From Cenococcum geophilum 1.58 (Eukaryota; Ascomycota; Dothideomycetes; Gloniales; Gloniaceae): a stretch of 64,000 bases of DNA. The position numbers and the translations under genes were made by a program. Positions 1 to 64,000 of this stretch are shown in pieces. Within the stretch, counting starts at the first letter, position 1; each line of letters starts with the position of its first letter. Below the pieces are notes generated by a model, which searched no databases, was not told the origin of the DNA, and worked only from the letters and a program-made list of their open reading frames with translations. Where the stretch lies: the NCBI GenBank assembly GCA_001692895.1, contig KV748273.1, forward strand, positions 1-64,000. Reading direction: 5' to 3'.

Positions 1-1640
1 TTATTTAAAGAAATTTAAGACTTTTTATTAAGTAATTCTCTGAATTTTAAGAGACTACTTAGGCACTATAATCCTATATAAGTGCTATAAACCAGAGAGG
101 TTTATTAGAATATTTAAGGAAATAAAAGAGGGTATTAAAATTCTTGATAACCTCTAACGCTAGAGAAAGAAACTCTATTTTGTAGATTATATAGGAAAAT
201 CCTTTAGAAATCTTAGAAAATCTAAGACGTTCTTCTTAGAATAAACTAAGGTAATATATAATCAACTAAAAAGACAAAAAAACCCTATATTCTTAGTATA
301 ACCGAGAATATTAAGCTACTAATTGGAATTAGAATCTTCTAGAAATTTATAAAGAGCTAGCAAGATTTATTAGTAAATTCTAAGAAAAATAAGCTATTTT
401 ACGTACCCAGTTAAAGACCACCCTTAAACTTAATTTTTAAAACCTTCTTTAAGGCAGCAACGCGCGCATCGTTAATATTAAGCATCTTATTAGAAAATCC
501 GAGAAGTTAATTAATTTTACTTAGAAAATAAAAAATATTGGAAAAAACGAGAATTAAATACCTTATTAACTAAAAAAACACTAAAAAAAATCTTAAAAAA
601 AGAAAGAAGGCAAGATCTATGTCTGCTAAAGGCCTTAGGCATTCTTTTATTTTTATTAAGATTGGAATTTCCCTAAAAAAAGTTAGTTTTATTAAAATAT
701 ATAAGAAATAAACTAGATTTCTTACCTCCTAAAGCCCTTTCTTTGTATACTAAAGCTCCAGAATAGATTCCTAGGTAAAGTAAGAAATTATATTACTATT
801 ATCGGAATTTTTAATAATATACTTCGTAGTTATAGCCGTAAGGAAGTATATCACGTTCCTTAGTACCATTAATCGCCTTTTTAGGCATACGCTAAAAAAT
901 ATTAAATTAGTTATTTTTTGTCTAAAAAATAGCGAAAAACTTACTATATTTTAGACGTAATAGGTATAGCATCTAGGATCTGCGTCCTTATGTCCTTAGA
1001 AACCAGCCCTAAAATGTTAGAAAAACTAAGAAAAAATGCAATCTTTCTTACCTTAACTTCTCCTTAAGGTCTTTGTCTTGTTGCTTTTAGATAGAATTAG
1101 CATATTCTTAGAGCTACTAAGAAAAAAAATACCTTTAAGGGCTTTTTTAATAACTATCTTTTCTTATATGCAGCCTTATTAGCAGTAGTAATTGCAGTAG
1201 CACTAGCAGATCTAATACCCAAAATTTAAAATAATTATTAAAAAAAATAAGAAAAAATAAGAAAAAACAAAAAATAAAGAGAAAAAATATTAGTAAATAA
1301 AGCAATAGACTGTATATTAAATAATTCTTCCTAGTAAGAAAGGAAGCCTAAGATATTGGAAAATCCGATAATTAAGTAATTAATAGGGTAGAAAACCCAG
1401 AAATAAATTTCCTAAAAAGTTTTAAAAATTGGAAACGTTAATTTAAAGCTAATATGTTAAAATAACCGAGAAATTAATAAGCGGTATAACATAAAACTAA
1501 GAAATAAATTTCCCAAAAATTTTTGAAAATTTAAATTGTTAATTTAAAGCTAATATGTTAAAATAACTAAGAAACTGGTAAGCGGTATAATATAAAACCA
1601 AGAAAAGAAAAAATAGATCTTTATTAATTTAAAAATATAA
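1..1640. repeat. Unclassified AT-rich, RIP-like repeat remnant
   Basis: This stretch is strongly AT-rich, poor in CpA and TpG and rich in TpA, like the retroelements further right, so it is probably an old repeat damaged by RIP. I read all frames loosely and found no reverse transcriptase, integrase or transposase motif. No long open frame exists on either strand. It runs off the left edge of the window, so its type cannot be decided here. Confidence 0.5.
1399..1600. repeat. Two tandem copies of a 101-base unit
   Basis: A unit starting agaaataaattt at 1,399 recurs at 1,500. Both copies contain gttaatttaaagctaatatg and end near gcggtataa. The copies differ mainly by transitions. It lies at the right end of the unclassified AT-rich remnant and could be a subterminal repeat of that element. 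Confidence 0.8.
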
Positions 1641-2140
1641 TTCCAGAGGCCTTTTTTTTCTAAAAATACATGAAAATTATATAACTTGAAAAATTACTTA
1701 CTTAGGAGGCATGTTGGATGCTCTATAAGAGCTGTTAGATTGAAAATCTAGTATATAAGTTAGTTTATGACGTATATAGCTAATATAAAGCTCTAGCTTA
1801 CTGGATATTCGCTCATTGATTGAGCGATGGGGTATTGAAGGTCGACGGGTCAATTGAGAGTGAAGATATCTTGGGCGCCAAGACCTCGCGTATGCTAGGC
1901 CGTTTCGGGTCTGGCGCCCCGACCGTCCGCGCCTGGACGGTTACCATCCGAGAAGAAGGTCGACTCGAGACTGGTATCTCTCTCCCACCTTTTCTAATGC
2001 CCTACTTTTACCCTAAATAACGTATTTTTAAAAATCTAATCGATTATATAACTAAAGCTACTTTTTAAGAATATTTATATAAAAACCCTATAGTATAAAA
2101 GTAAGTTGTTAAAATTACAGGTAGAAAAACGTAAAGTGAC
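1641..2140. other. Gene-free stretch with a GC-rich pocket at 1,820-2,030
   Basis: AT-rich flanks surround about 200 bases of much higher G+C, including gggcgccaag and ctggcgccccgacc, that retain CpA and TpG and so escaped RIP. A 66-codon open frame crosses the pocket from 1,820 but resembles no family I know, so I do not call it a gene. A short hairpin (cgctca, 5-base loop, tgagcg) sits at about 1,810-1,826. Confidence 0.4.
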
Positions 2141-2169
2141 TTTTTTAGGTCGACCCGTGAGATTTAAAG

Positions 2170-2526
2170 CGATGAGTTTGGATAAAGTGCGACCGACTGC
2201 CTATACCTAATATCCCATATAATATAGCTACAACGTCGTTATTTATTGCAATAGATAGAGAAGCTAAAGAGCTCCTACCTTATAGTATTTTTATAATAAC
2301 TTAACGTTATAAAAGGGTCGAGGTACGGCAGTGAAAAAGGCAATTTTGGTGTATTTTTGATAAAATGCGACCGACTGCCCATATCTAATATTTTTTATAA
2401 TATAGCCACGACGTCGTTATTTAGTGCAATAGATATAGAAGCTAAAGAGCTTCTATCTCATAGTATTTTTATAATAACTAGACGTTATAAAAGGGGCGAG
2501 ATACGGCAGTGAAAAAGGTGATTTTG
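2170..2526. repeat. Tandem duplication, 178-base unit, two copies
   Basis: The unit begins near gataaagtgcgaccgactgc and ends near cggcagtgaaaaagg. Its landmarks recur at exactly 178 bases: gaccgactgc at 2,191 and 2,369, and gtgaaaaagg at 2,331 and 2,509. The copies differ mostly by C/T and G/A changes. No coding potential is visible; the unit may come from a longer satellite or a repeat of a mobile element. Confidence 0.9.
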
Positions 2527-3130
2527 ACGCTGTATTCCCAGAGCCTCGCCTGGGCGCGATTTTGTCGCAAAATCTTACATAGCTAACGGCTTTATATTTT
2601 AATAAAAATCTAATCGATTATAGAAGAGGCTAAGGTAACCTACTTTATTAACTTATTAGATTAAATTAACGTTGTTAAGTAGTGAAGTATATGTAAGAAA
2701 GGGTCTCCCATACAAAATCGCGATAATTTAAGTCGAGCCTCACCAAAACTCGCACCATAGGCCCTCAGACGGCAGGGCAGACTTAAGGCTAGTAGACAGC
2801 TGATTGGTTAAAAAGGAGTGACTAGTAACACTTTAGTATTAGTGAGTCGGCCTTAAGCTCTGCCCTTGCCGTCTGAGTCGCTTACTGAGATAAGGGAGGC
2901 GTAAAGCTGCCGGCCACCACTACTTATCCACTCTCTACTCTCCCTGTTCGTTGCCCGGATGCCACTCGGACTAAATGCACACGTATATACGTTTCTCGTG
3001 GCGTCTGACAACAATGAATATGGCTATAATCTCTTCTACTACGTAGTAGTACCCGATGCCCAGGATTATGTGTTACTGTGTTTTTGAAAATATCGGGAAC
3101 TCGCGCAGAGCCGCAACGTCGCACACCGCG
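2527..3130. other. Lightly mutated non-coding stretch left of the Tc1 element
   Basis: Base composition is nearer to normal than in most of the window. The stretch contains a pair of inverted repeats (described separately) and a sequence at 2,735 (cctcaccaaaactcgcacc) that resembles the start of the Tc1-like element at 3,131 (ccccaccaaaattcgcaat). A 74-codon minus-strand frame at 2,924-3,148 matches nothing I know. I see no gene. Confidence 0.4.
2763..2877. repeat. Inverted repeat, 27-28-base arms, about 60-base loop
   Basis: The left arm (2,763-2,789, cctcagacggcagggcag and on to aaggc) is nearly complementary to the right arm (2,850-2,877, gccttaagctctgccc and on to gtctgag), with two or three single-base differences. 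It could be a small MITE or a foldback unit. No clear target-site duplication was found. Confidence 0.7.
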
Positions 3131-3615
3131 CCCCACCAAAATTCGCAATTCTTTCGATTTTTACCATCACCAACGCGCCCAAAAGGCTTATAATAAGGCT
3201 ATTGTTCTTGCCTAATTAGATAATATATATACAGCGATTGGTGTTAGCTTTTTTAGTCTCCAAATGGCAGCCGCTTTTGTGACTACTGTACCCTTTATCC
3301 CGCCATTAAGTAGTAATATATCCCGCCTCCTTAAAGTGCCCTCTTGTATATGTGCCGCATATCTGCCTAATTGCGAAATATAGAAAGGCCTTAAAGCTTG
3401 CAAAGTTTTCTATAAGCCGGTGGTTCCTTTTGATCCATACCTTAATATTATTAAACGTTGCCTCGATAGGATTAAAATCTGGCGAGTACGGTGGTAGGAA
3501 CTTTAGTAGAACGCCATACTCCTTGTAGAGCTCTTGGAGTCGTGTTAACTTATAAATAGACGCGTTATTAAGAATAAGAACTAATTATGGCCCTAGATAT
3601 AGCGTATAGTAAGGG
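3131..3615 (-). mobile_element. Tc1/mariner-type DNA transposon G, left part
   Basis: This is the downstream end of a DDE_3-type (Tc1/mariner superfamily) transposon on the minus strand. The possible terminal sequence ccccaccaaaattcgc is at about 3,131, followed by an untranslated stretch and the transposase C-terminus. Element A cuts it at 3,615 with a 5-base target duplication (aaggg), and the transposon continues at 46,346. This left part shows little RIP. It is the oldest layer of the nest. Confidence 0.8.
3306..3610 (-). pseudogene. Tc1/mariner transposase, C-terminal catalytic part
   Basis: The minus-strand reading gives LVLILNNASIYKLTRLQELY, then LPPYSPDFNPIE at about 3,462-3,497, then IKRNHRLIENFASFKAF and CGTYTRGHFKEAGY, ending at a TAA at 3,306-3,308. 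The PYSPDFNPIE block carries the third catalytic acid of DDE_3 transposases. The second catalytic Asp, normally LILDNAS, here reads LILNNAS, as expected from one G-to-A change. The family cuts and pastes DNA between TA targets. The N-terminal side lies beyond element A at 46,351-46,620 and the DNA-binding domain is not in view, so the gene is dead. Confidence 0.85.
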
Positions 3616-3859
3616 TGTTAGCGACTCAGTCAATCGAGGCACGAGCACGGCAAAAGGGTCGCGTAAGCCTGTACGATTGGATTGTCTATAAACGAGGATC
3701 CAAAGCTAGAGAAAGGAAAAGGGACGGAGGGCGGCGCCGCTCGACGTTATATACAATCCTCTGATCACGTGACGGCAATTGTCTAAAACTGTGTGGAACT
3801 GTCTGCGACTGTCTGCGACTATCCGCCATAATCCACCAGTTTCCACCAGCGCTGTAACA
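3616..3859 (-). repeat. LTR of element A, left (3' LTR on its strand)
   Basis: On the plus strand it runs from tgttagcgactcagtc to gcgctgtaaca. A C-rich tract (accccccct on the plus strand) at 3,862-3,870 is the polypurine tract on the element's strand and fixes this as its 3' LTR. This copy keeps most CpA, TpG and CpG sites, unlike its partner at 46,102. Confidence 0.9.
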
Positions 3860-5216
3860 TTACCCCCCCTCCAAAAAAGCCTGCCCGCAGGCTTTGTACG
3901 TCCGTATTATGTCTATAGGGTATTCTTATCTTTATACTTAATAGGCAGCTTATTATCTTCGCTATTCTAGTACTTTATCTACTTATTAAAGTACTTTAGG
4001 GGTTTAGGTTTGTTAGGGTAATAACTATAAAACTTTTAAAGCTTATAGGGACTACCTATAAAGTTCTATATAGGGTACTAAGTGGGGTCTAGATTATACC
4101 CTTTCTAACTAATATAATATTCTAACGTTCTCCTTATAAGCTTATAGGCTAGTATTTCTTTAATTTCCTATTTATCGTTACCGTTAACTTAGATTAGTAG
4201 GGAAGGTTTATTCTTTAATTTAGGTAATAGGTTATTTATAGCTTTCCGTAGTTTATCTAGAGAGAAAATAGGGTAAACTTTAATTAAATCTAGGAGCTTT
4301 ACTTTGTATAAGTTGCCTATCTTCTTAAAAACCATATACGGTCCTACTATCTAATAGTCTAGCTTATAGCTAGGTCGTTCTGTTTTTTAGTTTTTTATTA
4401 TAACCTAGACTATATCTCCTACAATAAAGTTAGGCTCTTGCCTATGCTTATTCGCCTGCTATTATATTAATTTTTAGGCCTTTTTTAGATTTATACGAGC
4501 TTCTATTTAAGCTTTTTTTAAGCGCTTGGCGTACTACAATGCTTTCTTATACAATAGTTTTTTATATACAGTCTGGGGTCCTTTTAGTCTTTCCTAGTTA
4601 AAGCTTATATAGGGTAAGTAACCTATTTCTAGTTAAATAGGGGCAAATCCTATAAAGTTGTGGGGTAGGGTTGCTTAGGTATAGTTTATTAGGGGTAGTA
4701 GTTTAGCCTAGTTATCTTAAAAGTAGTTAATAAAGGGCTAAAGTCTCTAATCTAAGTATTAATTTATAATTTCCGTCTAACTATCTATTTAGGGGTGGTA
4801 TACTATAGAAAGCTTTAGCTTAATGCCTAAGATCTAGTTAAACTTATTCTAGAAAGCCAATATAAATTACGGCCTATAATTAAATATAATAGTATCTAGT
4901 AGTTTATAGATTTAGTAGACGTAGTAGATATATAGTTAGGCTGCTTCTTTAGCATTAATATTCTTATAATATAAGATTAAGAACGGGCGCTTACTAAAGT
5001 GGTTAACTAAAATTATAACTATATTATATCTGTTACGGTCTATAAATAGCTTATAAAAGTCTATAAAAATATACTACTAGGTGCGTTTTAGTATTAGGAG
5101 TGGTTTTAATAGCCTTAGGGTCTTATCTTGTAGGATTATAGATTTATAGTAGCTATCGCAGTTCCATATATAACAGTTAATATTTATAACTATTCTAGGC
5201 TAGTAGTAGCGGTTAC
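3860..5216 (-). mobile_element. Element A, polypurine tract and integrase region (fossil)
   Basis: Minus-strand translation shows the C-terminal half of a gypsy integrase. It includes the stretch after the catalytic core and the GPY/F-like box near 4,330-4,400. The first bases hold the polypurine tract and a small hairpin. LINE K entered at the right edge. The region is broken many times over. Confidence 0.8.
3876..3895. other. Perfect hairpin beside the polypurine tract of A
   Basis: The sequence aaagcctgcccgcaggcttt is a 9-base stem around a 2-base centre, just inside the 3' LTR of A. A counterpart exists at the same place in F (57,255-57,274) and in M (40,179-40,198). Confidence 0.8.
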
Positions 5217-5230
5217 TAATAATCTTATAA

Positions 5231-5982
5231 TGCAGGCCCCCACAATACAAGACATTGCTCAAATCAAGACCAAACAAAATGCGTGAACTGCCACCGAAGC
5301 ATATATAAGGCGTAGGAGAGAGAAGACTGCATTAAATACAGGAGACGGAAGGCAAGGGCTTAACAGCTGCGGGAATAACTACACGCTAGGTTATACAAAT
5401 GAAAACAATAGGCGATAAGCTAGGGGGACGCAGGCGCCTTCCTAGCGTTTCCTACCTTTAATACTAGAGGGCTAGGCCAGCCATCCTAAGCCTTAACGGG
5501 CCAGAAGCGACGCCGTACAACATCACCAGACTAATTAGGGATATAAGGGTCACAGGGGACACAAGGGAGAGGACGCCCCGTAGGAAGACCTCTATAGACA
5601 GCAATAGTAGGCTTAAGACTAGGACAATTACGAATTAGACTTAATGCGGTAAATATAATATTTGTAGCCGACCTATAAAGGGTATATAGCCGACTAGTAA
5701 GAATAGGGGAAGAACCGGTAATAATAACAGATTTAGATATAGAAGCGCTAATAGGAATATAAAACACGGGAATAGAAAGCTCTATATAAAATAAGTAGTA
5801 ACTAGGGTGTAGATATAAAAGATAAAAGCTCTAAATATCCTAGAGAAAGTAAAAATAGAAAAAGTAAGGAATAAAGGAGAGTTAAAGGACCCTTACCGGG
5901 GGTCCGCCACCTATCCATTATATAGTATAACTACGGCAATATAAACCACCGCCTTATAAGGCCCCTACTAGACAGTCTAGAC
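5231..5982 (+). pseudogene. LINE K, ORF1-side remnant
   Basis: This is the 5' piece of K, from the target duplication to the point where B entered. Plus-strand frames give readable stretches such as VGLRLGQLRIRLNAV and VRIGEEPVIITDLDIEALIG at about 5,600-5,760, interrupted by stops. No nucleic-acid-binding motif was recognised, so ORF1 is assigned by position only. A 78-codon minus-strand frame over 5,531-5,767 is a shadow. Confidence 0.5.
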
Positions 5983-6404
5983 TGTTACGGACGCTTTAAG
6001 TACGATGTTACAACTACTTAGAGAAGAGTCGGAAAAAGCTAGTTGGTTAATATAGGTACGGACCAGGATGGAACCTGTGGAACTATGTGACGAGGAATAG
6101 TAAGCGAGTCACATAATGGTTAAACGTGTTGGCTATATTAAATGTAAGGAACGTTATATCTAATACAGACAAGACGTACATTACATATAAGAAGGATTTC
6201 TTAGGAGTACGGTTGTGTATTTAAGGACCCTTAGTCCCTACCTAGATAGTTCCTTCCTTATAGTAATTCTTAGAATACAATTAGAGTTAATTTGTTAGGC
6301 AACCACTCTACTAGTTATTATTACGTTGTTAACTTACTTATAATACCTACACACCTAGCCCATTAATAAGTCCACCATAGTCCCTACTACAAGGCTTCGT
6401 TACA
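5983..6404 (+). repeat. 5' LTR of element B
   Basis: It runs from tgttacggacgcttt to aaggcttcgttaca, 422 bases. Its partner is 21,539-21,960. The two differ mainly by transitions, as expected from RIP rather than from slow ageing, so LTR divergence cannot date the insertion. Confidence 0.92.
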
Positions 6405-9142
6405 TAATTACTACTACAGTTACGGTTTTAATAAGTTAAATAATATGCCACTAAAAGCAGCCACTATAACGCCATTAACGGCGGCAACTACGTCAGGATT
6501 AGGTAACGACACTAGTATAGTAGACACTAACTCACAATAACCTGTAATAGTAGGACAGTTATAAATAATAGTTAATTAGTTAACGGGAGATAATGCGGTA
6601 CTTAAAAATAGGATTAATAGGATAGGAGCAGTAAAGGTTAAGTTACTATTAATTAAAAGATTCTTAGGAGAAAGATTAAAGCTTAAAGGATTTCTTATGT
6701 AAATACACTTTAAGGTTGCGTAGGAAGGAGTAAAGCTGGCAATAACTATAGATTAAGTAGCATATGTAGGATTGTTCTTATTAGGAAGAGCACTTAAATA
6801 GTTTAAGCCTTACCTTATAGAGATATAAGTAAACGGAATAATAATAACAAACTAGGAAGTACGGTTTATATTTTTAAGCTAGAATGGATTTATAGAGCGA
6901 CTTACACAGATATTTAGGGACCTGGAAGCAATAACTATAGCAGAAAAAAAGCTTTAGGACCTAATATAACGAACTTTAGCAATTAAGTATATAACATAAT
7001 TCCAAACGCTAGCTATATAACTTAAGTGGAATAATAAGGCGCTTATGGCACAGTATAAATAGGGACTTAAGGCTAAAGTCTAGGACGTAATTATTCTAAT
7101 AGAAGATGCGGATACCCTAAGGGAATTAATAAATTAAGCGATTAAGATTAATAATAGGATCTTCTAAAGGGAATAGGCTAAGAAAGGCTAGGACAGAGTT
7201 CTATAGTTATATAAGGCGTAAAGTACGCAACAACTAAAGCTAAATTAAAAACTATAGTATGGCGCAGAGCTAATAGACCTAAGTGGTACTAAAGAAACCT
7301 ATAAAAGATGGAGTAAGAAACTATAGAAACTTAGAGGTTAAGGATCTAGTAATTATAGGACTAAGGAGCATAGGCTAAACCAGGGATCGCAATAGTAGAA
7401 GACGTTTAGGCGGACTCTATAATAAAGTTAATAGTTTAGAGACGGAGCTTATATAAATTACGGAAAATAGGGTTACTTCGCAAGGGATTGTAAAGATGGT
7501 TAGAGTTACTATATAATAAAGGGAACCAGATTAGCAGTATATAACACATATATATAAAGGGACGATAGTACGCTGCGAGGAACAAAAGAATATTCAATTA
7601 GAAGTTTTGCGTTTTATTACAACAACGTATACCAAATTTATAAAGACGCCAAGTATAGTGTAAGCTATTGGCTATAAGAGCTAGAGTTAAAGGGACTTAG
7701 AGGAACTAAAGAGTTAGACAAAGAATAGGATTGACTCTATAAGCTAGATTAAGATGTTACAGTAATATATAGATAAGGATTAGTAATAATAATAATAAAG
7801 TTGGAGTACTTATTAATTAACCGCGATAAGGATAGTAAAGGAACTAACTAGGGGTATCTAAACCTTAATAACGTAACGGAAGTAGAGACTAAGACCGCTA
7901 TAGAGCAAGGTTTAGTAACGGGTATTATAATACCGTTAGATACGGTATCTATTGCTTTATAAGACGGAAGGAGTAATATCTAGAAACGATTAAGCAAGCA
8001 GACGACTGCTAGTACTAGCTTACCACTTAATAAAGGTAAAAGGCTAAAGGCTTAAGATTTTTAAGACGAGATAAGAAACGACTAAGATTCTTAAGATAAG
8101 ATAAGGTAAGCTTAAAGACTTATAACGGACAGAAACTAATAGAGTAGAGTAGTAGCTTAGTTTAAGGACATACGAATAAGCTTAGGACAAGAATTCCCAA
8201 TGGTATAAGATTCTTAAGATAAGATAAGTGAGATTTAGGACTCTTAAGATAAGATGAGGACACTAGTAAAGCCTAGTTAGACTAAGGCTAGAGCTAAGCT
8301 TAAGTTAGAAGTAAGCTTAGGATTAAAGAATCTAAGGGGTTAAGAATTTAGAGCGTAAATTAGAACACCTATAAGTAAGAGGCAAGAGGCTTCTTTATAG
8401 ATTAGAGAATCTGCAGTATAAACAGTAATTAGACTAGGAGACAGATATATAGACTTAGAGGACTTACTAGGGGAACATAGTATTTAGCCTAAAGATTAAA
8501 AAGTTAATACTAAGATTAAGAAGCACGAAGACTTTAAGGATCTACTTATAAAACGCGACGTAAAAGAAACTATAGAGGAATTTAGGGTAAGAATTACCTT
8601 ATAGCAAAAACAGAAACTAGATAAGAGATCTAGTATATTGGGACGTATAAGGGATAGAGCGCTAGTATAAAAAGTCACTAATAGGCCTAGAATAGGCATA
8701 CTAAGAGCTAAGTGGCTTACTAAACTGGAATAAGAAGAGGATCTAGGGATTCTTACTAGGTTTGAAGAACGATATACTAAAGGCTGTTATAATGTAGCGA
8801 TAAAGAGATATTTCCTTACGGATAAGCCGTATATACTTAAGCAGCTATACTAAAAGTGGTATAGGTAACGACATAATAATAAGTGGGAAGATTTCTATAT
8901 ATAGTTAGACGAAAAAGTTATCTAAGACCACCCAATTATAGAGAAGGCTATAACTTATATTAAGGGGGCCTTAATTATAATGTTAAAAGATTTAAAGGAG
9001 TAATTAGAGGACTAGAGAAGTAAAAGATAAATCTTAGTACCTACAAACGAAGTTGCAACGCTTAGATTAATACAAGAGAGGTTTAAACTCTAGGATAAAG
9101 ACAAACTAAGAGTTAACCTAAGACATTAAGTATATTATACAC
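6405..9142 (+). mobile_element. Element B, gag region (fossil)
   Basis: The plus-strand reading is gag-like, with a CCHC zinc knuckle at about 7,446-7,490. Four imperfect copies of a gattcttaagataagat-type unit at 8,060-8,260 would encode an acidic Asp-Ser-x-Asp-Glu repeat. The region ends where element C entered after tacac at 9,138-9,142. It is broken many times. Confidence 0.75.
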
Positions 9143-9567
9143 TGTAACGGAACCTTGTAGCAAGAACTACGGTAGGCTCGTTATTGGGCTAGGTGTATAG
9201 GAAATGCAAGTATAAAAGTCAACAATGTAATAATAACTGGTGGAGTAGTTGCCTAACAGATTAACTCCAATTATATTCTGAGAATTACTACGAGGAAGGA
9301 ACTATCTAGGTAGGGACTAAGGGTCCTTAAATACACAACCGTACTCCTAAGAAAGTTATTACTCTATCTGCTCTATCTACTCTATTCGCTCTATAATAGA
9401 TCTTATAGATTATATAGATTATACAGATTATATCACGTAACTCTACTTACTATTCCTTATTATATAGTTCTATAGGTTCTATCCTAGACCGTGCTTATAT
9501 TAACTAACTAGCTTCTTCCGACTTCTCTCTAAGTAGTTATAATATTATACTTAAAGCGTCCATAATA
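9143..9567 (-). repeat. LTR of element C, left (3' LTR on its strand)
   Basis: On the plus strand it runs from tgtaacggaaccttgtag to ttaaagcgtccataata, followed by a pyrimidine tract (ctatttccctcc) that is the polypurine tract on the element's strand. Confidence 0.9.
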
Positions 9568-12500
9568 CTATTTCCCTCCTCTCTATCTTCGTCCTTAAAA
9601 ATACCTAGCATCTCTAGGTCGTTTATTAGAGGTGTAATATCCATTTAATTAATTTGGTTAATATTGTTACTTATAATGCCTAAAGTACCTTCTTCTTCTT
9701 CTATAGCCCGTCGGTCTCGTACCGTTGCTATAATATTATCTCTTGGCGAGATAATGCCTTCTCCGTGTTCTTGTTATGTGAAAGAGGGGCTAGTTTACGT
9801 TGTGTTGGCGAGTCCTTTATCCTAGTAACCTTCCTCTTATTTAGAGTGCACTAAAGCGAATATTTAGTTATCCTGTAACGTTCGCTCTATCTCTAATATT
9901 AAATATACGCGACCTATTACTCTTAATAGTCGTCTAGTTCCCTAATTAATTTGTCTTAGGGTCTTATATTTAATCTAAGGTAGAAAAACTTAAGGGTAAT
10001 CTTGCCGTAGCGCTAGTAGAAGCCTATCGTTAATCTAAAGAATCTGCTCGTGCCCTTAAGGCTTAGCAGTCTACCTTTATAAAAGTTTAGTATCTTTAAC
10101 GTGTTTATAAGAAGGTTCGCTTTAAGGAGTAGAAACTTATAGAGTAAGGTCTGTAGGAACTAGGTAATAAAAAAACGGATTCTCTTTTAATAGAGAAGGA
10201 AATAGATCCGAGTAGTTCGGCAACTGCTCTTCTTAGGTCCCCCTTAGGTAACTTATTCTTTGGCGATCCTTTTTTATTAATACTACCTAACCTAATCTCT
10301 TCTAATACTCCTATACCTTTTCTATAGCGTTTTTTAAATTCTTTAGTAGCTCCTAGGTAGTCTTAGTATAGCCTATCTACTTAACCTTATACCATATTTC
10401 GTCGTTAATGTCCTTATAATTAACAATCTTTAATACTTGCCATTTATCTTCTTCTTATCCTCTATATATGTCTGCTTTATAGACCGGTAGCTTAATATTC
10501 CTATATGCTAGCTCTAGTATTATAATATGNTGTATAGGGTAGATCTTTATTTTAGCTGGTAGGTTTAACTTAAATATAACTGGTGAAATCCTCTACGTAA
10601 TTTTAAAAGGTCCTAGTCTAATATGGTCCAACTTCTTGCTTAGTTATTAACTCTTAAAATTTTTATATAGTAGCTATACTTTATCTCCCTCCTTAAGATC
10701 TGGTCCCTTAGATCTCTTAGCATTATAGTACTTTTTTATTTTCTCTTATACTTTTTTTACTAATTCTATAAGGTCTGCATAAAGATTTATTAATGTCTTT
10801 ATTCTCTCTTTAGCTATACTACTCGTTTTCTTTACTTGCCGTAGTAACAACGATATTTTCGGCTTATATCCGTAATTTGCCTTAAATAGTAATATGCCTA
10901 TTCCCTCTTAAGGTGTTGTATTATATACAAACTATATAACTGGTAACAGTAATACCTAATTATTCTATGCATAATTAATATAATGCCTTAGGTACTGCTT
11001 TAGCGTCTAATTTAATTTTTCCGTTTAACCGTCTGTCTGTGGATAATATACGGTGGAAGTTACTACTTAAACTCCTTACTCTGCTAAGAATACTTCCTAG
11101 AATACTGCTATAAATCTTAGATCTCTATCCGATATAATCTTACTTAGTACTCTATATCTTACAAATACTTCTTTAACGTAGATTCTAGCGATATCTTCCG
11201 CTAAGATTTCTTCTATATATGCTATAAAGTATCCCCACTTTATAAGCTTATCTACTATTACTAAAATCACGTTATAATCTTGTCCAGTAATGGGATTTTT
11301 TAATTTTGGCAACTTAATAATAAAGTCTTATAATATGACCTCCTATAGTCTCTCTAGTATTTTAACAGGTTATAGCCCTCTATATGGCTTATACCTTATT
11401 AGTTTATTTCTTTAGCAATCTAGATATTCCTTTATAACCCTTCTAGCTATCCTTTAGATTCCATTAATAATATACTCCTCCTAGAGTCTTAATACTAAGC
11501 CCATAGCTCCATTATATCCTTAGGTTAGTCCCTTATGGAAGTCCTTTATAAACTGCTCTGCTATGCTTCTTAGGATATACTTTACTTCTCGATTTTCGTA
11601 TATATCTATCTATAGATCTTCTAGCTATGCTTTTAGAATTTTTTGTGCCTAAAAGCTTTCTAGTGTCTTATAGACTTTCTCTAGTTTGTTATCTTCTTAA
11701 GTTACTACAATTTTTAGATGATTGTACCTAATTAATCCATCTATATCTTTTCGCAATAAAGCCCCTAATGGCTTTTCCTTATTTTATAGTTTAGCTTTAC
11801 GGCTTAGAGCATCTGCCTGCGTATTATCTGTACCTTTAGTATACTAAATCTTAAAATGGTATTCCGTAAGCATCTCTGCCCATCTAACCTATCTTTAGTT
11901 AAGTTCCTTTATTATTAAAAATCCTATTAGGTTCTTATAATCCGTCTTAACTATAAATAGTTTCTTTGTGCTTTACAAGAATGCTCTCTATTCCTTTAAT
12001 ACTATAACTATACCTAACAACTCCTTGTTATAGATGTTATAGTTTAACTCCGGTAGTATTATCTTCCAACTATAGTATGCTACTAGGTGCTATCTATCTT
12101 AATGCCTTTATATAAAGCATGCCCCTAGTATATAGTCTAATATATCCGTTTCTATAACCGTCTCTAGTCCTAGTTAATAGATCTTAAGAACTGGCTCCTG
12201 GGTAAATAACTCTTTAACTTTTTTAAAGAGTTCTCTTTACTCCTCTCCCCATACCTATAGTTCTTCTTTCTTTATTAACCGCGTAAATAGCTTAATATTC
12301 TTTAACTACTGCGCTATAAACCTTCTACAGTAATTATAAAACCCTAGAAACGATCTTAACTATATAACGTTCTCTAGTTTTTACTAATTNACTATAGCCT
12401 TAATCTTTTTTAGATCTATACTAAGTTAGCCTAATTTAATAATAAATCTAACGAAATTGGTCTTCCTAGTAAAGAACTCGCATTTCTTAATTNCTACTAG

Positions 12501-15500
12501 CATCTATTCTTCTTGTAGTCTCTTTAAGACCTATTTAATATGTTCCCTATATTCTTCCTTAGTTATTAAGTAGATAATAATATTATTAAGATATACCATA
12601 ATAAATTTATCTAAGTGTTCCCCTAATACGTTGTTAATACACTTTTAGAACATTGCTAGTGCGTTTATAAGCCCGAATTGTATAACTAATGGTTTATATA
12701 GTCCTTCCTTTAACCTAAAGGCTGCCTTCTATTCGTTGCCTTCCTTAATCCTAATCTAATGGTACGCCTATCTTAGATCTATCTTTATAAAGATTTGCGC
12801 ATTACCTATCCTGTTTTAAATTTCGCTAATTAAGGGTAAAGGATACCTATCCTTCCTAGTAATGCTGTTTAACTATCTGTAGTTAATATACAGCCTTAGT
12901 TTACCATTTTTCTTTAGTATAAATAGTACTGGATAACCCGCTAATAACTGCGATGGTCTAATATATCCCTTTTATAGATTTTCCTAGATAAACTCTTTTA
13001 ACGCTCTACCTTCTTTTTCGGTAAGCTTATAGATTAGAAAGAACTTTAGACTTATTCCTAGTTCTAACTCTATCTTATAGTCCTATGCTATATACTTTAA
13101 TAGCTTTTTACTTTCCAGTGACTATAGTTTCTTGCCGTACTTATGGTATCTCTTTGGTATATAACTTAGTCCTTTTTCTATTTCTTTATAGGTTACTCCT
13201 ACTTAGTACCATACCAACTTAGCTTATTATTATATCTTATAGCGTTGAGTATCTTTAATATTAACCTGACCTATAATCTAATCGATTCTTAGATTGTATT
13301 CCTATAACTAAGGTATACCTAATACTGCCTCGTCCCGTCCTAATGGTAGGATATCAAAAGATATCTTAATTTGTCTCCCTTTAATAGTTATCTAAATAGG
13401 TCCTATTTTAAGATTGATAATCCCTCCTTTATAGGTTATTAGATCTCCTAAAATTATAACTAATAGGTAAGGTTGCTCCTTTTGTCTGTAAGGTAGTCCC
13501 ATTCTCTTAACTACTACTAGTAAGATATAGTTTCGCGTTACTCCACTATCTATTAGCGTTTTAAACTGCTGATCTTACTAATTGATTTATAAATTCAGGT
13601 ATTGTCCTTAAATTCCTTTAAGGGTCTAAGGCTCTACCACTGGCTCCCTCTGGTCCTGTAGGCCTTTACTTTTTCTAACTATTAGCTATTTAATCCTAGT
13701 GCACTTGGCTTACTCTTTAGCCAATACCTAGTTCGCTTTTTATCTTTAATATACTATAGATACGTGTTTTCTGGGCATTCCCACTACTATTGTCTATCTA
13801 AGCATTCTTCCGTAAGGAATCTTCCTGGTTAAAGTACTAAACTTCCTTCCTTTTGGACCTCTGCTGGATGCTATCCGTATATATATTTGGCATTCCTATA
13901 CTATTGCTTGTCCGTTATCTAGTATATCCTTATAGGGTATTTCCAATTCTTTTCCTTTGGATTCTTATATATTTCGCATATATTGTCCACGCACGCAATT
14001 TATAATAACATGTGGTGTGCTAGGTGCTTTAGGTTAACTCTTAGCTTATCTTCGTCCTTAAGTTTAAACCTTTATTATACTGATCTAAACGTTGCGACTT
14101 TATTTATAGGTATTAAGATACGTCTCTTACTTCTCTAGTCCTCTAAATGTTCCTCTAGATCCTTTAATATTATAATTAAGGCTCCTTTAATATATGTTAT
14201 AGCCTTCTCTATAATTAGGTGGTCCTAGATAACTTTTTTATTCAACTATATGTAGAAATTTTCCCACTTATTATTGTGCCTTTGCCTATACTACTTTTAG
14301 TACAGCTGCTGGAGTGTATACAGTTTGTCTATAAGGAAGTATCTTCTTATTGCTGCATTGTAATAGCCCTTTGTGTGTCGTTCCTCGAACCTAGTTAAAA
14401 TCCCTAGATCCTCTTTATCTTCTAGTTTAGTAAGCCACTTAGCTCTTAGTGTACCTGCTCTTAGCCTATTAGTAATTTTTTGTACTGGTGCTCTGTCCTT
14501 TGTACGTCCTAATGTGCTAGATCTTCTGTCTAGTTTCTGCTCTTGCTATGAGGTAATTCTTGCCCTAAACTCCTCTATGGTTTCTTTTACGTCGCGTCTT
14601 ATAAGTGGATCCTTAAAGTCTTTATACTTCTTAATCTTGGTATTAACTTTTTAATCTTTAGGCTAAACACTATATTCCCTTAGTAAGTCTTCTGGGTTTA
14701 TATATCTGTCTCCCAGTCTAATCGCTGTTTGTGTTATAGATTCTCTAATCTATAAAGAAGCTCCTTGCCTCTTATCTGTGGGTGTCCTAATTTATACTCC
14801 GAATTCTTAACCTCTTAGATTCTTTAATCTTAAGCTTGCTTCTAACTTAAGCTTAGCTCCTGCCTTAGTCTAACTAGGCTTACTTAGTGTTCTCATCTCG
14901 TCTTAAGAGTCTTAAATCTCACTTATCTCGTCTTGAGAATCTTATACCTGTGGGAACTTCTATCCCAAGCTTATTTGTATAGTTCTGAACTAAGCTACTG
15001 CTCTGCTCTATCGGTTATCGTCCGTTGTAGGTCCTTAAGCTTACCTTATCTCGTCCTAAGAATCTTGGTTATCTTTTATCTCATCTTAAGAATCTTAAGC
15101 CTTTGGCTTTTTGCCTTTATTAAGTGCCGAAGTGGTTCGCTATCCTACTTCTCTTACGTCTTATAAAGCAATAGACATCGTATCTAGTAGGGTTTCGATC
15201 CCTACTAATGTTCCCTATTCTATAGTGGAATCATCCTCTGCCTCTAGTATAATATTTCCGAGGTCTGCTCGCTTCTAGTAAGCGGCCCTTGTTACCTTAT
15301 CGTCACGGAATGTTTCGCCTAGGTCGAATTTATCGTCCTTAATGTCCGATCTGCGAACTAGTTCATTAGTTCCTCTGTATCCTATAGGTGCTAGCTCTTA
15401 TAGCTAATAGCTTACGCCGTACTTAGCNTCCTTATAAATTTGGCATGCGTTATTATAACAAAACGCAAAACTTCTAATTAAACATTCTTTTGTTCCTCGC

Positions 15501-16668
15501 AGCATATTATCATCCCTCTATACGTATATATTGTCTGCTAGTCTTATACCCTTTACTACGTGGTGACTCTACCCACTTTTATAGTCTCTAACGTAATAAC
15601 CCTATTTTCTACAATTTATATAAGCTCCTTCTTTAAACCATTTCTCTTGTTATAGAGTCCGCCTAAATGTCTTCTGCTATTAAGATCCCTAATTCGGCCT
15701 CTGCTCCTTAGACTTTTAATTACTTAATCCTTGTCCTCTAGGTTTCTATAGTTTGCTCTATCTCTTATAGGCTTTTTTGGTACCACTTAGGTCTATTAGC
15801 TCTGCGCTATACTATGTTTTCTAACTTAGCTTTTATTGTTGCGTAATTTACGCCTTATATGACTATAGAACTCTATCCTGGCCTCTCTTAGCCTGTTCCC
15901 TTTGGTAGATCCGATTGTTAATCTTAATCGCCTAATCTATTAGATCCCTTAGGGTGTCCATATCTTCTATTAGGATAATCGCGTCCTAGACTTTAGCCTT
16001 AAGTCCCTATTTATACTATGCCATAAGCGCCCTATTATTCTACTCTACTTATATTACTAGTGTCTAAAACTATATCGTATACTTAATTACTAAAGTTCGT
16101 TATATAAGGTTCTGGAGTTTTCTTTCTACTATAGTTATTTTTTCTAGGTCTCTAAATATCTACGTTAGTCGTTCTGTAAATCCTTCCTAACTTAAGAACA
16201 TAAATCGCACGTCTTAGTTAGTGGTCGTTATTCCGTTTACCTATATCTCCGTAAGGTAAGGTTTAAACTACTTAAGTGCTTTCCCTAATAAGAATAGTCC
16301 TGCATAGGCTATCCGATCCATAGGTGTAGGTAACTTTACTTTCTCTTATAAGACCTTAAAATGCATCTGCGTAAGGAATCCTTTAAGCTTTAACCTCTCT
16401 CCGGTAAATCTCTTAATTAATAATAGCTTAATCTTTGCTGCTCCTATTCTATTAAGTCTTTCTTCTAACACTGTATTGTTAGCTGTTAGCTAGTTAACTA
16501 TTTCCTATAGCTGTCCGACCGTTATAGGTTGCTGTAAGTTAGTATCTGCCATACTGGTATCACCTCCTATCCTTAAAGTAGTTGCTGCCGTCGATGGCGT
16601 CGTGGTGGCTACTTTTAGTGGCATGTTATTCGACTTCTTATATTAATACCGTAACTAGGTAGTAATTG
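9568..16668 (-). mobile_element. Element C, internal region with integrase core (fossil)
   Basis: The integrase core is the best-preserved stretch (11,097-11,312, minus strand), reading through the part that ends DRDLRF. The gag half (about 13,600-16,620) repeats the acidic Asp-Ser-x-Asp-Glu series at 14,890-15,095. The chromodomain near 10,400 is readable. Several ambiguous bases occur (10,530, 12,390, 12,493, 15,428). It is broken many times. Confidence 0.85.
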
Positions 16669-17093
16669 TATAATGGAACCTTGTAGTAAGAACTACAGTA
16701 GGCTCGTTATTAGGCTAGGTGTGTAAGAAATGTAAGTATAAAAGTTAACAATGTAATAATAACTGGTGGAGTGGTTGCCTAACAGATTAACTCTAATTGT
16801 ATTCTAAGAATTACTACGAGGAAGGAACTATCTAGGTAGGGACTAAGGGTCCTTAAATACACAACCGTACTCCTAAGAAAGTTATTACTTTATCTGCTCT
16901 GTCTGCTCTATTCGCTCTGTAATAGATCTTACAGATTATATAGATTATACAGATTACATCACGTGACTCTGCTTACCATTCCTCGTCATATGGTTCCACG
17001 GGTTCCATCCTAGACCGTGCTTATATTAACCAACTAGCTTCTTCCGACTCCTCTCTAAGTAGTCGTAACATTGTACTTAAAGCGTCCGTAACA
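16669..17093 (-). repeat. LTR of element C, right (5' LTR on its strand)
   Basis: On the plus strand it runs from tataatggaaccttg to aagcgtccgtaaca, 425 bases, followed by the target duplication tacac and the continuation of element B. Confidence 0.9.
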
Positions 17094-20000
17094 TACACTA
17101 TTATGGATAGTATGCGTAGATAATGCGTATAATATATATAGAGCACTAAAGAATAAAAATCAAAAGTATCTAATAAGGATGTATTAGATGACGGATAAGG
17201 CGAAATATTAAAACGCTAAGTATATATATAGTTAGCACCTAGTAAAAGTTTAAAAATAAGGGGACTTAATACTTTAACTAGGAAAATTCCTTACGGAAGA
17301 ATGCCTAGATAAACGATAATGGTGGGAATATCTAAAGAATACCTATCTATAGTATATTAAAGATAAAAAGCAAACTAAGTATTAGCCTAAGTTGGACTAA
17401 GTATAAATAGGATCTAGTAGCTAATAGTTGGGAAAAGTAGAGGCCTATAGGACTAGAGGGAGCTAGTAGTAAAGCCTTAGACCCTTAAAGGAATTTAAGG
17501 ATAACACCTAAATTTATAAATTAAGTGGTAAGATTAATAGTTTAAGGCATTAATAGATAGTGGAGCAATAAGGAACTATATCTTGCCGGTAGCAGTAAAA
17601 AGAATAGGATTACTATACAAAAAAAAGGAATGTCCTTACCTATTAGTGATAATTTTAGGAGATCCAATAGCCTATAGAGGAGGTATTATTAATCTTAAAA
17701 TAGGACCAGTTTAGTTAACCATTAAAGGAAGACTAGTTAAGATATCTTTTAACATATTACTATTAGGGAATAATAAGGCAGTACTAAGAATGCCTTAGTT
17801 ATAAGAATATAATCTAAAGATTAATTAGGTTACAGGTTAGGTCAATATTAAAAATACTTAACGCCGTAAGATATAATAATAAGCCAAGTTGGTATAGTAC
17901 TAAGTAGAAGCGACCTATAAAGAAATAGAAAAAGGGTTAAGTTATATACCAAAAAGATACTATAAGTATGGTAAAAAACTATAGTCACCTAAGAGTGAAA
18001 AGCTATTAAAGTATATAGCATAGGACTATAAGATAGAATTAAAACTAGAAATAAGTTTAAGGTTCTTTCTAATCTATAAGCTTACTAAAGAAGAAGGTAG
18101 AGTATTAAAAGAGTTTATCTAAGAAAACTTATAAAAGGGATATATTAGACCATTATAGTTATTAGCAGGATATCTAGTACTATTTATACTAAAAAAGAAT
18201 AGTAAATTAAGGCTATATATTAACTATAGACAGTTAAATAGCATTACTAGAAAGGATAGGTATCCTTTACCCTTAATTAGCGAAATCTAAGATAGGATAG
18301 GTAATGCGCAAATCTTTACAAAGATAGATTTAAGATAGGCGTACTATTAGATTAGAATTAAGGAAGGCAACAAATGGAAGGCAGCCTTTAGGTTAAAGAA
18401 AGGACTGTATAAACCATTAGTTATACAATTTGGGCTTATAAACGCACTAGTAACGTTCCAAAAGCATATTAACAATATATTAAAAGAATATTTAGATAAA
18501 TTTGTTATAGTATACCTTAATAATATTTTTATCTACTTAATAAATAAGGAAGAGTATAGAGAATACGTTAAATAGGTTTTAAAGAGACTATAAGAAGAGT
18601 AAATGCTAGTAGCAATTAAGAAATACGAGTTCTTTACTAGAAAGACCGATTTTGTTAGATTTATTATTAAACTAGGCCAACTTAGTATAGATTTAAAGAA
18701 GATTAAGGCTATAGTAAATTAGCAGGAACTAGAGAACGTTACGTAGTTAAAATTATTTTTAGGGTTTTGCAATTACTGCAGAAGGTTTATAGCGTAATAG
18801 TTAAAGGATATTAAACTATTTATACAATTAACGAAGAAAGAGGAACTATAGGTATAGGGAGAGAAGTAATAAGAACTCTTTAGAAAAGTTAAAAAGTTGT
18901 TTACCTAGGAGCTAGTTCTTAAAATCTATTAACTAGGACTAGAGACGGTTATAGAAACAAATATATTAAACTTTGCACTAGGAGTATACTTTATATAAAA
19001 GCATCTAGACGGATAGTATCTAGTGGCATATTATAGTTAAAAGATAACACCACTAGAGTTAAACTATAACATCTATAATAAGGAGTTATTAGGTATAGTT
19101 GCAGTATTAAAGAAATAAAGAGTATTCTTATAAGGTATAAAAAAACCATTTATAGTTAAAACGGATTATAAGAACCTAATAGGATTCTTAATAATAAAGG
19201 AACTTAACTAGAGATAGGTTAGATAGGCAAAAATACTTACAGAATACTATTTTAAAATTTAGTATATTAAGGGTATAGATAATACGCGGGCTAATATATT
19301 AAGTTAAAAGGCTAAACTATAAAGTGACAATAAGCTATTAGGGGCTTTACTGCAAAAAGATATAGATGGATTAATTAGGTATAATTATCCAAAAATCGCA
19401 GCAACATAAGAGAATAAGTTAGGAAAGGTCTATAAGATACCAGAAAGCTTTTAGGTATAAAGGATTCTAGAAGCACAACTAAAAGACTTATAGTCGGATA
19501 TATACAAAAATCAAGAAGTAAAGTATATCCTAAAAAGTATAGCAGAGTAGTTTATAGAGGACTTCTATAAGGGATTAACTTAAGGACATAACGGAGCAAT
19601 AGGCTTAGTATTAAGACTCTAAGAGGAGTATATTATTAACGGAATCTAAAGAATAGCTAGAAGGGTTACTAAAGAGTATCTAGATTGTTAAAGAAATAAA
19701 CTAATAAGGTATAAGCTATATGGAGGGCTACAACCTATTAAAATACTAGAAAGACTATGGGAGGTTATATTATAGGACTTTATTATTAAGTTGCTAAAAT
19801 TAAGAAACCCTATTACCGGACAAGATTATAATGTAATCTTAGTAATAGTAAACAAGCTTACAAAGTAGGGATACTTTATAGCCTATATGGAAGAAATCTT
19901 AGTAGAAGATATCACTAGAATCTATATTAAAGAAGTATTCGCAAGACATAGAGCACTAAGTAAAATTATATTAGATAGAGATCTAAGATTTATAGCAGCA

Positions 20001-21538
20001 TTTTAGGAGGTATTCTTGGCGGAATAAGGAGTTTGAGTAGCAACTTCTACCGCATATTATCCACAGACAGACGGTTAAACGGAAAGATTAAACTAGACAC
20101 TAGAGTAGTATCTAAGGCACTATATTAATCACGTACAGAATAATTAGGTATTACTATTACTAGTTATATAGTTTATATACAATGCAACACCATAAGAAGG
20201 AATGGGTATGTTACTATTTAAGGCGAATTATGGATATAAGCTAAGAACATTATTATCGCTACGTTAAGTAAAGAAAATAAGTAGTAAAGCTAAGTAAAGA
20301 ATAGAAACTTTAATAAATCTTTATATAAACCTTACGGAAATAGCTAAAACAGTATAGTAAAGAATAAAAAAGTACTATAATGCTAAGAGATCTAAGGGAC
20401 CAGATCTTAAGGAGGGAGATAAAGTATAGCTACTATATAAAAATTTTAAGCGTTGACGACTAAGTAAGAAGTTGGACTATGTTAGATTAGGACCTTTCGA
20501 AATTATATAGAGGATTTTATTAGTTATATTTAAGTTAAACCTACTAGCCAAAATGAAGATCTACCCTATATAGTATATCGTAATACTAGAGCCAGTATAT
20601 GGGAATATTAAGTTACTAACCTACGAAGCAGACACGTATAGAGGACAAGAAGAAGACAAATAGCAAGTTTTAAAGATCGTTAGTTATAAGAACATAGACG
20701 GTAAAATATAGTACGAAGTAAAGTAGATAGGCTACAACAAGACTACCTAGAAACCACTAGAGAATTTAAAGAACGCTATAGGAAAGGTATAGGAGTATCG
20801 GAAGAAAATAGGTTAGGCAATATTAATAAGGAAGAATCGCTAAAAAATAAGTTACCTAAGAGGGACCTAGGAAGAGCAACTGCCGAACTACTTAAAGTTA
20901 TTCCCCCCACTATAGGAGGAGAGTTAGTTCTCTTATTACCTAGTTCCTAAAGACCTTATTAAATAAGCTTTTACTCCTTTAAACGAACTTTCTTACGGAT
21001 ATATTCTAAACGCTAAAAACGAGTATAAGCCAGACACTAAGCTTTAAGGACATATGCGGACTCTTTTAAGGCACGCTAAACCTTAAGCAGCGTAGAGGCT
21101 AGTTTACTATTAAGCTTTATAGCGGTAGATTAAACACAAAACCCTATAACAAATTACTTAAGGAACTTAAAAACTATTAAGAGTAATAGGACGCGTATAT
21201 TTAGCATTAGATATAGAACGAACATTATAAGATAAACGTATGTTAGCGCGAGTGTATTTAGAATAGGAGGAAGGTTAGTAACTAGAAGGACTCGCAATTA
21301 TAACGCAACTTAACCCCTCTTCTGCACAATAAGAGCAAGGAATCGCTATTACTTTACCTAGCGATAGTATCAAGGAAACGGTACGAAGGCGACGCTCAAC
21401 TCAAGAGAGAGAAGAAATTGCTTTAGGTATAATAAGCAATAATATTAACTAAATTAATTAGACGGACATTATACCTCTAGTAAACGACCTAGAGATAATA
21501 GGTATCTTTAAGGACGAAGATAAAGAGGAGGAAGATGG
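17094..21538 (+). mobile_element. Element B, protease to chromodomain and 3' region (fossil)
   Basis: After C the element resumes. An aspartic protease motif (DSGA) lies at about 17,555, RT at about 18,090-18,560, RNase H at about 18,950-19,330, integrase at about 19,400-20,500 and a chromodomain at about 20,640-20,790. About 0.75 kb of weakly coding 3' region precedes the 3' LTR. The order is typical of fungal chromoviruses. It is broken many times. Confidence 0.85.
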
Positions 21539-21960
21539 TGTTACGGACGCTTTAAGTATAATGTTACAACTACTTAGAGAAGAGTTAAAAGAAGCTAGTT
21601 GGTTAATATAGGCACGGACCAGGATGGAACCCGTGGAACTATATAATGAGGAATAGTAAGCGAGTTATATAATAGTTAAACGTGTTAGCTGTGTTAAATG
21701 TAAGGAACGTCACGTCTAATATAGATAAGACGTACATTATGTATAAGAAGGATTTCTTAGAAGTACGGTTGTGTATTTAAGGACCCTTAGTCCCTACCTA
21801 GATAGTTCCTTCCTTGTAGTAATTCTCAGAATACAATTAAAGTTAATCTATTAGGCAACCACTCCACCAGTTGTTATTACGTTGTTAACTTACTTGCAAT
21901 ACCTACATACCTAGCCTATTAATAAGTCTACCGTAGTCCCTACTATAAGGCTTCGTTATA
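21539..21960 (+). repeat. 3' LTR of element B
   Basis: It runs from tgttacggacgcttt to cttcgttata, 422 bases, followed by the target duplication tagac. LINE K resumes directly after it. Confidence 0.92.
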
Positions 21961-21965
21961 TAGAC

Positions 21966-24900
21966 CTAGAGAAATACTATATCCTTACTATACAAGAACC
22001 GTATTATAATACCTTCATATAATTAATATACTGCCCCTAAGGATTCTAGCTCCTATATAAACTAAAAGCAGCCATATATATGTGCTTTATAATTAGCAAG
22101 GCTATTAGCCTATCCTTATAGTTATAATAGGCAGTTAACCTAAATATTATAGTTATAATAATCTAAACATATAGGGGACTGGTACAAATTATTAATATAT
22201 ATAACCCTAGGGTTAAAGGGGTCCTATAAATAGAGAATATTATATTAGTAATAAGCTTACTAGAAACTAAAGGTATAGAGTTTATCCTACTAGAAGATAT
22301 AAACCTCTACTACCCGTAGTAGGGGGGTATCTATATTACTATAGATTAACAGTTAGAGTGCCTACTAAGAGCTATAAATATCTAGGGCCTTAAGCTAGCT
22401 ACCCCCTAGGAGCAATTATATAGCAATGAGGTACCGCTAAAAGTATAATTAACCTTATATTTATGGACGAAGGCCTATACTAGAGACTTAAAAGGTATAA
22501 CCCTAAAGAAGAATAGGCACTTACCTTAGACTATATCCCTATTTAAATATAGCTAGACCTAGATACTAAAGCGTAACTAAATAGAAAAAGATACGCAATA
22601 AGGAAGCTTAAGATAGATAGTTTCCTTAATGCAGTTAAATAATAACTCTAAGACCTAAAAGAAATCTACCTAATACTAAACAAGCGAGGCTTATTGGCCA
22701 CCCCTAAGGAAATTAACCGAAGACTAGAAAGGATCTAGGCAGCGATTAAAAATAGGCTAAAAGAGCACTGCCCGATCTTAAAACTGGGCCCCTACGCGCG
22801 ATATATATAGTCTATATAATACGCAGTTCTAGTTGCTAGCTAATAATAAGTAAGAAGGAAATATATAAGTAGCTATAACCCTAAAGACAAGAGACGATAT
22901 AAAGACATAAGAAACTAGCTAAAGAATACCCTAAAAAAAGAAGTAAGGAATAACTGGAGACGGTTTATAAATAAGCATACTTTTAACCTAAGCCTCCCCT
23001 ATAATAAGGGCCTTTAGGCTATAGTAAAATGGGTAAAGAAAAAGGCAGGGCGCCTAGCAGAAGACCTATACCTACCACCCCTATAAAGAGTAGGAGAATT
23101 ATAGGCTATAAATAACAATAATAAGAAGGCAAAGATCCTTATAGAAAGGTTCTTCCCCTAACTAGCTTTAGCAGACCTTAGTAATATTACAGGCGAAATA
23201 CCAGTGACTTGCCTATGGGTTAATAGCGATATAATAATAGAGGAAATAGCTAGAACTATTAGCCGCCTTTTAAATAATATAGTACTAGGACCAGATAGGA
23301 TTCTAAATAAGGCCCTAAAAACCTGTGGGCTACTTATAGCACCTTAGCTTACAGATGTAGCCAGAGCATACTTTGCTATAGGCTACTACCTATAACTTAG
23401 AAGATCTATAATGATGGTTGTCCTATAAAAAGAAGGTAAAGCAGATTACTTAATCCCAGGAAGCTACCGCCCTATTACCTTAGAAAATACCCTTAGTAAG
23501 ATCTTAGAAAGGGTAATAGCGGAATATATAGTAGACATGGTAGAGGAATACGCCCTACTACTATAAAGCTAAATAGGGGCAAGAAAGAACCGCTTAATAC
23601 TATTAGCATTTACGCTACTCGCTACCACCATTAAATCTGCATAGGCGATGCGAAAGGGCTTTATAGTATTAATGCTTAGCCTAGATATTAGTGGTACCTA
23701 CAATAATATACCCCACAAGCGTCTCCTATATATCCTTAGGGTAAAGGGCTTCTTAGAATGGATTATATAATTTATCTAAGGGTTTATAGGCTAGAAAGAA
23801 ATATTACTGGTCTTTAGCGGATACCAGAGCCCCCTTATCGCAGTTATAACAGGAATACTATAAAAATTACCCCTCTTGCTTATACTTTTCCTTTTCTTTA
23901 TAAGCAACCTACTTAACTTCTTTAAGGAAGGGGCGACCTAGGGGATAGGTTTTATTAATAATACAAACCTAATTATATACGGGCTAATAGCCGTAGAGAA
24001 TTACAGAATACTAGAGAAAGCCTATAATACTTATATAGAATAGGCAAAACGTTATAGAGTCTAATTCTTACTAGAGAAATACCAGCTAATCCATTTTATA
24101 AGAAAACGTAACTAATCTGTAGATCTCTAATATATAATTCGCATTTAAGGCTTTAAGGGTTAACCAGTTTAGGGCCTAAGGGTATTAGGAGTATAGGTAG
24201 ATAGTAAGCTCCGGTAGAGCGCATATATAGCATAAGTAGCCTATAAAGGCCAAGCACAGTTTATCGCTTTATCTAGGATTATTAATTTTATATGGGGTCT
24301 ATACTTCTAGAGGTTACGCCTACTATATATAGCAGTTATCCGGCCAACTATGATATATAAATCCAGTATTTAGGCCATTAGAGAAACTAAAAAGGGCCCC
24401 CCTAAATTACTCCTTAAACCACTTTAAAAGGTCTAAATAGCCTACCTTTAGAGTATTATAGGTGGGTACAAGCGAACGGCTACAGTACTACTTAAGAAGG
24501 AATCTAATATTCCCCCCCTATAGTTATATATTAAAGCCGCTATAATATAAAGGACGTAAAATAAACGCAACTCTAATATTATAAAGTATATTAAGACACG
24601 CCTAAGTAAACTATAGAGGGACCCTAGGGTGCCCTATAGGAGAACAAACCAACAACCCTAAAATAGGGAAGAGATATTAGAGAAACAGGTAAAGAAAGTA
24701 GAAGAAGAATAGTACCGCTTTAGGGCCCAGGCCTATATAGAGGAGGAAGGGAGACGTATAAGAGGTTAATAAAGACAACAGTAAGATAGAGAAAGGAGCT
24801 AAAGTAGAATATATAAGAACGCCAGGAAACCATCTACTATAATATAATACTGGTTAGACTAACGCTAGAGAGGTAAATAGGAGTTAAAGGTATAGAGGCT

Positions 24901-25591
24901 AACTTAAGTAAGATAAACCTAAGCTATAGTATAGTTAATACTATAGGGGGTAAATACTTAAGGGCTCCAAGAAGGCCTAATAAAGGTAAAAAACATAATA
25001 GTAACACTCTTAAGAACAGGAATAATAGAACTAAAAGATTGGCTTTACTGGGTGGGTATCCTAATAGGTAGCCTAAGATGTAAATATGGCTAGCTAAGAC
25101 AGACACTAAAACACATAATACTGCTATGCCCCCTATATACTAATTAAAAAATAATACTTTTAGTAGCTAGCATAGAGAACTATAATACACTGCTCTTAAT
25201 ATAAAAAGGCCTTAAGGCGGTTACCTAGTGGCTTATTAGTTAAAATATGCTAAATTAGTTTTAGGTTGTAAGGGAAATGGTAATAAAAGGCAAGGGGGCG
25301 AGCAGTAGGTGCCCCCTAGTAACTCTACAGTAGTAGAGTAATAGTTTATAATACTAGCGCGTCCATAGGCTTATTACGGCAGTAGTGGTTCCTAAAGAGG
25401 TTAAACAGTAAGGTAGTAAAGCACTATAGGCAACTCGTAGGCGCTAAGTAGGCGAGTCCCAAAAGGCGGGGAGATGGATTATGGGGTTTTCTTATTTTTC
25501 TTAAATAGAGTTTTCTCCCCATATGTAAATAAGGAGTAGTCCGCGTGGGCCCAATAGGGATCCAAATCGGACGTTAAGCAATGAATTATTA
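21966..25591 (+). pseudogene. LINE K, endonuclease-RT ORF2 remnant and 3' tail
   Basis: The reading starts in an APE-type endonuclease (ILTIQEP near 21,985; LLEDINLYYP near 22,290). The reverse transcriptase follows at about 23,440-24,400, with LDISGTYNNIPHKRLL at about 23,680-23,727 as the Tad1-style block before the active site. The usual F-x-D-D active site reads INN at about 23,945, consistent with G-to-A changes. A Cys-His motif CKYG...H...C follows at about 25,080-25,133. Many stops occur, mostly TAG/TAA from CAG/CAA or TGG codons, so the ORF is dead. The family copies itself by target-primed reverse transcription. The 59-base 3' tail (25,533-25,591) is shared with element L. Confidence 0.85.
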
Positions 25592-25605
25592 TAATAATCT
25601 TATAA

Positions 25606-27320
25606 GTCTTATTTTTTTTAGGGTAGGCCGTAGAGACCTAGGTATAAGCTTTGGCAATAAGCTAGGTCTATAACTTCCATTTCTTAGCTACTACTAGCTA
25701 TTCTTAATACTTAAGTGGTCCGTTTTTAAGGGACTATAAGCTAGTAATGTTTTTTTACCTTTTTATAGTACTCCTATAGAGAGGGGGTTGTTTAGTTAGC
25801 CTATAGTAGTTTATTAATAAAGTTAAGTTTAAAGGAGTTAATAAAATATATCTTAGCGTCTAAGGAGTCTATATTTAGTTCTACCTATATTTAGGGGTTA
25901 AGGTATTTTAGTTATAGTAATATCTAGGTTTTATTTGCGCCTTATAAAAGTGTCTATACCGTTTATAGCGCCTAGCCTATATATAATTAAGAAGTTAAAC
26001 TAAGATAAGATATCCGCCTAGTGTACCTGCCGGGCTATAAGGGCCTTAGTTATTATAAAGTATTCTAGGGCCTTATAATCTAAAACTACCTTAATTAGCT
26101 TAGGGGTCCCTCTAGCTATACGCGCGAATGCTAAAAGTTAGAGATAATAGCTAGCATTTCTTTATTTTAGATATGGTAGTTTAGCTTAGCATCTATTATA
26201 GTCTTTAAATAGTATATAATAGGGTACTATTCTCCATCCAGTTGCTTTTAGGAAAAAATGCTAGCTATTATACTGTCTAAGATATTAGTTTCTAGTATTA
26301 AGGGCCGTTTTAAGTTAAAATAGGTAAGTAGGGGAGCCGATACTAGCCGTTTTTTAAGCTTATTAAAGGCCTGCCTATATATAGTGTTAAAGTAAAAGGG
26401 CTAGTCTTTTCTAGTAAGACGGTTAAGAGGCTAGGTAATCCTACTATAGTTTTTAATAAAGCGTTAGTAGAAGTTATAAAAACCTAAAGATAATTATACC
26501 CCCTTTGTAGTCCGTAGGGGTACCTACTAGTTAATTATAGCTATCTTTTCTAGGTTAGCTTTAATTCCGTTTATACTAATAATAAAACCTAGGTACTTTA
26601 TACATTTAATACTAAACTCTAACTTCTTAATATTTACCTAAAGGCTAGCCTTACGGAGCCGTTATAGGACTTTATAAACGTGCTCCTTATATTCTAGCTC
26701 GTTTTTAAAGTAAATTATAACATTAATTAAATAGGCCGTATAAAAGTTGTTAAGGTAGTTAAAGAGTATATTATTTATATACCGCTAGTATATAGTTAGT
26801 CCGTTAGTTAGTCTAAAAGGAAGTACTTTATATTTATACGTTCTATAATAGGTTTAAAATATAGTAAGATTCTTAGACCTAGGGTTTATCCTAATTTAGT
26901 AAAAGGCCTAGCAGATATTAAGCTTTATAAAGACCTTAGCTCTACTTATTTAGGCTAAAGTCTTATTAAATAGGGGCAGCGGATAGCAGTCCTTATAGGT
27001 TATATTATTTAGCTTATAGTAGTTAATATAGAAGTAGAGTCCTTAATTTAGCTTTTTAATAATAAAAAATAGGTAAGATAAAAAGGGCTTAGCTAGGCTT
27101 AATAAAGCCCTTATTTAGGTTATTAATAAGATACTATTTTATAGCCTATAATTTAGTAATAAACTACTTATAGAGGGGCTAAAGCTAAGGGTGTTTTCCT
27201 TACCCTACTTAATCTTAATCTTATAGTTATATAGTTAGTAAGGTAGAAGTATATTAAATACTACTTTAGAAAATATATCCTTAAATTTCTAGTATTAATA
27301 GGGCAGCTTTTATTCTACTA
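25606..27320 (-). mobile_element. Element A, integrase N-side, RNase H and RT region (fossil)
   Basis: A resumes after LINE K. Its match to the sister F from 58,650 rightwards is continuous. The minus strand reads through the integrase N-side and RNase H into RT (about 26,500-27,200). The match to F stops at 27,320, where element D begins. It is broken many times. Confidence 0.85.
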
Positions 27321-27975
27321 CGTTTTAACTATAAATAGTTTTTTTATGCCTTATAAGAATGCTCTTTATTCCTTTAGTACTGCGATTATACCTAGTAACT
27401 CCTTATTATAGATATTATAGTTTAGCTCTAGTAGTGTTATCTTCTAACTATAATATACTACTAGGTACTATCTATTTTAATATTTCTATATAAAGCATAC
27501 CCCTAGTATATAGTCTAATATATCTATCTCTACAACTATCTCTAGTCCTAGTTAATAGATCTTAAGAACTAGCTCCTAGGTAAATATATCTTTAACCTTT
27601 TTAAATAATTCTTACTGCTCCTTTCCCTATACCCATAGTTCTTCTTTCTTCGTTAATCGCGTAAATAGCTTAATATCCTTTAACTATTGCGCTATAAACC
27701 TTCTACAGTAATTACAAAACCCTAGAAATAATCTCAATTGCGTAACATTCTCCGGCTCTTACCAATTTACTATAGCCTTAATCTTTTTTAGATCTATACT
27801 AAGTTAGCCTAGTTTAATAATAAATCTAATAAAATCGGTCTTCCTAGTAAAGAATTTGTATTTCTTAATCGCTACTAGTATTTATTCTTTTTATAGTCTC
27901 TATTACAGAGTGAGTATAAGCGGCGATAATATATAGCAAGGTAGATATTATTAAGCTATGTATATAAACTATATA

Positions 27976-28061
27976 GGCCGTCGAAAACGGACTCTACACC
28001 TGTACGTGGTGACGGCTACGAACCTGGGTCTTTGAAGTTCAGACCCAGAGCCAACGCAGAG
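27976..28061 (+). ncRNA. HDV-like self-cleaving ribozyme at the 5' end of L
   Basis: The stretch fits the nested double pseudoknot of HDV-like ribozymes. P1 pairs ggccgtc (27,976-27,982) with gacggct (28,011-28,017), seven pairs with the G-U wobble at the cleavage end. P2 pairs ctctac (27,992-27,997) with gcagag (28,056-28,061), with one A-C mismatch that a TpG-to-TpA change would explain. P3 is acc/ggt around a 7-base loop (28,001-28,007). P1.1 can form between cgt in that loop and acg at 28,018-28,020. P4 is ctgggtc/gacccag (28,024-28,030 and 28,042-28,048). The J4/2 stretch reads c-c-a-a-c right before P2, matching the C-N-A-A-N pattern that holds the catalytic cytosine. Cleavage would fall exactly at the first base of L. 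Confidence 0.82.
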
Positions 28062-28997
28062 ACGTCGCACAGCGTGCGATACGACATGGTGGTGGTGGTT
28101 GCGAGTAGTGTGGGCAGTNGTGAAAAGTTTTCACATGGGATGGTGAGATCTCGAAAACCACCACCGTTGGTACCCCCTTACGATAGCAGCTACTATACTA
28201 CTATTCTCCTATCAGGAGGCACCTGTACAATCTAGCATAGATGCACAGCATTCGAAAGCATCCCCTGACCCCCAATAGAAAGCATTAACGACCTCTTATA
28301 TTGACGAACGAGCGAATGCGAACAAGTAACGAGCAACAAGCAAATATACGGCCCCTCCTAACCCCCAGGGCGATCGCCCGCGGAGCATGCGGTCACTCGC
28401 CGTTAGCAAGTACCAAATACCCAGCAGCCTGGATTGCGACCCACGGTTTTCCTTGTCTCCTTTCAACGGAGTAGTGACCCTTAGAAAGGGCCTAGCTGGG
28501 GCCTAGGCATAAAAGATACCTAATACAATATATCCCGCTGTTAGTATTACGGTAATTAGAACGGATGAATCCCCCTTATGCCTTCGATAGGCCCTAGGGG
28601 GGGGGAGGCATGGCGTATATAACAATGGTTAAATAAGAGATAGTATATAGGGGATGGCTAAGATATGGGAAACAATAGTAAGATACAGCAATTAAGTGGC
28701 AAGGCCTAGCTGGGACGTAGTAAACCCTAGCTTGGATAAGCTAGAGAAGGAAGTAGTAGTTCCCAAGGAGTTCGAACATCTAAGGAGGATAGGACGTAGC
28801 TATAGGCCCATAGGGCCGCTGCTACGTGCGGATATGGTAAACGGGGTTTTTTATCCTACTAAGGTGGCTCATAGGGTTTTTCCTCCCCCCCAGCAGCAAG
28901 AGTTTTTTCCCATTAATATTACTTTTCCCTTATGTACGGAGTAGTCTGCGTGGGGCTAGATAGCATCCGTATCAGACGTTAATTAAAGAAGAATTAT
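27976..28997 (+). mobile_element. Element L: short non-autonomous LINE-type retroelement
   Basis: L is 1,022 bases, inserted in the left LTR of E with a 15-base target duplication (27,961-27,975 and 28,998-29,012, one G/A difference). Its first 86 bases form an HDV-like ribozyme. Its last 60 bases (28,938-28,997) match the 3' tail of LINE K. Between them I see no endonuclease or RT. Further stems follow the ribozyme: tcgcac/gtgcga at 28,065-28,079, and ggtggtggtt/aaccaccacc at 28,091-28,165. Base composition is near normal and RIP slight, so it is young or low-copy. A GTG-started 82-codon frame at 28,696-28,944 resembles nothing known. Best reading: a SINE-like derivative that uses a Tad1-like LINE's enzymes; an internally deleted LINE is the alternative. 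Confidence 0.8.
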
Positions 28998-29344
28998 TAT
29001 ATAAACTGTATAAGGAGGTTAAGACGTTGCGTAAGGAAAGAAGGTAGGAAAACGGGAAGAAAGGGTATATATCTTTAACTTAGTTGCTTAGTTAATACGT
29101 ATATAGGGCAGAATAGGGTTTAGGTTATAGTCCTAATAGAACTTAGCAGAATTCGGTAAAACTTGGCAGAATATAGTAGAATGCTATAGATTACCGTTAG
29201 ATTGCTATTAGATTGCCGTTAAATTGCTATTTTACGGTTAGTCTTTAATTGCTAAGTTGGTAGAAATAGGTAAACGTATATAAGGTGTTACAAGGGTGTT
29301 CCGTAATAGTACCCCCCCTTTAAACTTAAGCTTCTGCGAGATAG

Positions 29345-29540
29345 GGCTATAGTAGTTCTAAGTAGAGTTTATAAAAGTCTTCTATAGCTTATATAAGTCC
29401 TATAGAGTTAACGGGTTCCCATAAGGACTTAGTAAAGCCTCTCCATTTTATAAAATATATATATTAGCGTTTCCGTTTATTATACTTAATATTATTAACT
29501 CTTTTAATAAAGTACTCGTTCTCACTATCTACTTTAACTA
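29345..29540 (-). mobile_element. Element E, chromodomain (fossil part)
   Basis: One minus-strand frame stays open through a recognisable chromodomain, with the IKWRGF block followed by LWEP, at the C-terminal end of the polyprotein. Chromodomains of fungal chromoviruses bind methylated histone H3 and steer integration to heterochromatin. Confidence 0.85.
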
Positions 29541-32500
29541 GTAGGGGAGGGTTTTATATCTATCTAGGCAGGGCGTCTAATACGGGGGTAATAGGACGGA
29601 GGACTGACGTATAAAATACGGGGTGGATTTTAACCGTATTAGGGAGCTTTAATTAGTAGGAGTAAGAGGAGACGACCTTCTTAACCTTATAAGGGCTAGC
29701 GTTCTTCTAATTAAGTTTCTTAGCAAGTCGTTCTATATTTAGATTTCTTATATCTAGCCAAATAAAGTTACTGATTTAGTAGGCTAGTACTAGGGTTTGT
29801 TTCTTATTTACTGCGGCTTTATAAATAGATTGGGCCTATATTATTTCATTAGTAAGGAACTGTTATAGTTCCTCTATCTTTTCTATAAATTAATTTACTT
29901 CTATAATTTGTAAGGCTTAATAAGCGGGGTAAGGAACGTTACTAAAGGGTTTAAAACCCATTTATAGATACTAGCTATAGTTAGCCAGGAACGGGGAGAC
30001 CTTTATGGTTTCTAAAACGGAATTATTTACTATAAACTTGGTGAATGTAAGCCAGTTAATCTAGTTATCTTATAAGTATAACGTGTATATCTAAATATAC
30101 TGCTCCATTATAGTATTTATATATTTTATTTAACTATTTGTTTCTAAGTAGTATGCTATAAATAATAGTACTTTAATATAGAGTTGGGTAGTTAGTTCTT
30201 CCTAAAATATAGAAATAAACTGGCTGCCTTTATTAGAGATAATTGTTTTAGGGAGTCCGTAGAGTTTCTATATATAATCTAGAAACAGTCGGGTAATAGT
30301 AGGTGTTGATATATTAGGGTAGGCAATTAAGTGTCTTATTTTAGACAGTTGGTTTATAACTACTATAATATTTATACAGCCTTTACTTACGGGGAGATTA
30401 ATAACGAAGTTAATTAAGATATCCTTCTATCTTCGGTCTGGAATAAGCAGTGGCTTTAAAAGGCCGTTATACATCTTATGCGAAGCTTTAGCTCGCCAGC
30501 AGATATAGCAGCTAGAGACGTACCTTCGTGTTATATTATACATATTCGGCTAATAGTATTCTCATTAAAGCAGTTCTAGGGTTTTTCTTTAGCCTAGGTG
30601 GCTGGCTATTGGTAGATCGTATACATATTTAAGGAGCTTAAGCTTAAGCTTATTATAATTAGGTATAATTAGACGGTTCTAGTAATATAGGCGGTTTCCG
30701 CGGGCTTTATATTTATTTAAAGAAATCTTTCTAGAGCGTTTAATGCTATCTTGTATTAGTTTAAGCGTCTCTTAGATAAACTTATTATTTAGGTATTTAT
30801 TAACTATAATCTATTCAATTGATTAATTAGTTATTTTAAGGACGTATACCATAAGATCTTTAGTAGGAGGGTTAAATAGTTTAGGGCGAAGTAGGGTCTA
30901 ATTTTGGTAAGAGCGCGCTTCTTCTAGGGCTAGCGCGTCTTACGAGCGTTAGGTTAGGGTATTAGGCTTTTAATCTTAAATACCTAGGCGGTATATAATT
31001 AAGAATTAAAAGCGTAATAGATATTCTAACTAGCGAGCCTAATAATAACTTAACTGTTTTATAGTTGTGAAGTACTATAGGTTCTTATAGTCGCTAAGGA
31101 CCTTAATTGGAAATCCGGCGCCTTCTAGTTTAGGTCGCCATTGCTTAAAGTATCTAATAATAGCTAGCAATTTTTTATTGTAGATCTTGTAATTGTATTT
31201 AGTAGGGCTTAGTTGCTTTAAGAAGTATACTATAGGGTATAATACTCCTTCTTTGTTGTATTAAGACAGAATGCCTTTAGTAACGTAATTAGATAAGTTG
31301 GCTTCTATAACACTTATTTATTTTAGGTTAAAGTATTAGAGTATAGGTATAGTAGTAAATATAACCTTTAGATACGTAAAGGCCTTCTTATATTCTTTAT
31401 TAAAGATAAAAGCTTTATCTTTTTGGGTTAGAGTAATAAGGGGTAAAACTAAGGCGGAGAAGTTATTAATAAACTGTTAGTAGAAGTTAGCAAATCCTAT
31501 AAAGGCTTTTATATCCTTAACGTTCTTAGGTTCCTACTAGTTTATAATTACTTTAACTTTCTTTAGGTCTATTTATATACCGTTTATAAAAATAAGGAGT
31601 TTAAATATCTAATTATAGACTAGCTCTGTATAGGGCTTATAGGATAAGGTTAATGTATTTCCGATATTTAGTTAGGTTATTACTATATATTAGGATATTG
31701 TCAATATAAGCAGTATAGAAGATGTCTAGGTAGGGACGTAAGGTGTTATTTATATAATATTAGAATAAACTCGGGGCATTTACGAGGCTAAATGGCGTTA
31801 CTAAATATTTAAATAATCTATACCAAGTACGGAATATAGTAAGCTATTTATCTTCTTTTGCTATATAGAGGCGGTTAAATGTAGAGATAATATTAAGCTT
31901 TGTATAGTAGCGAGCCTTATTTAGTTAGTTTAATGTCTCCTATATTAACGGGATTAGATATTAGTTCTTAACAGTAACAGTATTAAGAGCTTAGTAGTCT
32001 ATATAAAAGTATAGACCGCCACCGGGTTTCTTAACGAAGATTACTAGTGCGGCTATAGGCGATAAGCTTACTCTAATAAATCCTTTGCTTAGGTTCTTAT
32101 CTAAATACTTTTATAGTACTAAAAGTTTATTTTAGAATATCCCGTATAGGGGTCTAAATCTAGGCTGCTTTCCGTCTTTAAATATAATCTTATAGTTATA
32201 CAATTGGTGTTCTAGTAGCTTATTAGCTTCCTTTTATAAGAATACCTCTAGGCGGTTATAGTACTCTACTAGTACCTTTATAGCAGGGTTAGTGTGCTTC
32301 TTTAGTGCTAAGGCCTTCTTAATATTAGCTATAGTAATAGCGAAGATTGTATATTTAGGTTTCTTAGTAAGTTGTGCTAATAAAGTAGCTCTAATTATGC
32401 GGATATCTAGGGTGCTAAGTTCGCTTAAATTATCTATAGTTTCTTATTCGGGTTTAGGTTTAGTATTAGGTACAGAGTTAATATCAAATTTAGGTTTGGG

Positions 32501-34474
32501 TTCTTTAAGAATCCTTTTTATAGTAGAATACTAGTCCTTCTAGTATTTTCGTATATTAAGCTTAAGCTTCTACTTAGCTTAGGGCGGTATAGTGCTTAAT
32601 AATAGCTTATGGAATTTAGTGGAGTTTTTGGGTCCTTGGTGAATATTAGTAGGATTTTTAGATTAGTAGAATCTAGTGGATTCCTTAGGTATGGGGTAGA
32701 TAGTTATAGAAATTTTAAACTAGTAAATCCTAGTGGATTTTTTAGATTTTAGTTCTTAGTCTAAATAGTAAGTAGTAAGGCACTTCTGCTTATAACGGAA
32801 GGTAGTAAATAGAAGCTTAAGGTTGTCCTAATTAATAGTTACCTTATATAGCTTTATCTAGGGTTGTTTAAGGATTACTAGGTAACTTAGGGTAGTAACG
32901 AAAAGCTTAATTAGTTCTTTATAGTTTAGGTATTAGAGTCTTAGGGCTACTACATAGGTAATACGGCCTAAGATGGTATATTTACTATTAAATCCAAATA
33001 TATTAATATGCCGGTTAAGGGGGGTTAGGGTAAAACTATTATTATATATAAAGATCTTATTAATAAATCCTATGCCGCTAGCTCCTATATTAATTAGGAT
33101 TTAAGCGTTAGCCTATTAACTATTCTACTAAAGATAATAGTTAATAGTTATACTATAATCCTAAAAGTTAGAGTTTATAATATCTAAAGCATTTAACGAG
33201 ATCCTAAGGCAGAGCCGTCCTGGAGAGCAACTTAACTCTAGGATATACCTTTTAGTAGTAAGCGGGAAGGGGTTCCTATAAAACGTCGATTATAGCTTTA
33301 CTTTTATAAGTAGTGCTTACTAAACATAGGGCTAGAACTAGGTAAAGATTAAGGGCGGTAACTGGAAGATTAATACAGTAAACAGTTACTAATATTAGCC
33401 GTTTATAAATTATTTTAGGGTATAGGTAAGGGGACAAGATAGTATTTTAAGATGTGGTCCTTACTTCTATACTTAAAGTAGAGGCCTAGCTTAATACGTC
33501 TTTCTTATTTAGGGGACCCTAGTAGGGCGTACTTTAGGGTTTTAGTGTTAATATCTATAGCGTTAGGGTGCTTAGGCTAAGATAATAACTTAGTGGACGT
33601 TTATAGGGTTGCCGTATTATATTAGGGGGCGGACTTCGGTATTAGGCGTAGTATATTATTATACCATTTATTAACGATATTTGCGTAGGTATTAAGGGCT
33701 CCTAGTAGGTTTACGCCTATTAGGGAGGTTTTTAGTTTAGGGCTTAAAGATTTAATAAGGCTGTTAATTAGTGCGGAGTCATTTTAGCCTATTTCCCTTA
33801 CGTAACGGTTAAATTTAGAGAAGTATACTAGGAAACTTTTCGTTCCTTAAGCTATGTAGTTTATCTTTCTCTAGGTAGTAGCTTAGTGGTTTAGGTTACT
33901 ATATAAGGCTTTAAGAAGTATAACTAGGCTTTATACTAAGGTTGGCTAAAGAGGTTTAATAAGGTTAGCTGCCTTTCCTCCTAGTTAACTTAGGGCATAA
34001 TAGAGTTAGTTAGCTTCGGTTAGGTAATAGTTGGCGTTACTAATTAGCTTATTTTTAAACTAGCTTAAGAATAATTAGAGTTTTTATTATTTACTAGTAA
34101 ATACTAGGGGATCTAGTAGTTATTTGGATTGTTTTAGTATAGTAGTTAGTTTAAGGTGGACAGTTACTATAGGTTTAGGGCTCGCATTCCGCGTATTTAT
34201 CTCTAGAGATAGTGTTCGGTCTTAAGGCCCTAATATAGGCATCTTAAGTATACGGATTTCTTCTTAGAGGTCCTTAATTAATCGCTAGTGTCGTGCTTCT
34301 TATTTAGCTTATTGTTAATTTAAAGTAGCTTAGTTTTATATAAGGGCGTCTATAAAAGACTTCTATATTTCTGCTAGTTATTCTTAGAGTGCGGATATAA
34401 TACTAGCGGCCGTTATAGAGGCTTTGGGGTTGTTCTGTATTTTAGAGGTGGTATATAAAGTTAACGCAATGTAG
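29541..34474 (-). mobile_element. Element E, gag-pol region (fossil)
   Basis: From right to left the minus strand reads gag, protease, RT, RNase H and integrase, recognised by order and by loose family patterns. The LTR-proximal gag start is at about 34,450. It is broken many times. Confidence 0.75.
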
Positions 34475-34845
34475 TATTACGGAGTAAGTATAAGCGGCGA
34501 TAATATATAGCAAGGTAGATATTATTAAGCTATATATATAAACTATATAAGAAGGTTAAGACGTTATATAGGGAAAGAGGGTAGGAAAACAGGAAGAAAG
34601 GGCATATATCTTTAACTTAGTTGCTTAGTTAATACGTATATAGGGTAGAATAGGGTTTAGGTTATAGTCCTGGCAGAACTTAGCAGAATTTAGTAGAACT
34701 TGGCAGAATATAGCAAAATGCCATAGATTGCCGTTAGATTACCATTAGATTGCCGTTAAATTACCATTTTACGGTTAGTCTTTAATTGCTAAGTCGGTAG
34801 AAATAGGTGGATGTGTGCAAGGTGTTACGAGGGTGTCCCGTAACA
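34475..34845 (-). repeat. LTR of element E, right (5' LTR on its strand)
   Basis: On the plus strand it runs from tattacggagtaagta to gggtgtcccgtaaca. Inside it are an agcagaat-rich stretch (about 34,670-34,725) and four 11-base units of the agattgccgtt type (about 34,727-34,770). Confidence 0.9.
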
Positions 34846-37800
34846 GTCTCTTTAAGACCCATTTAACGTATTCTCCGTACTCTTCCTTAGTTATTAAGTA
34901 GATAATAATATTATTAAAATATACCATAACAAATTTATCTAAGTATTCTCCTAATATATTNTTAATACGCTTNTAGAANNTTGCTAGTANNTTTATAAGC
35001 CTNAATTNTATAACTAATAGTTTATATAGTCCTTCCTTTAACCTAAAGGCTGCCTTTTATTTATTGCCTTCCTTAATCCTAATCTAATAGTACGCCTATC
35101 TTAGATCTATCTTCGTAAAGATTTATATATTACCTATCCTATCTTAGATTTTACTAATTAAGGGTAAAGGATACCTATCCTTTCTAATAATACTATTTAA
35201 CTATCTATAGTTAATACATAGCCTTAGTTTACTATTCTTCTTTAGTATAAATAGTACTGGATAATCTACTAATAATTACAATAGTCTAATATATCCTTTT
35301 TATAAAATTTTCTAGACAAACTCTTTTAATACTCTACATTCTTCTTTAGTAAGCTTATAAAATTAAAAAAACTTTAGACTTGTTCCTAGTTCTAATTCTA
35401 TTTTATAGTTTTATACTATATACTCTAACAGCTTCTTACTTTTTAGTAACTATAGTTTCTTGCCATACTTATAGTATTTCTTTAGTATATAACTTAATCC
35501 TTTTTCCATTTCTTTATAGGTTACTCCTACTTAGTACTATACTATCTTAGCTTATTATTATATTTTATAGCGTTAAGTATCCCTAATATTGACCTAACCT
35601 ATAATCTAATTAATCTTTAGATTATATTCCTATAACTAAGGCATTCCTAATACTGCCTTATTATTCCTTAATAGTAATATATTAAAAGACATCTTAATTT
35701 ATCTCCCTTTAATAGTTAACTAAATAGGTCCTATTTTAAGATTAATAATACCTCCTCTATAGGCTATCGGATCTCCTAAAATTATTACTAATAGATAAGG
35801 TTACTCCTTTTTCCTATATAGTAACCCCATTTTTTTAACTGCTGCTAGTAAAATATAGTTCCTTATTACTCCACTATTTATTAATACTTTAAACTCTTAA
35901 TCTTACCACTTAACTTATAAATTTAGGTATTGTCCTTAAATTTCTTTAAGGGTCTAAGGCTCTACTACTAGTTCCCTCTAGTCCTATAGGCCTCTACTTT
36001 TCCTAACTATTAGCTACTTAATCTTATTTATACTTAATCCACCTTTAGCTAATACTTAATTCGCTTTTTATTTTTAATATACTATAGATATATATTCTTT
36101 AAACATTCCTACTACTATTATCTATTTAGGCATTCTTCCGTAAGGAATCTTCCTAGTTAAAGTATTAAGTCCCCTTAGGTTTGCACTTCTACTAGGTGCT
36201 AACTATATATATACTTAATATTTTAATATTTCGCTTTATCCAGTACCTAATATATCCTTACTAGGTACTTCTAGTTCTTATCTTTTAATACTCTATATAT
36301 ATTATACGCATTATCTATATATATAATCTATGCTAATATATAATATACTTAGTGTTTTAGGTTAACTCTTAGCTCGTCTTTATCCTTAAGTTTAAACCTT
36401 TCTTATATTAATTTAAGCGTTACAACTTTATTTATAAGTACTAAGATTTACCTCTTACTTCTCTAGTCCTCTAATTACTCCTTTAGATCTTTTAACGTTA
36501 TAATTAAGGCTCCTTTAATATAATTTATAGCCTTCTCTATAATCGGGTAGTTTTAAATAACCTTTTCATCCAACTATATATAGAAATCTTCCCACTTATT
36601 ATTATATCTTTGTCTATACTACCTTTAGTATAGCTGCTAGAGTATATACGGCGTATCTATAAGAAAGTATCTTCTTATTACTGCGTTATAACAGCCCTTT
36701 ATATATCGTTCCTTAAACCTAGTTAGAATCCCTAGATCCTCTTCTTATTCTAGTTTAGTAAGTTACTTAGCTCTTAGTATGCCTACTCTAGGCCTATTAG
36801 TAATTCTTTATATAGGTACTCTGTCCCTTATATAACCTAGTATACTAGATCTCTTATCTAGTTTCTATTCCTGCTATAAGGTAATTCTTACTCTAAATTC
36901 CTCTATAGTTTCTTTCTTTTCGTGTCTTATAAGTGGATCTTTAAAGTCTTCTTACTTCTTAATCTCGTTAATAGTCCTTATTTATGTTTTAAAATCTTAG
37001 TTCTATAGGATTCTTAATCCTAAGCTTGCTTCTATCTTAAGCTTTACTTCTACCTTAGTCTAACTAGGCTTAGGTATTCTCATCTTATCTTAAGAGTCTT
37101 AAATCTCACTTATCTTATCTTAAGAATCTTATACCTATAGGAAACTCTATCCCGAGCTTATTCGTATATTTTTAAACTAAGCTATTACTCTACTCTATTG
37201 ATTTCTATCCATTATAGATCCTTAAGCTTGCCTCATCTCATCTTAAGAATTTTAAGCTTTTAGCCTTTTGCCTTTATTGAGTAATAAATTAGCACTAGCA
37301 GTTGTCTGCTTACTTAGTCTTTATAAAACACTCTTCCTTTTATCTTATAAAGCAATAGATACCGTATCTAACAGCGTTATAATGCCCGTTACTAAACCTT
37401 ACTCTATAGCGGTCTTAGTCTCTACTTCTAATATAACTTCTCTAAGGTTTATACGTTCCTAGTAAACTGCCTTTATTGCCTTATTATCTGTAAATGTTTC
37501 GCCTATATTAAACTTGTCATCTTTAATATCCAATCTACGCGATAGTTTATTAGTTCCCCTATATTTTAGGGATTTTGGCTCCTATAGCTAATAGCTTATA
37601 CTATACTTAGCGTCTTTATAAATTTAGTATATAATGTTATAACAAAACGTAAAACTTCTAATTAAATATTCTTTTATTCCTTGTAGTATACTATTATCTC
37701 TCTATACGTATATATCCTCTACTATTAGTCTAGTTCCCTTTATTATATAGTAATTCTAACCATCTTTATAATCCCTTATAAAATAACCTTATTTCCCGCA

Positions 37801-38857
37801 ATTTATATAAGCTCTATCTTTAAACTACTAACTTTACTATAGAGTCCGCCTAAACGTCTTCTGCTACTAAGATCCCTAGTTTAGCCTCTGCTCCTTAGTC
37901 CTATAATTACTAAATCCTTAACCTCTAGGTTTTTATAGTTTTTTACTCTATCTCTTATAGGCTTCTTTAGTACTACTTAGGTCCATTAGCTCTACGCTAT
38001 ACTATAGTTTCTAACTTAGCTTTAGTCGTTGCGTACTTTACGTCTTATATAACTATAAAACTCTATCTTAGCCTCTCTTAGCCTATTCCCTTTAGTAGAT
38101 CCAATTATTAATCTTAATTACTTAATCTATTAAATCCTATAGGGTATCCGCATCTTCTATTAGAATAATCGCGTCCTAGACTTTAGCCTTAAGTCCCTAT
38201 TTATACTATACTATAAGCGCCTTATTATTCTACTTAACTTATATCGCTAGCGTTTAGAACTATATTATATACTTAATCGCTAAGGTTTATTATATAATGT
38301 TTTAGAGTTTTCTTTCTGCTATAGTTACTGCCTCTAGATCTCCAAATATTTATATAAGTCGCTCTATAAACTCTTCCTAGCTTAAAAATATAAACTATAC
38401 CTCCTAATTAGTAGTTATTATTCTATTTACCTATATTTCCGTAAGGTAAGACTTAAACTACTTAAGTGCTCTTCCTGATAGGAATAGTCCCGTATAGGCT
38501 ATTCGACCTATAGGTATTAGCAGCTTTACCCCTTTTTATATAACCTTAAAGTGTATTTATATAAGAAATCCCTTAAGCTTAAATCTCTCTCCTAAATACC
38601 TTTTAATTAATGGTAATTTAATCTTTGCCGCTCTAATCCTATTAACCCTTTCTTCCAACGCTGCATTATTAGTTATTAACTAGTTAACTATCTCTTATAG
38701 CTATTTAACCGTCACAGGTTGCTATAAGTTAGTATTTGCTATACTAGTGTCACCTAACCTTAAAGTAGTTGCCGCCGTTAATAGCGTTATGGTAGCTGCT
38801 TTTAGTGGCATATTATTTAACTTTCTATATTTAATACTATAACTAGGTAGTAATTAT

Positions 38858-39280
38858 ACAACGGAACCTTATAGTAGGAACTATAATAGGCTTATTATTA
38901 GGCTAGGTATATAGGTAATATAAATTAAAGTTAATAACGTAATAATAACTAGTAGAGTAGTTACCTAATAGATTAACTCTAATTATATTCTAAGAATTAC
39001 TATAAGGAAGGAACTATCTAGGTAGGGACTAAGGGTCCTTAAATACACAACCGTACTTCTATAAAATCCTTCTTATACGTAATATACGTGTGCTCTATCT
39101 GCTCTATTACGGATTATATAGATCTTATAGATTATATAGATTACGTCATGTAACCTTGGTTACCATTCCTCGTCACATAACTCTATCGGCTCCATCTTGG
39201 ACCGTGCTTGTATCAACTAACTAGCTTCTTCCGACTCTTCTCCAAGTAGTCGTAACATTGTACTTAAAGCGTCCATAACA
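38858..39280 (-). repeat. 5' LTR of element D
   Basis: On the plus strand it runs from about tacaacggaaccttat to aaagcgtccataaca, about 423 bases, clearly homologous to the LTRs of B and C. The other LTR of D is not in the window. Confidence 0.88.
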
Positions 39281-40396
39281 ATATTCTTATAAATTTAATA
39301 CTTAGTTGCCATCAATTAAGGCAAAGCTATGAGTTAATAATGCGGCTATTAGCGATATAATTGCGTAGTTCTACTACGTATTTTTAAATCTTAATAGTAG
39401 CGTATAGGCAATAGTTCCACCTTAGCTTAGATAGGCAGAAGAGTCGAATATATAGAATTATAATTTAATTCTAGATTAGTTAGCGCGCGTCTATAATAAT
39501 CCAAATAAGATACAAAAGGCAAAGGATAGGTTGCTGTCCCTATAGCAAGACAGCGATTTAGTACTAACCTATATATTAGATTTCGAACGCGTTATGTATA
39601 AGGCACGTAGGCAGAATTGGCCAGATATTAATAAGATATTAATATTTAGGAACGGGCTAAACTCGACCATCTATAGTAGGCTTAATTAGCAGCTTAACCT
39701 ACCGCGAGAATACCGTAATTTTGTTCGAATTATTTAACAGCTAGCTGACCAATTGTTTTCTTATTCTACGGTACAGTCTTCTAGCAACGGTAGCGGTAAC
39801 GGTAACGGCAATAGCAACTACTAACGTAGATCGGAACTTATAGATATTAGTGCTATCGCAATTAATTTAATCGATGTCCCTAGCTCTTAATTTATACCCC
39901 CACAGTCTACAAGCCCCCACGCTTAATCTATATTACCAGCTCGCTAAAGTCAATATAGATACGAAGGGCGTTGCGTACGCTGTAGATCGTTTGGCCACTG
40001 GGTTGAAAACTGTCCGCTATAACTATATAGCTGCTCGCTGTGGCCACATAAGAAGCAGATGGGCAAGAGGACACCTGCTAGCGATTGAGGATCAGACGAA
40101 TCGGATCTAGATAAGGAGATTGGTCGGTTACAAAGGGGTAAGATTTAATCTGTTTTAACTGTACAAGAGGTAGACAATAAAGCCTGAGGGCGGGCTTTCT
40201 CAAAGGGGGGGTGATGTTACGGCACCGTAACGGATCTAGTCAGGGGCTCGCTTGAGACTTGGCACACACATATAGACGTCCTTTCCACCACCTTCTGCTC
40301 CTCAGCCTAATATCCTCGTCGATAGACAATCCAATTGTACAGGTTTGCATACGTTCTTTACGGCGCTCGTGCCTCGATTGACTGAGTCCCGTGACA
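39281..40396 (+). mobile_element. Element M: gypsy gag remnant running into a 3' LTR (fossil)
   Basis: The plus-strand reading at about 39,330-40,130 is gag-like (capsid-type helices, then a Ser/Asn/Gly-rich linker near 39,780). It is followed directly by a conserved hairpin (40,179-40,198), a polypurine tract (aaaggggggg at 40,203) and an LTR, with no pol between. The left side is cut at the LTR of D. The right half shows little RIP. The 78-codon frame at 39,874-40,110 belongs here. Broken; the 5' LTR is missing. Confidence 0.7.
40215..40396 (+). repeat. 3' LTR of element M
   Basis: It runs from tgttacggcaccgtaac to gagtcccgtgaca, 182 bases. The terminal half, read in reverse, shares gactcagtcaatcgaggcac and attggattgtctat with the LTRs of A, so the two are related families. 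The 73-codon frame at 40,345-40,566 is incidental. Confidence 0.85.
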
Positions 40397-40969
40397 CCTC
40401 CGTAGTAACCGCAGCAGCAAGCCAGGCCTTAGCCCCCTCTTTGGGTGGTGACTATAGCTCTCCCTCTGCTTTACTAATATCCTTATTGTTAAATATATCC
40501 TTTAGTAGAGGTCCATATCTATGCCGAAGACCCTTATTTGCCTTAATTATATCTATCTGCAGCTAAGAGCGTGAAGCCCGCCACAATAGTATTAGGCAAG
40601 GAAGGGAGGGCATAAATATTAAAGTACTAAGTATAGATGTAGGAGCGACAGCAGGAATGGCAGAGGATAAGTAGATATCCTTAATATTTACAAATTAATT
40701 ATTTTGTGAGAGAGGAACTCACTAATGCTAAGCACCAGCGTCGCCGATTGGCTGTTCAGCCTTAACACCAAGCACTAACTCCTCAGCGGCCTATCCTCCC
40801 TCCTAATTAGGTATAGAACTGGAGCTCCAGGAGCTCCAAACGGGGCAAGTCCACTCCAATCCAGCCTTACACCGTATAGCTCCAAATCCAATGCAAGAAA
40901 GGATCCAATGTGGAGCTCCAGAGGTGCTCCAGTCCAGTTAGATCACTGTCTCTTGTCAAGTTTTGAGAT
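40397..40969. other. Intergenic stretch of the host-gene island
   Basis: Normal base composition, no RIP signature and no open frame worth calling. It contains a cluster of ggagctcc words forming a loose inverted repeat (separate entry). It presumably holds the downstream flank of the RNase-like remnant on the minus strand. Confidence 0.5.
40817..40939. repeat. Short ggagctcc-rich inverted-repeat unit (MITE-like)
   Basis: A 123-base unit begins aactggagctccaggagctc and ends ggtgctccagtccagtt, so its ends are partly inverted copies of each other. Further gctcca words lie inside at about 40,878 and 40,913. No clear target duplication was seen. It could be a small foldback transposon or a cluster of protein-binding sites. 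Confidence 0.5.
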
Positions 40970-41401
40970 CTAATTCGAGTGTCGTCTGCCCTCCGTTCTT
41001 CTTTCTTTTAAGGGTCGGATTTCAGCACGGCTAAAGCCTCCCATTTTATTTTTATCGTGGTACATTACCCCCTTCACCGTTTTTTTGTCATCGGTAACAG
41101 CTCGATAAATTTCAGGTTCGTTATTCGGCCCGACGCGCTGACTACACTGAAAGTCCCGGCCGTCCGCCTTAACTGGAAACTCAGAGATATTGGTTCTTGG
41201 TTTTCCGGTGTTAGGTACCGCCTGCGCCTCCTTCGCAGTGAATATCTGTTCTATGTAATGATAACCGTGTGGGTATCCAGAAGTATTGCCCGCCGCCTTA
41301 GACTCTCGTGGTTTGCCCATAAACGCTGCTGGATAAGCTGCCACCTGCTTATTCACGTTATATGCAGACGTAATCGGCTGCCCTTTTTGCTCCCAATACC
41401 C
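40970..41401 (-). pseudogene. RNase N1/T1-like coding remnant, probably broken
   Basis: The minus strand is open for 144 codons, ending at 40,970. Features in order are YPHGYH, EFPVKADGR, a GP...YRAV segment and GVMYHDKN...GGF. This order matches the Tyr/His, Glu, Arg and His catalytic blocks of secreted fungal guanyl-specific RNases (N1/T1 fold), which cut RNA after G. The match is by eye and the loops are longer than in T1. No start codon or signal peptide is seen; the open part is preceded by an acceptor-like AG. Coding-like sequence continues upstream to about 41,650 in other frames, so the gene looks broken, with a few breaks, or is spliced. As it may be a decayed toxin-type gene I do not join the pieces. 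The opposite-strand frame at 41,057-41,428 is a shadow. Confidence 0.55.
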
Positions 41402-42309
41402 CTAAAATGCAAGTCAGTACGTCCGTAAATAGGATTAAAGTCTGTCTGGTCCCGGCCACAACATTTGCTTACATAACCAGAGTGTGTCGGTGCTGAGTTT
41501 GTTTTCCACATAGTTGTTATTAAAAGTATTATAGCCTTCGGCTTGTCTAGAGTTGTCTCTGCGATGAGGAAAGTTTGGATAGCGTGTATAAGCTTTATTA
41601 GAAGTTAGAACACAGTCTCTATCACCAAATTATGCCCACTAGTGAACTCACTCGAGACTGGCCAGCGAAATATGTGAAATAGTCGATAGAGTAGCAATCG
41701 GAATTCCAGGGACGAGGTTTACTCTTATACACTGAGCATTAGCACTCTAACTTTAGGTAGAAGGCAATCGATGCAAAAAATTTTAAATTCTAAAATTAAA
41801 CTTTTTAAATTTAAATTTTTAAAATAGAGTTAAGCAGCGCAGAGGACGCATGAATCCATATGGGGAACTGAAGCTGCGGCGGTTTCCAGTTCAACAAGAG
41901 CCATCTCCCGTATGTAGGTGTCGACCTGAAAATGAGGTCATAAAAGAAGGACTCGTGTATCGATTAATCTATGAAGAAAAAGGGACTATGTATATATAGT
42001 GGGGGTTACAGGCAACAGAGATAGGTACTAGGCAACTGGAACAGGTAACAGGCAACTGAGACAATCCGTCTCAGTTCGACAGTATGCATGGTGCGAATAA
42101 GTGAAGCGGTCCCGTAGACGAGGATCCTCTCTTGAACAGTTGCAGGTAAGACTCTGCCGCTGATCACGCGGCTAATTAGAGTTCTAAGTTTAAAGGCAGC
42201 AAGTATCCTAGATAACCCCGCTTCTTTATAAGGCCGCAGAAAACACTGTCCATTTTACACCGCTGCCCACAGCCCTCCCCACCCTTACATTCTATCATTT
42301 CTTCCAGCC
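41402..42309. other. Stretch between the RNase-like remnant and the DUF3632 gene
   Basis: The left 250 bases still look coding on the minus strand (see the RNase-like remnant). A low-complexity A/T run lies at about 41,776-41,830. Three aggcaac words at about 42,010-42,060 form a loose repeat. The right 250 bases are the likely promoter and pyrimidine-rich leader of the DUF3632 gene. Confidence 0.5.
42225..42233 (+). promoter_or_regulatory. Possible TATA-type element of the DUF3632 gene
   Basis: The sequence tttataagg lies about 80 bases upstream of the start codon. A pyrimidine-rich leader (42,255-42,305) follows, as is common in fungal promoters. Confidence 0.4.
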
Positions 42310-43221
42310 ATGTCCGAACCAGCACTACAGCTTAAGAGTATTGATGAGGACGATCTCTGCTTCCCTATCCTTAGAGAATTCCTCCAGCCTAACAGCTCAC
42401 GGTCACCTGCGGAGGCCGCCTGCCTCATTAACGCCCTCAGTCCTACGCATGAGAAACCACATAACGGAGGCTCTATCGACGGTTTCTTGTGGGCAACATG
42501 GGAGACATTTATAGAAACGGCCAGCCAGATCCCGCATGATTATCCAGCACTGCAGAAACTTGTGGAAATCATTCAGGAGCTTACGAAGCTGCCACCGGTA
42601 GCGATTAAGTTGCCATATTTACAGGTACGCTACTGGATATCATACACCTGACGAAGCGCTTTTATGTAGGCTAGCAATTAACGTTAGGAGGAATCGGCCC
42701 TTTGGACCGACGTTTTTGTGCTTAACTCAAGCATACGGGAGGCATGGGACCGTAAGTAGCTGATATACGCTTCCTTATACTTTTGTCTTTTGCTTATCAT
42801 CTTCCGTCTAGCACCTACCTTTGAGACCACCTCTAAGGACGTAAAGCAGGAATGGATCAGTCTAAATTCCTTTTCAGCGCGGCTTCTAAATGCCGGTCTG
42901 CTAGGAGGTACTAATATCCCCACGTGGGCGCTTCGGGACGCGTTAGAGGAAGATATATCATTTGAGCCCGCTCGGGATACTATTGTAGCGGCTGCTGCTG
43001 AATGGATTTTACATGCTCGTAATGCGCTTTTTACGCGTATCTCTAAAGAGCCTGCCAATCCTGCCACATTACAGGCCACAGCGCAAGGACCGCTATATAA
43101 GGGAAAGGCTGGTTTGCCGCTAGAGAGGTGGACGTTTTGGAAACGTCGGTTTTGCGAAATAAGCGATGATCTCGGAGAACCTGTTAAGCAGGCGGCGATC
43201 AAAGCAGCAGAGATTATGTAA
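42310..43221 (+). CDS. DUF3632 family protein, three exons, intact
   Basis: Exons are 42,310-42,624, 42,688-42,751 and 42,812-43,221. The introns (63 and 60 bases) have gtacgc...ttag and gtaagt...ctag borders, and exon lengths sum to 789 bases, giving 262 residues and a stop with no frame break. The start follows a purine at -3 (gccATG). Recognisable family blocks are FLWATWETFIETASQIPHDY, LWTDVFVLNSSIREAWD (exon 2), EWISLNSFSARL, TWALRDALEE, AAAEWILHA and the C-terminal LERWTFWKRRF. DUF3632 is a helical family nearly confined to filamentous fungi; its function is unknown and no catalytic motif is visible. There is no signal peptide or membrane segment, so it is probably cytosolic or nuclear. 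It lies in a RIP-free patch among dead elements. A 186-codon minus-strand frame over it is a shadow. Confidence 0.87.
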
Positions 43222-43494
43222 CTGATTAATGCCAGCCATTCCATTTTTATAAAATACTCTTCACTTACTTACTATACTTTCTAAATTTTAGAATAAGGAG
43301 ATCGTAGCTATCTACTAAATACTTTATCCTTTATCCCGTTAAATCGCTTTTAATAATTATTAATAAGAACTTATTAATTAATTTAAGTTAAATTTAACAC
43401 TTATATTAATAAATATAAAGCCTTTAATAGAGGTTAATATTTTGATATTTTAATATATAAGCCTGACCTTTAAAGTTAAGTCGTTTAATATAAC
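43222..43494. other. AT-rich flank of the gene island
   Basis: Composition switches back to AT-rich with RIP-like dinucleotide bias right after the DUF3632 stop codon. It would contain the 3' untranslated region. No open frame or named repeat was recognised. Confidence 0.5.
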
Positions 43495-43796
43495 TGTAAG
43501 GGATATTATCACGGCGGGGTACAGCTGAGTGTGGTCCGGAAAAAGTTGAACGCGGTCGATGGGGTCGACGAAAACCAAGCGTGGTCACCAATGGAGCCGC
43601 CGGAAAAAGGTCAGTGGTACCCAACTTTTACCTAAAATAGTAGAGCTACTGCTTCGCAGAGCATACCCCTTTGCCAATACCTTCTCTATAAATTACGGAA
43701 TCTTATCATAGACTAGTCTACCATTAGTAGACCAAAAGCACCTTCCCATTCTAGTAGAGAACTCATCTTCCAGCAGCGAGCTCTAGAGAGATATTA
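43495..43796 (+). repeat. Possible solo LTR at the right edge of the composite block
   Basis: The sequence opens with tgtaagggatattatcacgg, the look of a Ty1/copia LTR start, and runs to the point where element A resumes. The first 130 bases are GC-rich and lightly mutated; the rest is mixed. No matching second LTR or clear 5-base target duplication was found, so the boundaries and the class are tentative. Confidence 0.4.
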
Positions 43797-46101
43797 GGTT
43801 CCTTATCTATAAGCTTACTTTTTTATCCGCTAAGCTTACTTCCCTTTTCCTTAATTATTTAATTAATTTTATATAAGCTTATTATAAAGGTAATAGTATT
43901 AGGCTAAACTAAGTTTTAGTAAAATCCTACGGCACTAATATAGCAGATATTAACTAGTAGGAGGTCCGCTAGTTTCCTTATAGTTATTTTCTAAACCATA
44001 TTTTACGGTCTAGGGTTTATAACCTTTTTTAGCTTCTATTCCATCTTTTATAGGTTATCCCTCTAATTTATTAGTTTAGTATAATGTCTAATATCCCTTA
44101 CTATTCTTTATAGCTATATAGGGCCTAAGCTCTCTATAGGGGGCTTTTTTAAATCACTACTAACTTTCTAGGTCTTTAATGCGGGTGGTATAACATAGGT
44201 AGTTTAGGGGCGATATAGTACACAGATCTATTGCGAATTAAGCTATATATCTTTCTTAAAGGCCTAGTCCCTATATATAGCATCAGCCTAGTAAATAGTC
44301 TTAATCTAGGGCTATATAAGGTTTTCTATTATAATGCTAATTTCTTTTATAAAAAAAGGGGTTAGGGGTAGGGTTTTGGGCTAGATAAGCTGTCTACTCT
44401 ATATATGGAGCTATAAGCCTAAATAGGCTAGCTATTTTCGCCTTAAGATTATATTATAGCTACCTAGGTCCATAATAAGGAAGGGGATATTATATTACCT
44501 TTATTTATTAACATAGAGGTAAATCTATAAGATAGTTATAATAGGTCGCTCTATCCGCCCATTATACCTATAGATAGGAATTAATTTAGGCAGTTCTTTA
44601 ATAGGCGCATTTAAAAAGTTAGCCAGCTTTATAGTATACTAGGTATCTATTAAGGTAAAGGTATTTACTCTAGAGTTAGCTAAAGTAGAGGTTAAAACTT
44701 AGTATCTATTACAGAATAAAGTATAAGGAATAGTATAGCTTCTTTTACTAACTAGCAAATCTAGATTAACATCTAATATATTAATCCCTTTTAACCCTAG
44801 AGAGGAGTCTTTTTTTAGGGTTCCTCTTTTTCTAACTCTATGCTATTCTCCTAGATTAATAAAATCTTATCTGCTTTTATATTTATTAGGTAATCCTTTA
44901 TATAGTAGCCTTTTTAACTATAAAAAAAGTAAGCTCCTTAATTACTAAGGGCCTATATATAGGGGTTGCTATATATAGGCTAAGCATTCGCTAGACTTAT
45001 AGTAAGACTAGCCGTATAGCTAGCTGCTAAATTAGCGGCGGGCTATATGGGTGGTATTATAGGGGTTACTAATTGTGCTAGGGTATTGCTGGCCGTTCTT
45101 ATATTACTTATAGTCTAATTTAAAGAGTTTCTAGCTTTATACTATTTAGCATATACCTTAATTCGGCGGAGGCCTTAGTTAATAGCTGAGCACTAGTCTA
45201 TAAGTTCCTTTAGCGTCTATATAGTAGTAAAAACTAGTAGTATAGCTCGCTGCAGGTCTAGGGTAAGCTTATTAAATAGGTCTAGTATTAGATCTTCCTA
45301 GGGAATTTAAGCTAAGAAGGTCTCTGTCGTTTTTATATTTAGGCTTTTATAATTAAGTCGGGCGTTTTATACTTTAAAGGGGTCCTTATAAATAGAAGAT
45401 AGGTAAACAATTATCTCTTTTTTAGAGAGGAAGGGATCTGCTAAGTCCTATACGTATTACGGACGTAGGTGCGTCTATACGTCCCTACCGGTACGGCTAA
45501 GGACGTAGGCCATTTTAGCCTAAGTGGCAGGGAAGTGGTCCGTATTAACTTTAAGCTTATTTTATAATTAAAGCTTCTAATTATTAAATATAGGGTTAGT
45601 TTCGTCTATAAGTAATAGGGGGTCCGCGACCTTTATAGACCGCGATAATACTAATACTATACGTTAGGCTAAAGCCTTAAGGACTATAGTAAGTCTCTAG
45701 GTATTTAATAACTCTTTACTAAATATAAGGGGTTCTCTAGCTTTAAGCAGCTTTTAAAGTTATTTAATTTTAGTATTATCTATTATAAGCTCCACCTAGA
45801 AGTTTAAGTTAGTTACTATTTTACTATCGGAGGTATTTAAGGGTCCTACGGCTGCTTTACCGGCCGCTGTGGTTCTTGGTATAGTAATATAGTTATTAAG
45901 GTAACTTTTAGTAGAATTCTATAGGGGTTTTAGTCTATGCGTATTCTGTAGGTCTTATTATTCTTTTCTATTCTTCTAGTTCTGTTTTATTCTTCGAGTT
46001 CTAGTAATAGTCTTTAGGTTTATTTCTATATTCTATTCTTATTTATAGTCTATAAATATTTTTAAGTTCCTTCTTAGGAAGAGTAGACAAGCTTTAAATA
46101 A
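43797..46101 (-). mobile_element. Element A, protease and gag region (fossil)
   Basis: A resumes with a stretch matching F from about 60,400. Protease-like sequence lies at about 44,000-44,600, a CCHC zinc knuckle at about 44,890-44,945, and gag fills the rest to the 5' LTR. It is broken many times. Confidence 0.8.
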
Positions 46102-46345
46102 TATTAGCAACTTAGTTAATTAAGGCACAAGTATAGTAAAAGGGTCGCGCAAGCCTATATAATTGGATTGTCTATAAACAAGGATTTAAAGCTAGAGAAA
46201 GGAAAGGAGATGGAGGGTAGCGCCGCTTAACGTTATATATAATCCTCTAATTACATAATAGTAATTATCTAAAACTGTATAGAACTATCTACGACTATCT
46301 ACTACTGTTTGCTATAATTTACTAGTTTCCATTAGCGCTATAATA
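46102..46345 (-). repeat. LTR of element A, right (5' LTR on its strand)
   Basis: On the plus strand it runs from tattagcaacttagtt to ttagcgctataata, 244 bases, followed by the target duplication aaggg. It is heavily RIP-mutated, whereas its partner at 3,616 is not. Confidence 0.9.
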
Positions 46346-46620
46346 AAGGGAGCACCTACTTCTCTATAAAGGCTTTAAATATTATAAAGGTAATAAAGCC
46401 TTATAGAATAAAGTAGCTTAGATATCCGTCTACTATTAGCGCTGGTAAAATACTCCACTTCTCTAACCTTTTAAGTGGGCGTATAACTCTATAACCAGAT
46501 TTAATTAGTGCCTAACTATATTTTATATTACCTGTTCTCTAGTTTAAAGTAGACTTATTAAAGAAGATAAGCTAATCTACTACCTAGCTCTTTTATATAC
46601 TAATCTATATATTATATAGA
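46346..46620 (-). pseudogene. Tc1/mariner transposon G, right part (transposase middle)
   Basis: The minus strand reads EKWSILPALIVDGYLSYFIL at about 46,405-46,465, then GFITFIIFKAFIEK, ending near element A. This is the stretch between the first and second catalytic acids of DDE_3 transposases and continues the piece at 3,306-3,610. It is moderately RIP-mutated, with stops. The N-terminal helix-turn-helix part and the right terminal repeat are not seen, because element H begins at 46,621. Confidence 0.8.
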
Positions 46621-48997
46621 TGTAACGGAATCCCCCAGAAGGTACATATTAGATAAGACAGTAAGAGGTTTTATCTATGTCCTATCCATATTCTATTTAT
46701 ATTTTAGATAACACAGTTAGATAAATAAGGGGCGAAGGGTTTTACTAGTGTCTTAAAAGGATTATATAGGGAAGCTGGTTCTCCTCTAAAGAAGAACTAG
46801 TAATTAGTCTCTAAATAAAAAAAGTTAGAAAGCATTTATCCTTTATTACGTAAAGATTGTTCTACCTTAACTTATCTTCTACTTACCTATAACTCTTATT
46901 CTATACTATTAATTAGGTAATTATACATTCCGGTTAAACTAGCCTCTTATAATTTTAATTACTTATAATCCTTTACGGAAAGAATATACGTTTATTAATT
47001 AATAATAATGGGCTATACTTCCTTACCCCTAAAATAACGCCCCTACTATAAGAGGCTTAGAGAGTCTCCCTAAAGGAGTATATTCCCTCTTCCTATAAAG
47101 AAGCCACGGCTAGTCTATTTAACCTTACGAGACCCTTAGAAATAATTACCGCTAAAAAGTCATTAGAGCGGTCGCTATATAAGACCCTATAAAAAAATAA
47201 AGGAGTTAAAGATATAATTAAGATAAGTATATTAAGACTACTAAAAATAATTGCAAGGATAATTAGGGGAAGTATAAATACCTTAAACACGAAGCGGACT
47301 TAAAAGGGCAATGCTATACTATACTGTAATATTAGAAAAACCCAAATTCCGTATAAAGGAATCTAGTAAGTATAATAGTCATAGTCTCTAGAACTGTAAT
47401 TGTTTTATCTATTAATGCGAAACTAAGTTTTAGCTAGATTTAAAACGTTACTCTAATAAGTATAATTAGACACTAATTACTTCTACCTTCCTACGTGGCA
47501 CTGTTAAGAGTTTATAGACACGCTATAAGAAGAAACTTACTATACCCCTTAAATTTAGCAAACTTAAGTCCTAGTTAGTTAATTAGGTCTAAGACCCTAC
47601 TAATTAAGGGATAGATTATAACTAGTAATACTATAACGCTAAATAGTAAGAAGGCTAGAGTGTAGTCTAGTTTATAAACTACTTAGAATAACTAGAAGAT
47701 AATATACCCTACTTAAACCTATAGGATAACACTATATAACTTTACCAGCTACTTACTAAGTTATAACTTAAGATTTAATAGGCTATATAGGAAAAGGGCG
47801 AAATTCCTACCTCTTAAGAAAAGCTTATCTCTAAAGTTACTTAGATTAAAAATATTAAAAAAGACTATTTAGGTAAGCGAAAGGAATAAGACGCTAATAA
47901 TAAAGAGCGTAGGACTAAACTTAGATTTAATAATAGGGGTAGATTCCAACCTAACCACTTTACGAAAGAATAACGTAGGTAGGCTTTAAAGCCCTAAAGC
48001 AACGCTAGTTAGCCCTAAAATAATAATAGGCAAAAACTTAATCTAAATAAGTAAAACCAAGAGTTATGTATTTGTTATAACTATGGTAAAAATGGCTATA
48101 TAAAGCGCTTATACTAATAAAAGAAATAAGAGTTAAATTAATTGGGAAAAAAGAGAGCCTAGTAGATCTTTACTCCCTTATACTAGGCTAATAAGAGAAG
48201 AAGGGAGTAAGCTACTATATAGTTATTCCTGTCTCTATTTAAGTTAATAATAAATAGGTAATATAAGACTGCCTTATAGACAGCAGCGCGACTATAGGGT
48301 TTATTTCTTAATTACTAGTAAAAGAATTAGATTTAGACCTTAGCGGTTTATAAGTGCGCACTATTTAAAGTATTAGAGGCTACTAGATTCTATATTATAG
48401 GGAATAGGCTTTTTTTATAGCTAGCTAGGATCGCGATAGTCTATAGAATATATAGGAGATACGCTTCTATACCGCAGAAATTAAGGGGTATAACTTTATT
48501 TTAGGATACCTATAGCTTTACTAAGTTAATCTAGACATTAATTAGCTTTTAGCCTTATATTAACATTAGGAGTTTTAACTATATATTATAGTTAAAGATT
48601 AAAAGACTTTCTTAAACTATATATAAGAAGAAGGGTAGGCATATATTATATATACTACTCTTAATACTAAGAACGGGGACACATAATATTTATTTTTAAA
48701 TATTTAGCTATATACAGTTAAGGAGCTAAAGATTCTATAAGAATATATAAACTTAAAGGATGTTTCTAATAAAGAGGCTATATAAACCTTACTTAACCCT
48801 ATATTAGTTAAGTATAAGATAAATATAGGGGATAAACAACCTCCTTTTAAACTACTATATAACCTATTGGAAAATTATAACATAGCCCGCCTCCACGTCG
48901 CCATACGGCCAAAAAGACTAAGAGTGCTTACGAACTTGTCGCAAGCGCGGCGGGACCTAATATATATACTCTTACAAAAATAAGCTGGCGGTATTAT

Positions 48998-49110
48998 ATA
49001 CTAGCGTCTATATATTACTTGGCAGCATCTACCTCAACAACGCACAATGCTGAGACCTCCCGCAATATTCGCGAATATCAAACGCAGTCACTACGTGGCT
49101 AATTCGCTTT
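48998..49110 (+). repeat. Split direct repeat A1 of element J
   Basis: 113 bases starting atactagcgtctatatatta and ending ggctaattcgcttt, matching A2 at 53,470-53,582 with mostly C/T and G/A differences. It contains the palindromic word atattcgcgaatat. Confidence 0.9.
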
Positions 49111-49309
49111 TAATATTACTAAACTTATTAATATTCATTATACATTTATCATCCATTCGTTTAAGAATTATTTTATAACGCTATTACTGCTTATAACCAA
49201 CTAGAAGACTTATACGTGTATATAATCCCAACAAGCAAACCCACCTAAATAACCTACCTTAACTACACCATCGTCTACAACCGCTACATCCTCCTTTACT
49301 AGTTCTATA

Positions 49310-50200
49310 ATGCCATCTAAGGCTAATATACGCACCGCTGCCGTAGAAGAGCGCGAAATTGCTAAAGAGTAAAGGGAATAAGCCTAAGATAAAAGGGAGA
49401 TTTAGAAGTATAAGGAAGAGCGCAAAGCCTACTTAGCGGAGGAGGCTTACTAGCATAAATACCACCTAGCTTAAATAGCTTAATTATAGTTAGGCTTGGC
49501 CGCTTTAGCCTTATAGGCCACCACAACAGCTGCTATAGCTAATGTCCTTAGTGAGCCTCTCCCTCCTAGCATAAAGTCGCTTGAACTCCGCCTTCCTAGT
49601 GTTATAAAAAGGGATTACCTAGACATTTTTAAGGGTACCTTTAATCTAGTAAACCTCGCCTATCTTTAAGTCTATACTGCTTAAATTAAGATCGCCAATA
49701 AGACACGGATTAAGAATAGTACTCTAGTTATAAGGAAGGCAAAGGTAGACAGGAAGCTATTTATAGATAAAGGCGTCTAGTTTAAAGGTTTTACTAACTA
49801 TGTAGTTATTACTAGCACCCTCTATATATACCCGCTGGACCTTATTGCTAGCATACTTCTCTAAATAAATATAATTCGTACCTTATTAACCTAGTATATC
49901 TAGGTAGATTATATACTTAACTTAGCACTTAACTATTATACCTTTATAATAACCAATGGCTAACTAAAGCCCGCTAATTAGCAAATACTAGCCTAGTATA
50001 CAGCGCCATACCTTATAATGTCTAGTGCTATCGGCTTTGCCGCCTTAAAGAGACCTAGGTTAGATACCTCCTATACCTCTAATACCTACCGCAGGTTTAA
50101 TAGCAAAGGCTATAATAATATAGCTTACAAATACCCGCATAAGTGCTTAAAGTGTAGTAAAGATCACACTGTATTATCTAAAGCTTGCGCCTAGAAATAG
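49310..50200 (+). mobile_element. Element J, gag-like region with Cys-His knuckle (fossil)
   Basis: Plus-strand frames are Ala/Leu/Glu-rich at the start. Near the end (50,143-50,190) a C-x2-C-x3-H-x6-C knuckle is still readable, similar to those of DIRS-type gag proteins. It is broken many times. Confidence 0.65.
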
Positions 50201-50479
50201 TAAGGCGAACCTTACAAAGTAAGGTCTAGCCTAATAATAACACTAACTTTAATTATACGCCTAGGACCTAGGCTTAATACGTCACTATTATTCTCTACCT
50301 TTATAAAGGCGAAGGCTCTCCACTACTCTCTATTACCCCTAAGGATCTTAGTATAGCACTCCCTTCTATTTAACTACCTAGGCAATCTACTAGCCACCTT
50401 AGTAGGCATCTTAACCTATAGCTGCAAGATAGGAGCTAAGTCTATCCCTACCCTAAGATCTTATAGGAACCATAACTCC

Positions 50480-51850
50480 TCTTAGAATAACGCCAACCTT
50501 ATCTCTAAGAAGATAATATCAGACCTTAAAAAAGGATATATTAGAATCGCGACAGGGCCTATTATAGTTTTACCTCTTAGCCTAGTGCTAAAATCGGATG
50601 GAGAATACCGCCGAATTTACAATCTCTCCTTTTTACTAGTATCTTTAGTTAATGACGCAATCCCAGAAGAATATAAAGCACTAGTATACACTATAGTTAC
50701 CGCTATTTAAGCCCACGTTATTTCTATAGGTTGTAGATATCTACTACTTAAAAGAGATATTAAAGACGCGTTTTATATAGTCCCCCTATCTTATAGGGCA
50801 AGAACATTAATAGGCTTCTCCTAAGAAGGTATTACCTACTAGAAATACTACCTATCCTTCGGTCTTTAAACTGCGCTGCTTATATTTAACCTCTTCGCGA
50901 AAGGCCTATACTAAATACTCTATTTATAACTACCTTATAAGGTAGAACACTACCTAAATAACTTTATTTTTATCCTTACTAACCCAAACAACTTAGCGGC
51001 TGTCACCTAAACTTATATCTCTATCACTAACTCCCTAGGTATCCCTTAAAATAGCTCTAAAGACATAGCAGGAACTATTATTAAAGTTCTAGGATATACT
51101 ATTAACACTATATAAATATAAACGCGATTATTACTACAGAAATAATTACGTGCTATTAAGAAAGTCACTACCGCACTCTAATACGGCTTATTATCGTTCC
51201 TTTAAGCCTAGCAGCTTGCGGGCTACCTTATATAGTGCGCCCATATAATTAAACTTAGTTAATCTTACTTTAGATCCCTTTAGATCTTTATTACTACTTA
51301 GCCGAAGACTCTAGCAAATAAGTATAAACCTAGGCAATTTAGCACTAAGTTGCGAAGTGACTTATATATCTAGCTTAACCTACTTACTACGAGTAATAGG
51401 GTATTGTTCTTTAACGACGTTAAGCATACCTGTATTTATCTCTTTATTAATACCTCTACCTAGTTTAGGTTTGGCGGCTTTTACTTTTTTAAGGAACTTA
51501 AACATGAGGATAACTAGTAGTAGTATATAGCTAACCTCCCTTAATCTTAGGCGTTTAGCACATTACCTAAGCCCAGTTAATAAGTAGACTATATTAATCC
51601 GAAAGAGATATATGCTATTACTTACGCATTTAATCTATAGTCTACTAACTAGCAGTATAGCGCGCTATCTATTTACACTAATAGTATAGTGGTTTACTAG
51701 GGCATTAAGAAAACCGTTATCCGTGGCGTAGCAAATAAATCGCTCTGTAAGATTATACTGGCTGCTATAGCTTACGATATTACAATATCCGCGAAGTAGA
51801 TCTTAGGTAATTTAAATAGCTTAGCTAATACACTATCTTAATTCTAGGCC
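50480..51850 (+). mobile_element. Element J, RT and RNase H region (fossil)
   Basis: RT blocks appear in DIRS order: RRIYNLS near 50,610, a DIKDAF block near 50,755, a LSFGL block near 50,855 and the active-site region near 50,950-50,980. An RNase H-like stretch follows at about 51,390-51,850. The blocks resemble DIRS/Ngaro more than Ty3/gypsy. It is broken many times. Confidence 0.75.
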
Positions 51851-52149
51851 GCGGCTATCTATTAATTCTGCCCATATTAGGCCCTTAATTTATTACTACT
51901 AAAGCTAATAAGTTTTTAATAGGTGCTGTAAACCCAACGGACTACTTATAACCGCCTATAAACTTTAAAGATAATATTAACGCGCCATCTAACCTCTACG
52001 CGCTCCTTCTCTGGAACGGCCTTACGCTAGTAACCTATAGGAACTATTCCCTAGTAGTTAATAGCTAGGAGTTATACTACGCACTTAAAGGAGTCTCCCC
52101 CTACCTAGCTAAGCCGCGTGAACTAGGTGAATGGATTACCCGCTATATA

Positions 52150-52940
52150 TTTAGTACCTTCTAGCTATAGATAGGTAGGCTTAAGGCCGAAACCTTACGA
52201 GCCTACGTCTCCGCAATTCGCTCGCGCTACGTAGATTACGGTATCTTAATTATAGCATTTAAGGATCCTATAGTACACCGATTACTTACTAGAGCAGCCG
52301 CTATCTCTCCCTTAGTAAAAAAGGACAAGTAACCCATTACTAGGGACATTCTAGCCCAGGTAATGATATACGGCCCATTGCTACTAGATGTTAACACTAA
52401 TGCCGTATTCACCCTCGCATTTGCTAGATTTCTATAGATAGGCGAGATTATATATACTATGGCGGAGCTTAAGAACCAAACAATCTTCCTAGCGAAAAAG
52501 GCCACTTAATACGATATCACCTTTACGCCTAGTGAGATAATATTCCGCCTTAAATAGAGTAAAGACGATAAGCAACACTAGGGCGTTAACGTCGCCATTA
52601 CGGCGGTAGGCGGCCTATTATACCCAGTCGCTGCTATAATAAAGCTGTTTAATAGGGACCCTTAACCCCTTAACTCTCCCTTATTTAGTCTTAATAGTAA
52701 ACCCTTTACCTTTCTAGGGGTTCGTAAGATCCTTTCCTCCTATCTAGTAGCTGCTAGGATTAACCTAAGTAGTTACTTAAACCACTCCTTCCGCTAGGGC
52801 GCTGCCCAGTTCGCTAAAGATTTAGGGTGTTTATATTAGCAAATTCAGCAGCTAGGTCAGTGGTTATTAAAAGCCTTTTGCCTATATATTAGGATTAAGA
52901 CTACTAACCTCTGTCGCCTTAACTCTTACTTTTAGTATAG
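52150..52940 (+). mobile_element. Element J, tyrosine recombinase region (fossil)
   Basis: The C-terminal part shows the box I region (IGEI near 52,440), a long spacer, the HSFR box near 52,784-52,795 and a following G-x-W...Y region near 52,855-52,890, the layout of phage-type tyrosine recombinases. The 89-codon minus-strand frame at 52,236-52,505 is a shadow. Confidence 0.75.
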
Positions 52941-53029
52941 TATACCGCTCTTAGCGTAAGGATTACTATGTAGTAGGTTAAGATATTAAGAGGGCCGCTA
53001 AGGCGCTAGTAGTAAGTAAGCTAATAGCA

Positions 53030-53054
53030 ATTTTCTATGCCGGGCATAGAAAAT
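53030..53054. other. 25-base near-perfect palindrome in element J
   Basis: attttctatgc and gcatagaaaat flank a cgg centre, followed by cctaattag. A close copy with the same following word lies at 62,947-62,971 in element I. Confidence 0.75.
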
Positions 53055-53083
53055 CCTAATTAGTTAGCTTATAACTTAGGGTT

Positions 53084-53289
53084 AGCAGAATATAGCAGAA
53101 TACGATAATATAGCAGAACTTAGCAGAATGCGATAATATAGCAGAACTTGGCAGAATGCGATAATATGGCAGAATTTGGCAGAATATAATAATGTGGCAG
53201 AATTTGGTAGAATATGATAATGTGGCAGAATTTGGCAGAATGCGACAAGGTGGTAGAATTTGGCAGAATATAGCAGAATGCGGTAATGT
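53084..53289 (+). repeat. Minisatellite, 28-base unit, about 7 copies, in element J
   Basis: Six units of the type agcagaacttagcagaatgc plus gataatat and one longer unit sit between the recombinase region and repeat B1. The agcagaa word also recurs in the LTRs of element E. Confidence 0.85.
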
Positions 53290-53309
53290 CTTATTAGGCG
53301 TAGGAGCTT

Positions 53310-53471
53310 CGCTTAGGGATATCTGGCCGCTTTAGGGCAAATCCTTAGTAGATTTAAGTGCTAGGAACTAGTAAAACTGCTAAGAACTAGCCCTAGAGCG
53401 ACCTTATAGCCCTGCGCCTCCCAATTATATAAAAATTAAAATATCCCCTTACGTGACTGCGATAGATAGAT
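53310..53471 (+). repeat. Split direct repeat B1 of element J
   Basis: About 162 bases, from cgcttagggatatctgg to gactgcgatagatagat, repeated 423 bases downstream as B2. It abuts A2. Confidence 0.88.
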
Positions 53472-53582
53472 ACTAGCGTCTATATATTGCTTAGTAGCAT
53501 CTACCTCAGCAACGCATAATGCTGAGACCTCCCGTAATATTCGCGAATATTAAACGCAGTCACTACGTGGCTAATTTGCTTT
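53470..53582 (+). repeat. Split direct repeat A2 of element J
   Basis: 113 bases matching A1 at 48,998-49,110. Downstream of it (about 53,631-53,697) is a third, weaker B-like stretch before B2. Confidence 0.88.
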
Positions 53583-53732
53583 CCCTACCCGCCATCCCTT
53601 GCACTTAGTATGCATTATATATAGATAGCGCTTTAAGGTAATTCTTTAGTAGGTGCTAGGAACTAGTAAAACCACTAAGAGCTAGCCTTAATGCGACTAC
53701 TATAGTTAGATAGTCTTATAGCTATAGGCTTG

Positions 53733-53894
53733 CGGTTAGGGATATCTGGCCGCTTTAGGGCAAATCCTTAGCAGATTTAAGTGCTAGGAACTAGCAAAAC
53801 TGCTAAGAACTAGCCCTAGAGCGACCTTATAGCCCTGCGCCTCCCAATTATACAAAAATTAAAATATCCCCTTACGTGACTGCGATAGATAGAT
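53733..53894 (+). repeat. Split direct repeat B2 of element J
   Basis: About 162 bases matching B1. Element H resumes within ten bases after it. Confidence 0.88.
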
Positions 53895-56800
53895 TAATAT
53901 ATAGTAAATAATCTTTAAAGAGGATAGATTTAGCCCTTTATAAGCCTAGTAGGGGCACTAATTATATTTATACCTAAGAAGGATAAAACCCTTCGCCTCT
54001 ATATTAACTATTAGGCGCTAAATAAGATTACTATAAAGAATTGCTACTTATTACCCTTAATAGGGGAGCTTATTAATAGGCTATTAGGCGTAAAAATATT
54101 TATAAAATTAGATCTAAAAGATATATACTATTAAATCCAAATTAAAGCCGGCGATAAGTAGAAAACGGCGTTCTAAATATAATACGGCCACTTTAAGTAC
54201 CTAGTAATACTATTTGGGCTTACTAACACACTAGCGATATTTCAGGCCTATATTAATAAGGTATTACTAGGCCCATCAGATACAATATATATAGTCCACT
54301 TTAATAACATTATAGTCTACTCTAATAACTATAAAGTATATACGTACTACGTACGAATAGTACTAGAAAGACTATAGGAATATAAGCTCTATATAAACCA
54401 AAAAAGTACACATTTTATACTACTAGTATTAATTTTTTAAGCTTTATTATTAGTATTAATGGAGTATTAATAAGGAAAAGTTGGGTAGACGCTATTAGGG
54501 AATAGCCCTACCTTATAATATTTAGAGAAGTGTAGGTTTTTTTAGGTATAGTGAACTTCTACTAAACGTTTATTATTTACTATTTATAAGTAATACTCCT
54601 AATTACTAATCTACTAAAAGGATCTAAGAATAGTAAGAAGTTAGGCCCCTCTATATTTAAGGAAGCTACTAAGTAGGCTATAAACTAGTTAAAGAATTTG
54701 TTTATATCGGCGCCTATCCTAATATACTTCTACTAAAAGCTATATATATACCTTAAAACGAATATATCCAGCTTTACCCTAGGGGTAATTATATCTTAAT
54801 TAAAAGACGGAGAATGGCGTCCTATAGCGTTTTAGTTAAGGAAAATGACCCCTATAAAATAGCGTTATATAACGCATAACTAGAAGCTACTTATAATAGT
54901 TATAGTAATAAAGCACTGGCGGCATTATTGTATAGGAAGCAATTACCCTATTAATGTCCTTATAGATTATAACAACCTAAAATACTTTATAATTATAAAG
55001 GTATTAAGTAGTTAATAAGCTAGATAGGCAGAGGTACTATTATAGTATAACTTTAAAATTACGTACTGCCTATGAAAGATAAATCCCGCTAATAGGTTAT
55101 TAAGATGTCTAGATTATAAGATAGAAAGGATCTAGGATAGTATAGGGGAAATAATCCCTATATTGTAAAATTTGCTTAGGAAAGAAAACTCTTTTTCTAA
55201 AACTATAGAATTTTATAATAGAGTAGAGGTCCTAGTAATATAGCTATAAAGCGCCATAATTATAGAGCCGTAGGATATAGTTATGGACTAGGTTATAGGC
55301 CATGCAGATATTATAAAGTTAGCGTACCCTAGAATTAGTGAGAATTCTATAAAATGTGCTAAGGGTATTACGGCACCTTTAACTTAATAGCGTATTAGCT
55401 ATAAATATCTAAATCTAAGGAGAATAGGTAAGATATCTATCTATAGCGTGGTATACTATATAATAGTAGAAGAATATACTAGCACTAATAGTTTAAAACG
55501 TCTTATACTACGCCTTATGTTTATAATAGCGGTAGGCAAAATAGAAGTAAGTAATCTATATAAAATATTTTTAAATCTTCTCCTTTAAGCATAATACAGG
55601 GACGCCTTTATTTTTAGGGAGAGGTAGAAAAATATAGTAGAGACTAACTTAGCTAAAGTTACTAAAAAGCTGTAGTAGTAAGACTAAAAGGGTTTGTTAT
55701 ACTTTAAGGGTACTATATATATCCTAAAGGACTAAGCGGTTTAAGATAAAATTCTAAAGGTCTTTTATAATAACCCTCTTAGGGGTTACTACGGTGCTAA
55801 TAGAACCCTTAAGGCCGTTTAAAGGAAATACTTTTAAAATAGAATATCTAAAGTAGCTAAGGACTATATATTAAGATATAATATATACTAAAGGGTATAG
55901 ATATTTAGACATCACCTATATAGTAAGTTATTAGTGCTTTTTATTCCGCAGAGACCTATATTAGAATTAATAATAGATTTTATAATAGGCTTACCCCCTA
56001 CTAAAATAAGAACGGGAGAGGTTACTAATACTATTCTAGTAATCGTTAATAGATATACAGGGTTTTTGGGGTACTTTACTATTATAATAATAATTACGGC
56101 AGCAGAATTAGTAAACCTATTTTTAAAATAGTAGCTCTTATTTAGTACGCTAAGGGGAATTATATTTAATAGAGGTACCGTATTTAATAGCGTATTCTAG
56201 TCTTTATTCTATCTCTTATTAAAAATACGGTAAAGGATAAGTACTGCCTTTTACCTATAAATAAATGGGCTAATAAAGCGTCTAAATGTATTATTAGAAC
56301 ACTACCTCTACTGCTATATTAATTATTAACAAGATAGTTAGATATTGTAGTTAGCTTTAGCGCAATATATATATAATATAAGCATCTATAGTAGTATAAA
56401 AATAACCCCTTATAAAGCATTATATAGGGTAAAAGCAAATAACCTATAAAACGTTAAGGACATCGTTCCTAAAAGGGGGCACTAGTATATCTAAAAGAAT
56501 TAAGCAAATAAGAATTCGTAGAAAAGAACTTAAAAAGTACTTACTAGACGCCTAGGCCGTATAAAAAAGGTACTATAACGAAAAATATATACTAAAAGAA
56601 TTTAAGATAGGAGATAAAGTCTTACTATTTATAAAAAATATCTAAATAAAACGTATTAAGAAGAAGCTAGATTACTAGTAGCTCGGACCCTTTAAAATAG
56701 TTAGGAAAACTAAAGAAAATTAAGCCTATAAATTAGAACTATCGAAATTATATTTAATATATTCTATATTTTATATTTCCTTACTAAAGCTATACTAAAG

Positions 56801-57010
56801 AAGAGATGGTATAGAACTATTACTACCTAGCGAAATTAATAGGGAACTAAAATAGAATATAGAAGATATTTTAGACTAAAGATAGTGCTAAAAAAAAGCG
56901 CGAATATTTAGTTTATTAAGAAGGATACTTTTAAGCGTATAATAATTAGGAACCTAAGAAGTACCTTTAGCCGGGATATAATACGGCAATTAAAACCTTC
57001 CTAAGGACTA

Positions 57011-57237
57011 TATTAGCGACTTAGTTAATTAAAATATAGGCACAGTAAAAGGGACGTGCAAGCCTATATGATTGGATTGTCTATAAACGAAAATATAAAG
57101 CTAAGAAAAGGAAAGGAGAAGAAGAGCAGCGCCATTTAGTGTTTTATAAGATCTTTACGTTACGTAACCGCAATATACGGCAATCTATAGCAACTTACCG
57201 GTGCAAAGTTCTACCAAGTTCTGTTAGTGCCGTAATA
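57011..57237 (-). repeat. 3' LTR of element F
   Basis: On the plus strand it runs from tattagcgacttagtt to gttagtgccgtaata, 227 bases. It is recognisably related to the 244-base LTRs of A. The polypurine tract (accaccccctc on the plus strand) follows at about 57,241. Confidence 0.88.
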
Positions 57238-57284
57238 TTACCACCCCCTCTAAAAAAGCCTACCCTTAGGCTTTATTGCTAAAA

Positions 57285-57340
57285 GTCTTAGCAAGAGAAT
57301 CTAACTAATTAGATAACTTTAACCGCCGGTTAAAGTTCCT
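57285..57340. repeat. 56-base module with palindromic core, in F
   Basis: It begins gtcttagcaagagaatct and contains aactttaaccgccggttaaa, whose two halves are almost perfect reverse complements. A reverse-complement copy lies at 62,863-62,919. The sister element A lacks it at the matching place (about 3,900-3,930), so it looks like a small insertion in F. Confidence 0.7.
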
Positions 57341-60300
57341 AAATATCTTAAGATCTTATATAACTAAGAAATTTCTAGGGTGTTTTTGTCCTTATATTCT
57401 TCTAGTAGCTTATTATCTTTATTATGCTAGCATTCTATCTACTTATCTAGGTACTTTAGCGGTCTAGGTTTATTAGGGTAACAGCTATAAAACTTTTAAA
57501 GCTTATAGGGACTACTTATAAAGTTCTATATAGGGTACTAAGTAAAGTTTAGGTTATATCCTTTCTAACTAATATAATACTTTAACGTTCCCTTTACAAG
57601 TTTATAGGCTAGTATTTCTTTAATTTCCCATTTATTATCGCTATTAACTTAAATTAGTAAGGGAGATTTATTCTTTTATCTAGGCAGTAGGTTATTTATA
57701 GCTTTCTATAGCTTATCCAGTAAGAAGATAGGGTAAACTTTAATTAAGTCTGGGAGCTTAACCTTATATAAATTACCTACTTTATTAAGAATCTTATACG
57801 GTCCTACTATTTTATAGTCTAGCTTATAGCTAGGCCATTCTATCTTCTAGTTCTTTGTTATAATCTAAACTATATCACCTACTATTTTATTAATTTTTAG
57901 GCCTTTTTTAGGTTTATACAGGTTACTTTCTAGGCTTCTTTTAAGCGCTTAGCGTACTACTAGGCTTCCTTATAAGATAGTTTTTCGTATATAGTCTAGG
58001 GCCCTTTTAGTCTTTCCTAATTAAAGCTTATATAGGGTAGGTAATCCATTTCTAGTTAAATAGGGGCAAATCCGGTAGAGTTATGGGGTAGGGTTACTTA
58101 GGCGTGGTCTATTAAAGGCAATAGTTTAGCCTAGTTATCCTAGAAGTAGTTAATAAAAGGCCAAAGTCTCTAGTCTAAGTATTAATTTATAATCTCCGTT
58201 TAACTATCTATTTAAAAGTAATATACTATAGAAAGCTTTAGCTTAATACCTAGGATTTAGGTAAACTTATTCTAAAAGGCTAATATAAACTGCGGCCTGC
58301 GGTTAGATATAATAGTATTTAATAGTCCGTAAATTTAGTAGACGTAGTAAATATATAGTTAGGCCGCCTCTTTAGCATTAATATTTTTATAATAGGGAAT
58401 TAAAAACGGGCGCTTGCTAAAGCGGTTAACTAGGATTATAACTATATTATATCTATTATGGTCTAGAGGTAGCTTATAAAAGTCTATAGAGATATATTAC
58501 TAGGGGCGGTTAGGTATTGGGAGGGGTTTTAATAGTCCTAGGGTTTTGTCTCGTGGAATTATAGACCTATAGTAGTTATTGCAGTTCCGTATATAGTGGT
58601 TAATATCTATAATTATTCTAGGCTAGTAGTAGCGGTTGCTAATAATCCTATAGGTCTTATTTTTTTTAGGGTAGGCCGTAGAGACCTAGGTATATACTTT
58701 AGCAATAAGCTAAGTCTATAAGTTCTGTTCCTCTACTACCACTAGCCATTTACGGTGCTTAAGTAGTCTACTTTTAAGGGACTATAGGCTAGAAACATTC
58801 TTTGCCTTTTTACGGTACTCCTGTAGAAAAGGGGCCGTATAGTTTACCTATAGTAGTTTATTAATAAGGTCTAGTTCTATAGAGTTAATAGAATATATCT
58901 TAGTATCTAAAGAGTCTATATTTAGTTCTACCTATATTTAAAAGTTAAGGTACTCTAGTTATAGTAGCGCTTAGGTCTATAATATGATCTTTACAGCTAT
59001 CTAGCTATTTATATCCTATTTACGCCTTATAAGAGCGTCCACACGGTTAGTGGCGCCTAGCCTATATATAATTAGGAAGTTAAACTAAGATAGGGTATCC
59101 GCCTAGCGCGCCTATTAGGCCGTAAGGGCCTTTATTATTATAAAATATTCTAAGGCCTTATAATTAGAAACTACCTAAATAGACTTAAGGGTGCCTTCTA
59201 GTTAGGCTCGCCAGTGCTAAAAGCTAGAGATAATAGCCAGCATTTCTTTGTCGTAAATTAGGTAATTTAGTTTAGTATCTACTATAGTCTTTAAATAGTA
59301 AGTAATAAAGTACCATTCTCCGTCTGTTTACTTTTAAGAGTAAACGCTAGCTATAATACTATTTAAGGCATCGGTTTCTAGTATTAAGGGCCGTTTTAGG
59401 TTAAAGTGGGCAAGTAAGGGAGCAGAGACTAGTCGTTTCTTAAGCTTATTAAAGGCCTACCTATATACGGTGTTAAAGTAAAAGAGCCGGTCCTTATAGG
59501 TAAGTAGGCTTAGTGGCTAGGTAATTCTACTATAGTTCTTAATAAAGCGTTAGTAGAAGTTATAGAACCCTAAGAATAACTATACCCCCTTTATAGCCCT
59601 TGGGGGTACCTATTAGTTAATTATAGCCGTCTTTTTTAGGTCTACCTTAATCCTATTTATACTAATAATAAACCCTAAATACTTTATACACTTAACACAA
59701 AATTTTAACTTCTTAATATTGGCTTAGAGGCTAGCTTCCTAAAGCCATTATAGGACTCTATAGATATGCTCTTTATATTCCAGTTTATTTTTAGAGTGAA
59801 TTATAATATTATCCAGGTATGCTATATAGAAGTTGTTAAGGTAGTTAAATAGTACATTATTTATATATCGTTGGTATATAGCTAGTCCGTTAGTTAGTTT
59901 AAAAGGCAGTACTTTATATTTATATATTCCGTAACGGGTCTAAAACGTAATAAAGTTTTCTAATTTAGGGTTTATCCTAATTTAGTAAAAAGCTTAGCGG
60001 ATATTAAGCTTTATAAAGATTTTAGCTCTACTTATTCAGGCTAAAGTCTTATTAAGTAAAGGTAGTGGGTAGCGGTCTTTAAGGGTTAAATTATTAAGCT
60101 TATGGTAGTTAATGCAGAAATAAAGTCCTCTATTTAGCTTTTTAGTAAAAAGAATAGGTAAGTTAAAAGGGGCTTAACTAGGCTTAATAAAGCCCTTATC
60201 CAGGTTATTAATAAGATACTGCTTTATAGCCTATAATTTGGCGGTAAATTACTATTAGAGGGGGCTATAGCTAAGGGTAACTACCTTATCCGGCTTAATT

Positions 60301-62460
60301 TTAATCTTATAGTTGTATGGTCGGTAAGGCGAGAGTACATTAGACGCTACTTTAGAGAAGGTATTTTTAAATTTCTAGTATTAATAGGGTAGTTTCTGTT
60401 CTACTAGCTTCTTATCTATAAGCTTACCTTTTTCTTAGGCTAGGACTTCTTTCTCTTTATTTATTTAATTAATTTTATATAAGCTAGTTACAAAGGTAAT
60501 AGTATTAGGCTAAACTAGGTTTTAGTAGAATCCTATAGCGCTAATATAGCAAATATTAACTAGTAGGAGGTCCGTAGGTTTCTTTACGGATATTTATTAG
60601 GCCGTATTTGCGGTATAGGGTTTATAGTCTTCCTTAGCTTATATTCCATTTTCTATAAGTTATCCTTCTAGTATATTAGTTTAGTATGTCATCTAATATC
60701 CCTAGCCTCCCTTTATGGCTGTATAGGGCCTAAGTTCTCTATTAGGGACTTAGCTAGGCTATTACTAACTTCCTAAGTCTTTAGTGCGGGTGGTGTAATA
60801 TAGGTAGTTTAGGGACGGCGTAGTATACGGATCCGTTGCAGATTAAGCTATATATCCTTCTTAAAAGCCTAGTCCCTACGCGTTACATTAGCTTAGTAAA
60901 CGGTGTTTATCTACGGCCGTATAAGGTTTTTTATTATAATACTAATCTCTTTTATAAAGGAAGGTGTTAGGGGTATAGTTTTAGGCTAGATAAGCTGCCT
61001 ATTCTATATATTAAGCTATAAGCCTAAATAGGCTAGCTATTTTCTCTCTAAGATTATATTATAGCTTTTAAGGTCCGTAATAAGGAAGGGGATATTATAC
61101 TACCTTTATTTGTTAACGTGGAGGTAGATCCGCAAGATAGTTATAATAGGTGGCCCTATTTGCCCGTTATAACCGCGAATAGGGATTAGTTTAGGCAGTT
61201 CTTTAAGGGGTGTATTTAAAAAGTTAGCCAGTTTTATAGCGCACTTTATATTAATTAAGGTAAAGGTATTTATTTCTAAGTTAGCTAAAGCAGAGGTTAA
61301 AACTTAATATTTATTATAAAATAAAGTATAAGAGATAGTGTAGCTTCTTTTACTAACTAGCTAACCTAAATTGATATATAATATATCGATCCCTTTTAAC
61401 CCTAGAAAGGAGTCTTCCTCTAAAGTTCCTCTTTTTCTAGCTCTATACTATCCTCCTAAATTAATAGGACCTTATTTATCTTTGCCTTTATTAGGCAGTT
61501 CCTTATAGGGTAGCCTATTTAACCATATAAGAAGTAAGCTCTTTAATTACTAAGGGCTTATATACGGGGGTCGCTATATATAGGCTGGGTATACACTAGG
61601 CCCATAGTAGGGGTAGCTATACAGCTAGCTACTAAGTTAACTATAGGAGTTGCTAATTATACCAGGGCAGTATAGGCCGTACTTATAGTACTTATAGCCT
61701 AGTTTATAAGGTTTCTAGTTTTTAGCTAATTAGCGCGTGCCTTAATTTAATAGAGGCCTTAGTTAATAGCTAGGCAATAGTCCATAAGTTCCTTTAATGT
61801 CTATACTATAGTATAAGCTAGTAATACGGCCCGCTATAGGTCTAGGGTAAACTTATTAAAGAGGTCTAGTAGTAAGTCTTTCTAGGGGATCTAGGCCTAT
61901 CCGGCTAGGTATAAAAAGTAGGTTTAGAAGGCTGAAAAGGTCTCTATTATTTTTATATTTAGGCTTTTATAGCTAAGGCGGGCGTTTTATACTTTAAAAG
62001 GGTCTTTATAAATAAAAGATAAGTATTTAATTATTTCTTCTTTAGAGATAAAGGGGTTTATTAAATCTTTAGTATATTATGGGCGTAAATGCGTCTAAGT
62101 GTCTCCGCTAGTACAGCCGAAGATATAGGCTATTTTAGCTTAGGCGTTAGGGAAGTAGTTTATATTAACTTTAAGCTTATCCTATAATTAAAGCTTCCAA
62201 TTATTAAATATAGGGTTAGTTCCGTTTGTAAGTAGCGGGGGATCCACAACCTTTACTAACCGCTTTAGTACTATATAGGCCTTAGTTGATCTACTAAGGC
62301 GCTAAAATAGGGCCTAAAGGATTATAGTAAGTCTTTAGTTGTTTAATAATAACTTATTATTAGATATAGGGGTATCTCTAGCTTTAAGCAGCTCTTATAG
62401 TTGTTTAATTTTAGTATTAATAGCCGTAAGCTCCGCCTAGGGGGTTAAAACGTTAATTAT

Positions 62461-62698
62461 TTCTTCGTCTAAATATAAGGTAAGGATATAGATAGGGAGT
62501 CTAATGGTAGAACAATAGGTATATTATATAGACAGAGACGAATCCTTAAGGGAAAAGGAGGAGTCTGTGTGCGAGGTAGGAAGGATTTTCCCTAGGTATA
62601 TGTAGAGCACATGCCTTACGGGTAAGTCACCCCTAGGTTACCCTAGGGTCGCCTATACCTTGCGGCTATATAACTATCTACTTAGGTTTTACCTAATA
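62461..62698 (-). repeat. Probable 3' LTR of unclassified element I
   Basis: The match between F and A ends near 62,460-62,475. A new sequence follows that ends ggttttacctaata just before a long pyrimidine tract (62,702-62,713), the same arrangement as at the 3' LTRs of A, E and F. The left boundary is uncertain by about 15 bases. Confidence 0.55.
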
Positions 62699-62862
62699 AT
62701 GCCCCCCCCCTTTAAAAAGGGTCGTCCCCAATCCTTTATATGCTTAAGCCTTAATAAAACCCCATAAAAAACCTTAGTAAGGAAAAAATTTAGAGGGGAA
62801 AGAGCGTTTTAATTTTGTGTATAGAGGGACGGGTAGTATATATACGCGGCGCGAAGATGTTA

Positions 62863-62919
62863 AGGAACTTTAACTAGCGGTTAAAGTTGTCTAATTAGTT
62901 AGATTTACCTTACTAAGAC
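62863..62919. repeat. Inverted copy of the 56-base palindromic module, in I
   Basis: aggaactttaactagcggtt and what follows is the reverse complement of the module at 57,285-57,340 with a handful of differences. Confidence 0.7.
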
Positions 62920-62946
62920 TCCCCCGCATTTAACTAAGCTAGTAGC

Positions 62947-62971
62947 GATTTTATATACCCGGTATAGAAAA
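62947..62971. other. Copy of the 25-base palindrome, in I
   Basis: attttatatacccggtatag and the bases after it form a stem with about one mismatch, followed by cctaattag as in the copy at 53,030. Confidence 0.65.
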
Positions 62972-63083
62972 TCCTAATTAGTCTATTTAATAGGTAGAGC
63001 TAGTGGAGCTTAATACCGTCGCCTAAATTTAGTAGACTAGAAGTATTCTAAAAGCTCGCTTATATAGATAGGTCGCTAGTACC

Positions 63084-63313
63084 TCGCGGGTTAATTATAG
63101 GTTATTTATATACAGCCAGATTTATAAATAGTAAGGCTATATACCTATTAAACCCACCGCTAACTCTGCTTTAGCCTTACGCTATATCGGCGTAGCGCTA
63201 TATATACTTCGTGGGTAGGTTATAGGTTACTTACGTATAGCTAGGTTTAGGATAGTAAGGCTATATATTCGTTAAATCCGCCGCTAACCTATACTTTAGC
63301 CTTACGCGTTATC
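63084..63313. repeat. Two tandem copies of a roughly 105-base unit, period 125
   Basis: The unit starts tcgcggg or tcgtggg and contains ttataggtta, agtaaggctatata and ctttagccttacgc. Copies begin at 63,084 and 63,209. Confidence 0.8.
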
Positions 63314-64000
63314 TGTATAGTATATATATAGAATAGTATAAGTTATTAGTATAGGTTACTACCAGTGGGTTACTAGTGAGTTATAGACCTTAGTTAAATA
63401 AACCCTAGTTATAAACAGGCCTATTTTCTAATATATAAGTAATCTACTTAGCTAGTATAGAGTAACGGATTAGGTTTAGGAAGGGTACTTTCTAAATTAA
63501 GCTTCGTTGCTAGTATATGCTATAACCTCGCCTATAAGTTACTAGTATTACTAGGTTGCGTTAAAGTGTAGCTTATATAGGATATTAATAAATTAAAACT
63601 TTACCCCGTATATATGCCGCAGTTCTTATAGCAATCGTTGCTTATTCTTTAATCCCTTAGGATGTCCTCTACTCCGCTTTAATACAGGTTATATTTTAAC
63701 AGCGGCGCTTACTTTTCGCCTACGCTTTAGCTATAAGGCTTAGGTATCCCACTTACGGTACTTATTTAGTAGTTATTAACAATTCTTAAGTTCTATCTTA
63801 TATTTCTATTTATTATACTTATTTAGCTATCCTAGCTATTTAATAAGGTACTGTAGTTATCTAGCACAATCCTAGTAGGCGATAATTACTTTAACTTCCT
63901 AGCTACCTTCCTTAAGCTCTTTTACTGCCAGGGGTTAAAACCTAGGGCGTAACCTATAAGGCTTTAGTAGGGAGATATAAAAGACTAGGTGGAGCTATAC

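Follow-up and report, generated by a model that had tools for sequence, protein, structure and literature searches.

What fixes the 5′ end of a short non-autonomous retroelement? The question arises in the window (the whole 64-kb stretch of DNA analysed here), where an element of ~1.02 kb that we call L (27976..28998, plus strand; longest open reading frame 82 amino acids; delimited by its target-site duplication) starts with a sequence that an earlier note had read as an HDV-like ribozyme. We found that the HDV-like fold at 27976..28061 on the plus strand, with a predicted cut immediately 5′ of 27976, is real despite one A-C mismatch in P2, and our analysis supports the earlier note's interpretation of what the thing is, where it lies and what its probable job would be. 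One ambiguous base (N) lies inside the element, at 28119.

The fold and the 5′ boundary of L

All parts of the nested double pseudoknot (P1, P2, P3, P1.1 and P4) are present in the window copy in the right order and spacing, as direct reading and recovery by a descriptor both bear out. P1 joins GGCCGUC (27976..27982) to GACGGCU (28011..28017) in seven pairs, the first of which is the terminal G-U that had been described, and P2 joins CUCUAC (27992..27997) to GCAGAG (28056..28061) with the single mismatch A27996-C28057; the 3′ strands of both stems are placed by the descriptor and the alignment of L copies. P3 (27998..28010, ACC/GGU, placed by the descriptor) closes a seven-base loop, L3, of UGUACGU (28001-28007), whose GU at 28002-28003 pairs with AC at 28018..28019 in the P1.1 that had been put forward as possible, which we located by comparison with Rfam alignments. 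P4 (28024..28048; descriptor and L alignment) has eight pairs, 28024-28031 with 28041-28048, not the seven claimed earlier. Ahead of the 3′ strand of P2, J4/2 reads CCAAC (28051..28055; descriptor), which conforms to C-N-R-A and to the C-N-A-A-N noted before; its first C, C28051, occupies the place of the HDV catalytic cytosine. The form CUCUGC/GCAGAG, in which P2 is fully paired, occurs in 22 of the 30 L copies examined, in agreement with the proposal that the mismatch is a later base change. The window copy, which is among the L copies with a broken P2, has since undergone a G>A change there, and its predicted cleavage is probably poor.

The element is flanked by a 15-bp target-site duplication (27961..27975 and 28998..29012; TATATAAACTATATA/TATATAAACTGTATA) that is 14/15 identical, has one T in common with the element end at its 3′ copy and stops immediately 5′ of 27976, such that the first base of P1 is, as had been claimed, the first base after the duplication. 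We searched the genome (177 Mb, 162 contigs) for other copies. A pattern of the first 32 bases of the L head, with C/T and G/A tolerance at seven places, occurred 170 times, and the reversed 32-base control pattern 0 times. Among 40 scored matches (of 846 candidates), L started at base 1 in 36, base 2 in 3 and base 3 in 1, a distribution from which the frequency of truncated copies cannot be read because the scoring favours full-length copies; full-length copies starting elsewhere, which the earlier note had named as evidence against its reading, were thus not seen beyond base 3 in this set. The end of the duplication coincided exactly with the first base of P1 at 20 of 30 L loci and was displaced by +1 base at 5, −1 at 3, +2 at 1 and −3 at 1, placing it within one base of the P1 start in 28/30 copies (L004 and L005 lack their first one or two bases; for these two the alignment was used to place the boundary). 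Duplications were at least 13 bp long in 28/30 copies, the others measuring 11 bp (L009) and 9 bp (L015). The copies sit at many different, mostly AT-rich sites, with upstream flanks that differ between copies. The tails of the same 30 copies fall into at least four groups behind the same 5′ head: AAGAAGAATTATT(ATT)n, AAGAATTATTATT(ATT)n, AAGAATCTACTACTA and AAGAGTTACTACTA.

How far such a fold could arise by chance was assessed with a descriptor comprising a 7-bp P1, 6-bp P2, 3-bp P3, 7-base L3, P1.1, a P4 of at least 5 pairs and CNRA. Over both strands of the window, it gave 0 matches without a mismatch and, with one P2 mismatch allowed, a sole match at 27976-28061; another copy of L (L017) matches without any mismatch. 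In 10 Mb of first-order Markov sequence, the strict descriptor matched at 1 start with element-like composition and 9 with window-like composition, and the version with one P2 mismatch at 10 and 52, respectively. About 0.7 relaxed matches are therefore expected by chance in both window strands, and a single one somewhere in the window is unremarkable. A relaxed match at one base fixed beforehand is not: its Markov-based chance is ~1e-6 to 5e-6, which answers the earlier call for a comparison with random sequence. Since even the strict descriptor would match tens to hundreds of times genome-wide by chance, the weight of the evidence lies in the position fixed by the duplication.

Covariance models add little to this. 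No Rfam family reached its gathering score anywhere in the window, and within 27800-28400 the one match with E up to 5 was to the F. prausnitzii ribozyme model (RF02682; 16.5 bits, E 1.7, cut-off 44 bits), spanning exactly 27976-28061. L017 scored 14.6 bits with this model and 12.6 with drz-agam-1 (cut-off 37). L reached no family cut-off and every Rfam match to the heads described here is sub-threshold, which we do not take as excluding the HDV-like class because the Rfam families of this class are narrow. Sub-threshold matches also occur in 14 control genomes (RF02682 in 8/14, RF01787 in 11/14, RF01788 in 3/14 and RF00094 in 4/14), so that such a match alone proves nothing, and the families L, M and N rest on their boundaries. 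A search of the genome with the RF00094 model led nowhere, as did a plasmid search.

Pairing is well kept among L copies, with 96.0% of cells paired (26 pairs, 27 distinct rows) vs. 29.5-42.3% when the strands are slid by 1-3 columns. Covariation within L was 0.065, not above shuffles (mean 0.059; 74/500 as high), and the paired changes in P1, P2 and P4 that the earlier note had looked to were dropped as support. Pairs were broken at P2 pair 5 in 5 of the 27 distinct rows, at P1.1 pair 1 in 8 and at P4 pair 3 in 10, while P1 pair 7 had changed from C-G to U-G in 4 rows and was broken in 1. Over 90 columns the copies differ from the majority base 88 times, of which 81 are C>T or G>A and 48 of those lie in CpA or TpG, which is the pattern of RIP, a fungal mutation process. 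One-sided changes in P1 and P2, which had been named as a sign against the fold, do occur; because 81/88 differences are C>T or G>A we read them as decay after insertion and do not count them against it. Such decay means that covariation within L tells little, and C>T/G>A decay can itself produce paired changes, by acting on CpA in one arm and on TpG in the opposite one.

Sister families and the partner LINE

Two further families of the same plan were found through sub-threshold Rfam matches in the genome. Six of the 7 matches to the drz-agam-1 model belong to an element of ~0.95 kb, M, with perfect duplications (6/6; 13-19 bp) that end right before GGGCUC, that is, before base 1 of P1. M has a P1 of GGGCUC/GAGCCC with a mismatched pair 7 (G-G, A-G or A-A; by eye A-C in L087, whose row was left out of the descriptor tabulation), a P1.1 of CC/GG and a P4 of CUGGCAG/CUACCAG with one mismatch, usually C-A, in most copies. 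P2 and P3 are the same as in L, and these two stems are therefore not independent support in that family. None of 14 M heads matched the strict descriptor, and 12/14 matched at the expected base once a single mismatch was allowed in each of P1 and P2 and P4 was waived; C-N-R-A in J4/2 is altered in two copies (L038 and L097). Among 40 scored matches (of 1826 candidates, including the query), M started at base 1 in 31, base 2 in 1, base 11 in 6, base 49 in 1 and base 95 in 1.

The drz-agam-2-2 model (RF01788) gave 6 sub-threshold matches, and the strongest of these, in L079 at 28.1 bits and E 0.0015, pointed to family N, with P1 GCCCGCG/CGCGGGU, P1.1 CC/GG, P2 CUGCAC/GUGCAG, P3 GCG/CGC, L3 UCCACGU and J4/2 CUAA. 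N heads matched the descriptor at the expected base in 6/13 cases under strict settings, 7/13 when P1 and P2 were each allowed one mismatch, and 10/13 with P4 waived. Of 40 scored N matches (of 461 candidates, including the query), 14 started at P1 base 1 and the rest at most 47 bases upstream, none inside. P1 is thus re-paired across the families (GGCCGUC/GACGGCU in L, GGGCUC/GAGCCC in M, GCCCGCG/CGCGGGU in N), as is P1.1 (GU/AC vs. CC/GG), and it is these re-paired stems in M and N, not covariation within L, that lend the fold its comparative support.

Outside these families, the F. prausnitzii model found a complete HDV-like fold (28.9 bits, E 0.156, below the cut-off) on the minus strand of a GC-rich, gene-like region (L031:1576-1502; C81:661519-661594). 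It matches the strict descriptor, with P1 CCUGCCC/GGGCGGG, P2 GGGUCG/CGACCC, P3 GCC/GGC, P1.1 CC/GG and a P4 of 7, and no second copy was found for the 601-base stretch around it. This may be a host-gene ribozyme, and given the genome-wide chance rate we treat it only as a good candidate. One RF01787 match (L032) was set aside, no HDV-like parts being seen by eye. Three matches of one repeat to RF01788/drz-agam-2-2 (L080, L081 and L082; E 0.02 to 5, below the cut-off) had no descriptor match; the best of them, L080 at E 0.02, outranks the L031 match, and because the descriptor also misses L079, in which P3 is mismatched, this miss is not an exclusion.

An autonomous LINE with the same 3′ end as L and M is present in the genome. 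The LINE-like last 64 bases of L, which include its ATT-rich tail (28935..28998, plus strand), align over 65 columns at 78.5% identity with the 3′ end of a LINE copy on contig C101, and alignment scores to the LINE 3′ end were 75 for L and 73 for M, compared with best scores of 26 and 32 among 500 base shuffles, none of which (0/500) reached the score of either element. The C101 copy encodes APE and RT domains (Exo_endo_phos_2, RVT_1) and an ORF1 with CCHC-like motifs by eye and no Pfam match, and is flanked by a perfect 16-bp duplication (L070:2414-2429, L071:308-323). A decayed copy of this LINE, from APE to the 3′ end, lies on the plus strand of the window at 21961..25596 (matches to L048, L067, L070, L071 and L083) and ends 2.4 kb upstream of L; its 5′ continuation is at 5231..5982, also on the plus strand, where matches to L070 and L083 break off to resume at 21961 with a 5-base overlap. 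The ~16 kb between (5983-21960) form an insert that splits the copy, with the 5-base overlap at the break that an LTR-element insertion would leave. Eight LINE copies (of 40 scored; 818 candidates) agree on a start at or near GGAGCTCTTGCTGC, and the descriptor with one mismatch in P1 and P2 found no HDV-like fold at these 5′ ends. The LINE start is not sharp, the C101 copy having 35 further bases before its duplication, 13 of which are also in L075. A different LINE (L069), which ends in poly(A) and in which we found no fold, was rejected as the partner.

The N head (~1.77 kb) ends at one fixed 3′ point, beyond which copies differ. Of 6 copies examined downstream, 4 join the LINE in the same sense at four different points: at its start after ~40 nt (C17), within ORF1 (C6), upstream of the RT domain (C2) and in its last ~0.4 kb only (C11). 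Perfect duplications enclose the stretch between P1 base 1 of N and the partner's end at C6 (15 bp), C11 (14 bp) and C68 (13 bp). In the C68 copy, the head is followed, within its duplication, by 337 nt (L108:247-583) that match none of the LINE pieces compared and finish in an ATAC repeat; a host transcript may be the partner in this chimera. The C69 copy showed no match to the LINE within 1 kb, and no duplication was found for it. Between the N head and the LINE start at C17 lies an inverted piece of the LINE 3′ region (L106:165-204; 35/37 bases match), which we take to resemble the 5′ inversions of LINE twin priming. We considered whether the C6 copy is a LINE with its own 5′ ribozyme, as one duplication encloses both, but other N copies join the LINE elsewhere or not within 1 kb, and for this reason we regard the N head as an RNA in its own right.

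What sets the 5′ end

We judge it probable that L is a SINE-like element copied by a LINE, and that an HDV-like ribozyme determines where the element begins. L would be a non-autonomous retroelement copied by the APE-RT LINE of the same genome, with its RNA probably made as a segment of longer, read-through transcripts. The ribozyme would cut just 5′ of P1, releasing an RNA that starts at L base 1; the 3′ end, by imitating that of the LINE, would let the LINE reverse transcriptase start there, and the enzyme would then use the cleaved RNA as its template as far as the 5′ end left by the ribozyme, which we propose as the reason that L copies begin at P1. RNA cleavage itself we infer from the fold and its position. 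At least three LINE-copied families have an HDV-like head that the LINE itself seems to lack, and their boundaries suggest that such an RNA sets the start of the L, M and N jumping elements.

A different origin of the heads, which we consider unlikely, would be a LINE subfamily with its own ribozyme, as in L1Tc, with the sampled LINE copies having lost it. The 3′ ends that L, M and the LINE have in common fit this, as does the C6 duplication that encloses an N ribozyme together with a long LINE part, but the eight LINE 5′ ends have a different start in common and show no such fold, and four copies of the N head join the LINE at differing points while the other two show no junction with it within 1 kb. 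It is also possible, though we hold it quite unlikely, that the ribozyme is or was active and that the element's own promoter makes the 5′ end, the fold serving another step, for instance second-strand joining or handover of the reverse transcriptase to a different template. The element's 5′ end would be at P1 in any case, N heads are the 5′ parts of LINE chimeras, and R2 insertion is reported to be affected by structure at the 5′ end of the RNA (PMC11331408). Arguing against a promoter of its own, ARAGORN found 0 tRNA genes in 27900-29100, neither it nor Rfam across the window revealed a tRNA- or 5S-derived SINE head, no other promoter-bearing Rfam RNA was found in the element, and the upstream flanks differ between copies. 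Finally, an accidental likeness that arose in a single repeat and spread as that repeat was copied is very improbable. The ~0.7 relaxed matches expected in the window and the Rfam scores far below cut-off would allow it, but the duplication fixes the base at which the fold starts, and the fold recurs, with other P1 sequences, at the boundaries of M and N.

Comparison with known systems

The ribozyme-headed plan favoured here for L has a close counterpart in trypanosomatids, where, as described in the available part of PMC4035085, L1Tc/ingi LINEs and their short relatives NARTc, RIME and SIDER have 5′ HDV-like ribozymes. The latter three resemble L in being short, non-autonomous, LINE-moved and headed by such a ribozyme; the difference is that in L1Tc/ingi the autonomous LINE has the same ribozyme, whereas the 8 sampled copies of the partner LINE here are without it. 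In R2 and its internally deleted derivatives, the cut of an HDV-like ribozyme is likewise the exact 5′ end, and the short R2 forms retain the 5′ ribozyme and the 3′ end (PMC3414825 and PMC3774820, as far as available to us). R2 is specific to 28S, whereas L occupies many sites and its LINE has an APE endonuclease. Like SINEs of the Mg-SINE type (PMC2104539, available part), L imitates the 3′ end of a partner LINE; it differs in starting with an HDV-like fold, and searches for a tRNA head found none.

The HDV class itself has been described from fungi, with 230 examples in 26 species, Penicillium and Aspergillus among the hosts, and Li and Breaker (2017) showed that two fungal variants cleave at the P1 base (PMC5640933, accessible text). 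L resembles these variants as a member of the HDV class in Pezizomycotina, and differs from them in three features, by which L does not group with them: the pair at the cleavage site is G-U in L and C-G in the variants, P4 is plain in L and has an E loop in the variants, and the variants have an extra base between P2 and P3 that L lacks. The accessible text of that paper links the fungal variants to no retrotransposon, the string 'retrotranspos' being absent from it. Among the best-listed, mostly open-access literature, judged by titles and the beginnings of abstracts, we recognised no fungal retroelement with an HDV-like ribozyme; no literature was found on Trichoderma and HDV-like ribozymes, and a search on Cenococcum and ribozymes led nowhere. 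The earlier supposition that such a case was undescribed in Pezizomycotina holds to the extent that none was recognised on a fungal retroelement; it does not hold for the class, already published from Penicillium and Aspergillus (PMC5640933, in the text available), nor for short elements with 5′ ribozymes, known in trypanosomatids (PMC4035085, likewise in part). HDV ribozymes in fungi are known, as are non-autonomous elements of other organisms that have an HDV-like ribozyme at the 5′ end; what appears new is the combination. It offers a concrete job for fungal HDV-like ribozymes, that of setting the 5′ ends of LINE-copied elements. As the ribozyme seems to belong to the parasite and not, unlike in L1Tc and R2, to the helper LINE, 5′ processing could be studied apart from LINE biology.

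For the N chimeras, the closest likeness is to MINE of Magnaporthe, in which a 1.1-kb RNA, WEIRD, heads variably truncated copies of the MGL LINE, with template switching as the explanation (PMC2104539, in the part seen). N chimeras have the same plan, in which a complete non-coding 5′ part, fixed at its 3′ end, is joined to variable points of a LINE and duplications are present, with 4/6 copies joined to the LINE and duplications at C6 and C11; we set the inverted 37-nt LINE piece at C17 apart as a difference from MINE chimeras. The likeness is one of plan, drawn from the published description of WEIRD; no ribozyme is reported for WEIRD in the available part of PMC2104539, and none is mentioned in the literature that we found on WEIRD and MGL of Magnaporthe. 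Tentatively, and as a conjecture that we regard as more doubtful than probable, filamentous fungi may carry a class of self-processing non-coding RNA parasites, defined by an HDV-like head absent from the helper LINE, whose ribozyme-made 5′ end makes them the complete 5′ parts of template-switch chimeras, and to which WEIRD and many of the fungal ribozymes of Li and Breaker would belong. With the L, M and N heads described, an old puzzle becomes testable, namely whether WEIRD, the RNA at the head of the MINE chimeras of Magnaporthe, starts with a ribozyme.
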